A DNA stretch of 45,738 nucleotides, taken from assembly GCA_945878865.1 (NCBI GenBank), contig CAMCUD010000032.1, forward strand, positions 1 through 45,738, in the 5' to 3' direction. This document shows, piece after piece, positions 1 through 45,738 of this stretch; the first letter of the stretch is position 1, and every line of letters begins with the position of its first letter. Below the pieces are notes generated by a model, which did not search any database, was not told the DNA's origin, and saw only the letters and a list, made by a program, of their open reading frames with translations. Made by a program: the position numbers and the translations under genes. Source of the DNA: Bifidobacterium breve (GTDB taxonomy: Bacteria > Actinomycetota > Thermoleophilia > Solirubrobacterales > Solirubrobacteraceae).

Positions 1-65
1 GCCCGGGCCGTCAGGCGCCGGGCGCGCAGCGTGGGGAGTGTGACCTTGACGCGGATGTGCGTCAT
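1..65 (-). CDS. Partial CDS, start of an unrecognised gene
   Basis: This is the first 21 codons of a gene that continues beyond the left edge of the window. Its ATG overlaps the TGA of the upstream gene in an ATGA arrangement, which implies translational coupling with the 259-aa gene. The visible N-terminus (MTHIRVKVTLPTLRARRLTA) has several basic residues and no clear motif. Function cannot be assigned from so short a piece. Confidence 0.6.
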   Translation of the reverse strand, partial: MTHIRVKVTLPTLRARRLTAR

Positions 66-841
66 GCCGCCACCTCCCGATCGAGGTTCGCGGGATCGAG
101 CAGGTCGGTGAACCAGCGGAAGAACTCGCACGCGAGGTGCATGCGGTGCTGGGCGATCATGAACGGGAGCAACGCTCGGGGGAACTCGACGGTCAGGCGC
201 GCGTGCAGCCCGTCCCCGTGATCGCGCAGCTGGTGGCGGACGCCGCCGATCGCGGTGCCGTCCGCCAGGCAGCAGACACCGGCGGCCTGGTGGGGAAACA
301 GCGGGTCCTTCGGCGACTGCAGGCCGTCTTCGACGCCGTAGTAGATGAAGAACCGCGACGGCATCGGCGAGCCGCCCGTCGTCTCGATGACCTCCTGGAC
401 GGTGTCGCCGTGACTCTCCAGGACGTAGTGGTCCGGGCAAGCCGCGAGACCGAGCCGCCGGTTGCGTGGCGAGTTATGGAGCATGAGCCCGAAGTAGCGA
501 TCGAGCATGTCCGCCGCGCTGCAACCCTCGACGAAGATCTCGGTGACGCTGAACTTGCGCTTGCCCAGCGACACCGCGTTGATGAGCTTCGTCGACCAGC
601 CGGAGACCGTCGTCTGCCAGCGCAGCATGTCGCGCAGCCTGTCGGCGTCGACGCGCAGCTTCGCCGCGGCGAGCGCCTCGCGCATGGCGGCCAGATCCGC
701 GGCGTCGCGCGAGATCTCCGGCAGCGGCTCCCCCAGCCGCCGGCGCAGGACGCGCGCGACGTGCAGCGTGCGCTTGCGTTCCCACCGCTCGATGTCGGCG
801 ACCGGGATCAGGTCGCCGTTGACGTAGACCTGGACGCTCAT
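62..841 (-). CDS. Unrecognised 259-aa protein, first gene of a leftward operon
   Basis: A full-length gene with a strong ribosome site (AAGGAGG on the minus strand, 8 bases before the ATG). I do not recognise the family. The N-terminal part is charged and helical with many Arg/Ala/Leu; the C-terminal half has more Gly, His, Cys and aromatic residues and ends in an aromatic-rich segment (EFFRWFTDLLDPANLDREVAA, residues about 239-259, truncated here to its general character). No signal peptide or membrane helix is seen, so it is probably cytoplasmic. The next gene starts inside its stop codon. A TetR gene is divergent across a 123-bp gap and may control it. Confidence 0.75.
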   Translation of the reverse strand: MSVQVYVNGDLIPVADIERWERKRTLHVARVLRRRLGEPLPEISRDAADLAAMREALAAAKLRVDADRLRDMLRWQTTVSGWSTKLINAVSLGKRKFSVTEIFVEGCSAADMLDRYFGLMLHNSPRNRRLGLAACPDHYVLESHGDTVQEVIETTGGSPMPSRFFIYYGVEDGLQSPKDPLFPHQAAGVCCLADGTAIGGVRHQLRDHGDGLHARLTVEFPRALLPFMIAQHRMHLACEFFRWFTDLLDPANLDREVAA

Positions 842-949
842 CCGGTCGCCTCCTTAAAGCTGAACTTTCTGCGTTAATCACGGTACGGTGCGGTGGAGGG
901 GCTGTCAAACGAGGGACCGAGTTCGGCGTGCTCGCCCCGCAGAGGGTCT

Positions 950-969
950 GACACACTGGCCGGCGTGTC
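950..969. promoter_or_regulatory. Imperfect palindrome at the TetR start, possible operator
   Basis: GACACACTGGCCGGCGTGTC reads GACAC at one end and GTGTC at the other, with 16 of 20 positions symmetric. It overlaps the preferred GTG start (965) of the TetR gene in the divergent intergenic region, which would suit autoregulation. Inference only. Confidence 0.35.
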
Positions 970-1564
970 CGAGGCCACGACGCCCAAGCGCCGGCCCGGC
1001 GGGCGCTCGGCCCGCGTCCGCGAGGCGGTCCTGCGCGCCGCGCTCGAGCAGATCCTCGAACGCGGCTACGGAGGGCTGAGCGTCGTCGATGTCGCAAAGG
1101 CGGCGGGCGTGGCCGACACCACGGTGTACCGGCGCTGGCCGACGAAGGCCGAGCTGGCGGCCGCCGCGCTCGGCGAGATGGCGGCCGAGGAGAACCCGTT
1201 GCCTGACACCGGGACCCTCGAGGGCGACCTTCGCGTCCTTCTCGAGCAGATCCTCGAGCTGCTGCGCCGCCCCGAGGTGGCGCGGATCGTCCGTGCCGCC
1301 GCCACGTTCGACAGCGAGGACCTGGACGCCGAGACGCGGTTCGCGTACTGGCGGCGGCGCTTCACCGGGTCGAGCGAAGTCGTCACCCGGGCGATCGCGC
1401 GCGGCGAAGTCCCGGAGGGCACCGACGGGGAGGCGCTGCTCGAGTTCCTCGTCGCGCCGGCGTACCTGCGGCTCCTGCTGACCGGCGAGCCGCTCGACGA
1501 CGCCCTCGTCGAGGACTCCGTCAGGAGGACGCTCGCGGCGTTCACGCCGGACCGCGCCGCCTGA
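965..1564 (+). CDS. TetR/AcrR-family transcriptional repressor
   Basis: A 199-aa TetR regulator. The N-terminal helix-turn-helix (residues about 37-63) has the usual pattern, including DVAKAAGVADTTVYRRWPTK. The C-terminal ligand-binding part resembles the TetR_C_11 type, ending in LLEFLVAPAYLRLLLTGEPL. I place the start at GTG 965; an in-frame GTG at 893 would add 24 residues of Ser/Gly-rich sequence that do not look like a TetR N-terminus. It is divergent from the unrecognised operon at 62-841, its most likely target. The ligand is unknown. It converges on the 1202-aa secreted protein gene, with a hairpin between the two stops. Confidence 0.88.
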   Translation: MSEATTPKRRPGGRSARVREAVLRAALEQILERGYGGLSVVDVAKAAGVADTTVYRRWPTKAELAAAALGEMAAEENPLPDTGTLEGDLRVLLEQILELLRRPEVARIVRAAATFDSEDLDAETRFAYWRRRFTGSSEVVTRAIARGEVPEGTDGEALLEFLVAPAYLRLLLTGEPLDDALVEDSVRRTLAAFTPDRAA

Positions 1565-1583
1565 GCTGACGCGTCAGCGGCGC
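1554..1583. terminator. Hairpin at convergent gene ends
   Basis: GCGCCGC (1554-1560) pairs with GCGGCGC (1577-1583); a bulged TGA/TCA extends the stem to about 10 bp, and the core GCTGACGCGTCAGC (1565-1578) is itself a perfect palindrome. It lies across the two stop codons of convergent genes, as expected of a bidirectional terminator. There is no T-tract. Confidence 0.45.
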
Positions 1584-4500
1584 AGCGCCACGCGGGCCGG
1601 CGGCCCTGTCGTGCCGTCGGAGAACTGCCCCTTGATCGCCACGCGGACGCGCCCCTTCTTCGGCACGCCGGCGATCGTCGCACGGCGGGCCGAGCCCTTC
1701 GGCAGCGTCGCGACCACGCGGCCGTCGGGCAGCGCGACGTTCAGCACGTACCGTGTCGCCTTGCCCGAGGGCGCCCAGGTCACGACGAGCCTGGACCCGC
1801 TGCGCCGCGCACGCAGCTGCTTCGGCCGGCCCGGCTTCAGCCGCGGCGGCGCGGTGTACGAGGCGACGTTCAGCTCGGCACGCGGCGTCTTGTAGGACTC
1901 GACGAACGCCACGATCCGGCGCTTGCCCTTCGGCCCGGGCGCCGGCGTGAACTTCAGCGTGCCCTTCGTGCCCTTGGCGTAGCCCAGGCTCTGCCCCGCC
2001 TTCGCGCCCGGCCCGTGCTCCTCGAAGCGCACACGCTGGCCGTCGATCGGCTTGATGTCGTAGGTGAGCGTGCGGTCGCGGCCCTTGCCGCCGATCTTCG
2101 CCTTCACCGACGGCTCGGGCAGCCCGACGTTGTGGCCCGCCTTGATGACCGGCGACGAGTCCGCGGCCGGCTCGACGATCCAGCGCCCGGCCTTCGGCGT
2201 CTTGACCATGACGATGGTCTCGTTCTTCGGCTTGGCGTGCAGCACGACGTAGTCCGCGGCCTTCACGGGCGCGTCCGCCGGCGCGTCGATCCGCCGCCCG
2301 GCCGGGTCGACCAAGGTGACGTGCGGCGGCGCGTTCGCCCCGGTGACGTGGAACACGGTGAACGGCAGATCCTTCTCGACCGTGATCGAGGTCGGCGCGC
2401 CGGCCTGCGCGGCCGCGGCCCCAGGCGCCTGCGGCAGGTACTTGCCCACGGAGCAGCCGGAGACCATCACGTCGAGGTCGGCGATCCACGACGGCGCCCA
2501 CAGGATCGACGGCCCCCACTCGTAGCCGACGCCGACGCTCGCGCCGAGGATGTCCGTGCAGCCGGCGAAGCCGATGGACGACACCGCGACCCGGCCGCCG
2601 CCGCAGCCGATGTCGCCGACGCAGAGATGCGCCTCGCCGTAGATCGAGAAGACCTTCGGCGGCAGGATCCATCCCTCGATCCGACCGTTGACCTGGATGA
2701 TGTCGATGACGTCGAGGTTGAACCCGGCGCCCATGCTGATGAGCCCGTCGGTGCGGTACTGCACGTACGCGTCGGCGACGGGGATCGTCAGCAGCTTGAC
2801 CTTCCCGTCAGCCCGCAGGACCGCGGGCTGGCCGTTCGGGAAGAGGAACGTGAAGTCGCCGTCGACCTCGGCGATCCGGTAGTCGCCGAACTTCGGCCCC
2901 GCGGTCAGCGTCACGCCGCCCGTGATCTTGAGCGCCGGCCGGGTCTCCAGCCCGAACCGGACCTTCGTGAGGTGCGTGAGGTTCGCGGTGTCGAGCGGGA
3001 TGCCGTCACCGGGGAACGTCAACTCGTTGCGCAGGTAGTCGAGGTCGCCGCGCGTGAACCCGATGTCGGACTGCAGGACCGGGCCGGGCGGCTTGGGCGG
3101 CAGCGCGAGCGTCGCCGAGCCGGCCCACCGATGCTCGTCGGGGTTCAGCGTGAACTCGATGTTCGACAGCGTCAGCGGCCCGATCGGCGCGAGCTTCGCC
3201 TTGACGTGCAGCTCTCGCAGGTGGATGCCGGAGAGGTTGTCGGCGCGCAGCGTCACGTCCCCGGTGACGCCGCCGAGGTCGGTCGGGAGGCCCACGTGGA
3301 TCGGGATCTCCACGCCGCCGCGCACGAGCTTGACCTCGGCGCTGCCCTTCAGCGGGAAGCCCTCGAGCTTGCCGCCCAGCGCCCCGATGTCCAGCGACGG
3401 CAGCGTGAAGGTGTTGCCCTTCGGCAGCTGCCAGTCGATCGGCATCTTGAAGAGCTTCGTGTCGCCGATCGAGACGAGGACATCGCCGTCGGAGGTGATC
3501 GTGCGCGCCTTGGCGTCGAAGCGGATCTCCTTGCCGGCCATCGTCATGCCGTTGACGTCGACCTTGCCACGCGCGATCGCCGCGCCGCTCTTCTTGTCGA
3601 TCTCCAGGCAGACCGAGGCCTTGATGTCGATCGGGCCGAACTGCTTGACCTTGCAGGCGTCCGTGGCGCCTTCCCCCGAGACGATCGGGGTGGGAGGCAC
3701 CGCGAGCGGCGGCAGGTCGGTGGGCGGGGTCGCGCCCGGGCCGCCACCGGTGCCGCCCCCACCCCCGCCGACCTCACCCGGCGGCGAGGGCGGTGGCGTC
3801 ACGCCCGAACCGGGCAGCTGATCGAGGAAGATCGGGCCGACGTTGTTGCGGAGCAGCACGCCGGTGAAGCCGTCGTCGCCGGTGGAGACCGACAGCTGCT
3901 GCTTGATGTCGGTGGACGGTGGCCCTGCGCCCGGCCGGGGAACGTCGACGAGCTTCGCGGGCGCCTTCCACGTCACGCCGCCGTCGTCGGAGTACGTGTA
4001 CTGCAGCTCCGGCGGGTTGGCGGAGTCGTCGGGGAAGAACACGCCGGTGGCGATGAGCCGGCCGGTCGCCGCGTCCTCGACGATCGACGAGCTGCCGCCG
4101 TAGTCGAAGGCGTTGCGCGAGGCGAACACGGTGTGCGGCTCGCCGAGCGATCCCCCCGTGATCTTGCGGACGACGAGGGCGAACCCGTTGGCGCCCGTCT
4201 CCGTCTTGGCCTCGATCTCGTACATCACGAAGGTGCCCGCCGGGCCGTGCACGAGGTGCGGCCGCCAGGGGTTGCCCGCCGACGGGATCTGCGTGGTCGG
4301 CGTCCAGCCCGACGCCTGCGAGACCGCGCCGAGCCCGCACGACGCGCAGTCGAACGTGCGGAAGAACACGCCGTTGGAGCCCCACCACAGCGCCACGAAC
4401 GATCCTCGTCCGCGCTGGACGAGTTGCGGCGGCTCGGTCGTGCGGTCGGTCGTCAGCCGGCTCGCCGTGATGGCCGAGATCGACTGCTTCGGCGGCGGCT

Positions 4501-5182
4501 GGGTGCCGAGAACGTAGATCCCCGCCGAGCACCACGTGTTCAGGCAGTCGCGCTGGCTCGACTGGACTGTGACCACGCGGCTGTCGGAGGCGTCGTAGAC
4601 GGACGCGGAGCGGTCATCGGTCGCGACGTTCGGCTGACCGCCACAGACGTCGCAGCCACCGGATCCGGCCGCGCGCGCGTCGCCCTCCTCCGAGTCGGGG
4701 AAAGACTCGCCGTCGTCTTCGGAGTGAAAGATGATCTGGCGGTCGACCTGCGTGAAGTTCTTCCACGGCGACTCCGTCTCATCGGGTGACCGGGGCCACG
4801 GGTAGGGACACATGCCGTGAGTGACGATCACGACGTCGCCGAACGGCGTGACCTGGACCTCCGGCCCGTCGCCGTGGCCCGACGCCGCGCGGTCCTGCTT
4901 CCAGGCCGGTATCCCCTCGGTTGCGCCCGGTGCCGGGCTGCAGCGCGGCGTCAGCGTCCGGGTGTCGGCGCAGCTCTCGCTTCCGCGCGGGATCCGGCAG
5001 TAGCCGAGGAGGTCATAGCTGTTGGTCTGCGGGATGTCCCAGACGACATGGGTCGTGCCCTCGCGGTCCGTGACGAGAGCGGCGTCGTCGCCGGTGCCGA
5101 TCGTCGAGGTCGCGCCCGCGGGTGCCGCAAGCGTGAGAACGAGCGCGACGATATAGACAACGTGACCAATCAGACGACGCAT
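1574..5182 (-). CDS. Secreted sialidase-like (BNR/Asp-box) mosaic protein
   Basis: A 1202-aa exported protein. Residues 1-24 form a signal peptide (hydrophobic YIVALVLTLAAPAGA). Residues about 25-450 resemble a sialidase-type beta-propeller with Asp-box-like motifs (SEDDGESF; YSDDGGVTW near residue 400) and Cys pairs (CASC, CDVC) that could form disulfides. A Pro/Gly linker follows at about 463-500. Residues 500-1202 hold a long repetitive beta region I cannot name, then a domain with the phrase HVTLVDPAGRRIDAP and a fibronectin-III-like, Lys/Arg-rich end. No sialidase Arg triad could be identified, so catalysis is uncertain. I chose ATG 5182; an ATG at 5197 is also possible, but GGGAGG directly abuts it. 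The long in-frame extension further upstream is antisense to the GlxA-like gene and is not real. Confidence 0.8.
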   Translation of the reverse strand: MRRLIGHVVYIVALVLTLAAPAGATSTIGTGDDAALVTDREGTTHVVWDIPQTNSYDLLGYCRIPRGSESCADTRTLTPRCSPAPGATEGIPAWKQDRAASGHGDGPEVQVTPFGDVVIVTHGMCPYPWPRSPDETESPWKNFTQVDRQIIFHSEDDGESFPDSEEGDARAAGSGGCDVCGGQPNVATDDRSASVYDASDSRVVTVQSSQRDCLNTWCSAGIYVLGTQPPPKQSISAITASRLTTDRTTEPPQLVQRGRGSFVALWWGSNGVFFRTFDCASCGLGAVSQASGWTPTTQIPSAGNPWRPHLVHGPAGTFVMYEIEAKTETGANGFALVVRKITGGSLGEPHTVFASRNAFDYGGSSSIVEDAATGRLIATGVFFPDDSANPPELQYTYSDDGGVTWKAPAKLVDVPRPGAGPPSTDIKQQLSVSTGDDGFTGVLLRNNVGPIFLDQLPGSGVTPPPSPPGEVGGGGGGTGGGPGATPPTDLPPLAVPPTPIVSGEGATDACKVKQFGPIDIKASVCLEIDKKSGAAIARGKVDVNGMTMAGKEIRFDAKARTITSDGDVLVSIGDTKLFKMPIDWQLPKGNTFTLPSLDIGALGGKLEGFPLKGSAEVKLVRGGVEIPIHVGLPTDLGGVTGDVTLRADNLSGIHLRELHVKAKLAPIGPLTLSNIEFTLNPDEHRWAGSATLALPPKPPGPVLQSDIGFTRGDLDYLRNELTFPGDGIPLDTANLTHLTKVRFGLETRPALKITGGVTLTAGPKFGDYRIAEVDGDFTFLFPNGQPAVLRADGKVKLLTIPVADAYVQYRTDGLISMGAGFNLDVIDIIQVNGRIEGWILPPKVFSIYGEAHLCVGDIGCGGGRVAVSSIGFAGCTDILGASVGVGYEWGPSILWAPSWIADLDVMVSGCSVGKYLPQAPGAAAAQAGAPTSITVEKDLPFTVFHVTGANAPPHVTLVDPAGRRIDAPADAPVKAADYVVLHAKPKNETIVMVKTPKAGRWIVEPAADSSPVIKAGHNVGLPEPSVKAKIGGKGRDRTLTYDIKPIDGQRVRFEEHGPGAKAGQSLGYAKGTKGTLKFTPAPGPKGKRRIVAFVESYKTPRAELNVASYTAPPRLKPGRPKQLRARRSGSRLVVTWAPSGKATRYVLNVALPDGRVVATLPKGSARRATIAGVPKKGRVRVAIKGQFSDGTTGPPARVALRR

Positions 5183-5308
5183 GGTGAGCCTGCGCATCCT
5201 CCCGCGCGACGGACCAGCGCACCAGGAAGTTGGCACTGAAACGGGACTGGCGGAAATCGTGGGGTATACGACCTTGCCGCCGCAGCGCGAGAGCGAGACC
5301 ATGCCTGC

Positions 5309-6268
5309 ATGGCCGCCCGCCGCGTCGTCGTCCTCGCACCCGACCAGGTCCAGCCGCTCGACGCGGTCGGTCCGATCGAGGTGTTCCACACCGCGTCGCT
5401 GGTCAGCGAGCGCGCCGCGTACTCCACGGAGGTCGTCGCGCCGGGCGGCGGCGTCGTGACCACCCGCAGCGGCCTGCGGCTCCTCGCCGACCCGCTGCCC
5501 GACCCCCAGCGTCCCGCCGACACCCTGCTGATCGCCGGCGGTGAGGGCACCCGAGCCGCGGCGAACGACCCCGAGGTGCTCGCGTGGGTCGCCGCGCAGA
5601 GCGCCCGGGTCCGCCGCACGACGAGCGTCTGCACCGGCGCGTTCGTCCTCGCCGCCGCCGGGCTGCTCGACGGCCGGCGCGTGACCACGCACTGGATGTG
5701 GTGCGACCTCCTCAACCGTGCCTTCCCGGACGTCACCGTCGACCCGGACCCGATCTTCGTCCGCGACGGGAACGTGTGGACCAGCGCCGGCGTCACCGCG
5801 GGCATGGATCTCGCGCTCGCGCTCGTCGAGGACGATCTCGGCTCGGACATCGCGCTGGAGGTCGCGAGGCGGCTCGTCGTCTTCGTCAAGCGCCCCGGCG
5901 GGCAGGCGCAGTTCAGCGCCGGACTGGCGACCCAGGCGGCGCGCCGCGACCCGCTGCGCGAGCTTCAGGCGTGGATGGTCGACCACCTCAGCGAGGATCT
6001 CTCGGTCCCTGCGCTCGCCCGGCGCGCGCATCTCTCCGAGCGCCAGTTCGCGCGCGCGTTCAAGGCGGAGACCGACATGACGCCGGCCGCGTACGTCGAG
6101 GCGCTGCGCGTCGAGCGGGCCCGGCTGCTGCTCCACGACGGTGCGACGGTCGACGAGGCCGCCCGCGCCACCGGCTTTCGCAGCGCCGAGGTGCTGCGCC
6201 GCGCCTTCCACCGGCGGATCGGCGTCGCGCCGTCCGCGTACCGCGAGCGCTTCACCCGCGCCGCATGA
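5309..6268 (+). CDS. GlxA-type AraC-family regulator with DJ-1/PfpI sensor domain
   Basis: A 319-aa regulator. Residues about 5-170 are a DJ-1/PfpI (class I amidotransferase-like) domain with the nucleophile-elbow cysteine (Cys108 in TTSVCTGAFVL). Residues about 215-319 are an AraC-type double helix-turn-helix (LSVPALARRAHLSERQFARAF, shown to 20 residues as LSVPALARRAHLSERQFARA). Such GlxA-like proteins usually bind small nitrogen compounds and activate neighbouring genes. The next gene, 17 bp downstream and in the same orientation, encodes the same DJ-1 fold alone, so the two probably form an operon. It is divergent from the 1202-aa secreted protein gene across about 125 bp. Confidence 0.9.
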   Translation: MAARRVVVLAPDQVQPLDAVGPIEVFHTASLVSERAAYSTEVVAPGGGVVTTRSGLRLLADPLPDPQRPADTLLIAGGEGTRAAANDPEVLAWVAAQSARVRRTTSVCTGAFVLAAAGLLDGRRVTTHWMWCDLLNRAFPDVTVDPDPIFVRDGNVWTSAGVTAGMDLALALVEDDLGSDIALEVARRLVVFVKRPGGQAQFSAGLATQAARRDPLRELQAWMVDHLSEDLSVPALARRAHLSERQFARAFKAETDMTPAAYVEALRVERARLLLHDGATVDEAARATGFRSAEVLRRAFHRRIGVAPSAYRERFTRAA

Positions 6269-6285
6269 CCCCAGAGGAGACGACC

Positions 6286-6954
6286 ATGCAGATCGCCATC
6301 CCGCTGTACGCGGACATGACCGCACTCGACGCCATCGGCCCGTACGAGGCGCTCAACCGCATCCCCGGCACCGAGATCACGTTCGTCGGTGAGGCGCGCG
6401 GCGAGATCCGGACCGACACCGGCCGGCTCGGCCTCATCGTCGACGCGACGCTCGAGGAGCTCCCGCGCCCCGACGTCCTCGTCGTGCCCGGCGGGATCGG
6501 CTCGCGCCGGCTCGCCAAGGACGAGCGCTGGATCTCGTGGGCTCGCGAGGCCCACGCGCACACCACGTGGACGACCTCGGTCTGCACGGGAGCGCTCCTG
6601 CTCGGCGCCGCCGGGGTCCTGCAGGGCCGCCGCGCCACGACGCACTGGTCGTCCGTCCCGGTCCTCGAGGGCTACGGCGCGACGCCGGTCGCCGACGAAC
6701 GCGTCGTCATCGACGGGAACGTCATCACCGCCGCAGGCGTGTCAGCGGGCATCGACATGGGGCTCATGCTCGCCGCGCACCTGGCCGACGAGGACGCCGC
6801 CCGCGCCGCGCAGCTGATGATGGAGTACGCGCCCGAGCCGCCGTTCGAGGGCGGCACGCTGGCGACCACGCCGCAGAGCGCGCTGGAGAAGCTGCCCACG
6901 ATGCTCGTCCCGCTCGAGGAGGAGTTCGCGCGCGAGCAGTCGCTCACGGCATGA
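6286..6954 (+). CDS. DJ-1/PfpI family protein, isonitrile hydratase-like
   Basis: A 222-aa stand-alone DJ-1/PfpI protein. It keeps Asp15 near the N-terminus (ALDAIGPYE) and a cysteine followed by threonine at 100-101 (TTSVCTGALLL). That pattern matches isonitrile hydratase InhA, where an Asp, a Cys and a Thr are needed to hydrate isocyanides to N-formamides; the substrate here is not proven. GAGGAG lies 6 bp before the ATG. It follows the GlxA-like regulator in one operon. Other DJ-1 activities, such as glyoxalase or chaperone, remain possible. Confidence 0.85.
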   Translation: MQIAIPLYADMTALDAIGPYEALNRIPGTEITFVGEARGEIRTDTGRLGLIVDATLEELPRPDVLVVPGGIGSRRLAKDERWISWAREAHAHTTWTTSVCTGALLLGAAGVLQGRRATTHWSSVPVLEGYGATPVADERVVIDGNVITAAGVSAGIDMGLMLAAHLADEDAARAAQLMMEYAPEPPFEGGTLATTPQSALEKLPTMLVPLEEEFAREQSLTA

Positions 6955-6961
6955 TGCGCGG

Positions 6962-7420
6962 GTGCGCCGCGCCGTCCTGCTCGCCCTGACCCTCGTCGCC
7001 TGCGCCGCCGCGCCCACCGCCGCGCAGGACGAGGCGCCGCCCGACCCGTCGATCGCCGACGGGTCGGCGCAGCGCGACCTCGACGCGGCGCGCGCGGCGT
7101 GGAAGGCGGGCGGGCTCATGAGCTACCGGTGGCGCATCGCCCGAGGGTGTTTCTGTCCCGAGCCGTACACGCGGGCGCGCAACGTCACGGTGCGCGGCGG
7201 GGTCCCGTCGAAGCGCACGGCGAACGAGGTCCGCGAGTTCGCCACGGTGACCCGGCTGTTCCGGATCGTGCAGTCGGCGATCGACCGCAAGGTCGCGGTC
7301 CTCACGGTCTCCTACGACGCGCGGCTCGGCTATCCGCGACGAGTGTGGATCGACGTCTCGCCGATGATCGCCGACGAGGAGACGTCGTACCGGGCGTCGC
7401 GGCTCACCCGGCTGCGCTGA
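6962..7420 (+). CDS. Secreted DUF6174-like protein
   Basis: A 152-aa protein with a signal peptide ending near TAAQ (residues about 1-21). The mature part has the hallmarks of DUF6174-type proteins: a Tyr/Trp-rich first strand, a CFC motif (ARGCFCPEPY), a central helix, and a YDARLGYPRRVWID strand near the end. Function of the family is unknown. The GTG start lies 7 bp after the DJ-1 gene, so it may be cotranscribed. Its last 17 bp overlap the end of the convergent subtilase gene. Confidence 0.75.
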   Translation: MRRAVLLALTLVACAAAPTAAQDEAPPDPSIADGSAQRDLDAARAAWKAGGLMSYRWRIARGCFCPEPYTRARNVTVRGGVPSKRTANEVREFATVTRLFRIVQSAIDRKVAVLTVSYDARLGYPRRVWIDVSPMIADEETSYRASRLTRLR

Positions 7421-8426
7421 GCGCCCGCCGCAGGTTCGCGCGGCCGCCGTCGACCACCTTGCCGCTCAGCGAGCTGGGCTTGTCGGCGTCCTTGCGGACG
7501 ATGTCCTTGATCGTCTTGTAGCTCAGCTTGGAGTTCTGCTGACGGACCATCGCGGCGATCCCCGCCACGATCGGCGAGGCCATCGACGTCCCGTCGAGCT
7601 GCTTGTAGCCGTTGCCGATGTAGGTCGAGAGGATGCCGTCGCCGGGTGCCGCGACGTCGACGGCCTTCTTGCCGTAGTTGGAGAACGACGCGAGGCCGCC
7701 GCTGGCCTTCGTCGCGGCGACCACGAGGATGTTCGCGTCGGTCCACGAGGCCGGATAGGACGGGGTGGTGTCGATGTTCTTGCCGTCGTTGCCCGCGGCG
7801 ACCACGACGAGCGCGCCCTTGCTGCGCGCGTACTGGATCGCCTCGTGCAGTTGCTCGTTCTGGCTGGACGTCCCGAACGAGCAGTTGATGATCCGCGCGC
7901 CCTCCTTTACCGCGTAGCGGATCCCGTTCGCCGCGTCGGCCGGCTTGCCTCGACCGAACACGCTCATGAACTTCACGACCATGAGCTTGGCCTTCCAGCA
8001 GACGCCGGTGACGCCGAGGCCGTTGTCGCCCTGCGCCCCGACGAGCCCGGCGACGTGCGTGCCGTGACCGTTCGTGTCGACCGGCGCGCCGCCGTTGCGG
8101 ATGTCGACGCCGTTGACATCGTCGACGTAGCCGTTCTTGTCGTCGTCGATCCCGTTGGCGGGGATCTCCCCCGGGTTCTGCCAGAGGTTGGTCTGGAGGT
8201 CCGGGTGGTTCAGGTCGGCGCCGGTGTCGACGATCGCGACGGTCCCGCAGCTCGTCCGGCTCGCCCACGCCTGCGGACCTTCGATGTCCGCACCGTTGGG
8301 CTGCGCGTAGAACCACTGCTGCGGAAACAGCGGATCGTTCGGGACACGCGTCTGCGCGTGCGCGGCCGGCGCGAGCAGCAGCGCGCTAGCGAAGGATGCG
8401 GCAGACAGCCTCCACGTTCGTCCCAT
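7404..8426 (-). CDS. Secreted S8 family subtilisin-like serine protease
   Basis: A 340-aa exported protease. A signal peptide ends near AHAQ (residue 25). The catalytic triad is complete: Asp67 (AIVDTGADLNHPDL), His121 (NGHGTHVAG) and Ser281 (DGTSMASP), with oxyanion Asn213 (AAGND). The N-terminus goes almost directly into the catalytic domain (PNDPLFPQQWFY), as in thermitase-like enzymes, so there is no evident I9 propeptide. I use ATG 8426, which gives a signal peptide at the very start; an earlier in-frame ATG (8552) lies inside the upstream VOC gene and adds non-signal sequence. It overlaps the end of the VOC gene by 41 bp, suggesting coupling. Confidence 0.9.
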   Translation of the reverse strand: MGRTWRLSAASFASALLLAPAAHAQTRVPNDPLFPQQWFYAQPNGADIEGPQAWASRTSCGTVAIVDTGADLNHPDLQTNLWQNPGEIPANGIDDDKNGYVDDVNGVDIRNGGAPVDTNGHGTHVAGLVGAQGDNGLGVTGVCWKAKLMVVKFMSVFGRGKPADAANGIRYAVKEGARIINCSFGTSSQNEQLHEAIQYARSKGALVVVAAGNDGKNIDTTPSYPASWTDANILVVAATKASGGLASFSNYGKKAVDVAAPGDGILSTYIGNGYKQLDGTSMASPIVAGIAAMVRQQNSKLSYKTIKDIVRKDADKPSSLSGKVVDGGRANLRRALSAAG

Positions 8427-8775
8427 CTGGATCGAGAGCGTACGCGGCGAAGGTCTCCATGTGCGGCGGTCCGTACGGGCGCTCGCCCGGCGCGCCGTTG
8501 TCCGTGCCACCAGCGGCCAGCGCGGCGGCGTGGAACGCGCGGACGGCGTCACGGTCCGACGCGATGAACGCGACGTGGAGGTGGGTGGTCGGCGGGCCGT
8601 CGGCGCTGAGCGCGAAGTTGGGGAACTGCACGCTCTCGGCGGTGTCGATCATGAGCGGGATGCCGAGGGTCTCGAGGACGGGCACGTAGAAGGCGCGGCT
8701 GGCCTGCAGGTCGCGCACGCGCAGGTGGACGTGGTCGAAGAGGGGGCGGCTCCAGTCCCAGCTGCTTGGGTCCAT
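8386..8775 (-). CDS. VOC (glyoxalase/bleomycin-resistance) family protein
   Basis: A 129-aa single-domain VOC protein of normal length. It begins the fold with FDHVHLRVRDLQASRAFY and ends with AYALDPDGTNVEAVCR, the two places where His and Glu usually bind a metal. Substrate is unknown; members include dioxygenases, isomerases and resistance proteins. Its 3' end overlaps the start of the subtilase gene. It faces the CGNR regulator gene across 27 bp. Confidence 0.85.
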   Translation of the reverse strand: MDPSSWDWSRPLFDHVHLRVRDLQASRAFYVPVLETLGIPLMIDTAESVQFPNFALSADGPPTTHLHVAFIASDRDAVRAFHAAALAAGGTDNGAPGERPYGPPHMETFAAYALDPDGTNVEAVCRILR

Positions 8776-8802
8776 GGCGCGACTGTATCATGGGTATAAG
8801 CC
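8776..8802. promoter_or_regulatory. Short divergent promoter region, VOC / CGNR genes
   Basis: Only 27 bp separate the two divergent starts, and the stretch is AT-rich for this genome (TATCAT at 8786-8791, TATAAG at 8795-8800). TATCAT as a -10 box would give an almost leaderless CGNR transcript. No -35 is convincing. Confidence 0.35.
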
Positions 8803-9348
8803 ATGACGTACGACTACCGGCACACTGGGCGCATCAGCATCGACCTCGCGCTGACCGGCGGCGAGGGTCCGGCGTTTGCGCGGTTCGAAGTCATCCCCAC
8901 GCCGGCAGATCTCGACGCGTGGCTCGCACAGTCGGACCTCGGGATCCCGCGAGCCCGCGCCACGGAGGACGACCTCGTCGTGGCGCGCGCCCTGCGCTGG
9001 GCGATCTGGCACGCGGTCGGCGCGGCGATCGACGGCGAGCCGCTGCGCCGCGCCGACGTCCGCGCGATCGAGGACGCCGCAGCGGCCGCGCCGCTGCTGC
9101 CGCGCATCGCCGGCGGCTGGCGCGACCCGACCGCGCGCTCCGCGCTCTCCACCATTGCGCGCGACGCCATTGCGCTCTTCGCCGACCCCGAGCAGCGCGG
9201 CCGCCTGCGCCGCTGCGCTGCGGACAACTGCATCGTCCCGTTCTACGACGGCTCGCGTCCGGGCCGCCGCCGCTGGTGCGAGGACCGCCGCTGCGGCGAC
9301 CGCCACCGCCACCGCACGCACCGACAGCGACAGAAGGAGCCCGCATGA
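8803..9348 (+). CDS. CGNR zinc-finger (ABATE domain) protein, likely regulator
   Basis: A 181-aa protein with the two-part layout of CGNR/ABATE proteins: an N-terminal domain that may bind a ligand (Arg/Asp-rich, residues 1-125) and a C-terminal zinc-binding finger with Cys138, Cys143, Cys159 and Cys164 followed by a very basic His/Arg tail. The usual CGNR tetrapeptide reads CGDR here. These proteins are thought to bind DNA and regulate stress genes. Its TGA overlaps the ATG of the next gene (ATGA), so it is coupled to the broken SRPBCC gene. Confidence 0.82.
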   Translation: MTYDYRHTGRISIDLALTGGEGPAFARFEVIPTPADLDAWLAQSDLGIPRARATEDDLVVARALRWAIWHAVGAAIDGEPLRRADVRAIEDAAAAAPLLPRIAGGWRDPTARSALSTIARDAIALFADPEQRGRLRRCAADNCIVPFYDGSRPGRRRWCEDRRCGDRHRHRTHRQRQKEPA

Positions 9349-9733
9349 CGACCGGCTACTCCAAGGACGCCGGATGGATGGCCGGAATGCGGCGCACGCT
9401 GCCGATCGGCCTTGACGACGCGTGGGCGCTGCTGCTCTCGCCGCCTGGCTGGCGCCGGGGGTCGCGGAGCTGCGCACCGGCGAGGTCTACACCGGCGACG
9501 ACGGGACGACCGGCGAGGTGCGCAGCCTGCGCCCGGGCGACCGGGTCCGCGTGACGTGGCAGCCGCCGGAGCGCGACGCGGACGCGACGCTCCAGGTGGT
9601 CGTCAGGCCGGCGGCGTCCGGGACGACGGTCGCGCTACACGCCGAGCGACTGGTCGATGCGCGCGACCGCGAGGAGCTGCTCGAGCGGTTCGCGGAGATC
9701 CATGCGCGACTGAACGCGCTCGCGGCGGGCTGA
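9345..9733 (+). pseudogene. SRPBCC (AHSA1-like) gene with a frameshift
   Basis: The gene begins in one frame (GYSKDAGWMAGMRRTLPIG, DDAWALLLSPPG) and continues after about 9445 in another (WLAPGVAELRTGEVYTGDDG, then EVRSLRPGDRVRVTWQPPE, ending RLNALAAG at 9733). Together they make one SRPBCC/START-like domain of about 130 aa, a hydrophobic-ligand-binding fold. Neither frame alone gives the domain. The expected Leu-Ala-Ala before WLAPG is missing, which suggests a 13-base deletion rather than a one-base error. It starts by ATGA overlap with the CGNR gene. A sequencing error cannot be excluded. Confidence 0.72.
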
Positions 9734-9762
9734 GCCGACCTAGTGGCCGCGACGTGCCGCTG

Positions 9763-10170
9763 TCAGGCGTGACGCAACTCGGTGTACTTCGCGTGTGTGC
9801 CGGAGGCGACGGCGACCGGATACTTCTCAGCGTTCTGCCGGATCTTCATCTCGATTGCCTCATCCAGCGGAATTCCCGCAACGTCGGCAAACTGGAGAAC
9901 GTAGATCGCGACGTCAGCCAACTCCGCCGCAACCTCGTCGCGCCGATCAGCTAGGTGCTCAGCAACCTCCTCGTCGCTGAGCCACTGGAAATGCTCCATC
10001 AGTTCGCTCGCTTCAATCGCGATCGAGATCGAGAGATTCTTCGGAGTGTGGTACTTGGCCCAGTTCCGTTCGAACCTAAAGACCCTCAGGGCACGAGCGA
10101 TCTCCGATAAGGAATCGAACCTTTTCGAACCGCCGACGCGACTGGCTGCACCCGCAGAATGATGTGCCAT
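9763..10170 (-). CDS. MazG-like nucleotide pyrophosphohydrolase
   Basis: A 135-aa all-alpha NTP pyrophosphohydrolase of the MazG/dCTPase (RS21-C6) type. The Mg-binding acidic pattern is present: EASELMEH (E-x2-E), then DEVAAELADVAIYVLQFAD (E-x2-D). Such enzymes turn (d)NTPs into (d)NMPs plus pyrophosphate, often removing modified nucleotides. It opens a lower-G+C island and lies downstream of, and in the same direction as, two nucleotide kinases (93 bp after the NMP kinase gene), so the three may act on one nucleotide pool. No good ribosome site precedes the ATG. Confidence 0.87.
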   Translation of the reverse strand: MAHHSAGAASRVGGSKRFDSLSEIARALRVFRFERNWAKYHTPKNLSISIAIEASELMEHFQWLSDEEVAEHLADRRDEVAAELADVAIYVLQFADVAGIPLDEAIEMKIRQNAEKYPVAVASGTHAKYTELRHA

Positions 10171-10263
10171 GCGCGAAAGGTATGCGGCACGACGGACGAC
10201 GGAGACACCTATGCAGCACGTTGCGAGGTTTTTTCTTGACTAGCCTCGAGCAAGCGGCCGCAC

Positions 10264-10908
10264 TTAGCGAAGAAGCGGCTCGAGGCGCAGGAGCGCTTCC
10301 TCAAGGACCTCCCCGGGGTCGCGTGACGCGTCGATCCGGTGCCCGATGTCGGCAAAACGGTGGACGATCGCCGGGCCGTGGATACGCCAGTGCCTGTGAC
10401 GCTTCTGGATCCCTGCGCCAGTGTCATCGTCCCGCACCTCGAGTTCGCCACCGCACGACGGGCACCAGCCCTCGCACAGAACTTCCGGATGCGCACCAAA
10501 TGGGCGACCGCAGATCACACAGCTCTTACGTGTCAGGAGCCGCCCAGTCGACACGACGGTTGGAGCCTCCAGCAACATCATCAGATCGGGTGATCGTCCA
10601 ACCGTGTCGATGAGGAGATCGGCCTCATCCGCCTTCCGCGGATATCCATCCAGGACAAGGAGGTCAGTGTTCCCTAGGTTCCCGAGAGACTCGCCAAGTA
10701 GCCCGTAGGAGACGGTCGTCGGCACCCCCGCAGCCTGTTTGTTGGCCTCTCGAACGAGGGATCCGATCTCGCCAGCGCGTCGCGCCTCCTCCCGGAGGAG
10801 CACTCCGGCGCTGATGAACTCACAGACCCCGACTTCGCGCAGCGCGTAGCCAAGAGAGGTTTTACCCGTGCCTTGCTGCCCGACCAGCAGAAGAAGTCTC
10901 TTGATCAT
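10264..10908 (-). CDS. Adenylate-kinase-like nucleoside monophosphate kinase with zinc LID
   Basis: A 214-aa P-loop kinase. The P-loop is GQQGTGKTS (residues 10-18) and the NMP-binding motif is LDGYPRKADEADLL (compare LDGFPRT of adenylate kinase). The LID carries a four-cysteine zinc site, Cys130/Cys133 and Cys149/Cys152, followed by RDDDTGAGIQKRHRHW, which matches the R-x-DD-LID pattern. The non-standard P-loop and divergence from housekeeping Adk suggest a specialised NMP or dNMP kinase. ATG 10908 overlaps the end of the deoxynucleoside kinase gene by 47 bp, so the two are coupled. An in-frame ATG at 10941 is less likely. Substrate is not known. Confidence 0.83.
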   Translation of the reverse strand: MIKRLLLLVGQQGTGKTSLGYALREVGVCEFISAGVLLREEARRAGEIGSLVREANKQAAGVPTTVSYGLLGESLGNLGNTDLLVLDGYPRKADEADLLIDTVGRSPDLMMLLEAPTVVSTGRLLTRKSCVICGRPFGAHPEVLCEGWCPSCGGELEVRDDDTGAGIQKRHRHWRIHGPAIVHRFADIGHRIDASRDPGEVLEEALLRLEPLLR

Positions 10909-11566
10909 TGTTGCGGAGCTGCCCCGAGATCCGCGCGGCAATAGCCTGCACGTCGGAAGTACGCCGAAAGTCGTACTCCTCTGCCGGGACTACAAGAGTT
11001 TCCTCGGGACCCCACTCTCCTAGTAGATCAGAGTACCGGGCCGCTAGTGACTGCAAGTACTCAAGATCTATTGCCCCCTCTTCATCACGCGCCCTGTTCC
11101 TCAGCCGGCGGAGCGCTTCCTCTGGAGTGATCTGGATGTACACCAATAGGCGCGGCCGTCCGGACAGGTTCACGCATGTCCGCACCAGCCGTTCGAGAAC
11201 AGCAAGATCTCTGTGATCGAGATAGCCACGGGCTTCAAACTCTCGTCCAAACACAAGGAGGTGTTCGAGCACGTTCCGCTCCTGGAGGATCCCACGCCCG
11301 CTCCTCAATACGTGCACTCGGTCCGACAGGCTCTGTTCTAGGAAGAACACGAAGTGAGGGAACGCCCATCTTGTGGGTTCCCTGTAGAAGCGCTCGAAGT
11401 ACGGATTTTCGTCGAACCGCTCCGGCGCCGAAGTGGCCCCAACGAGTGGGGCGAGGGCGCTCACTAGCGTTGACTTGCCGGCGCCGATTAAACCGGCGAC
11501 GGCGATGTCAGGAGCATCAGGCCGGACAGACAGACCGGCGCCCGGCATTGGGTCAGAGTACGTCAT
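10862..11566 (-). CDS. Deoxynucleoside kinase (dNK/dGK family)
   Basis: A 234-aa kinase of the deoxyadenosine/deoxyguanosine kinase family. Visible motifs: P-loop GLIGAGKST (residues about 26-33), the ENPYFERFY segment that follows strand 2, the ERNVLEHLLVFGREF motif corresponding to the catalytic D/ERS region, and an Arg-rich LID (LRRLRNRARDEE). It would phosphorylate a deoxynucleoside to the 5'-monophosphate, feeding the overlapping NMP kinase downstream. I start at ATG 11566; an upstream ATG at 11629 would run into the divergent methyltransferase gene, which begins 17 bp away. Base composition is lower in G+C than the flanks. Confidence 0.87.
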   Translation of the reverse strand: MTYSDPMPGAGLSVRPDAPDIAVAGLIGAGKSTLVSALAPLVGATSAPERFDENPYFERFYREPTRWAFPHFVFFLEQSLSDRVHVLRSGRGILQERNVLEHLLVFGREFEARGYLDHRDLAVLERLVRTCVNLSGRPRLLVYIQITPEEALRRLRNRARDEEGAIDLEYLQSLAARYSDLLGEWGPEETLVVPAEEYDFRRTSDVQAIAARISGQLRNNDQETSSAGRAARHG

Positions 11567-11583
11567 GTCGTACCGTCCGCAGG

Positions 11584-12306
11584 GTGACACAGCAGTGGTT
11601 CGTCCAAGCTCCAAGCCTCGATCCTGCAACGCTGGCGGCTTACCGACAACTCGCCTCAGAGTACGACAGCAACGAGCACGCGACGACCCGCGCCCTGGAG
11701 GCAGCGTCCGGACTCGCCTGGGCTCGGGCCCCTCGCCTTCCAGTCGCGCCCCAGACCGTGCTGGAACTCGGGACGGGAACAGGAGCGTTGACGGAGCACG
11801 TTCTCAACGACTACCCGAGCGCGAGCTTGATCGCAACCGACCCGGTATCGGAAATGCTCGCCATTGCCCGCCGCAGACTCGCGCGGTTTCGGGAGCGGAT
11901 CGAGTGGATCGAGGAAGACGCACAAGCGACGCTCCGCACCTACCGCGCATCGCTGCTGATCGCCGGACTCGCGGACCCCTACCTCGACGCTGCGTTGCTC
12001 GCCCAGCTGCCCGGCGCCCTCGCCCCGAGAGGCCACGTCTTTGTGACGGTGCCGAGCGCGCGTTGGGCGAAGATCGAGCGCGACGGCCGCCTCGCCCTCC
12101 CGTTGGACCTGACACGATTCGTGCTCCGCAACGGAACCTCGGTATCTGCAAGGTCGTTCACCTACGACCATGACGCACTCGCCCGAGGCCTTGAGCAGGC
12201 GGGCTTGACCCTCATCGAAGCGGGGACCACTTCCCAAACAGTAAGCGCAGGTCGTCAACCTGCAGAGGTCGCGTGGGCACTCGCCCAGCGGACCCCAGAG
12301 CGGTAA
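11584..12306 (+). CDS. Class I SAM-dependent methyltransferase
   Basis: A 240-aa Rossmann-fold methyltransferase. Motif I is VLELGTGTGALTE (residues about 59-71), the acidic residue after strand 2 is in LIATDPVSEML, and motif III-like sequence is LPGALAPRGHVFVTVPS. Target is unknown; the C-terminal part (ARGLEQAGLTLIEAGTTSQT) resembles small-molecule methyltransferases. GTG 11584 is the only start that does not run into the divergent deoxynucleoside kinase gene. Its stop is one base from the stop of the convergent GAF-like gene. It belongs to the low-G+C island. Confidence 0.82.
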   Translation: MTQQWFVQAPSLDPATLAAYRQLASEYDSNEHATTRALEAASGLAWARAPRLPVAPQTVLELGTGTGALTEHVLNDYPSASLIATDPVSEMLAIARRRLARFRERIEWIEEDAQATLRTYRASLLIAGLADPYLDAALLAQLPGALAPRGHVFVTVPSARWAKIERDGRLALPLDLTRFVLRNGTSVSARSFTYDHDALARGLEQAGLTLIEAGTTSQTVSAGRQPAEVAWALAQRTPER

Positions 12307-12307
12307 G

Positions 12308-13108
12308 TCACGCGTCGAACACCTTGAGCGCAGGACCCTTTTGCCGAAGCGCTGCGGTGGTATCTCGCACCGCTCGGGCCAGTTCCTGAGTGAGGTCGGC
12401 CGCTTCGATCTCCCCCGCAAGGCCATCCTGAAACGCACCGGGCTCGGCATCAGCGAAGAGGATGCCGACTGGCTGCCCTCCAACACGAAGGACAACGCAC
12501 AGAAAAGCCTGATCATGATTGTGAGCATCAGCAGCCTCAACGGCAGTCATGCCCCACGAGGTAATGAGCTCACTGGGGTCCCCTGAGACTCGCTTCTCCA
12601 TGATCGACTTTTCGAGACGCCACGTCCGGCCGATGATTCCGAAGCGCATGGAGTAGGTTCGCCCACGCGCCGCCCCTTTAGGGAAGTAGTCGAGCAGACA
12701 GTAGAGGGCGTCATCGAAAAGAATGTCGGGGACGTAGACCGTGCACCGAAACGCAGCTTTGTCTTTGGTGCGCGGCTCGATGAGTCTGCGCGCAACCTCG
12801 TCGCGAAGTCTCCGTACCTGGTGGACGTGCGCCAGGCGGTCGAACTCGACTGTCGCTTGGCGTCGGTACTCGACAAAGACCTCTTCGAGGTCCGCCTTGA
12901 GTTCGGCTGCTGCTTCCTCAGTCAACTCCACACTGATTCCCCCAGCCGAGACTGCTCGCACTCTCCCCGTCAAGCCAGCAAAGAGACGTGCTCCTCGCTT
13001 GGAGGCCAGGAATAGGATGCCGCCGCCGACGACCACGGGCCAAGAGACGACCTCAAGGAGGTCGACGGTTGCTTGGACTATCTCTTGCCAGAGAGCCTGG
13101 TCGTTCAT
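12308..13108 (-). CDS. Membrane-tethered GAF-like sensor protein, unrecognised
   Basis: A 266-aa protein. Residues about 16-35 are one membrane helix (VVSWPVVVGGGILFLA). A charged coiled-coil-like stretch follows (residues about 60-110, with EEAAAELKADLEEVFVEYRR). Residues about 120-230 have GAF-domain character: CTVYVPDIL, YSMRFGIIGRTW, an ITSWGMTAVEA strand pair and VGILFADAEPGAF. This would be an inner-membrane protein with a cytoplasmic ligand-sensing or dimerising domain. No enzymatic motif is seen. I use ATG 13108. It sits at the right end of the low-G+C island, convergent with the methyltransferase. The family is not named with confidence. Confidence 0.65.
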   Translation of the reverse strand: MNDQALWQEIVQATVDLLEVVSWPVVVGGGILFLASKRGARLFAGLTGRVRAVSAGGISVELTEEAAAELKADLEEVFVEYRRQATVEFDRLAHVHQVRRLRDEVARRLIEPRTKDKAAFRCTVYVPDILFDDALYCLLDYFPKGAARGRTYSMRFGIIGRTWRLEKSIMEKRVSGDPSELITSWGMTAVEAADAHNHDQAFLCVVLRVGGQPVGILFADAEPGAFQDGLAGEIEAADLTQELARAVRDTTAALRQKGPALKVFDA

Positions 13109-13209
13109 ACCGCTGAAGCGCACAGAGCCCTGATCGAGCAGGATCTCAATACTTACTCGCTTAGGGCGACTTATACCGCGACACGGCAGACCTCGCCGCC
13201 GAGAAATGC

Positions 13210-14946
13210 CTATGAAGTCCGTGCACGCTTGCGCATCGCCGCGAACTCCGGCCACGCCCGCGTGTTCGCGACGTCGTCCGGCGTGAGCCAGGCCCGCCGC
13301 GCCGTCGCCACCGCCCACCGGACGTTGGCCAGCCGGTCCGTGCCGTGCGCGTCGCTGTCGAGGAGGATCTTCACGCCGGCCTGCGCCGCCTGGCGCGCAT
13401 GGACGTCGTCGAGGTCGCGGCGGTCCGGCGCGCCGTTGATCTCGAGCATCGTGCCGGTCCGCGCCGCCGCGGCGATGACCTCGTCGAGGTCGACGTCGTA
13501 GCCGGGGCGGCGGCCGAGCTTGCGGCCCGTCGGGTGGCCGATCGCGTCGATCCACGGGTGTTCGATCGCGGCGACCATGCGCTTCGTCATCTCCGCGCGC
13601 GGCGTCTGGAACGCCGTGTGGATCGAGGCGATGCACCAGTCCAGCTCGGCGAGCAGCTCGTCGTCGTAGTCCGGAGCGCCGTCGGGCAGGATGTTCGTCT
13701 CCGTCCCGATCAGGACCTCGATGCCGTCGAGCTTCTCGTTGACCGTGCGGACCCGCTCGATCTGGCGCTTGAGCGTGTCGGCGTCGACGTGGTTGCCGAA
13801 CCCGTGCGTCGCCGAGTGGTCGGTGATCGCGAGGTACTCGTAGCCACGCGCGATCGCCTCGGCGGCCATCTCCTCGATGGTGTTGCGCCCGTCTGAGGCG
13901 ACGGTGTGGCAGTGCAGGTCGCCGCGCAGGTCGTCCACGCTGACGAGCTCGGGGACCTCGAACCCGGGGTCGAGCTCACCGCGGTCCTCGCGCAACTCGG
14001 GCGGGATCCACGGCAGGCCGAGCGTCGCGTAGACCTCCTCCTCGGTCGCGCAGCGCACCGTCTCACCGGTGGCGTCGTCGAGGATCCCGTACTCGCTGAC
14101 GTGCAGCCCGCGCTTGACCGCATTCTCGCGCAGGCGGATGTTGTGCCGCGCGCTGCCGCTGAAGTGCTGGAGCAGGTTGCCGAACTGGTCGGGCTCGACG
14201 ACCCGCAGGTCGATCGACAGGCCGGAGTGCGTGACGCCGCGCGCCGCGTTCTCCCCAGCGGTTCCGGCCGTCTCGATCTCCGGCAGCGCGGCCAGCGCGG
14301 CCGTGAGCGCAGCCGGATCGTCGGCCGTGGCGATGACGTCGAGGTCCTTCACGGTGTCCGCCAGCCGCCGGGCGCTGCCGGCCAGCTCGACACGGCGGGC
14401 CGTCGGGTGTGCGCGGAGGCCCGCGACGATCGCCTCACCTTCCTCGAGCGCCCGGGACAGGAGCGTCCGCGGCTTGGGCGCCTCGCCGAGCCCCGCCTCG
14501 AGCGAGGCGAGCACCGACGCCTCGAACTTCGGCCCGAGCCCCTTCACTCCGCGCAGGCGCTCCTGCTCGGCGGCCTCCTTCAACGACGCGAGCGAGTCGA
14601 TGCCGAGCTCGGTGTACATCAGGCGCACGCGCTTGGGGCCGACGCCGGGCAGCCGCGTGATCTCGAGCAACCCCTCGGGGTACTTCGCCTTGAGCTTGGC
14701 CCGCGCGGGGATCTCGCCGTCGACGACGAGCGCGGCGATCTTCTCCTGAAGCGTCGCGCCGATCCCCGGCAGCTCCGTGGCGCGGCCCTCGCGGGCAAGC
14801 GTGCCGACGGACTGCGTCGCCTCGCGGACCGCTTTCGCGCCGTTGCGGTAGGCCAGGACGCGGTGGGAGATCGCGCCGTCGAGCTCGTAGAGGTCCCCCA
14901 GCTCGTCCAGGGCGGCGGCGATCTCGCGGTTCGGCATCTCGGCCAT
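13210..14946 (-). CDS. polX: DNA polymerase X / 3'-5' exonuclease PolX with PHP domain
   Basis: A 578-aa bacterial PolX of normal length. It has helix-hairpin-helix motifs near residues 58-66 (LPGIGATLQEK) and 99-107 (LPGVGPKRV), the polymerase nucleotidyltransferase motif GSARRLADTVKDLDVI (Asp201 and Asp203) with a third acidic site in IDLRVV (Asp246), and a C-terminal PHP metallo-phosphoesterase domain starting at DLHCHTVASDG (His345, His347). Such enzymes fill short gaps in base-excision repair and proofread or process ends with the PHP domain. It acts in the cytoplasm on DNA. The base composition returns to the genome norm here, marking the island's right edge. An ATG at 14937 is also possible. 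Confidence 0.96.
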   Translation of the reverse strand: MAEMPNREIAAALDELGDLYELDGAISHRVLAYRNGAKAVREATQSVGTLAREGRATELPGIGATLQEKIAALVVDGEIPARAKLKAKYPEGLLEITRLPGVGPKRVRLMYTELGIDSLASLKEAAEQERLRGVKGLGPKFEASVLASLEAGLGEAPKPRTLLSRALEEGEAIVAGLRAHPTARRVELAGSARRLADTVKDLDVIATADDPAALTAALAALPEIETAGTAGENAARGVTHSGLSIDLRVVEPDQFGNLLQHFSGSARHNIRLRENAVKRGLHVSEYGILDDATGETVRCATEEEVYATLGLPWIPPELREDRGELDPGFEVPELVSVDDLRGDLHCHTVASDGRNTIEEMAAEAIARGYEYLAITDHSATHGFGNHVDADTLKRQIERVRTVNEKLDGIEVLIGTETNILPDGAPDYDDELLAELDWCIASIHTAFQTPRAEMTKRMVAAIEHPWIDAIGHPTGRKLGRRPGYDVDLDEVIAAAARTGTMLEINGAPDRRDLDDVHARQAAQAGVKILLDSDAHGTDRLANVRWAVATARRAWLTPDDVANTRAWPEFAAMRKRARTS

Positions 14947-15008
14947 CGCCTCAAGCCTATGCCCGCGATCGGCTCAAGCCGCACGCCGCCGCGCCGATCC
15001 CCGGGACG

Positions 15009-15716
15009 ATGGCCTCGCGCACCGACGACCTCGTCATCGTTCAAGGGCTGCGCGGGACGCGCGCCACGATCGAAGCATGGAACGACCGACCCTGGCGGAC
15101 GGTCGGCCCGTGGTTCGCCGGCAGCTTCGCGATCGCCGTCGTCCTGCTGCTGTGCGTCCTGGTCGTCGCGGCCCGCTCGACGCCCGAGGTGCGCCCGATG
15201 TTCCTGCCCGGGTTCGACGGCCGGACCCCCTGGGAGCAGATCCGCTTCTACCTCTTCCGCAACGGCCTCGTGCTGGCCCTGCACGCGATGGCGTGCGTCG
15301 CCGGCTTCATCGCGATGTCGTCGCTGCCCGCTGAGGCGGACCGGTACTCGGGCACGTGGCGCTGGGTCCATGATCGCGCCGGCCCGCTGGCCCTGGCCTT
15401 CGTCGCCTGCGCCACGCTGTTCAGCCTGGGGACGCAGGCGTACGCGCTGGGCTGGGGTCTGAAGACGCTGGCGTGGCAGAACGGGGTCTCCGCGCCGCAC
15501 CTGCTCCTGCTCGTCCTGCCGCACGCGCTGCCCGAGCTCGTCGCGCTGTTCCTGCCACTGGCGGCCTGGATCATCGTCAGCCGGCGCAAGGAGTGGGACA
15601 CGCTCATGGCCGTCACCTTCGTGACGGTCGCGATCGCGATCCCGATGCTCGTCATCGCGGCGCTGACAGAGGTCTACGTGACGCCTATCCTCCTGCGTCA
15701 CGCCCTGGGCCTGTGA
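15009..15716 (+). CDS. SpoIIM-like (stage II sporulation protein M family) membrane protein
   Basis: A 235-aa integral membrane protein with about five hydrophobic helices. The end carries the family signature: a helix-loop with PHALPELVALFLPLAAWII and a last helix IAIPMLVIAALTEVYVTP, matching the conserved PHG-x-E and Glu-containing helix of SpoIIM/DUF95 proteins. In non-sporulating actinobacteria these proteins have no proven role; they often sit beside RDD proteins and AAA/MoxR genes, which are absent here. The start at ATG 15009 has no clear ribosome site. The thioredoxin gene follows about 55 bp downstream. Confidence 0.7.
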   Translation: MASRTDDLVIVQGLRGTRATIEAWNDRPWRTVGPWFAGSFAIAVVLLLCVLVVAARSTPEVRPMFLPGFDGRTPWEQIRFYLFRNGLVLALHAMACVAGFIAMSSLPAEADRYSGTWRWVHDRAGPLALAFVACATLFSLGTQAYALGWGLKTLAWQNGVSAPHLLLLVLPHALPELVALFLPLAAWIIVSRRKEWDTLMAVTFVTVAIAIPMLVIAALTEVYVTPILLRHALGL

Positions 15717-15731
15717 GCCCGCTTCACTTTG

Positions 15732-15737
15732 TATAGT
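15732..15737 (+). promoter_or_regulatory. Possible -10 box of the thioredoxin promoter
   Basis: TATAGT in an otherwise G+C-rich gap, 38-43 bp before the thioredoxin start. No good -35 hexamer is seen. Confidence 0.4.
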
Positions 15738-15774
15738 GGGTCGGGCACCACGTTCCCCGAAGGAGACCATGGAC

Positions 15775-16101
15775 ATGGCCGGCACGCTGCAGGACGTCAC
15801 CGACGCGAACTTCCAGGCCGAGGTCATCGAGGCCGACGGCCCCGTGCTCGTGGACTTCTGGGCGCCGTGGTGCGGGCCGTGCCGCGTCGTCGCCCCGGTC
15901 CTCGAGGAGATCGCCGGTGAGAAGCCGGAGCTGAAGATCGTCAAGCTCAACGTCGACGAGAACCAGCAGACCGCCGCGCAGTTCGAGGTCCTCTCGATCC
16001 CGACGATGATCATCTTCAAGCACGGCAGCGTCGCGAAGAAGATCATCGGCGCATACCCGAAGCGCAAGCTCGAGGCCGAGCTCGAGCCGGTCCTCGCGTA
16101 G
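15775..16101 (+). CDS. trxA: Thioredoxin
   Basis: A 108-aa thioredoxin of standard length. The active site WCGPC lies in VDFWAPWCGPCRVVAP, and the cis-proline is in SIPTMIIF. It reduces protein disulfides in the cytoplasm, using thioredoxin reductase encoded elsewhere. AAGGAG at 15760-15765 is 9 bp before ATG 15775 but only 3 bp before ATG 15769, so I prefer 15775; the alternative would add Met-Asp. It has its own likely promoter and a strong terminator, so it seems to be a single-gene unit. Many genomes carry several copies, so trxA is a family symbol here. Confidence 0.95.
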   Translation: MAGTLQDVTDANFQAEVIEADGPVLVDFWAPWCGPCRVVAPVLEEIAGEKPELKIVKLNVDENQQTAAQFEVLSIPTMIIFKHGSVAKKIIGAYPKRKLEAELEPVLA

Positions 16102-16111
16102 GGCCCTCTTC

Positions 16112-16144
16112 GAAGCGGCCGGTTCGCCGGCCGCTTCTCTTTTC
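16112..16144 (+). terminator. Rho-independent terminator after thioredoxin
   Basis: GAAGCGGCCGG, loop TTCG, then CCGGCCGCTTC: a perfect 11-bp stem with a stable TTCG tetraloop, followed by TCTTTTC. It starts 10 bp after the thioredoxin stop. Confidence 0.92.
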
Positions 16145-16147
16145 ACG

Positions 16148-16166
16148 GGAATTGTGGAACAATTCC
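16148..16166. promoter_or_regulatory. GntR-type operator upstream of the DMT transporter
   Basis: GGAATTGTGGAACAATTCC has perfect 8-bp arms around GGA. Its core TTGTGGAACAA fits the FadR/FCD-type GntR consensus TNGTNNNACNA. A second, overlapping perfect repeat TGTGGAA-CAA-TTCCACA (16153-16169) shares the right half. The DMT ATG is only 4 bp downstream, so bound protein would block transcription start. The GntR gene is the second gene of the same operon. Confidence 0.72.
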
Positions 16167-16170
16167 ACAG

Positions 16171-17052
16171 ATGCCCCGGCTGTACGTCCTTCTCGCCGCG
16201 ATCCTCTTCGGCACCACCGGCACCGCCCAGGCCCTCGGCCCGGACGCGAGCCCGGTCGCCGTCGGCGCCGCGCGGATCGTCGTCGGCGGCGCGCTGCTCG
16301 TGCTCGCCGCCAAGCTCGCGCGCGCGGCGTTTCCCTCCGACCGGCTGGGGATCGTCCCCATCGCCGTCGGCATCGCGATCTACCAGCTGTCGTTCTTCGC
16401 CGCGGTGGACCTCACAGGCGTCGCGGTCGGGACGGTCGTGGCGATCGGCACCGGTCCCGCGGTCGCCGGAGCGCTCGGCGCGCTGGTCAACGGCGAGCGG
16501 CTGAGCCGGCGCTGGGCGGTCGCGACGGCGCTGGCCGGCATCGGTGTCGCGCTGCTCGTCCTCGGCGGCACGGAGGACGCCGCGATCGACCCGCTCGGCA
16601 TCGTCCTCGCTGTGATCGCGGGAACCGGCTACGGCACGTACACCGTCATGTCGAAACGCCAGCTCGAGGCCGGCGCGTCACCGGAGGGCGTGATGGCCGC
16701 CGGGTTCGGCACGGCGGGCGTCATCCTCCTCCCGGTGCTCGTCCTCGCGGGCCCCGCCTTCCTCGCCGAACCGGGCGGCCTCGCGCTCGCGCTGTACCTC
16801 GGCGCGATCCCGACCGCGCTCGCCTACGTCCTCTTCGCCCGCGGGCTGCGCCACCTCTCCAGCGGCGAGACCGCGACGATCGTGCTCGCCGAGCCGGTCA
16901 CCGCGGCGTTGCTCGGGGTGACGGTGCTCGGGGAATCGCCGGGGTTCATCGGGTGGGTCGGCGCGGCGCTGGTCCTGGCGGGGCTCGCCGTGCTGGCGAT
17001 CCCGGGGCGCCGGCGGCCGGAGCCGACGACCGCGGACGTGGTGCCCGCATGA
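16171..17052 (+). CDS. EamA/DMT-family transporter
   Basis: A 293-aa inner-membrane protein with ten predicted helices in two EamA repeats: the first starts at LYVLLAAILFGTTGTAQAL, the second near GIVLAVIAGTGYGTYTV. Family members export amino acids, nucleosides or drugs; the substrate here is unknown. The ATG lies just 4 bp after a GntR-type operator, giving a very short leader. The GntR regulator gene and an RlmA-like methyltransferase gene follow in the same direction. A 9-bp inverted repeat lies between this gene and the GntR gene. Confidence 0.9.
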   Translation: MPRLYVLLAAILFGTTGTAQALGPDASPVAVGAARIVVGGALLVLAAKLARAAFPSDRLGIVPIAVGIAIYQLSFFAAVDLTGVAVGTVVAIGTGPAVAGALGALVNGERLSRRWAVATALAGIGVALLVLGGTEDAAIDPLGIVLAVIAGTGYGTYTVMSKRQLEAGASPEGVMAAGFGTAGVILLPVLVLAGPAFLAEPGGLALALYLGAIPTALAYVLFARGLRHLSSGETATIVLAEPVTAALLGVTVLGESPGFIGWVGAALVLAGLAVLAIPGRRRPEPTTADVVPA

Positions 17053-17054
17053 TG

Positions 17055-17086
17055 TGGAACGGCTCGTCCAGGGGCTCGCCGTTCCA
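17055..17086. repeat. Inverted repeat between DMT and GntR genes
   Basis: TGGAACGGC (17055-17063) and GCCGTTCCA (17078-17086) are perfect 9-bp arms around a 14-nt spacer, directly after the DMT stop and 8 bp before the GntR ribosome site. It could be an RNA hairpin lowering GntR expression or a second binding site, as TGGAAC also occurs in the upstream operator. Confidence 0.5.
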
Positions 17087-17104
17087 TGGCGCTGGAGGCA
17101 ACCG

Positions 17105-17749
17105 TTGACCGCGCCGACGCCTCTCCCGCGTGTGTCCGCTGTCGACGCGCTCGTCTCCGTCCTCCGCGACCGCATCCTCGACGGGGAACTCCCTGCCGGC
17201 GAGAGGCTCGTCGAGCGCGAGCTGACCGATCGGTACGACGTCGCCCGTCACACCCTGCGCGCCGCGCTGCGCGTGCTGGCCGGCGAGGGGCTCGTGCGCA
17301 TCGAGCCCAACCGCGGCGCGAGCGTCGCGCAGCTCGACATCGACGAGCTGCGAGAGCTGTTCGCGCTGCGCCTGGCGCTCGAGCGTGAGGCCGCGCACCT
17401 CGCACTGGAGCACCACGACGGCCGGCTGCCCGCGACCGTGCACGACGCCGCCGCCGAGCTCGCGCGGCTCGCGGCCAGCCGGCGCGCCGGGTGGGCTGAC
17501 GTCGCCGCCGCGCACAACGAGGTGCACCGCGAGATCGTCGTCGCAGGTGGCGCGCCGCGCATCACGCGGGCCTACGACGCGCTTGCCGGTGAGATGGCGC
17601 TGTTCACGATGCAGCTGCGCCCGGTGTGGACCCGCGATCGGCTCGGCCCCGACCACCTCGCACTCGTCGCCGCGCTGGAGGCCGACGGGCCGGACGTGCT
17701 GCGCGCGCACGTCGAGGAATCCCTGACGGCGCTGTCGTCCACGCCATGA
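17105..17749 (+). CDS. GntR-family regulator, FadR/FCD subfamily
   Basis: A 214-aa regulator with an N-terminal winged helix (LVERELTDRYDVARHTLRAA in the recognition region) and a C-terminal all-helical FCD ligand domain (LRELFALRLALEREAAHLAL, then HNEVHREIVVAGGAPRI). The start is TTG 17105: GGAGG at 17094-17098 is 6 bp upstream. GTG 17054 in the same frame would place coding sequence through the inverted repeat, and GTG 17132 lacks a ribosome site. It probably represses its own operon through the palindrome before the DMT gene. The effector is unknown. Its stop overlaps the methyltransferase start (ATGA). Confidence 0.88.
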   Translation: MTAPTPLPRVSAVDALVSVLRDRILDGELPAGERLVERELTDRYDVARHTLRAALRVLAGEGLVRIEPNRGASVAQLDIDELRELFALRLALEREAAHLALEHHDGRLPATVHDAAAELARLAASRRAGWADVAAAHNEVHREIVVAGGAPRITRAYDALAGEMALFTMQLRPVWTRDRLGPDHLALVAALEADGPDVLRAHVEESLTALSSTP

Positions 17750-18579
17750 GCGACGCACTCGTCACGGCGGCGCACCTGCTGCGCTGCCCGCACTGCGCCG
17801 CGACGCTCATCGTCGAGCCGTCCGTGGCCGTCTGCGCGGCCGGGCACCGCTTCGACCGCGCGCGGGGCGGTGGCGTCACCCTGCTCGCGCCCGGCGCGCA
17901 GCTGCCGCCCGGTGACGCGCCCGCCATGCTGGAGGCCCGCGACGCGTTCCTCGGCGCCGGGCACTACGGGCCGCTCACGGCCGCCCTCGCCGCCGCGGTT
18001 CCGGCCGCGACCTCGGTGCTCGTCGACGCGGGCGCGGGCACCGGTCAGCACACCGCCGGGGTTCTCGACGCGCATCCCGCGGCGCTCGGCATCGCGCTGG
18101 ACGCGTCCCGCGCAGCGACCCGCCGCGCGGCTCGTGCCCACGAGCGGCTGGCCGCGGTCGCGTGCGACATCACCGCTCCGTGGCCGGTCGCCGACGGCGC
18201 GGCCGGCGCGATCCTCAGCGTGTTCTCGCCGCGCCACCCCGAGGAGTTCGCCCGGGTGCTCGCGCCGGGCGGGACGCTCGTCATCGCGAGTGCCGCCGAC
18301 GACCATCTGCATGAAGCGCGCGAGCCGCTCGGGCTGCTCGGCGTGCAGCCGGAAAAGCGCGCGCGGCTGCACGCGCGCCTCGGCGACGCGTTCACCCCGG
18401 CCGCGCTCGAGCACGTCCGGTTCACCCTCGACCTCGACCACCGCGCGCTGCTCCAGCTCGCCGGGATGGGCCCGGCGGCGTTTCACTGGACCGCGGAGGA
18501 CCTTGCGGCCGGCGCCGCGGACCTGCCCTCGCCGTTCACCGTCACGGTCTCGGTGACGGTCGAGACGTTCACCCGCTGA
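17746..18579 (+). CDS. RlmA-like rRNA guanine-N1 methyltransferase
   Basis: A 277-aa protein with an N-terminal zinc site (Cys14, Cys17, Cys30, His34 in LLRCPHCAAT and CAAGHRFDRAR) and a SAM-binding domain (VLVDAGAGTGQHTAGVLD). This pair is typical of the RlmA(I)/RlmA(II) family, which methylates N1 of G745 or G748 in 23S rRNA; the RlmA(II) type (TlrB, MyrA) gives macrolide resistance. The sequence alone does not tell which position is modified. It is coupled to GntR by ATGA overlap, and overlaps the convergent TetR gene by 11 bp. Confidence 0.85.
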   Translation: MSDALVTAAHLLRCPHCAATLIVEPSVAVCAAGHRFDRARGGGVTLLAPGAQLPPGDAPAMLEARDAFLGAGHYGPLTAALAAAVPAATSVLVDAGAGTGQHTAGVLDAHPAALGIALDASRAATRRAARAHERLAAVACDITAPWPVADGAAGAILSVFSPRHPEEFARVLAPGGTLVIASAADDHLHEAREPLGLLGVQPEKRARLHARLGDAFTPAALEHVRFTLDLDHRALLQLAGMGPAAFHWTAEDLAAGAADLPSPFTVTVSVTVETFTR

Positions 18580-19165
18580 CGAGCCCGTCGAAGAGGCGCG
18601 GCAGCGTGTCGGCCGGGATTGACGGGTCGAGCATCCGCTGGACCGCGATGCCGATGCCGACGCCGAGCAGGGCGCGCACCATCTCGTCGGTCGGCAGGCT
18701 CGCTTTCAGGCCCGCGTCGGCGAGCTGCCGGTCGATGACCTCGCCAAGCGTGGCGTGCAGGACCTTGCGCCGCTCGGCCATCGCCGCGACGAGCTCCGGC
18801 TCCTCGGCGGCGGCGAGCGCGAACTCGAGTTCGAAACGCGGCCAGCCCGACGTCCCGACGATCCGGTCGGTCCACGCGCCGAGGATCTCCATCCGCTGCG
18901 CGAAGGTCCCGGCGTCGGTGAGGTGCTCGGCGAGATCGGCGAGGTGCGTGAGGCGGATGCGGTCCAGCGCGGCGAGGCCGAGCGCCGCCTTGTTGGCGAA
19001 GTTCGCGTAGAGCGCGCCGGTGGTGAGACCGGCCTGGCGGGCGACCGTGCCGACCGATGTCGCGGCGTACCCGTCGCGCAGGAACAGCTCGACCGCGGCG
19101 TCGGTGAGCGCGCGGACGTTGTCGGCTTGGCGCTCGGCGCGGGTACGAGGCGGGGAGACGGACAT
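18569..19165 (-). CDS. TetR-family repressor
   Basis: A 198-aa TetR regulator. The helix-turn-helix is at residues about 30-60 (VGTVARQAGLTTGALYANFA). The C-terminal half is helical and of ordinary length (ending IPADTLPRLFDGLVSG). It is divergent from the Acr1-like SDR and acyl-CoA synthetase genes across 50 bp that contain a clean palindrome, so it very likely represses that lipid operon, probably relieved by an acyl-CoA or lipophilic ligand. The ligand is inferred from context only. Confidence 0.9.
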   Translation of the reverse strand: MSVSPPRTRAERQADNVRALTDAAVELFLRDGYAATSVGTVARQAGLTTGALYANFANKAALGLAALDRIRLTHLADLAEHLTDAGTFAQRMEILGAWTDRIVGTSGWPRFELEFALAAAEEPELVAAMAERRKVLHATLGEVIDRQLADAGLKASLPTDEMVRALLGVGIGIAVQRMLDPSIPADTLPRLFDGLVSG

Positions 19166-19194
19166 CTGGGTCGCTATGCAACACTATCCGCGCT

Positions 19195-19213
19195 CAGATA
19201 ACGTCGTTATTTG
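19195..19213. promoter_or_regulatory. Palindrome between TetR and SDR genes, likely operator
   Basis: CAGATAACGTCGTTATTTG: arms ATAACG/CGTTAT around one T are perfect and the outer C-A/T-G pairs also match. It ends 2 bp before the SDR ATG (19216) and 30 bp from the TetR ATG. Confidence 0.6.
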
Positions 19214-19215
19214 AA

Positions 19216-20079
19216 ATGCCCCGCTCGCTCACCCACCGCCTTGCGACCTCCCCGTGGGTCGTCGCCGCCGTCAACGGCCGCCCCCGCACGGGCGATGCCG
19301 AGCTGCGCGCCGCCGTCACGGGCAGGACCGTCCTCGTGACCGGCGCGTCCTTCGGCATCGGCGAGGCGACCGCACGGCAGCTCGCCGAGGCCGGCGCGAA
19401 GGTGCTGCTCGTCGCGCGCACCGCCGACCGGCTGCACGAACTCGCCGCCGAGCTCGGCGCGCACCCGTATCCCTGCGACCTCACCGACTACGACGCCGCC
19501 GCCGACCTCGCCGGCCGGATCCTCTACGAGCACGGCCCGCCCGACGTCCTGCTCAACAACGCGGGGAAGTCGATCCGCCGTTCCGTCGCTGACGCCGCCG
19601 AGCGCTTCCACGACTATGAGCGGACCATCGCGATCAATTACCTCGCACCGGTGCGCCTCAGCTTGGCGCTGCTGCCCGCGATGCGCGAGCGCGGCTCCGG
19701 CCACCTCGTGAACCTCTCGACGAGCGGCGTCCGCGGTCTGCCCGCGGCCCCAGGCTGGTCGGCCTACCAGGCGTCGAAGGCCGCATTCGACGTGTGGTCG
19801 CGCAGCGTGGCGCAGGAAGTCCGCGCGGACGGGATCGCATCGACCAGCATCTACATGGGCCTGGTGAAGACGCGCATGAGCGCGCCGAACTTCCGCTCGA
19901 CGCCCGGGCTCACCCCCGAGCAGGCGGGCGCGCTCGTATGCGACGCGATCGTGCGCCGTCCGCGGACCGCCGGGCCACCGTGGGTGCCGATCGCCGACGT
20001 CTTCGCCAACGGGCTGATGCGCGGCACGAGCGAGAAGGTCCTCACCCGCGCGTTCCTTCGGCGGGAGCTCTCACGGTGA
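19216..20079 (+). CDS. SDR-family reductase, Acr1-like (fatty acyl-CoA reductase type)
   Basis: A 287-aa short-chain dehydrogenase. The NAD(P) motif is TGASFGIG (residues 42-49), NNAG lies at about 114-117, and the catalytic Tyr184-x3-Lys188 is in SAYQASKAA. The stretch NNAGKSIRRS through AERFHDYERT and IAINYLAPVRL, and the later SIYMGLVKTRM and LTPEQAGALV, resemble Acinetobacter Acr1, which reduces fatty acyl-CoA to aldehyde. The next gene is an acyl-CoA synthetase, overlapping by GTGA, which would supply the substrate. Regulation is probably by the divergent TetR. A paralogue lies at 23551-24456. Confidence 0.85.
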   Translation: MPRSLTHRLATSPWVVAAVNGRPRTGDAELRAAVTGRTVLVTGASFGIGEATARQLAEAGAKVLLVARTADRLHELAAELGAHPYPCDLTDYDAAADLAGRILYEHGPPDVLLNNAGKSIRRSVADAAERFHDYERTIAINYLAPVRLSLALLPAMRERGSGHLVNLSTSGVRGLPAAPGWSAYQASKAAFDVWSRSVAQEVRADGIASTSIYMGLVKTRMSAPNFRSTPGLTPEQAGALVCDAIVRRPRTAGPPWVPIADVFANGLMRGTSEKVLTRAFLRRELSR

Positions 20080-21614
20080 GCGCCCGGCCGGCGCTCGGCG
20101 CTCTCGGTGCGCTCACGCAGGCGGGCGTGATCCGGCCGCTGTCGCCGCGCGTGCTGCGCCGGGTCATCGCCGCGCGCCGGCACCTCGGGGAATCGTCGGC
20201 CGCCCTGGCGGCGATGAGCGCGGCACGCTGGCCACACCGGGTCGCGATCATCGACGACGACGGCGCGATCACCTATGCGCAGTTGCACCGGCGGGTGGCG
20301 GCGGTGGCCTCCGCGCTCGAGGGCGCCGGGTCGATCGCCGTGATGGGCCGCAACCACCGCGGCGTGGTCGAGGCGGCGCTTGCCGCCGGGCGGTTGGGCG
20401 CAGATCTGCTCCTGCTGAACACGGACTTCGCCGGACCGCAGCTCGCCGACGTCCTCGCACGCGAGCGGCCGGACGTTCTCGTCATCGACCGCGAGTTCCT
20501 CCCGGCCCTCGGCGACGCCGCGCCGGCGCGCGTGGTCACCGACGAGGAACTTGAGGCGCTGGCACGCGCTCCGCTCACCGGCCCGCCGCCGCGCCCGGCG
20601 CGGCTGAGCCGGCTGACGATCCTGACCTCCGGCACGACCGGTCGGCCGAAGGGCGCGCAGCGGACGGTCGGGGTCTCGGCGATGCTCGGGGTCGTCGCGA
20701 GCGTCGTGCATCGCCTGGGCCTGCGGTCGGGCGAGCCGATGTACGTCGCGGTCCCGCAATTCCACGGCTACGGGTTCGCACTGTCGATCCTCGCAATCCT
20801 GCTCGGCAGCCCGCTCGTGCTGCGCCGCCGGTTCGACCCGGAGGACACCGCCGCGCTGGTCCGCGAGCACCGCGTCGCGTTCCTCGCGCTCGTTCCGGTC
20901 ATGCTCAAGCGGCTGCTCGACCTGCCGCCCCGCCGGCTCGACCGGACGCACCTGCGCGCGGTGCTCAGCGGCGCGGCGCCGCTGGACCCGGCGCTCGCCC
21001 GCCGTGCGCTGGAGGCGTGGGGCCCGGTGCTGTGCAACGGCTACGGCTCGAGCGAGGCGGGCATCGCGACGATCGCCACCCCGGCCGACCTCTTCGCCGA
21101 CCCGGCGAGCGTCGGCCGCCCGGTGCTCGGCACGCGTGTACGCGTGACCGACGACGGCCGCGTGTTCGTCGGCGGCGGGATGGTCTTCACCGGCTACACC
21201 GGCGGCGACGACGCCGGCCGCAGCGACGAGCGGCTCGACGGCCTCGTCGCGACCGGCGACATCGGTCATGTCAACGACGCGGGCTGCCTCGTCATCGACG
21301 GCCGCGCCGACGACATGATCGTCTCCGGCGGCGAGAACGTGTATCCGCAGGAGGTCGAGGACGTCCTCCACGAGCACCCGGAGATCGACGACGTCGCGGT
21401 GCTCGCCGTGGCCGACGACGAGTTCGGCGAGCGGCTGGCCTGCTGGGTCGTGCGCGCGGGCGCCACCGCGCTGGATGACGACGCGGTGCGCGCGTTCGTC
21501 CGCGAGCGGCTTGCGCGGTACAAGGTGCCGCGCGACGTGACGTTCGTCGACGAGATCCCGCGCAGCGCGACAGGCAAGGTGGCGCGGCGGGCGCTGCGCG
21601 GCGGCGGCGCCTGA
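20076..21614 (+). CDS. Acyl-CoA synthetase (AMP-dependent ligase family)
   Basis: A 512-aa ANL-family ligase of normal length. Motifs in order: P-loop-like LTSGTTGRPKGAQR, the adenylate-binding GYGSSEAG, ATGDIGHVN, the hinge region RADDMIVSGGENVYPQEVE, and the C-terminal catalytic lysine in PRSATGKVARRALR. It would activate a carboxylic acid, probably a fatty acid given the neighbours, to acyl-AMP and then acyl-CoA. GTG 20076 overlaps the SDR stop (GTGA) and GGAG lies 9 bp upstream, so the two genes are translationally coupled. The chain length preference cannot be seen. Confidence 0.93.
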   Translation: MSARPALGALGALTQAGVIRPLSPRVLRRVIAARRHLGESSAALAAMSAARWPHRVAIIDDDGAITYAQLHRRVAAVASALEGAGSIAVMGRNHRGVVEAALAAGRLGADLLLLNTDFAGPQLADVLARERPDVLVIDREFLPALGDAAPARVVTDEELEALARAPLTGPPPRPARLSRLTILTSGTTGRPKGAQRTVGVSAMLGVVASVVHRLGLRSGEPMYVAVPQFHGYGFALSILAILLGSPLVLRRRFDPEDTAALVREHRVAFLALVPVMLKRLLDLPPRRLDRTHLRAVLSGAAPLDPALARRALEAWGPVLCNGYGSSEAGIATIATPADLFADPASVGRPVLGTRVRVTDDGRVFVGGGMVFTGYTGGDDAGRSDERLDGLVATGDIGHVNDAGCLVIDGRADDMIVSGGENVYPQEVEDVLHEHPEIDDVAVLAVADDEFGERLACWVVRAGATALDDDAVRAFVRERLARYKVPRDVTFVDEIPRSATGKVARRALRGGGA

Positions 21615-21616
21615 CC

Positions 21617-22459
21617 CTAGACCTGCTGTGCGCCGATCACGCCGAGCAACTGCAGCTTGTCGTAGCTCTCAGTTCCAGGCGCCGCGGTGTAGACGAGCAA
21701 GAGGTGCGACTGGTCGGGATCGACCAGCGTCTGGCAGGTGAGCTCGATGCGGCCGACCTCGGGATGCAGGAAGCGCTTGACCGGACCAGGCCGCACGCCG
21801 ACTTCGTGGCTCGCCCACAATGCCGCGAACTCCTCACTCTCGGCCCGGAGCAACTCGACGTACCGGGCCGCCCGCGAGCCGGGGCCGCGCCGCGCGACCA
21901 CCTCCCTGAGCCCCGCCGCGTAGACGCGCGAGAGCAGCGCGTGGTCCTCGGGGGCGTAGCGCTCGCGCGCGGCCGAGGACGTGAACCAGCGGTAGCCCAG
22001 GCTGCGCTCCGGGCCGGTGTACCGGGTCGTGTCGCCCGTGAGCGCGACGCCGACGGGCGTCTGGCGCAGCGTCTCCCCGAGCTCCGTGACGACCTCCGCC
22101 GGCGTGTCGGCGAGACGATCGAGGATCCGCAGAAGCCCTGGACTGATGTGATCTCCGAGCATCTCGCGTGTCGGCGGCTGATGCCCGGCGAGCAGGAAGA
22201 GGTGGTCGCGCTCGGCGAGCGACAGGTGCAGGCCCTGCGCGATCGACGCGATCATCTGCTCCGAGGGCTGGGGTCCGCGCTCGCGCTCCAGGCGCGCGTA
22301 GTAGTCGGTCGACATGTGGCACAGCGCCGCGACCTCCTCGCGGCGCAGGCCGCGGGTCCTCCGGCGCTGGCCGCGGGGCAGCCCGACATCCTCAGGCTGC
22401 AACGCCTCACGCCGCCGGCGCAGGAATGTCGCCAATGCCGCCCGATCGATCGCCGCCAT
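21617..22459 (-). CDS. XRE-family regulator with MmyB-like ligand domain
   Basis: A 280-aa regulator. The N-terminal helix-turn-helix (residues about 10-85) carries the conserved GLRREEVAALCHMSTDYYAR and LERERGPQPS. The C-terminal MmyB-type PAS-like domain (residues about 105-275) includes GYRWFTSSAARERYAPEDH (19 residues) and ELLRAESEEFAALWASHEV. Members often bind fatty acids or other small ligands and control an adjacent SDR or oxidoreductase gene. It is divergent from an SDR gene across about 108 bp that hold a symmetric repeat. I start at ATG 22459; longer in-frame sequence is antisense to the SDR. Confidence 0.93.
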   Translation of the reverse strand: MAAIDRAALATFLRRRREALQPEDVGLPRGQRRRTRGLRREEVAALCHMSTDYYARLERERGPQPSEQMIASIAQGLHLSLAERDHLFLLAGHQPPTREMLGDHISPGLLRILDRLADTPAEVVTELGETLRQTPVGVALTGDTTRYTGPERSLGYRWFTSSAARERYAPEDHALLSRVYAAGLREVVARRGPGSRAARYVELLRAESEEFAALWASHEVGVRPGPVKRFLHPEVGRIELTCQTLVDPDQSHLLLVYTAAPGTESYDKLQLLGVIGAQQV

Positions 22460-22487
22460 GCCGGAGGTTGTACCGCGAGCGCGACGC

Positions 22488-22518
22488 CGTATCCACGGAT
22501 CGACAGTCCCTGGATACG
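22488..22518. promoter_or_regulatory. Spaced inverted repeat, likely XRE/MmyB-type operator
   Basis: CGTATCCA (22488-22495) and TGGATACG (22511-22518) are perfect 8-bp arms, 23 bp from arm start to arm start, about two helical turns. They lie in the divergent region 29 bp from the regulator ATG and 50 bp from the SDR ATG. Confidence 0.6.
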
Positions 22519-22567
22519 ACGGCGCGACCGGACGATGGTGAAGGGACACCACGAAGGAGATCGCCCC

Positions 22568-23512
22568 ATGCCACGCGTCCACGACATCCCCGTCCCCGAC
22601 CTGCACGGCAAGCGCGCCGTCGTCACCGGGGCCAGCGACGGGATCGGGCTCAGGCTCGCCACCCACCTGGCCGCCGCGGGCGCCGAGGTCATCCTGCCCG
22701 TCCGCGACACGCGCAAGGGGGAGGCCGCGGTCGCGCAGATCCAGGCGGCGGCTCCCGGCGGTCGCTGTGTCCTGCAGCCCCTCGACCTGTCGTCGCTCGC
22801 GTCGATCGCGGCGCTGAGCGAAACGCTCATCGACGAAGGGGTGCCCGTCCACCTGCTGGTCAACAACGCCGGTGTCATGACGCCGCCCAACCGCCAGGCC
22901 ACGGCCGACGGCTTCGAACTGCAGTTCGGCACCAACCACCTCGGACACGTCGCGCTCGTGCTCGGCCTCCTCCCGCTGCTGCGTGAAGGTCGCGCACGCG
23001 TGACGTCGCAGATCAGCATCGCGGCGAAGCGCCACGCCATCAACTGGGATGACCTCAACTGGGAGCGGTCGTACCACCCGATGCGCGCCTACAGCCAGTC
23101 GAAGATCGCGCTGGGCCTGTTCGGCCTGGAGCTCAATCGCCGAAGCGCCGCGGAAGGCTGGGGAATCACGAGCAACCTCGCGCACCCGGGCGTCGCGCCC
23201 ACGAGCCTGCTCGCGGCCCGCCCCGAACTCGGGCGAGCGGAGGATACGCGCGAGGTGCGGCTCATCCGGACGCTATCGAGACGGGGGATCCTCGTCGGGA
23301 CGCCCGAGACCGCGCAGCAGCCGGCGCTCTTCGCAGCGACGTCGCCCGAGGCCGAGGGCGGCGCGCTCTACGGCCCGCACGGGCTCGGGCACCTCGCGGG
23401 GCGGCCGGCCCGGCAGAAGCTGTACAGCCGCCTTCGCGGCACAGAGGAGGCCGAGCGGGTCTGGCAGGTGTCCGAGGAGCTCGTCAGCAGCCGGCTCGTC
23501 GCACCGGCGTGA
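22568..23512 (+). CDS. SDR-family oxidoreductase, retinol-dehydrogenase/WWOX-like
   Basis: A 314-aa short-chain dehydrogenase. The nucleotide motif is TGASDGIG, the NNAGVM motif follows, and the catalytic tetrad contains Tyr-x3-Lys (MRAYSQSKIAL). The order of motifs and the DLSSLASIAAL segment match the retinol dehydrogenase/WWOX-like subfamily, in which many bacterial members have unknown substrates. AAGGAG at 22553-22558 lies 9 bp before the ATG. The divergent XRE/MmyB regulator probably controls it. It is distinct from the two Acr1-like SDRs nearby. Confidence 0.9.
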   Translation: MPRVHDIPVPDLHGKRAVVTGASDGIGLRLATHLAAAGAEVILPVRDTRKGEAAVAQIQAAAPGGRCVLQPLDLSSLASIAALSETLIDEGVPVHLLVNNAGVMTPPNRQATADGFELQFGTNHLGHVALVLGLLPLLREGRARVTSQISIAAKRHAINWDDLNWERSYHPMRAYSQSKIALGLFGLELNRRSAAEGWGITSNLAHPGVAPTSLLAARPELGRAEDTREVRLIRTLSRRGILVGTPETAQQPALFAATSPEAEGGALYGPHGLGHLAGRPARQKLYSRLRGTEEAERVWQVSEELVSSRLVAPA

Positions 23513-23550
23513 TCCTTGCGGGCCGCGGGTCTGCGATCCTGCCGCCCACC

Positions 23551-24456
23551 ATGCCGCTCGTACCGTCTCGCCGCACGATCACCTCGATCCCCGACCGCGT
23601 CGCGCGCCTCGTCACGCACGGGCACGTCCGCGTCTCCGACGAAGAGCTCCGGCGATCCGTCGAGGGGCGAGTCGTGCTGGTGACCGGCGCGTCGTACGGG
23701 ATCGGGGAAGCGACCGCCAAGCGCCTCGTCGACGCGGGCGCCACGACGATCCTCGTCGCCCGCACCGCCGAGCGGCTGCAGGAGGTCGCCGCCGACCTCG
23801 GTCCCGGCGCCCGCGCCTACCCGTGCGACCTCACGGACTTTGACGCCGTCGGCGCGCTCGCCGAGCAGGTCCTCGCCGACCATGGCGCGCCCGACGTCAT
23901 CGTCAACAACGCGGGCAAGTCAATCCACCGCTCGATCGCCGCGTCGGCCGAGCGCTTCCACGACTTCCAGCGCACGATCGACATCAACTACCTCGCGCCG
24001 GTGCGGCTGACGATCGCGCTGCTGCCCGCGATGCGCGAGCGCGGCTCGGGCCACCTCGTCAACACGTCGACGTGGGGCGTCTACGGCATGCCGATCGCGC
24101 CCGGCTGGTCCGCGTACCTCGCGTCGAAGGCCGCGTTCGACACGTGGGTGCGGTGCGTCGCGCAGGAGATCCGTGGCGACGGGCTGACCGCGACGACGGT
24201 CCACATGGGGCTCGTCCGCACCCGGATGGCGTCGTCGGCCGTGACCCAGGGGATGCCGGCGATGACGCCCGACGAGGCCGCGCACATCATGTGCCACGCG
24301 ATCGTCAAGCGCCCGCGGCTCGCCGGCCCGTGGTGGGCGGGACCGGCGGACCTCATCTCCAACCAGGTGTTCCGCGGCCCCACCGAGGCGCTGCACAGCC
24401 GGCTCTTCACCGAGAGCGAGAAGCGCGGCTGGGGGATGGGCGGCTACCCGGGCTGA
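23551..24456 (+). CDS. SDR-family reductase, Acr1-like paralogue
   Basis: A 301-aa SDR closely similar to the one at 19216-20079: both share NNAGKSI, AERFHD, INYLAPVRL, LLPAMRERGSGHLVN and PGWSAY. Here the nucleotide motif is TGASYGIG (45-52), and Tyr189/Lys193 are catalytic. It too has the Acr1-like C-terminal block (TPDEAAHIMCHAIVKRPR). It follows the other SDR by 38 bp in the same direction. It ends in a 13-bp overlap with the convergent esterase gene. I begin at ATG 23551; the earlier in-frame ATG 23509 is inside the previous gene. Confidence 0.87.
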   Translation: MPLVPSRRTITSIPDRVARLVTHGHVRVSDEELRRSVEGRVVLVTGASYGIGEATAKRLVDAGATTILVARTAERLQEVAADLGPGARAYPCDLTDFDAVGALAEQVLADHGAPDVIVNNAGKSIHRSIAASAERFHDFQRTIDINYLAPVRLTIALLPAMRERGSGHLVNTSTWGVYGMPIAPGWSAYLASKAAFDTWVRCVAQEIRGDGLTATTVHMGLVRTRMASSAVTQGMPAMTPDEAAHIMCHAIVKRPRLAGPWWAGPADLISNQVFRGPTEALHSRLFTESEKRGWGMGGYPG

Positions 24457-25376
24457 GCACCGGCCAGGAAGTCCGGCAGCCACGTGCGCAGGTCGCGCTG
24501 CCAGTACGGCCAGGAGTGCGTGCCGCTGCCGTAGGCGTTCCAGACGTGGGGGATGCCGAGCGCGGCGAGGCGCTGGTGCATGCGCACGCCCGCGCCGTGC
24601 ATCTGGTCCTCGACGGGGTCGCCGAGCGAGAACCGGTCCAGCGGACCCGGCCGCCCGGTGCCGACCGCGAGGATCACCCTGGTGCCGCGGAGCCGATCGG
24701 CGAGGTGAACCGGGTCGTGCGCCCGCCAGACGAACCGCTGCGCGACCGGATCGCCGAACGGCCCGAACGGTCGGCCCAGCATGACCGCGGCCTCGGCCGT
24801 GATCGTCGTCTGCGTCGCGGGATTGCGGATGATGTCCAGCGCGCCGGAGAAGCTCGCCGCCCAGCCGTAGACCCCGGGGTTGCGCGCCGCGTAGCTCATC
24901 GCCCCGAACCCGCCCATCGAGAGGCCGGCGATCCCGCGGGCCCGGCGGTCGTCGATCGTCCGGTACGTCGCGTCGACCCACGCGACGAGCTCGCGGACGT
25001 GGAACGTCTCGTACTTCGGCGTGCCGCCGCGACCCCCGTTCCACCAGTCGGTGTACCAGCCGCCGATCCCGCCCTCGGGCATGACGACGATGACGTCGCG
25101 CCCCGCGGTGATCCGCTCGACGTCGCCCTGCCCGATCCAGTCCAGGGACTTCCCGAGCCCGCCGTGCAGGAGATAGAGCACCGGGTAGCGCCGCTCCGGG
25201 TGGGCGGCGTAGCCGTCGGGCAGCAGGACGTAGGCCTGGCCGCCTTCACGCAGCGCGGACGTCGAGAACCGGACGTCCGTCAGGCGCGGGGCGACGGGCT
25301 TTGTCGCGGTGACCGTCAGCGCGTGAGCGGGCTGCGCGACGACGAGCGCGAGCGCGAGGCCGAGCAGCCACCTCAT
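24444..25376 (-). CDS. Secreted Ag85-fold esterase (alpha/beta hydrolase)
   Basis: A 310-aa exported hydrolase. A signal peptide ends near PAHA (residue 19). The oxyanion segment LLHGG (69-73), the nucleophile Ser153 in GIAGLSMGGFGAMSYAARNP (20 residues) and a C-terminal His in GTHSWPYW fit the esterase D/antigen-85 fold. Family members are carboxylesterases, S-formylglutathione hydrolases and, in mycolata, mycolyltransferases; no mycolate genes are seen here. Its start overlaps the TetR stop (ATGA), so it is cotranscribed with that regulator. Confidence 0.88.
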   Translation of the reverse strand: MRWLLGLALALVVAQPAHALTVTATKPVAPRLTDVRFSTSALREGGQAYVLLPDGYAAHPERRYPVLYLLHGGLGKSLDWIGQGDVERITAGRDVIVVMPEGGIGGWYTDWWNGGRGGTPKYETFHVRELVAWVDATYRTIDDRRARGIAGLSMGGFGAMSYAARNPGVYGWAASFSGALDIIRNPATQTTITAEAAVMLGRPFGPFGDPVAQRFVWRAHDPVHLADRLRGTRVILAVGTGRPGPLDRFSLGDPVEDQMHGAGVRMHQRLAALGIPHVWNAYGSGTHSWPYWQRDLRTWLPDFLAGAQPG

Positions 25377-25978
25377 CGCGCGAGCATCCGGTGGGCGACG
25401 TCCAGCAGCGGGCCGTGGAGCGCGGGCAGCTCGTCAGCCCGGCCCGCGGCGACCCGCTCGGTCACCATCGCGCTGACCGCGGCGACGAAGGCCTCCGCCG
25501 CGAACCGGTCGTGACTCGGAACGTCGAGCGCCTCGACCACGAGATCGACGAAGCCGATACGCAGCGCGTCGCGCCGGCCGAGCGCCTCGGGCCCGACGGC
25601 GTAGATCTCGACGAGGCAGGTGCGCGCCGTCGTCGGATTCGCCGCGAGGACACGGAGGTAGACCTCGAGTGCGCGACCGAAGGCCGTGAACGGCGGCTCG
25701 TCTCCCGCCGCGGCGCGCGCGGCGCGCATCGCGCCCTGGAACGCCATGACGCCTTCGTCGTACGCCGCCAGAAAGCAGTCCTCCTTGTCGCGGAAGTGCT
25801 CGTAGAACGTCTCGCGCGAGACCCGCGCGCGCCGCAGGACGTCCGCGACCGAGGTGCGGACGTAGCCCCGCTCGGCCACGGCCTCGGCCATGCCCTGCAG
25901 CAGCCTCGTGCGCTGGGAGCGCACGACGGTCTCACGGCTGAGGCCGTGGCGTCCGCGGGGCAGCTGCTCGGTGGCCAT
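25373..25978 (-). CDS. TetR-family repressor
   Basis: A 201-aa TetR regulator with a helix-turn-helix at residues about 40-66 (VADVLRRARVSRETFYEHFR) and a TetR_C-like helical ligand domain. It is the first gene of a two-gene operon with the Ag85-fold esterase (ATGA overlap). It faces the GH3 glycosidase gene, and the 69-bp gap contains two tandem GAACA-type palindromes, so it probably represses both its own operon and the glycosidase gene. Confidence 0.91.
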   Translation of the reverse strand: MATEQLPRGRHGLSRETVVRSQRTRLLQGMAEAVAERGYVRTSVADVLRRARVSRETFYEHFRDKEDCFLAAYDEGVMAFQGAMRAARAAAGDEPPFTAFGRALEVYLRVLAANPTTARTCLVEIYAVGPEALGRRDALRIGFVDLVVEALDVPSHDRFAAEAFVAAVSAMVTERVAAGRADELPALHGPLLDVAHRMLAR

Positions 25979-26000
25979 ACGGCGACGCTACCACGTTTGG

Positions 26001-26014
26001 GAACACGAATGTTC
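26001..26014. promoter_or_regulatory. TetR operator 1
   Basis: GAACACGAATGTTC: 5-bp arms GAACA/TGTTC around a CGAA core. It lies 23 bp from the TetR ATG. Confidence 0.62.
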
Positions 26015-26019
26015 GCCAT

Positions 26020-26033
26020 GAACATCGATGTTC
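26020..26033. promoter_or_regulatory. TetR operator 2
   Basis: GAACATCGATGTTC is a perfect 14-bp palindrome with the same arms as operator 1, 19 bp away centre to centre. It ends 14 bp before the GH3 ATG. Confidence 0.72.
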
Positions 26034-26047
26034 GCTATGGTCGGCGC

Positions 26048-28177
26048 ATGCTGCCTGGGAGGAGGGCGCGCACCGCATTCGCGGTCGCCGCCGCATGCAC
26101 GTTTGTCCCCACCGCGACCGCCGGCGCGGCCGCCTGCACGGATGCCGCGGGGAAGCCCTGGTGCGATCGGACGCTCAGCGCCGACGCGCGGGCTCGCGCA
26201 CTCGTCGCCGACCTGACCGGTGACGAGAAGATCCGACTGCTCGCCGGAACGCACCCCGGCATTCGGGCCGGTGCGATCCCGGGCATCCCGCGGCTCGGCG
26301 TCCCGATCGGCTACGTCGACGGCAGCACCGTCGGCTCCGGCCAGCCGGTGAGCGCCGACGGGCGGCTCGGGGGCAAGGACCCGGCGACGCAGATGCCGTC
26401 GGGCAGCCTGCTCGCCGCGACCTTCGACCCCGAGCTCGCGCGTCGCGCCGGCGCGACCGTCGGCGACGAGTCGCGCCGCAAGGGCAACGTCGGCATCCTC
26501 GGCCCGGCGGCCGACGTCATGCGCGTCGCGTACTCCGGCCGCGCATGGGAGTCCTTCGGCGAGGACCCGGACCTCAACGGCGCGATGGCCGCCTCGTGGA
26601 TCAAGGGCGCCGAGTCGGCCGGCGTCTTCACCTCGCTCAAGCACTTCGCCGTCAACAGCCAGGAGGGCGTCGGCTACGGCCGTCCGGCGGTGCCGCTCGG
26701 CCTCGGCGTCCAGGGCAGCCGGCATCTCTTCAACGCGATCGTCTCCGAGCGCGCGCTGCGCGAGATCTACCTCGCGCCGTTCGAGGAGGCGATCCGCGAG
26801 GGCCGCCCAGGCTCGGTGATGTGCGCCTACAACCGCATCAACGGCCAGTACGCCTGCGCGCACCGCCACCTCCTCGCCGACGTGCTGCGCGGCGACTGGG
26901 GCTACGACGGCCTCGTGATGAGCGACTGGATCGCCGGCGCCCATCCGTGGGACGTCGTCGCGCACCTGCGCAACGGCCTCGACCTGGAGATGCCCGCCGC
27001 CTCGACCTACAGCGGCGCGCTCATCAAGCCGCTGCTGCGGCTCGGCGTCGTGCGCTGGCCGCTCATCGACGACCACGTCCGGCGGATCCTGCGCGCCGAG
27101 ATCGACGCCGGCATCCTCGACGACCCGCCCAGCGAGAAGCCGATCGACGTCGACGCGCACGACGCCGTCGCACGGGAGGTCGCCGAGGGCGGCCTGGTCC
27201 TCCTGCGCAACACCGGCGTGCTGCCGCTGCGCCCGGGCACGCGGATCGCGGTGCTCGGGCCGGCGGCGCGGAAGTCGGCCAGCGGCGGGGGCTCGGGATC
27301 GGTGCGCCCCTTCCGCACCGTGTCCGTCGCCGACGCGCTGACGGCCCGCGGCAACGCGGTCGTCGACACCACGCGCGACCGCGCGCGCGCCGCTGCGGTC
27401 GCGCGCACGGCCGACGTCGCGGTCGTCGTGGTCCGCGACTACGAGACGGAGGGCGCCGACCGCGCCTGCCTCACGCTGCGCTGCCCGCCGGACTACGGCG
27501 ATCAGGACGCGCTCATCGAGGCAGTCGCCGCGGCGCAGCCGAAGACGGTGGTCGTCCAGGAGACCGGGGCGCCGGTTCTCACCCCCTGGCGCGATCGGGT
27601 CGCCGGCCTGCTGCAGGCGTGGTACCCGGGGCAGTCGGGCGGGTCGGCAATCGCCAGTGTGCTGTACGGCGATGTCGACCCGTCCGGCCGCCTGCCGATG
27701 ACGTTCCCCGTTCGGGAGGCTGACCTGCCGACTGCGGGCTCGCGCCTGCGGTACCCCGGCGACGCCGCGCAGAACGTCCGCTACGACGAGGGCGTGCTCG
27801 TGGGCTACCGCTGGTACGACGCACGGGGGATCCAGCCCGCGTACCCCTTCGGCTTCGGGCTGTCGTACACGTCGTTCGCGTTCTCGGACCTCGCGATCGA
27901 CGGCACGCGCGTGACGTTCACCGTGCGCAACACGGGCGCGCGACGGGGCGCCGCGGTGCCGCAGCTGTACGTGGGGCTGCCAGGCGGCCCGCCGTGGCAG
28001 CTGCGCGGCTTCAAGAAGGTGTGGCTCGACCCGGGAGCCTCGGAGACGGTCACGCTCACGCTGACCGACCGGGACCTGTCGTCGTGGGACGGCGGTTGGA
28101 AGCGCGCGGCATGCGCGAAGGTCGCCGTCGGCGCGTCTTCCCGCGACCTCCCGCTGAAGGGCAGCACCTGCCCGTAG
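26048..28177 (+). CDS. Secreted glycoside hydrolase family 3 (beta-glucosidase-like)
   Basis: A 709-aa exported GH3 enzyme. A signal peptide ends near AGAA (residues 1-29). The TIM-barrel domain has KHF (198-200) and the nucleophile Asp293 in DGLVMSDW. The second domain (alpha/beta sandwich) holds GGGSGSVRP, and a C-terminal fibronectin-III-like domain follows (YPFGFGLSYTSFAF, then FTVRNTGARRG). It would release terminal beta-linked sugars outside the cell; the precise glycoside is unknown. ATG 26048 is chosen because earlier in-frame ATGs lie inside the tandem operators. It is likely repressed by the divergent TetR. Confidence 0.92.
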   Translation: MLPGRRARTAFAVAAACTFVPTATAGAAACTDAAGKPWCDRTLSADARARALVADLTGDEKIRLLAGTHPGIRAGAIPGIPRLGVPIGYVDGSTVGSGQPVSADGRLGGKDPATQMPSGSLLAATFDPELARRAGATVGDESRRKGNVGILGPAADVMRVAYSGRAWESFGEDPDLNGAMAASWIKGAESAGVFTSLKHFAVNSQEGVGYGRPAVPLGLGVQGSRHLFNAIVSERALREIYLAPFEEAIREGRPGSVMCAYNRINGQYACAHRHLLADVLRGDWGYDGLVMSDWIAGAHPWDVVAHLRNGLDLEMPAASTYSGALIKPLLRLGVVRWPLIDDHVRRILRAEIDAGILDDPPSEKPIDVDAHDAVAREVAEGGLVLLRNTGVLPLRPGTRIAVLGPAARKSASGGGSGSVRPFRTVSVADALTARGNAVVDTTRDRARAAAVARTADVAVVVVRDYETEGADRACLTLRCPPDYGDQDALIEAVAAAQPKTVVVQETGAPVLTPWRDRVAGLLQAWYPGQSGGSAIASVLYGDVDPSGRLPMTFPVREADLPTAGSRLRYPGDAAQNVRYDEGVLVGYRWYDARGIQPAYPFGFGLSYTSFAFSDLAIDGTRVTFTVRNTGARRGAAVPQLYVGLPGGPPWQLRGFKKVWLDPGASETVTLTLTDRDLSSWDGGWKRAACAKVAVGASSRDLPLKGSTCP

Positions 28178-28217
28178 CCCGTGTTTGTGGAGCGGTGGAA
28201 CCGGACATGGCGGCAGC

Positions 28218-28919
28218 ATGTTCGGTTCTTCCCGTTGCCTCCTCGCCCTCGCGGGCGCCGTCACGACGACGGCTCTGATCTCCGCCTCCGCTGACGCCGC
28301 GACCGTCAGCCTGAACAAGCCGTGCTACGGAAAGATCCCGCTCGGCGCGTCCGAGCCGGTCGTCGCGACGATCACCGGTGGGACGCCGAACGGCCGCTTC
28401 CAGCTCATCTTCTCCGTGCCGGGGAAGGCGTCCGGCACCGCCGGCTCGCAGAGCGGCGACTTCGACGCCGCGGGCAACGCCGTCGTCACGTACGAGAGCA
28501 TCCACCCGCCGCGCACGACGATCGATCCGAGCCGTGGCCAGACGATCAACGTCTCGATCACCGACTACGGCGCGGGCGGCGTCGAGCAGCCGGCCGGCAG
28601 CTTCCAGGTGACGACCGTCGCGCTCGACGTGGCGACGCGGCCGAGCAACCCGCGACGCAAGCGCGCCGTCAAGGTCTCCGGGACGCCGTTCGCCAACCAG
28701 ACGCTGTACGGCTTCGTCACGAAGTCGAACAGCACGCGCGTGCTGCGGAAGTTCAAGATCGGCAAGGGCAACGCGTGCGGGTACGCCGAGCGACGCGCGG
28801 TCGTGGCGCCGCGGAGCTTTCGCACCGGCTCGTACCGGCTGTACGTCAACGCCGGGTCCAAGCTGAACAAGGACCTGGCGCTGTGGTCGTCGTTCCGGAT
28901 CACCCGCCGGCTGTTCTAG
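28218..28919 (+). CDS. Secreted Ig-like beta protein, unrecognised
   Basis: A 233-aa exported protein. Its signal peptide ends near ADAA (residue about 29). The rest looks like two beta-sandwich domains with conserved small motifs (SLNKPCYG, GGTPNGRFQLIF; later GTPFANQTLYGFV and SFRTGSYRLYVNAG). Single Cys residues in each domain may form a disulfide. I know no function; similar secreted proteins are common in Thermoleophilia. It follows the GH3 gene by 40 bp in the same direction. Its stop overlaps that of the convergent VapC gene. Confidence 0.7.
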   Translation: MFGSSRCLLALAGAVTTTALISASADAATVSLNKPCYGKIPLGASEPVVATITGGTPNGRFQLIFSVPGKASGTAGSQSGDFDAAGNAVVTYESIHPPRTTIDPSRGQTINVSITDYGAGGVEQPAGSFQVTTVALDVATRPSNPRRKRAVKVSGTPFANQTLYGFVTKSNSTRVLRKFKIGKGNACGYAERRAVVAPRSFRTGSYRLYVNAGSKLNKDLALWSSFRITRRLF

Positions 28920-29305
28920 GCGAGACGCGAGACGCGAACTCCGGCGACCTCGGCGAGCGCCGCCTGGGCGTGGTCGAGCGTGTGCAGCACGCGCTCGGTC
29001 ACGAGCGCGGTCGCGATGATCAGCAGGTCCGTGGCCTTCGCCGTCCGCCCGGCTGTGCGGGCGGCGGCGAGGACCGCGCCGTAGCCATCGGCGACCGTCT
29101 CGTCCACGGGGATCGCGACGAACGCCGCCCGCACGGCGTCGAGCCGCGCCGACCGCGCTGCCGTCGTCGCCCCGCGCGCGAGGAGCACCCCTGCGCGCAG
29201 CTCTCCGAGCGAGACCACCGAGATCGCCGCCGTGTCCGGCAGCGTGAGCGCCCCCGCCTCGTCGGCGGCGATCAGCACGCTCGTGTCAAGTAGGTGGCCG
29301 CTCAC
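28916..29305 (-). CDS. vapC: VapC-type PIN-domain toxin
   Basis: A 129-aa PIN ribonuclease of normal length. The acidic metal site is visible: Asp7 in LLDTSVLIAADE, the Glu in SLGELRAGVLLA, and the Asp in KATDLLIIATAL. It would cut RNA (often tRNA) when not bound by its antitoxin. GTG 29305 overlaps the antitoxin stop (GTGA), as usual in such pairs. An upstream in-frame extension is antisense-like and unlikely. Confidence 0.9.
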   Translation of the reverse strand: MSGHLLDTSVLIAADEAGALTLPDTAAISVVSLGELRAGVLLARGATTAARSARLDAVRAAFVAIPVDETVADGYGAVLAAARTAGRTAKATDLLIIATALVTERVLHTLDHAQAALAEVAGVRVSRLA

Positions 29306-29559
29306 GCGTCCGGCCAAGGGTCGCCGACCGGGGCCTCGGTCTCGTCCAACTCGCGAGCCAGGTCCGTGTCGATCGGCGAGGCGAGGATCCGGCGGAGCGT
29401 CGCGCGATCGACGTCCACCCGCGGCCCCTCGGGCGGCCCGAGCCGCGCCACGGGCCGCCCGCGCACCGTGACGGTGAACGTCTCGCCCGCTTCGGCCGCG
29501 CGCAGGACCGCCGCGATGTTGTTGCGCAACTCGCGCTGGGGAATCATGCGATCGGCCAT
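29302..29559 (-). CDS. vapB: Phd/YefM-family antitoxin (VapB role)
   Basis: An 85-aa Phd/YefM-type antitoxin: an N-terminal DNA-binding and dimerisation half (RMIPQRELRNNIAAVLRAAE, then ETFTVTVRGRPVARL) and an acidic C-terminal tail that would bind the toxin (DTDLARELDETEAPVGDP). It precedes VapC by a GTGA overlap. A perfect inverted repeat sits directly before its ATG and is the likely site of autorepression by the complex. The symbol reflects role, not orthology. Confidence 0.9.
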   Translation of the reverse strand: MADRMIPQRELRNNIAAVLRAAEAGETFTVTVRGRPVARLGPPEGPRVDVDRATLRRILASPIDTDLARELDETEAPVGDPWPDA

Positions 29560-29560
29560 C

Positions 29561-29577
29561 TGCTACGGACCGTAGCA
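29561..29577. promoter_or_regulatory. Toxin-antitoxin operator
   Basis: TGCTACGGACCGTAGCA has perfect 8-bp arms around one A, and ends 2 bp before the antitoxin ATG on the minus strand. It also touches the stop codon of the upstream small gene. Confidence 0.7.
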
Positions 29578-29904
29578 CTAGCGGTGCCCGCCCCTGCGCG
29601 CCCGCCGCTCGGCGCGGTTGCGCGGCGGCGGGTCGTGCGGCGCGAGGAGGATCTCGCGCATCAGCGTGTCGATCGCGTCGGCCGCCAGCCGCGCGCCGAT
29701 CTCGACGTCCTCGGCCGCGTGACGCTCGGTCAGCGGCTCCAGCGTGCCGCGGATGAGCGACGTGAGGATCGCGGTGATCTCCGAGTACGACGGCTCGTTC
29801 GGCGAGGACGCCATGTGATCGACGATCTGCGTCGAGGCGGCCGTCCAGCTGACCAGCGCGGAGGTCAGGACGTCGAGGGGATGCGGGGAGGTCGAATGGT
29901 TCAT
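29578..29904 (-). CDS. Unrecognised 108-aa protein
   Basis: A small gene with GGAGG 3 bp before its ATG. The protein has a helical middle (SYSEITAILTSLIRGTLEPL) and a strongly basic C-terminal tail (RNRAERRARRGGHR). No family is recognised, and there is no signal peptide or membrane helix. It lies between ileS and the VapBC pair, in the same direction as both. The operator of the toxin-antitoxin pair begins at its stop codon. Confidence 0.6.
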   Translation of the reverse strand: MNHSTSPHPLDVLTSALVSWTAASTQIVDHMASSPNEPSYSEITAILTSLIRGTLEPLTERHAAEDVEIGARLAADAIDTLMREILLAPHDPPPRNRAERRARRGGHR

Positions 29905-29920
29905 GACCTCCAGAGGGCGT

Positions 29921-29942
29921 GGGAGGCGAAAACTCGCCCCCC
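29921..29942 (-). terminator. Weak hairpin after ileS
   Basis: GGCGA, loop AAAC, TCGCC, extended by three more G-C pairs past one mismatch, in the gap after the ileS stop (minus strand). No T-tract follows. Confidence 0.35.
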
Positions 29943-29949
29943 TTTGCGG

Positions 29950-32900
29950 TCAGGCGGACGCGCGCTGGACGGCGATGTGCAGCTCGCGACCCTCGATCTT
30001 CGCCGGCGCGCCGTTGGTCGCGCCGTCGTACGAGACCGTCGTCGCGAGCGTCTCGCCCGCCACGTACGCCTCGTGCGCGCGGATCGCCGCAAGCAGCTCG
30101 TCGTCACCGCCGAGGGCCAGCGAGATCCGGTCCTCGACCTCGAGTCCCGCGTCCTTGCGCGCGTTCTGGATCGCACGCACCGCGTCGCGCGCCATGCCCT
30201 CGCGCAGCAGCTCGTCGTCGAGCGCGAGATCAAGCGCCACCGCGTGCGAGCCCTCGCGCTCGAGCTGGTAGCCCTCGAGCGGCTGCATCGCCAGCGACAG
30301 CTCGTCACTCGTCAGCGTGTGGTCCTTGCCCTCGATCGAGATGCCGACCTCGCCACCGCCGCGCAGCGCGCTGGCCACCGACACCGGGTCGAGCGCCGCG
30401 ACCGCCGCGGCGACCTGGGGCATCGCCTTGCCGAACTTCGGCCCGAGCGCGCGGTAGTTGGGCTTGACCTCGTAGGAGCCGAGCTCGTCGGCCTCCTCGA
30501 CGAAGCGCAGCTCCTTGACGTTGAGCTCGTCGCGGACGATCTCGCTGAGCCCCTCGATCGCGGTGCGCTCGCGGCCGGCGGCCACGACGACGGCTTCGCG
30601 CAGCGGCTGGCGGATCTTGATCTTCGCCCCGCCGCGGGCGGCCAAGCCCAGGCGCACCGTCTCGCGCGCGGTCGCCATCGCGAACTCGAGCTCCTCGTCG
30701 CGGGCGCTCGCATCGGCGACCGGGAAGTCCGTGAGGTGAACCGACGGCTCGCTGCCGTCGAGGTTCTCGTAGATCGCGTCGGCGATGAACGGCGTGAACG
30801 GCGCGAGGAGCTTCGACACCTCGACGAGGACGTCGCGCAGCGTCGCGAGCGCCACCGGATCGCCGTCCCAGAAGCGGCGGCGCGAGCGGCGCACGTACCA
30901 GTTGGAGAGATCGTCGACGAACGCGGCGATCGCGCGCCCGGCGAACGTCGCGTCGTAGGCCTCGAGCCGCTCGGCGACCTCCTCGGTCGTCGCGGCCAGG
31001 CGCGAGCGGATCCAGCGGTCGAGCTCGGTGGGCTCGCCGTCGCCGGCCTGCCCGTCCCAATCCGACGCGTTCGCGTACAGCGTGAGGAACCCGTACGTGT
31101 TCCACAGCTGGCGCAGGAAGAGCCGCACGCCCTCGCCGATCGCCTCCATGGAGAAGCGGTAGCCGTCCCACGGCTGCTTGCTCGTGAAGAAGTACCAGCG
31201 CAGCGCGTCGGCGCCGAAGCGATCGATCGGCTCGTCGGGGACGACGATGTTCCCCTTCGACTTGGACATCTTCTGCCCGTGCTCATCGAGGATGAGGCCG
31301 AGGCAGACGACGTTGTCGTACGGGTTCTCATCGCGCAGCAGCACGCTGATCGCCAGCAGCGAGTAGAACCAGCCGCGGGTCTGGTCCAGCGCCTCGCAGA
31401 CGAAGTCGGCGTGCGCGTGGCGCTCGTATTCGTCCTCGTTCTGATGGGGCGCACCCCACTGCGCGAACGGCATGGCGCCGGAGTCGAACCACACGTCGAT
31501 GACCTCGGGCACGCGGTGCGCGGTCTTCCCGGTGGTCGGTGACGGGAACGTGATGTCGTCGACGAACGGGCGGTGCGGGTCGTCGAGCTTCACCCCGGAG
31601 AGCTCTTCCAGCTCGGCGAGCGAGCCGACGACCGTGATCGACCCGTCCTCGCAGCGCCACACCGGGAGCGGCGTGCCCCAGTAGCGCTCGCGGGAGAGTG
31701 CCCAGTCGACGTTGTTGCCGAGCCAGTCGCCGAAGCGGCCGTGCTTGATGTGCGGCGGGTGCCAGTCGACCTTCTCGTTGGCGTCGAGGAGGTTCTGCCG
31801 CAGCTGGCTCGTCTTGATGTACCAGGACGGCTTGGCGTAGTACAGGAGCGGGGTGCCGCAGCGCCAGCAGTGCGGGTAGGAGTGCTCGTAGTCCTCGCGC
31901 CGCAGCAGCTTGCCGCGGCGCGTGAGGTCATCGATGAGGTCGTTGTCGGCGTCCTTGACGAAGCGGCCGGCGTACTTGCCGATGCGCTCGTCGTACGTGC
32001 CGTCGAGCTTGACCGGGTTGACGACGGTCAGGCCGTACTGGAGCCCCAGCTGGTAGTCGTCCTCGCCGAACGCGATCGCGGTGTGGACGATGCCCGTGCC
32101 GTCGTCGGCGGTGACGAAGTCGGCGAGCAGCACCGTGTGCCCGCGCTCGCCGTACTCCTTGGCGGGCAGGAACGGGAACGGCGGCTCGTAGCGCACGCCG
32201 TCCAGCGCGGCCCCGGGGAACTTCTCGAGAATCTGGACGTCTTCGCCGAGGACCTTCTCGACGAGGCTTTCAGCCAGGATCACCGGCGCCTCGAGCGCGC
32301 CCGTCTTCGCGCGCACGTACGTCAGCTCGGGGTGCACCGCGGCGGCGGCGTTGCTGACGAGCGTCCAGGGTGTCGTCGTCCACGCGAGCAGCTCGTCGCC
32401 GCGCTGCGCCGGGCCGCCGTCCTCGATCACCGGAAAGCGGACGTAGACCGACGGGTCGATGACGTCCTTGTAGCCCTGGGCGACCTCGTGGCTGGAGAGC
32501 GCGGTGCCGCAGCGCGGGCAGTACGGGACGACCCGGTGGCCCTCGTAGAGCAGGTCCTTCTCGTGGATCGTCTTCAGCGCCGCCCACACCGACTCGACGT
32601 AGCTCGCGTCCATCGTGCGGTACGCGTCGTCGAGGTCGACCCAGAAGCCGATGCGCTCGGTCAGCCGATCCCAGTCCTCGAGGAACTCCGAGACGCTCGC
32701 GCGGCACTTCGCGTTGAACTCCGCGATGCCGTACTCCTCGATCTCGCTCTTGTTCGTGATCCCGAGCTGCTGCTCGACGGCGATCTCGACCGGCAGGCCG
32801 TGGCAATCCCAGCCGCCCTTGCGCGTGACGTGCTTGCCGCGCATGGTGTGGAACCGGGGGAAGATGTCCTTGAAGACGCGGCTCAGGACGTGGTGCGTGC

Positions 32901-33066
32901 CCGGCCGGCCGTTCGCCGTGGGCGGGCCTTCCCAGAAGACGTACTCGGGCGCGCCCTCGCGGCGGCGCAGCGACTCGTGGAAGACGTCGCGCGCCTTCCA
33001 GCGAGCGAGCACGTCGTGCTCGAGCTCGGGGAAGGACTGGTTGGGGTCGACGGGCTGGAACGGCAC
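29950..33066 (-). CDS. ileS: Isoleucine--tRNA ligase
   Basis: A 1038-aa class I synthetase of normal length for IleRS. The HIGH motif appears as GTHH (residues 56-59, in TANGRPGTHHVLSR), as in many actinobacterial IleRS, and KMSKSKGN lies near residue 600. A CP1 editing domain lies between, and an anticodon-binding C-terminal part follows. Zinc-type Cys pairs are seen in YCPRCGTALSS and YPHCWRCGTPLL. It charges tRNA-Ile and edits Val. The start is a GTG at 33066; an in-frame TAG lies 12 bases upstream, and no ribosome site is visible, so the mRNA may be leaderless. No convincing T-box is present upstream. Confidence 0.97.
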   Translation of the reverse strand: MPFQPVDPNQSFPELEHDVLARWKARDVFHESLRRREGAPEYVFWEGPPTANGRPGTHHVLSRVFKDIFPRFHTMRGKHVTRKGGWDCHGLPVEIAVEQQLGITNKSEIEEYGIAEFNAKCRASVSEFLEDWDRLTERIGFWVDLDDAYRTMDASYVESVWAALKTIHEKDLLYEGHRVVPYCPRCGTALSSHEVAQGYKDVIDPSVYVRFPVIEDGGPAQRGDELLAWTTTPWTLVSNAAAAVHPELTYVRAKTGALEAPVILAESLVEKVLGEDVQILEKFPGAALDGVRYEPPFPFLPAKEYGERGHTVLLADFVTADDGTGIVHTAIAFGEDDYQLGLQYGLTVVNPVKLDGTYDERIGKYAGRFVKDADNDLIDDLTRRGKLLRREDYEHSYPHCWRCGTPLLYYAKPSWYIKTSQLRQNLLDANEKVDWHPPHIKHGRFGDWLGNNVDWALSRERYWGTPLPVWRCEDGSITVVGSLAELEELSGVKLDDPHRPFVDDITFPSPTTGKTAHRVPEVIDVWFDSGAMPFAQWGAPHQNEDEYERHAHADFVCEALDQTRGWFYSLLAISVLLRDENPYDNVVCLGLILDEHGQKMSKSKGNIVVPDEPIDRFGADALRWYFFTSKQPWDGYRFSMEAIGEGVRLFLRQLWNTYGFLTLYANASDWDGQAGDGEPTELDRWIRSRLAATTEEVAERLEAYDATFAGRAIAAFVDDLSNWYVRRSRRRFWDGDPVALATLRDVLVEVSKLLAPFTPFIADAIYENLDGSEPSVHLTDFPVADASARDEELEFAMATARETVRLGLAARGGAKIKIRQPLREAVVVAAGRERTAIEGLSEIVRDELNVKELRFVEEADELGSYEVKPNYRALGPKFGKAMPQVAAAVAALDPVSVASALRGGGEVGISIEGKDHTLTSDELSLAMQPLEGYQLEREGSHAVALDLALDDELLREGMARDAVRAIQNARKDAGLEVEDRISLALGGDDELLAAIRAHEAYVAGETLATTVSYDGATNGAPAKIEGRELHIAVQRASA

Positions 33067-33153
33067 GGGTGGTCGATTCTAGGTCCACCACGCGATGCGC
33101 CGTTGTGTCGCAAACCTGACAGACACGCCGCGTGAGACGGAGGAGCCTGAGAG

Positions 33154-34869
33154 GTGTCCATGCCACCCGCTCGCCGTCTCACCATCCTCACCGCCCTCGC
33201 CGCCACGCTCGCTCCCGCGAGCGCGGTCGCGGCGCCGGGCGACACCACGCTCGTCTCGCACGTCGCCGGCGTCCCCGCCGACCAGCAGATCTACAACCCG
33301 GTGATCAGCGGCGACGGATCCACCGTCGCGTTCACCTCGAGGGCGACGAGCTTCTCGGCCGCCGACGAGGACGCGACGTTCGACGTGTTCGCCAAGCCGC
33401 TCGGCTCGCCGGCCATGACCCTCGTCAGCGCCAAGCCGCCACTGACGGCCGCGGACTTCGACGCAACCTCGGCCGCCATCAGCCAGAACGGCCGCTACGT
33501 CGCCTTCCGCTCCCCGGCGATCAACCTCTCCGACGACGACCAGGACAACACCGACGACATCTACCGCCGGGATCTGCAGACCGGCGCGGTCGAGCTCGTC
33601 AGCCGGGCGAGCGGCGTGGCGGGCGCGGCGGGCGACGACGACTCCGGCGCGCCGTCGATCAGCGCCGACGGCCGCCTCATCGCCTTCCAGTCCGACGCGA
33701 CCAACCTCACCGCGGCCGGCGACGACACGGTCCAGAACATCTTCGTCCGCGACATGACGACGCACACGACCTATCTCGTCAGCCGCTCGGGTGCGACCGT
33801 CGCCACGAACGACTCCGAGCGCCCACAGATCAGCGCCGACGGCTCAACCGTCGTGTTCGCCTCGGACACGTCGGTCCTCGACGGAGGCCTTGCCGGGACG
33901 ACGGACGTGTTCGCCCACGACCTCGCGTCCGGCACGTCGCACCTCGTCAGCCGGCAGTCCTCCGCTGACGGCGGCGCGCCGCAGGACGACGACGGCGGGA
34001 CGGCGGAGGCGCTCGCCGTGAGCGCCGACGGCAGCCGGGTGGCGTGGGCGACGAGCGCGAGCAACCTCGTGGGCGCCGGCACGACGCTGAAGATCGTGGT
34101 GCGCGACCGCGTGGCGCAGACGACCACGCTCGTCTCGCGCGCCGACGGCGCGGCCGGCGCGGCGGCGAATGGGCCGTCGTTCGGGCCTGCGATGAGCGCG
34201 GACGGGACGAAGATCGCCTTCCACACATACGCGACGAACATTGATCCGCTCGACACCGTCGCGTCCGGTGACGTGTACGTCCGCGACGTCTCCGCGGGGA
34301 CCACCTCGCTCGCCAGCCGGCGGACCATGAGCCGCGGCGGCGAGAAGGGTGACGACGCGTCGTTTGCCGCCTCGATCAGCGCAGACGGGACGAAGGTCGC
34401 CTTCACCTCGTACGCGGACAACCTCGCCGACGTCGCCGGGTACGCGAACGGGCAGGCGTTCGTCCACGAGATGGGCGGACAGCTCCCCACGCCGCCGACG
34501 CCGCCCGCCCCCTCGCCGGCGGGCGACCCGGCGCCGGCCGCCGCGCCGCCGGCCCCGGTCGCATCCGGCGGCCGCCCCGTGAAGAAGCTCCGCGCGCGGC
34601 TGGCGTTCTCCCGCGGGACGAGCTCGTGCATCCGCGACGGCCGGCTCGTCCTCAAGCTCAAGGTCTTCCAGGGTGCGCCGGGCGCGAAGGTCCTCCGCGC
34701 CAGCGTCCGCGTGAACCGCGGCAAGGCCAAGCGCCTGCGCGGCGGTAAGGCCCGGCGGGTCGTGCTCCGCGGCCTGCACGGACGGCGCGTCACCGTCCGC
34801 ATCACCGCGCGCACGAGCACCGGCGAGGCCCTCACGCGCACCCGCACCTACCGCCGGTGCGCACGATGA
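33154..34869 (+). CDS. Secreted TolB-like seven-bladed beta-propeller protein
   Basis: A 571-aa exported protein. A signal peptide ends near AVAA (residue about 26). Seven repeats of the type SADGxxVAFxSxAxNL ... VxxRDxxTxTTxLVSR follow (the PD40/WD40-like TolB repeat), enough for one closed propeller. A Pro/Ala linker and a very basic Ig-like C-terminal domain (VKKLRARLAFSRGT onward) complete it. It probably binds protein or carbohydrate at the cell surface; no catalytic motif is seen. GTG 33154 has GGAGGAG 8 bp upstream; ATG 33160 is possible. A strong hairpin follows the stop. Confidence 0.85.
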   Translation: MSMPPARRLTILTALAATLAPASAVAAPGDTTLVSHVAGVPADQQIYNPVISGDGSTVAFTSRATSFSAADEDATFDVFAKPLGSPAMTLVSAKPPLTAADFDATSAAISQNGRYVAFRSPAINLSDDDQDNTDDIYRRDLQTGAVELVSRASGVAGAAGDDDSGAPSISADGRLIAFQSDATNLTAAGDDTVQNIFVRDMTTHTTYLVSRSGATVATNDSERPQISADGSTVVFASDTSVLDGGLAGTTDVFAHDLASGTSHLVSRQSSADGGAPQDDDGGTAEALAVSADGSRVAWATSASNLVGAGTTLKIVVRDRVAQTTTLVSRADGAAGAAANGPSFGPAMSADGTKIAFHTYATNIDPLDTVASGDVYVRDVSAGTTSLASRRTMSRGGEKGDDASFAASISADGTKVAFTSYADNLADVAGYANGQAFVHEMGGQLPTPPTPPAPSPAGDPAPAAAPPAPVASGGRPVKKLRARLAFSRGTSSCIRDGRLVLKLKVFQGAPGAKVLRASVRVNRGKAKRLRGGKARRVVLRGLHGRRVTVRITARTSTGEALTRTRTYRRCAR

Positions 34870-34870
34870 C

Positions 34871-34903
34871 GAACGAACTTCCCGCTGGGCGGGAAGTTCG
34901 TTC
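34871..34903 (+). terminator. Perfect 15-bp hairpin after the propeller gene
   Basis: GAACGAACTTCCCGC, loop TGG, GCGGGAAGTTCGTTC: arms match at all 15 positions. It begins one base after the propeller stop. There is no T-tract; in high-G+C actinobacteria such hairpins often still act as terminators. It lies just before the shared 14-bp motif. Confidence 0.65.
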
Positions 34904-34942
34904 CGGAATCCCGGAGGGGCCACCCGCGGACGCTGAACACGA

Positions 34943-34956
34943 GGGAACGATGTTCA
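34943..34956. promoter_or_regulatory. Shared 14-bp motif, site 1
   Basis: GGGAACGATGTTCA, identical to two other sites (42291-42304 and 43854-43867, opposite strand). It contains GAAC-GAT-GTTC, a palindrome with a 3-bp core. It overlaps the ATG (34950) assigned to the cyclase-like gene, which fits a repressor site, or means the gene starts further in. TGAACA at 34934 adds a second half-site. Confidence 0.6.
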
Positions 34957-35480
34957 CCCGCGCGTTACGCACATACGACGTGCCCGCCCGCCCCGACCCG
35001 CTGCGCGCTGCCTTCCTCGTCTGCGATCTCGCGACGCTGGACCCCGTGCAGCCGGAGGGGCTGCGGGAGCGCCTTCGCACTGAGGCACAGGCGCGCGGCG
35101 GCGAAGAGCTCACGCTTCGAAACGGCGGGCCCGTGCTCGCCTTCGCCGTCGGCACCGCCGCCGCGGCCCGGACGGCGATCGCCGTCCAGCGGGCCGCGGC
35201 CGCGGCGGGCGCGCCGCTGCGCATGGGGCTGCACACCGGGTCGGCGCTGCGCCACGGGGACGTCGTCTTCGGCCGCGCGGTCGACCACGCGTGCCGGCTC
35301 GCCGCCGCCGCGAAGCCGGGCGAGATCCTCGTCAGCCCTCTCGCCGCGGGCGAGGCCGGATCGCCCACCGAACGCGTGGTCGTCCCCTTCGGACGCGCGT
35401 CCGGCCGCCTGCCGGCGCGACGCCTGGCGTGGGCCGCGGACATCGATGACGCGGCCGACGCCGCGGAGGCGTGCGCATGA
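34950..35480 (+). CDS. Degenerate class III nucleotidyl cyclase-homology protein
   Basis: A 176-aa protein with the fold pattern of class III adenylate/guanylate cyclase catalytic domains: an Asp in AAFLVCDLATLD (first metal site position), VLAFAVGTAAAARTAIAVQR (20 residues), LRMGLHTGSALRHGDVVFGR and VDHACRLAAAAKPGEILVS. The second metal Asp of the usual GD motif is replaced (RNGGPVLAF), so it probably does not make cAMP. Such domains are usually fused to AAA-TPR ATPases; here the ATPase is a separate gene, coupled by ATGA overlap. GAGGG precedes ATG 34950; a GTG in the same frame (34980) is an alternative, as the shared motif overlaps the ATG. Confidence 0.72.
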   Translation: MFTRALRTYDVPARPDPLRAAFLVCDLATLDPVQPEGLRERLRTEAQARGGEELTLRNGGPVLAFAVGTAAAARTAIAVQRAAAAAGAPLRMGLHTGSALRHGDVVFGRAVDHACRLAAAAKPGEILVSPLAAGEAGSPTERVVVPFGRASGRLPARRLAWAADIDDAADAAEACA

Positions 35481-38400
35481 CCGTCACCAGCCCGACCCCA
35501 CGCAGTGGACAGGTCGGCCACATCGCTCTAGGTTCCGTGGCCCCGGACGTCGGGCCCGGCGGGCCGCCCGAGCGGCGCCGGACCGGCGGGCGGCCATCCA
35601 TGCACCAATCGGACCTCACCAGCACCCGCGTCGTCGGCCGCGATCACGAGCTCGACGAGCTCGGCGGCGCGCTGCGCGAGGCGGTCGAGGCCCGCGGGCG
35701 CGTGTACCTCGTCGCCGGGGACCCCGGGGTCGGAAAGACGACGCTCTGCGAAGCGCTCGCCGAGCGCGCGACGACGACCGGCGCGACCGTCCTGTGGGGT
35801 CGCTGCTGGGAGGACGGCGGCGCGCCCGCGTTCTGGCCCTGGGTGCAGATCGTCCGCGCGCACACCGCCGCGCTCACCCCCGACGACCTGCGCGTCGCCC
35901 TCGGTGCCGGGGCCGAGCCGCTCGCCCACCTCGTGCCCGAGCTGCGCGCCAAGCTGCCGGAACTCGAACCGACCACGACCACCAGCGCCGGCACGCCCGA
36001 GCAGCACCGCTTCGCGCTGTTCGACGCGCTCGGCACCCTGCTCGTCGCCGCCGCGCAGCAGAAGGCGCCGCTCGTCGTGATCCTCGACGACCTGCACGCC
36101 GCCGACGAGCCGTCGCTGCGGGCACTGCGGTTCGTCGCCCGCCACCTGCGCAGCGCGCCGCTGCTGCTCGTCGGGACGTACCGCGAAGCCGAGGCGCGCG
36201 AGCGCCCGGAGGTCGCGGAGATCCTCAGCGGCATCGCGGGGGACGCGCAGCGCCTGGCGCTCGGCGGGCTGGATCGCGCCGGCGTCGCGACGCTCGTGCA
36301 ACGCCTCGCCGGCGACCGCGTCAGCGAGGATCGCGTGAGCGAGATCGCGCGGGTGACCGAAGGCAACCCGCTCTTCGTCGACGAGATCGTCCGGCTGTGG
36401 GCCGGCACCGGGACCGCCGACGGCGGAGCGCAGCCGCTGCCCGACGGCGTCCGCCAGGCGATCCGCCGCCGCTTCGCCCCGCTGCCCGACCCCACGCGCG
36501 AGGTGCTGGAGATCGCCTCCGTGCTCGGCCGGGAGTTCAGCGTGCCCGCGCTCCAGCCGCTCACGGCGCTGAACCGCGAACAGCTCACCGCCCGGCTGGA
36601 ATCCGCCGCCGAGCAGCACGTCCTCGTGCCCGGCGCGCAGCTGGGCCGCCACCGCTTCGGCCACGCGCTCATGCGCGAGGTGCTCTACGACGGGCTGCCC
36701 GCCCCCCGGCGCATCGCCCTGCACCGCCGCGCCGGCGAGGCGCTCGAGCAGATCTACGCCGCCGACCTCGAGCCGCGTCTGGCCGAGCTCGCCCACCACT
36801 TCCTCCAGGCCGCGCCGGGCGGCGGGGTGCGCAAGGGCGTGGAGTACTCGCTGCGCGCCGGCCGCCGCGCGCTCGACCAGCTCGCCTTCGAGGAGGCCGC
36901 CGCGCTGCTGCGCCGCGGCCTGGAGGCCGACGCCCTGGAACCCGAGGACCCGAAGCTCACCGGCGAGCTGCTCGTGGCCCTCGGCGAGGCGGAGATCCAG
37001 GCGGGGACCCGCGCCGCCGGGCGCGAGACCCTCGACCGGGCCGCGGCGCACGCCCAGCGCCACGGCGATGCTGAGCTGCTCGCCCACAGCGCCCTGACCC
37101 TTGGCAACTGGGGCCTCTCCCCGGGTGTGGTGGACGAGCAGCTCGTGACCATGCTCGACGCGGCGCTCGTCGCGCTGCCCGACGGCGACAGCGAGCTGCG
37201 CGCGCGGTGCCTCGCGCGTCTCGCGCTGGCGCTCTACTGGTCCGACCGGGTGCAGCGGCGCACGGTGCTGGCCGAGGAGGCGACCGCGATGGCCCGCCGC
37301 CTCGAGGACGACGCCACGCTCGCCGCGGTGCTCGCTGACTCCAACCTCGCCACCTGGGGCCCGGACAGCACCGACGAGATGATCGCCGCCAGCCGGGAGG
37401 TCCAGCGGCTCGCCGAGTCCGTCGGTGACGGTGAGCGCGCGCTGCACGCCCGCAGCTGGCGGGTGACCCCGCTGCTGGAGAAGGCCGACATGCCGGGCGT
37501 CGAGCGCCAGATCGCGACGTTCACGACGCTCGCCAACGAGTACCGCCAGCCGCTGAGCCTCTGGTACGCGCCGCTGCTCCAGGGCATCCGTGCGCTGCTG
37601 CGCGGCGAGATCGCCGACGCCGAGGCGCTCGAGCAGGAAGCCGGGCGGATGAGCGCCGAGATCGAGGACTCGGTCGCGGGCCTGCTCATCGCCGCGCAGA
37701 TGTGGTCGCTGCGCCGCGAGCAGGGTCGCCTGCCCGAGATGCGCGAGCCGATGGCCGCGCTCGTGCAGGCACTGCCGAGCATCCCGGCGTGGCGCTGCGC
37801 GCTGGCAGTGGTCGAGCGCGACGCCGAGGATAAGGCCGCGACCCGCCACCACGTGCAGGGGATCATCGAACGCGGCCTGGACTCGATCCCCCGCGACTTC
37901 CTCTGGCTCATGGCCCACGCTCTGCTCGGCGAGGCGTGCGCGTACGCGGGGAACCCCGAGTGGTGCGCGATGATCGAGGAGCGCATCGCGCCGTACGCGC
38001 ACCTGCACTTCACCGTCCCCGACGCCGTGAGCCTCGGGCCGGTCAGCCGCCCGCTCGGCCTGCTCGCCGCCGCCCAGGGCGACTACGAGCGCGCGATCCA
38101 GTACTTCAACGACGCGGTCGCCTCCTCACGGGCCGCGGACGCGCCGCCGCTCGTCTCCCGCACGCTCATCGACGGCGCCGACGCGATCGCCGACGCCGAC
38201 CCGGTTCGCGCGCGGATGTGGGCGCGCGAGGCGCTCGTGATCGCCGAGCCGCTCGGCCAGGCGGGGGTCGCCGACCGGGCGCGTGCGCGGCTCGGCCGCG
38301 ACGCCGACGACCTCCCCGCCGTCGGCCCCCAGGCCGCCACGGCCACCGCGGCCGCGACCGGCCGCCGCACGGCCACCCTGCGGCGCGAGGGCGAGATGTG

Positions 38401-38962
38401 GGCGATCGCCCTCGACGGCGAGACCCGCCACGTCCGCCACACGAAGGGCATGGAGCACCTCGCCCGACTCCTCGCCGCCCCGGGCAAGGAGTTCCACGTG
38501 CTCGACCTCGTCGGCGCGGGTGCCGGAGCTCCCGCGACGCAGACGGCCGCCGCGGCGGCGCAGGCGGGCCTCTCCGTCGGCAGCGGTGGCGACGCCGGAG
38601 CCCTGCTCGACGATGCCGCCAAGCGCGCGTACCGCGAACGCATCGCCGACCTCGAAACCGACCTCGCCGAGGCCGAGCGCTTCCACGACGACGAGCGCGC
38701 CGCCCGCGCCCGCGCGGAGATCGACTTCGTCGTCAGCGAGCTGAGCGCCGCCGTCGGACTGGGCGGCCGCGACCGCCGCGCGGCCAGCGACGCCGAGCGG
38801 GCCCGGGTGAACGTCACGCGGGCGATCCGCTCGGCCGTCAAGCGGATCACCGAGCAGGACCCGAACGTCGGCCGCCACCTCGACGTGTCCGTGCGCACAG
38901 GCCTCTTCTGCCGCTACGACCCGGACCCAGGCTCGACCATCGCCTGGGACGTCCACGACTGA
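35477..38962 (+). CDS. AAA-TPR signalling ATPase (LuxR/LAL-like without HTH)
   Basis: A 1161-aa ATPase. After a Gly/Pro-rich start, the AAA domain has Walker A GDPGVGKTT (residues 81-89) and Walker B LVVILDDLHAADE (near 200), then sensor-like FVDEIVRLW. TPR-like helices fill about 400-960. A C-terminal domain (RREGEMWAIALDGETRHVRH, then KGMEHLARLL) is the conserved tail seen in many actinobacterial AAA-TPR regulators and lacks a LuxR-type helix-turn-helix; the last 70 residues are a coiled coil followed by VNVTRAIRSAVKRITEQDPN. It probably senses a ligand and signals through protein contacts, together with the cyclase-like protein. ATG 35477 overlaps that gene's stop (ATGA) with GGAGG 7 bp upstream. 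Confidence 0.85.
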   Translation: MTVTSPTPRSGQVGHIALGSVAPDVGPGGPPERRRTGGRPSMHQSDLTSTRVVGRDHELDELGGALREAVEARGRVYLVAGDPGVGKTTLCEALAERATTTGATVLWGRCWEDGGAPAFWPWVQIVRAHTAALTPDDLRVALGAGAEPLAHLVPELRAKLPELEPTTTTSAGTPEQHRFALFDALGTLLVAAAQQKAPLVVILDDLHAADEPSLRALRFVARHLRSAPLLLVGTYREAEARERPEVAEILSGIAGDAQRLALGGLDRAGVATLVQRLAGDRVSEDRVSEIARVTEGNPLFVDEIVRLWAGTGTADGGAQPLPDGVRQAIRRRFAPLPDPTREVLEIASVLGREFSVPALQPLTALNREQLTARLESAAEQHVLVPGAQLGRHRFGHALMREVLYDGLPAPRRIALHRRAGEALEQIYAADLEPRLAELAHHFLQAAPGGGVRKGVEYSLRAGRRALDQLAFEEAAALLRRGLEADALEPEDPKLTGELLVALGEAEIQAGTRAAGRETLDRAAAHAQRHGDAELLAHSALTLGNWGLSPGVVDEQLVTMLDAALVALPDGDSELRARCLARLALALYWSDRVQRRTVLAEEATAMARRLEDDATLAAVLADSNLATWGPDSTDEMIAASREVQRLAESVGDGERALHARSWRVTPLLEKADMPGVERQIATFTTLANEYRQPLSLWYAPLLQGIRALLRGEIADAEALEQEAGRMSAEIEDSVAGLLIAAQMWSLRREQGRLPEMREPMAALVQALPSIPAWRCALAVVERDAEDKAATRHHVQGIIERGLDSIPRDFLWLMAHALLGEACAYAGNPEWCAMIEERIAPYAHLHFTVPDAVSLGPVSRPLGLLAAAQGDYERAIQYFNDAVASSRAADAPPLVSRTLIDGADAIADADPVRARMWAREALVIAEPLGQAGVADRARARLGRDADDLPAVGPQAATATAAATGRRTATLRREGEMWAIALDGETRHVRHTKGMEHLARLLAAPGKEFHVLDLVGAGAGAPATQTAAAAAQAGLSVGSGGDAGALLDDAAKRAYRERIADLETDLAEAERFHDDERAARARAEIDFVVSELSAAVGLGGRDRRAASDAERARVNVTRAIRSAVKRITEQDPNVGRHLDVSVRTGLFCRYDPDPGSTIAWDVHD

Positions 38963-38963
38963 G

Positions 38964-40664
38964 ATGCCCGCGACCGAGCACTTCGACGTCATCGTCGTGG
39001 GCTCGGGGTTCGGAGGTGCCGTGTCGGCCTGCCGCCTGGCGGAGGCCGGGATGCGCGTCTGCGTCCTCGAGCGCGGCAAGGCGATCGCGCCCGGGGAGTT
39101 CCCCCGCACCGCCGCGCAGCTGCGCGACGGGTTCTGGGACCCCAGCGAGGGGCTGCACGGGATGTTCGACGTGTGGTCGTTCAAACAGCTGGCCGCAGTC
39201 GTCGCCAGCGGGCTGGGTGGAGGGTCGCTCATCTACGCCAACGTGCTGCTGCGCAAGGACCCGGAGTGGTTCGTCGAGCAGCGCGACGGCGCGCCGTGGC
39301 GCTGGCCGGTCACGCGCGAGGAGCTCGACCCGCACTACGACCGGGTCGAGGCGATCCTGAAGCCGCAGCCGTTCCCGGCGGAGTACCTCGAACGCAGCCC
39401 GAAAGTGGGCGCGTTCCGCGACGCCGCCGAGCGCGTCGGGCTGCGGACGTTCCACCCGCCGCTGGCGATCGCGTTCTCGGAGAACGGCGGGCCGCCGCGG
39501 CCCGGCCGGCCGCTGCCCGACGACGGCAACCTCCACGACGCGCCGCGGCGCACCTGCACGCTCTGCGGGGAGTGCGACCTCGGCTGCAACGACGGCGCGA
39601 AGCAGACGATGGACCTCACCTTCCTCTCCCGCGCCGCGCGCGCCGGCGCGGACATCCGCCCGCGCCACGAGGTGCGGACGATCGCCCCGAACCCCGGCGG
39701 CGGGTACTGGCTGGAGACCGTCACCCATCCCGAGGAGCGCGAAGGCCTGCCGACCGACACGAGCGACCCGGCGCTCTGCCCGCGCACCGTCTTTACGTGC
39801 GACCGCCTCGTGCTCGCCGCGGGCGCGCTGAGCACCACGTATCTGCTGCTGCGCAACGCCCAGCACCTCCCCGGGCTGAGCCCCGCGCTCGGCACCCGCT
39901 TCAACGGCAACGGCGACCACCTCTCGTTCGTCCGCCGCGCCGGGACCGAGACGTCGGGGCGCGAGCGCCTCCTGCGCCGGCTGGAGGGCAGCCGCGGGCC
40001 GGTGATCACCACCGCCGCGCGCTCCGACGACGACGCGTCGCAGATGGCCGGGTTCTACCTCGAGGACGCCGGCTACCCGGCGCACACCGCGTGGATGCTG
40101 CAGGTCGCCGCGACCCCGCGAGCAGTCTGGTCGGCACGCAGCGCGCTGGCGCGGATCGCGTGGGAGCGGGCGAGCAGCCGGCACACCGAGCCGCAGCTCG
40201 GTGCGCTGCTGTCCCGGCTGTTCGGCGACCTGCGCACGCCCGCCGGATTCCTCCCGCTGCTCGGGATGGGGCGGGAGATCGCGCACGCCCGGCTGTCGCT
40301 CGCAGCCGACGGCAGGACGCTGACGACCGACTGGTCGCGGGCGAAGGCCGGCCGGGTGTTCGGCCGGATCCGCGGCGCGTCGCGCGCGATCGCCGAGGAC
40401 CTCGGTGGGAAGTTCTCGGCCGACCCTGTCGGCCGCCGGCACCCGCCGACCATCACCGTCCACGCCCTCGGCGGCGCGCCCATGGGGCACACGCCGCAGG
40501 AAGGCGTCGTCGACGGCTACGGCCGCGTGTTCGGCCACCCGGGGCTGAGCGTGGCGTGCGGGGCGGCGATGCCCGGGGCGGTCGGCCCCAACCCGAGCCT
40601 GACCATCGCGGCGTTCGCCGACCGGCACGCCGAGCAGATCCTGCGAGAGGAGGGACGCCTGTGA
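38964..40664 (+). CDS. GMC-family oxidoreductase, cholesterol-oxidase (ChoD)-like
   Basis: A 566-aa flavoprotein of the GMC family. The FAD motif is VVGSGFGGAVSA (residues 11-22), ALGGAPMGHT and NPSLTIAAFADRHAEQI mark the C-terminal catalytic region. A cysteine cluster, CTLCGECDLGCNDGAK near residue 197, is the mark of the ChoD/cholesterol-oxidase-like subfamily and could hold a metal or disulfide. Such enzymes oxidise an alcohol, often a sterol, and pass electrons to O2, giving H2O2, or to another acceptor. The substrate is unknown. It starts 1 bp after the AAA-TPR gene and overlaps the next gene by GTGA, so all are in one operon. Confidence 0.9.
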   Translation: MPATEHFDVIVVGSGFGGAVSACRLAEAGMRVCVLERGKAIAPGEFPRTAAQLRDGFWDPSEGLHGMFDVWSFKQLAAVVASGLGGGSLIYANVLLRKDPEWFVEQRDGAPWRWPVTREELDPHYDRVEAILKPQPFPAEYLERSPKVGAFRDAAERVGLRTFHPPLAIAFSENGGPPRPGRPLPDDGNLHDAPRRTCTLCGECDLGCNDGAKQTMDLTFLSRAARAGADIRPRHEVRTIAPNPGGGYWLETVTHPEEREGLPTDTSDPALCPRTVFTCDRLVLAAGALSTTYLLLRNAQHLPGLSPALGTRFNGNGDHLSFVRRAGTETSGRERLLRRLEGSRGPVITTAARSDDDASQMAGFYLEDAGYPAHTAWMLQVAATPRAVWSARSALARIAWERASSRHTEPQLGALLSRLFGDLRTPAGFLPLLGMGREIAHARLSLAADGRTLTTDWSRAKAGRVFGRIRGASRAIAEDLGGKFSADPVGRRHPPTITVHALGGAPMGHTPQEGVVDGYGRVFGHPGLSVACGAAMPGAVGPNPSLTIAAFADRHAEQILREEGRL

Positions 40665-42328
40665 GCGGCCTGCGCTTCACCGAGGAGATGGACGGCACCG
40701 TCACGTTCGACGCCGAGGAGACCGATTTCGAACGCGGCGCTCGCGGGGAGGTGCGCGCGATGTTCCACCTGACAATCGCGCTCGACGACGATGACGCGTT
40801 CCTCGACGACCCCGGCCATCAGGCCCGCGCCTGGGGCTACGTGCGGATCGACGGCACGCCGTACGAGGTGGCCGACGGGCGGTTCAACCTGTTCCCGCAC
40901 GCCGACGATCCGCGCCGCACGCGGATGGAGTACGTCCTGCCGTTCACCGGCGCCGACGGGCGGGCGCTCGAGCTGCGCGGGCACAAGGAGGTCCAGGACG
41001 ACGCCGGGTTCGACCTGTGGGCGGACACCACGACGCTCTTCACCCGCATCGTCGACGCGACGACCGGCGACCAGGTGGCGATCGGCATCCTGCGCCTGAC
41101 GCTCGGCGACTTCCTGCGGCAGATGACGACCGTGCGCGGCGGCGTCGACGCGCTCGCGTCCTTCGGCGCGTTCTTCGGGCAGACGCTGCTGCGCGTCTAC
41201 GGCAAGCGCCAGCTGCCCGAGACCGTGCGACGGCGGCCGCCGGCGCGGCGCGTCCCACCGGTCGAGCTCGCCGAGCGCATCGTCCCGTACCGCACCGAGG
41301 ACGGCTTCGACGGGCACCTCGTCAACGTGCGCGCCACTGACCGCGAGCCACACCTCGGGCCGGTCTACATGGCCGCCGGATCGTCCGTGCGGACGAACGT
41401 GTTCCGCGCGCCGATCAGCGAGAACATCGTCGAGCGCCTCGCCCGCGAGGGCTACGACGTCTGGCTGAACGAGTGGCGCGCGAGCTTCGAGCACCCGCGC
41501 CGGGAATGGACCCTCGACGACGCCGCGCTGCACGACCATCCCGTGGGCGTGCGCACCGTGGTCGAGCAGACCGGCCACGATCGCATCAAGGCGCTCGTGC
41601 ACTGCCAGGGCAGCTCGTCGTTCTTCATGGGGCTCGTCAGCGGGCAGATGCCAGAGGTCGACACGGTGGTGTGCAACGCGATGTCGCTGCACCCGGTGGT
41701 GCCGCCGCTCTCCCGGGCGAAGATCGAACTGCTCACCCCGCTCATGGGGAAGTTCACCGACTACGTCGATATCTCCTGGGGGATCGACCCGACGACCTGG
41801 CTCGCGCACAGCGTGCGCGGCTACGTACGCGCGACGCATCACGAGTGCGACAACCTCGTCTGCCAGATCTCAAGCTACTTCTACGGGCACGGCGGCTCGA
41901 CGATGTGGGATCACGCGAAGCTCTCGCCGGAGGTGCACGACTGGCTCACCGACGAGTTCGAATGGATCCCCGTCAGCTTCTTCCGGCAGATGCGCCGGAG
42001 CATCAAGCGCGGCCATCTCGTGTGGGCGGGCGACCACCCCGGCGTCCCGCAGGACCTGCTCGCCCAGCCGCCAGACACTCAGGCCCGGATCACGTTCCTG
42101 CAGGGGACGGCGAACCGGTGCTTCTCCCCCGACAGCCAGGCGCGGACGTTCGCCTGGTTCGAGCGCCACCAGCCCGGCCGCCACCGGCTGCGTCAGCTCC
42201 GCGGGTACGGGCATTTCGACTGCTGGATGGGCGAGGACGCGCCGCGCGACGTCTTCCCGATCGTGCTCGACGCACTCGCCGGAGGGGCGATGAACATCGT
42301 TCCCCCGGTGGTTACGCCCGCCGCGTGA
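40661..42328 (+). CDS. Alpha/beta hydrolase with N-terminal GMC-partner domain, Cys nucleophile
   Basis: A 555-aa protein. The first about 200 residues are a beta-rich domain (TFDAEETDFERGARGEVRAM; GVDALASFGAFFGQTLLRVY) that often accompanies GMC oxidases. The rest is an alpha/beta hydrolase, in which the nucleophile elbow reads VHCQGSSSFF: Cys315 takes the place of Ser, as in PHA synthases. The acidic position lies in FLQGTANRCFSPD and the His518 in GYGHFDCWMG, so the triad looks unusual. In other bacteria GMC oxidase and this hydrolase are sometimes fused. It is coupled to the GMC gene. Its last codons (MNIVPPVVTPAA) contain the shared 14-bp motif. Confidence 0.82.
   Translation: MSGLRFTEEMDGTVTFDAEETDFERGARGEVRAMFHLTIALDDDDAFLDDPGHQARAWGYVRIDGTPYEVADGRFNLFPHADDPRRTRMEYVLPFTGADGRALELRGHKEVQDDAGFDLWADTTTLFTRIVDATTGDQVAIGILRLTLGDFLRQMTTVRGGVDALASFGAFFGQTLLRVYGKRQLPETVRRRPPARRVPPVELAERIVPYRTEDGFDGHLVNVRATDREPHLGPVYMAAGSSVRTNVFRAPISENIVERLAREGYDVWLNEWRASFEHPRREWTLDDAALHDHPVGVRTVVEQTGHDRIKALVHCQGSSSFFMGLVSGQMPEVDTVVCNAMSLHPVVPPLSRAKIELLTPLMGKFTDYVDISWGIDPTTWLAHSVRGYVRATHHECDNLVCQISSYFYGHGGSTMWDHAKLSPEVHDWLTDEFEWIPVSFFRQMRRSIKRGHLVWAGDHPGVPQDLLAQPPDTQARITFLQGTANRCFSPDSQARTFAWFERHQPGRHRLRQLRGYGHFDCWMGEDAPRDVFPIVLDALAGGAMNIVPPVVTPAA
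42291..42304. promoter_or_regulatory. Shared 14-bp motif, site 2
   Basis: TGAACATCGTTCCC, the exact reverse complement of site 1. It is in the last codons of the hydrolase gene and 50 bp before the peroxidase ATG. Confidence 0.6.
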
Positions 42329-42353
42329 CGCCACGCGGACGCAGGGAGAGAGC

Positions 42354-43856
42354 ATGATCGGCAGCACGGCACGCAGCGGACCCACGGGGTCGGCCACCCT
42401 CACCACCCCGGCCCCGCCGGCGGCCGAGCCGGCCCTGCTCGCCGCCCCCGCATCCGCCGCGCCTGCCGCCTCGTCGCGCGGCCACGACCGCACCCCGCGC
42501 TCGCCCACCGACCGCGGGCCCTACGGGCGGATGTTCCGGACGGCCCCGCTCGCCGCGCCGCCGGCCGACGAGCTCCGCGAGCTGGCCGGCCGGCTGGACG
42601 CCGCCGACCTCGCCGACGAGCACACCGAGCTCGCGCAGCTCGACGACAACGCCGCGATCCCCGCGGGCTACACGTACCTCGCGCGGTTCGTCAACCACGA
42701 CATCACGTTCGACCCCGCCTCCAGCCCGCAGCGCCAGCACGACCCGGACGCCACCGAGACGTTCCGCACACCGCGCCTGCATCTCGACGGCCTGTACGGC
42801 CGCGGCCCCGCGCACCAGCCGTACCTCTACGACGACGAGGACCCGGCGAAGCTCCGTCTCGCCGGCCCGGACGTCCCGCGGATGGGGTCCGTCGCGCTCA
42901 TCGGCGACGCGCGCAACGATGAGCACCTCATCCTCAGCCAGCTGCACGCCGCACTCCTGCGCTTCCACAACGCGGTGGTCGACGTCGTCCGCGAGGAGGC
43001 CGAGACGGCCGAGCACCACGTCTTCGAAGAGGCCCAGCGCCGGGTGCGCTGGCACTACCAGTGGGTGGTCCTCAACGACCTGCTCCCGCGGCTCTGCGGC
43101 GAGGACGTGCTGCACGACCTGCTGCACCGCGACGAGTTCGTCGTGACGACCGGATGGTCGCCCGACCCGACCCCGCCCAACCCCGGCCATCCGCGCAGCA
43201 GCACGACCGAAGTCATCCGGCCGCGGCTGCGGTTCTACCGCTACGACCGCTCGCCGTTCATCCCCGTGGAGTACGCGGCCGTGACGGCCGCCGTGAGCCA
43301 CGCGATGCCGCGGCGCAGCTACGTCGTCAACGGCACGCTGCACGCGCCCGGCGGCACCAACCCCCGCCTGGACGACCACCGGCCGCTGCCCGACGGCTGG
43401 GAGGTCGACTGGTCGTGGTTCTTCCGGGTCAGCGGCGCGCCGCACCGCCCGCAGGCCAGCCGCCGCATCGCGGTGCGCCCAGGCCTGCCGCCCGCGGCGC
43501 TCACGCACCTCGAGCACGGCACGCGGGTCGGGCTGCCGTCAGGCCAGGCCGTCGCGCGCGCCATGTCGCTCGACCCGCTGCCCGCCTCGCGCCTGGGGCT
43601 GGACACGTTGCCGGGCCTCGAGCGCGAGACCCCGCTCTGGTACTACGCACTGCGCGAGGCCGGGGAGCTGTGCCGGGGCTGCTGCCTCGGGCCCGTCGGC
43701 GGCCGGATCGTCGCCGAGACGCTCGCGGGGCTTGTGGCGTGCGACCCGCTCTCCTACCTGCGCACCGAGCCGGGCTGGATCCCGACGCTGCCCTTCGCCG
43801 GGGACACCTTCCGGATGGCCGATCTCGTGGCCGTCGCGGAACTCGCGCGTCGGTGA
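42354..43856 (+). CDS. Animal-type haem peroxidase family protein
   Basis: A 500-aa member of the peroxidase-cyclooxygenase superfamily. Key haem-site residues line up with myeloperoxidase: distal His115 (RFVNHDITFDP), distal Arg187 (GDARNDEHLIL) and proximal His316 (AVSHAMPRRSY), with the helix RFHNAVVDVV between. It would use H2O2 to oxidise a halide or organic substrate, or act as a lipid dioxygenase. Residues 1-45 are Ala/Pro-rich without a classical signal peptide. GGGAGAG precedes the ATG. The neighbouring GMC oxidase could supply H2O2. The shared 14-bp motif lies 50 bp upstream. Confidence 0.87.
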   Translation: MIGSTARSGPTGSATLTTPAPPAAEPALLAAPASAAPAASSRGHDRTPRSPTDRGPYGRMFRTAPLAAPPADELRELAGRLDAADLADEHTELAQLDDNAAIPAGYTYLARFVNHDITFDPASSPQRQHDPDATETFRTPRLHLDGLYGRGPAHQPYLYDDEDPAKLRLAGPDVPRMGSVALIGDARNDEHLILSQLHAALLRFHNAVVDVVREEAETAEHHVFEEAQRRVRWHYQWVVLNDLLPRLCGEDVLHDLLHRDEFVVTTGWSPDPTPPNPGHPRSSTTEVIRPRLRFYRYDRSPFIPVEYAAVTAAVSHAMPRRSYVVNGTLHAPGGTNPRLDDHRPLPDGWEVDWSWFFRVSGAPHRPQASRRIAVRPGLPPAALTHLEHGTRVGLPSGQAVARAMSLDPLPASRLGLDTLPGLERETPLWYYALREAGELCRGCCLGPVGGRIVAETLAGLVACDPLSYLRTEPGWIPTLPFAGDTFRMADLVAVAELARR

Positions 43857-43867
43857 ACATCGTTCCC
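43854..43867. promoter_or_regulatory. Shared 14-bp motif, site 3
   Basis: TGAACATCGTTCCC, identical to site 2. It overlaps the peroxidase stop codon and lies 36 bp before the decarboxylase ATG. A tandem degenerate copy, TGAACGTCGTGCCG (43868-43881), follows at once with 11 of 14 matches. Confidence 0.6.
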
Positions 43868-43903
43868 TGAACGTCGTGCCGCCGCAGGTCACGCCTGCCG
43901 GAC

Positions 43904-45433
43904 ATGACCGACGACGACGCCCCGTATCTCCGCGCGCTCACCCGGTTCGCCGGCCGGGAGCCGGGCCGCCTGACCGTTCCGGGCCACAAGGGCGGCACGG
44001 CCGCCGACGGCGAGCAGCGCCTCGCCCTCGGGCCCGCCGCGCACGCGCTCGACGTGCCGACGCTCATCGACGGGGTCGACGTCGTCCGGGGAGACGACGA
44101 CGTGCTCGACCCGCTGGCGCACGCCGAGGCGCTGGCCGCCCGCGCGTGGGGTGCGACGCGGACGTGGTTCCTGACCGGTGGGGCGTCGCAGGGCAACCTC
44201 GCCGCGTGCCTGGCGATCGCGCAGGGGGGTGCCCGCCGGGTCGTCGTGCAGCGCACCGCGCACGGCAGCACGATCGACGGGCTCATTGTCGCCGGGCTCG
44301 AGCCGGTGTTCGTCGCGCCGGAGGTCGACGAGCGGCTGGGGATCGCGCACTGCGTCACGCCGGCGTCGCTGGACCGCGCGCTTCGCGACGCGCCCGATGC
44401 CGCGGCGGCGTTCGTCGTCTCCCCGACGTACTTCGGCGCGGTCGCCGACGTCGCGGGGCTCGCGGCGGTCGCCCACGTCCATGGTGTGCCGCTGATCGTC
44501 GATGAAGCGTGGGGTGCGCACCTGCCGTTCGGCGATGGGCTCCCCGAAGCCGCACTGGCGGCGGGTGCCGACCTCGTGGTGTGCAGCCCGCACAAGCACC
44601 TGGGCTCGCTGACCGGCTCGGCGCTGCTGCACCTCGGCCGGGACGTGCGGGGTCTCGACGAGGAGCGCGTGGCGCGGGCGCTGCGGCTGGTCTCCAGCAC
44701 GTCGCCGAGCAGCCTGCTGCGCGCGTCGCTGGACGGCGCGCGCCGGCGTGCAGTCTGCCACGGCCCGGCGCTGCTCGCCGACATGCAGCGCGCACTGACG
44801 GACCTGCGCGCGCGCATCGCGTGGATCCCCGGGCTGCGCGCTGTGGACGGCGCGGCGCTGGCGGCGGTCCCGGGCGTGGCCGGCCACGACCCACTACGAC
44901 TCGTCGTCGACGTGCGCGACAGCGGCGCGACCGGGCACGCGTGGGGACGGCTGCTGCGCGAGCTCGCCGACATCGAGGTCGAGCTCTGCGACGAGCACGT
45001 GATCGTCGCGGTGTTCGGCCTCGGCGAGGACGTCGCGCAGACCGGCGCGCGGCTGCTGCCGGCGCTTGCCCGGGCGCGGTCGCGCATCGCCCACCGGCCC
45101 CGGCGGGGCGCGACCTCCTCGCCTCCGCGCGCCACCCCGCGCCTCGTCCGCACCCCGCGCGAGGCGTTCCTCGGCGCGCGTGAACCGGTCGCAATCGCCG
45201 ACGCGGTGGGCCGCGTCGCCGCCGAACCGGTGATCCCGTATCCGCCGGGGATTCCGCTCGTCCTGCCCGGTGAGGAGCTCGACGCGCTCGTGCTGGCACG
45301 GTGCCGGGCCGCGGCGCGATCGGGTGTGGCCATCCGCGGCGCGAGCGACCCGTCGCTGCGCACGATCGTCGTGCTCGCCGAAGATGAGGTCGCGCACCAC
45401 GATCCCGCCGCCGCCGCGGTGGCGCTGGCGTGA
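43904..45433 (+). CDS. Orn/Lys/Arg-type PLP-dependent decarboxylase (fold type I)
   Basis: A 509-aa PLP enzyme of the aspartate-aminotransferase fold. Motifs: RLTVPGHKGG at the start, FLTGGASQGNLAACLAIA (phosphate-binding), Asp in LIVDEAWGAHLPF, and the PLP lysine Lys231 in SPHKHLGSLTGSALLH. The layout matches the short-form Orn/Lys/Arg decarboxylases, such as SpeA-type arginine decarboxylases of Gram-positive bacteria, that make agmatine, cadaverine or putrescine. The substrate cannot be told from sequence. Its stop overlaps the transporter start (TGATG). The shared 14-bp motif lies upstream. No signal peptide. Confidence 0.9.
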   Translation: MTDDDAPYLRALTRFAGREPGRLTVPGHKGGTAADGEQRLALGPAAHALDVPTLIDGVDVVRGDDDVLDPLAHAEALAARAWGATRTWFLTGGASQGNLAACLAIAQGGARRVVVQRTAHGSTIDGLIVAGLEPVFVAPEVDERLGIAHCVTPASLDRALRDAPDAAAAFVVSPTYFGAVADVAGLAAVAHVHGVPLIVDEAWGAHLPFGDGLPEAALAAGADLVVCSPHKHLGSLTGSALLHLGRDVRGLDEERVARALRLVSSTSPSSLLRASLDGARRRAVCHGPALLADMQRALTDLRARIAWIPGLRAVDGAALAAVPGVAGHDPLRLVVDVRDSGATGHAWGRLLRELADIEVELCDEHVIVAVFGLGEDVAQTGARLLPALARARSRIAHRPRRGATSSPPRATPRLVRTPREAFLGAREPVAIADAVGRVAAEPVIPYPPGIPLVLPGEELDALVLARCRAAARSGVAIRGASDPSLRTIVVLAEDEVAHHDPAAAAVALA

Positions 45434-45738
45434 TGCTCGGCCTCGTGCTCGCCGTCGGCGCCAGCGTGGCGTGGGGCGGCTCGGACTTCGTCGCGGGGAT
45501 CGCCACGCGCCGGCGGCCACTGCTGGCGGTGCTGCTCGGGTCCCAGGTCATCGGGTTCGTCGCGGTCGCCTGCACGCTGCTCATCGCCACGCCGGCCGCA
45601 CCGCCCGCTGAGGCGCTCGCGCTCGGCGCCGCCGCGGGGGTGGCGGAGCTCGTGGGCTTCGCCGCGCTCTACCGCGGACTCGCCCGGGGACCGATGGGCG
45701 TCGTCGCGCCGATCGCCGCGCTGGGGGGCGCGGTGCCG
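45433..45738 (+). CDS. EamA/DMT-family transporter, partial at window end
   Basis: The first 102 codons of a DMT transporter, cut by the window edge. Several hydrophobic helices are seen: LVLAVGASVAWGGSDFVAG, LAVLLGSQVIGFVAVACTLL (20 residues), and a helix around ALGAAAGVAELVGFAALY. The ATG overlaps the decarboxylase stop in TGATG, so the pair are coupled; a decarboxylase plus exporter suggests polyamine or amino-acid exchange. That role is inference. Confidence 0.85.
   Translation, partial: MLGLVLAVGASVAWGGSDFVAGIATRRRPLLAVLLGSQVIGFVAVACTLLIATPAAPPAEALALGAAAGVAELVGFAALYRGLARGPMGVVAPIAALGGAVP

What the first reader, a model, noticed from the sequence alone, without database searches (positions are those of the whole stretch)
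9763..13108. Lower-G+C nucleotide-metabolism island
A deoxynucleoside kinase, an overlapping adenylate-kinase-like enzyme with a zinc LID, and a MazG-type pyrophosphohydrolase form a leftward set, next to a methyltransferase and a membrane GAF-like protein. The DNA is clearly lower in G+C than both sides. The enzymes could run deoxynucleoside to dNMP to dNDP and hydrolyse dNTPs, in effect a private dNTP cycle. Possible roles are salvage of a modified nucleoside or control of dNTP pools against phage. No integrase or repeat boundary was seen.
Basis: partly seen in the sequence, partly recalled or inferred. Interest (0 to 1): 0.62.

Follow-up and report, generated by a model that had tools for sequence, protein, structure and literature searches.

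The report
Imported deoxynucleotide-kinase and defence-linked gene island
A soil actinobacterium carries an imported, five-gene stretch of foreign DNA that encodes a small enzyme line for making and breaking a DNA building block plus a methyltransferase/membrane-sensor pair that also sits in another bacterium's anti-virus gene island, so it may be an uncharacterised nucleotide-based defence, although that function is not shown.

Summary
Five intact genes (9763-13108) lie in DNA far off the local composition (GC 0.62 vs 0.73±0.016; GC3 0.64-0.75 vs about 0.90-0.96). They are absent from the same locus in both congeners, and the right-hand junction is at the last codons of polX. The dNK is unique among 146 family genomes. 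So this is a horizontally acquired insertion in a variable locus. The 'five-gene unit' does not hold: I found the set nowhere else. It resolves into two modules. (1) A leftward operon of deoxynucleoside kinase, overlapping adenylate-kinase paralog with zinc LID, and a dCTPase/RS21-C6-type MazG. Catalytic residues are kept in both kinases, but base-recognition residues are changed (dNK Gln84→Phe, Asp114→His; AK Thr31→Ala, Gln92→Glu), which suggests a non-standard base. (2) A methyltransferase + single-TM GAF-like pair, which recurs without the kinases, as an overlapping operon, in another Solirubrobacteraceae genome, between 16-nt tRNA-like direct repeats and next to defence candidates (PDC-M19, JAB/E1, Ppl-like). 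The most likely role is conflict/defence cargo with a deoxynucleotide make-and-break pathway. Ordinary salvage/housecleaning remains a strong rival. Function is inferred, not shown.

The parts
9763..10170 (-). MazG-like nucleotide pyrophosphohydrolase of the RS21-C6/DCTPP1 (dCTPase) type, 135 aa
   Evidence: PF12643 E 5.8e-18; PDB 4qgp E 3.5e-24, RS21-C6 2a3q 1e-17, dCTP pyrophosphatase 1 6sqw 2e-17; motif E53-x2-E56 and E83-x2-D86
10264..10908 (-). Adenylate-kinase-family NMP kinase with four-Cys (zinc) LID, 214 aa; a paralog beside the canonical adk at G000:C5:18299-18913
   Evidence: PF00406 E 9.6e-13; canonical adk 27% identical; T31A, Q92E, GK(GT)->GK(TS), catalytic Arg/Asp and Cys kept
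10862..11566 (-). Deoxynucleoside kinase (non-TK1-like), 234 aa; 47-bp overlap with the NMP kinase
   Evidence: PF01712 E 7.2e-33; Giardia dAK 8puu E 3.3e-25, M. mycoides-type 2jas; base-pocket residues changed, catalytic kept
11584..12306 (+). Class I SAM-dependent methyltransferase, 240 aa, GTG start, divergent from the dNK with a 17-bp spacer and convergent with the TM-GAF gene (1-bp gap)
   Evidence: Methyltransf_25 E 1.3e-9; homolog next to the TM-GAF homolog in G015, E 5.8e-12
12308..13108 (-). Single-TM protein (about residues 17-35) with a C-terminal GAF-like domain, 266 aa
   Evidence: KD window 1.96; homolog in G015 39% with GAF_2 E 0.0015; best Foldseek matches are GAF domains, none with E<0.001
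13209..13222 (.). Right-hand junction: homology to both congeners ends within the last codons/stop of polX
   Evidence: blastn homology starts at 13220/13223; polX ends RKRARTS* here, RKRA* in G002
6972..13220 (.). Variable locus between a DJ-1-type gene and polX: absent in G002; subtilase + ASCH-like gene only in G001

Best explanation
Shown: a horizontally acquired insertion sits at the end of polX in a locus with different content in each congener. It carries two modules. Module 1 is a leftward operon: dNK -> NMP kinase -> dCTPase-type MazG. Module 2 is a methyltransferase plus a membrane-anchored GAF-like protein, a pair that recurs in a defence island elsewhere. Inferred mechanism: the dNK makes a dNMP from a deoxynucleoside with a non-standard or non-adenine base, the NMP kinase makes the dNDP, host Ndk makes the dNTP, and the MazG enzyme cuts the dNTP back to dNMP + PPi. 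This is a make-and-break pathway that sets the level of one particular deoxynucleotide. The TM-GAF protein would sense a small ligand (possibly but not demonstrably that nucleotide) and act at the membrane; the methyltransferase would modify the ligand or the sensor. The most likely biological role is conflict/anti-phage cargo. Gene identity, composition, locus variability and pair recurrence are shown. Substrate, ligand, link between the modules and defence role are inferred.
For: Composition. Empty or different locus in congeners and junction at polX. dNK unique in 146 family genomes. 47-bp dNK/AK overlap. Catalytic residues kept but base-recognition residues changed in both kinases (residue roles of the dNK from PMC11662666). 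MazG closest to dCTP pyrophosphatases. MTase + TM-GAF pair in G015 as an overlapping operon, bracketed by exact 16-nt T-arm-like repeats 1860 bp apart, next to PDC-M19A/B, BilC-like JAB, ThiF/E1 and Ppl-like genes. Precedent for non-canonical deoxynucleotide signals made with dNMP kinases (Kongming; PMC12948488), nucleotide-pool sensing (Clover; PMC12265719) and MazG/nucleotide-kinase domains predicted in defence (PMC13092281).
Against: The five genes were not found together elsewhere. The two modules co-occur only here, so a functional link between them may be accidental. None of the window proteins hits a known defence family specifically (PADLOC: only a generic methyltransferase match to mad2, E 3e-12). 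The GAF assignment is weak. dNK/AK/MazG are also plain salvage and housecleaning enzymes. The divergent and convergent gene orientations give no operon link between modules. The defence context is that of G015, not of the window.
Confidence: 0.42

Rival explanations
1. Ordinary deoxynucleoside salvage and nucleotide-pool housecleaning acquired by transfer: dNK salvages environmental deoxynucleosides, the NMP kinase raises them to dNDP, MazG removes aberrant dCTP-like nucleotides; MTase and TM-GAF are unrelated neighbours that came along.
For: Domain identities with intact catalytic residues. dNK and MazG of this type occur as ordinary single genes on many plasmids and chromosomes. A native dNK without such neighbours exists in another family of the class. 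Modules 1 and 2 do not co-occur elsewhere.
Against: Gln84 of the dNK is Gln or Glu in every other aligned dNK in which the position could be read but Phe here, and both AMP-pocket residues of the NMP kinase are changed, unexpected for plain dA/AMP salvage. Such dNKs are nearly absent from the phylum.
Confidence: 0.33
2. Remnant of a phage or plasmid nucleotide-metabolism block (dNK, dNMP kinase and dCTPase are common phage genes), stranded in the chromosome.
For: PHROG matches: pyrophosphatase phrog_3301 (E 3e-20), thymidylate-kinase-type phrog_761 (E 3e-14). Phages carry 25-31% dNKs.
Against: No phage structural, replication or integration gene beside it. NMP kinase and TM-GAF have no PHROG match. 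No close relatives found in viral contigs or phage records. Genes are intact and compactly arranged.
Confidence: 0.12
3. Module 2 alone (MTase + TM-GAF) is the functional defence unit and module 1 is an independent cargo that landed in the same hot spot.
For: The pair recurs without dNK or MazG in G015, bracketed by repeats, in a defence-like island.
Against: Only two examples of the pair are known, in different relative orientation; both modules here share the same odd composition.
Confidence: 0.3

Closest known systems
Non-TK1-like deoxynucleoside kinases (PF01712; Giardia dAK 8PUU, Mycoplasma mycoides dAK)
   Same: Fold, P-loop, catalytic Glu (E49), Tyr61, Arg97, LID Arg158
   Different: Adenine-contact residues Gln84, Arg91 and Asp114 of 8PUU are Phe72, Ser79 and His102 (the Asp-to-His change is shared with the closest relatives in the class)
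Bacterial zinc-LID adenylate kinase (PF00406)
   Same: P-loop, R36, R88, R119, R123, R156, D158/D159, R167 and four LID cysteines
   Different: T31A and Q92E in the AMP pocket; a second copy beside a canonical adk
RS21-C6 / dCTP pyrophosphatase 1 and bacterial MazG-like PF12643
   Same: Nearly full-length match and acidic metal motif
   Different: Genomic setting; substrate untested
Kongming (KomABC) dITP-signalling defence
   Same: Conceptual: a deoxynucleotide kinase step in making a nucleotide signal (PMC12948488)
   Different: No adenosine deaminase, HAM1-like or SIR2 protein among the five genes; the kinase is bacterial here, phage-borne there
Clover (CloAB) nucleotide-pool defence
   Same: Conceptual: sensing or adjusting dNTP pools (PMC12265719)
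   Different: No dGTPase (HD) or nucleotidyltransferase
Adenylosuccinate-synthetase + dNK cassettes of actinobacteria (L042, L043, L045, L068, L069; seen here)
   Same: Contain a PF01712-type kinase and nucleotide enzymes next to effector- or regulator-like genes
   Different: Different dNK branch, AdSS/DCD instead of NMP kinase/MazG, no MTase/TM-GAF pair found

Membership tests
Deoxynucleoside kinase (PF01712) | Full domain with P-loop, catalytic Glu, (D/E)R motif and LID Arg | tested here: met
Deoxyadenosine kinase (substrate class) | Adenine-contacting Gln and Asp (8PUU Q84, D114) | tested here: not met
   Phe72 and His102 at these positions
Adenylate kinase (AMP-specific) | Catalytic Arg/Asp set and zinc LID | tested here: met
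Adenylate kinase (AMP-specific) | AMP-pocket Thr31 and Gln92 (roles from general knowledge of E. coli Adk) | tested here: not met
   Ala and Glu; both positions invariant in 29 comparison sequences (28 Adks from the phylum and E. coli Adk)
MazG-like / dCTPase (RS21-C6) | PF12643 domain and ExxE...ExxD metal motif | tested here: met
MazG-like / dCTPase (RS21-C6) | Hydrolysis of dCTP or modified dCTP | not testable with these tools
   needs an enzyme assay
GAF domain protein | Pfam GAF match over the gathering cut-off | tested here: inconclusive
   E 0.07 and 0.0015, both under the cut-off; GAF structures as best but non-significant Foldseek matches of a low-confidence model
Kongming defence | Deaminase KomA, KomB and SIR2 KomC | tested here: not met
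   none of the five proteins matches such domains in Pfam, NCBIfam or PADLOC
Clover defence | HD dGTPase + nucleotidyltransferase | tested here: not met
Horizontally acquired island | Deviant composition and absence from the syntenic site in close relatives | tested here: met
Integrative element | Integrase and flanking att repeats | tested here: not met
   no integrase among the genes, no tRNA, no boundary repeat in the window; repeats are seen only around the pair in G015

The most novel reading that the evidence does not exclude
An undescribed anti-phage system in which a bacterial dNK + NMP kinase convert a modified or phage-derived deoxynucleoside into a signal deoxynucleotide, a dCTPase-type MazG keeps that signal off in healthy cells, and a methyltransferase-coupled membrane GAF protein is the sensor-effector. 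It would be a nucleotide-signalling defence with its own kinases.
Probability: 0.13. Interest if true: 0.78.

Novelty: new variant of a known kind. Interest (0 to 1): 0.42.

Why it matters
If the kinases prove to prefer a non-standard base, this is a compact, testable case of a bacterium-encoded make-and-break pathway for one deoxynucleotide. Recent work shows deoxynucleotides acting as immune signals (Kongming, Clover), and MazG and nucleotide-kinase domains are predicted but unvalidated in defence (PMC13092281). The MTase + TM-GAF pair has no Pfam name (apart from generic MTase), no specific PADLOC name and no close relatives in the collections searched, so it is a concrete new candidate.

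Tried and rejected
Single-protein scans of genome contigs and viral contigs with dNK, AK and MazG gave nothing useful (one MazG contig). Plasmid and phage dNK relatives: the contexts I opened were unrelated (S. aureus dNK pair, Acinetobacter dfrA region; the Stutzerimonas record has no annotation). The Alkaliphilus plasmid NMP kinase has no annotated dNK neighbour. The closest dNKs in the class (family f80) are native genes without AK/MazG/MTase neighbours. A T-arm-like motif at 10111 in the window lies inside mazG and is close to chance. 14-27 nt repeats in 6900-13300 are G+C-rich coding matches, not boundaries. No convincing promoter or terminator signals. No Rfam match. AlphaFold of the TM-GAF protein was poor (pLDDT 41 full-length, 48 soluble part). 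Literature searches for this gene combination found nothing.
Full report
Observation. The AK-family gene begins 47 bp inside the dNK gene. The methyltransferase start lies 17 bp from the dNK start on the other strand, and its stop 1 bp from the stop of the TM-GAF gene. The region has G+C 0.621 against 0.730 (sd 0.016, minimum 0.696) for 177 equal windows of the rest, and dinucleotide distance 138 against 50 (sd 15, maximum 88). GC3 is 0.64-0.75 in all five genes against 0.90-0.96 in the flanking genes.

Locus. The window is a contig of a Solirubrobacteraceae genome (family named from the matching record of its family member G015). In congener G002 the DJ-1-type gene is followed directly by polX. 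In congener G001 only a subtilase and an ASCH-like gene lie between them. The whole stretch 6972-13220 is therefore variable, and the five genes are missing from the site in both. Homology to both congeners stops at the last codons of polX (RKRARTS* here, RKRA* in G002), next to the low-G+C DNA, so the right junction is located to within a few bases. The left junction is not resolved, because VOC, ABATE and AHSA1-type genes of native composition also lie in the variable stretch. No close relative of the dNK was found among 61 relatives or 146 family genomes. In a class sample of 399, the closest are 29-31% identical genes of family f80, in another setting without the other genes. In a phylum sample of 396, only one weak match was found. 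Transfer is therefore well supported.

Module 1. The dNK is closest to bacterial-type deoxyadenosine kinases (8PUU E 3e-25). With the residue roles given in the Giardia dAK paper (PMC11662666), catalytic and sugar/phosphate residues are kept: E49, Y61, R97, R158 and the P-loop. Three adenine contacts differ: Gln84 to Phe72, Arg91 to Ser79, Asp114 to His102. Gln84 is Gln or Glu in every other aligned dNK in which the position could be read; the Asp-to-His change is shared with the f80 kinases, so only the Phe is peculiar. The AK-family protein is a paralog, 27% identical to the canonical adk at G000:C5:18299. It keeps the catalytic Arg/Asp set and four LID cysteines, but T31 and Q92, invariant in the 29 comparison sequences, are Ala and Glu. 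The MazG protein is of the dCTPase/RS21-C6 type with its acidic motif. The chain dN -> dNMP -> dNDP (-> dNTP by host Ndk) and dNTP -> dNMP + PPi is thus chemically possible, and both kinases look re-tuned at the base. The substrate is unknown.

Module 2. Searches of 61 relatives gave one other TM-GAF homolog (39%, E 2e-51) and, in a separate search, one other methyltransferase homolog (32%, E 6e-12). Both are in genome G015 and adjacent, with overlapping coding ends. For a 3.3-Mb genome such adjacency is unlikely by chance (my estimate, of the order of one in a thousand). The pair lies between two exact copies of GGTTCGAATCCCGCCC 1860 bp apart. The motif reads like a tRNA T-arm, and the right copy looks to me like the 3' half of a tRNA-Met, but ARAGORN and Rfam call no tRNA there. 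The neighbourhood holds PDC-M19A/B candidates (DUF488 and partner), a BilC-like JAB protein, a ThiF/E1-like protein and Ppl-like ATPase fragments. A match to dNK at E 1e-3 or MazG at E 1e-10 is absent in G015, and its only AK match is a canonical-type adk. The GAF assignment rests on sub-threshold Pfam matches and on a low-confidence model whose best Foldseek matches are GAF domains (E about 5e-3, none below 1e-3). The transmembrane segment is clear in both copies.

Interpretation. The idea of one five-gene system does not: module 2 travels without module 1, and module 1 was not found elsewhere. I consider conflict/defence cargo slightly more likely than plain salvage. Reasons: the variable locus, the defence-island company of module 2, the altered base pockets, and precedents in which deoxynucleotides are immune signals or sensors (Kongming, PMC12948488; Clover, PMC12265719) or MazG/nucleotide kinases are predicted defence parts (PMC13092281). 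This is inference; no activity is shown. No membership claim is made for Kongming, Clover or any PADLOC system.

Side finding. Other rare dNKs of the class and phylum sit in what look like effector-bearing cassettes: IrrE/macro-like protein + kinase-adenylosuccinate-synthetase fusion + DUF7002 + dNK in three genomes (L042, L068, L069), and adenylosuccinate synthetase + dCTP-deaminase-like + dNK, once with a CBASS-type patatin (L043, L045). These deserve their own study.

Noticed in passing
L042 2345-6603; L068 6914-11154 (-); L069 3354-7576: Recurrent four-gene cassette in three genomes of two families: IrrE-type (capP-like) protein with a DarG/macro-like C-terminus, P-loop kinase fused to adenylosuccinate synthetase, DUF7002, and a deoxynucleoside kinase. 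Looks like an undescribed nucleotide-based conflict system (domain scans were run on L042 only).
   Followed up: partly
L043 5983-10643 (-): Adenylosuccinate synthetase (possibly frameshifted) + dCTP-deaminase-like proteins (one with TM/coiled coil) + CBASS-type patatin phospholipase (PADLOC 'Effector' E 3e-47) + dNK.
   Followed up: partly
L045 3380-6633: HTH regulator, adenylosuccinate synthetase, dCTP-deaminase-like + TM protein, dNK in another actinobacterial family.
   Followed up: partly
L053 6182-8057: MTase + TM-GAF operon between exact 16-nt tRNA-T-arm-like direct repeats, possible att scars of a tiny mobile cargo.
   Followed up: partly
L053 2305-6010: Small (ubiquitin-like by my reading) protein, JAB protease (BilC-like), E1/ThiF, PDC-M19B and DUF488 (PDC-M19A) genes: a defence-candidate cluster.
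   Followed up: partly
window 8386-9733: VOC, ABATE/CGNR zinc-finger and AHSA1-type genes of native G+C also lie in the stretch absent from both congeners, so the hot spot holds layered insertions.
   Followed up: no
window 13210-14946: polX C-terminus altered by the insertion (RKRARTS* instead of RKRA* as in G002).
   Followed up: no
L055 1827-11212: Alkaliphilus plasmid: NMP kinase (24.6% to the window AK) near a DNA cytosine methyltransferase and an ATP-binding protein.
   Followed up: no
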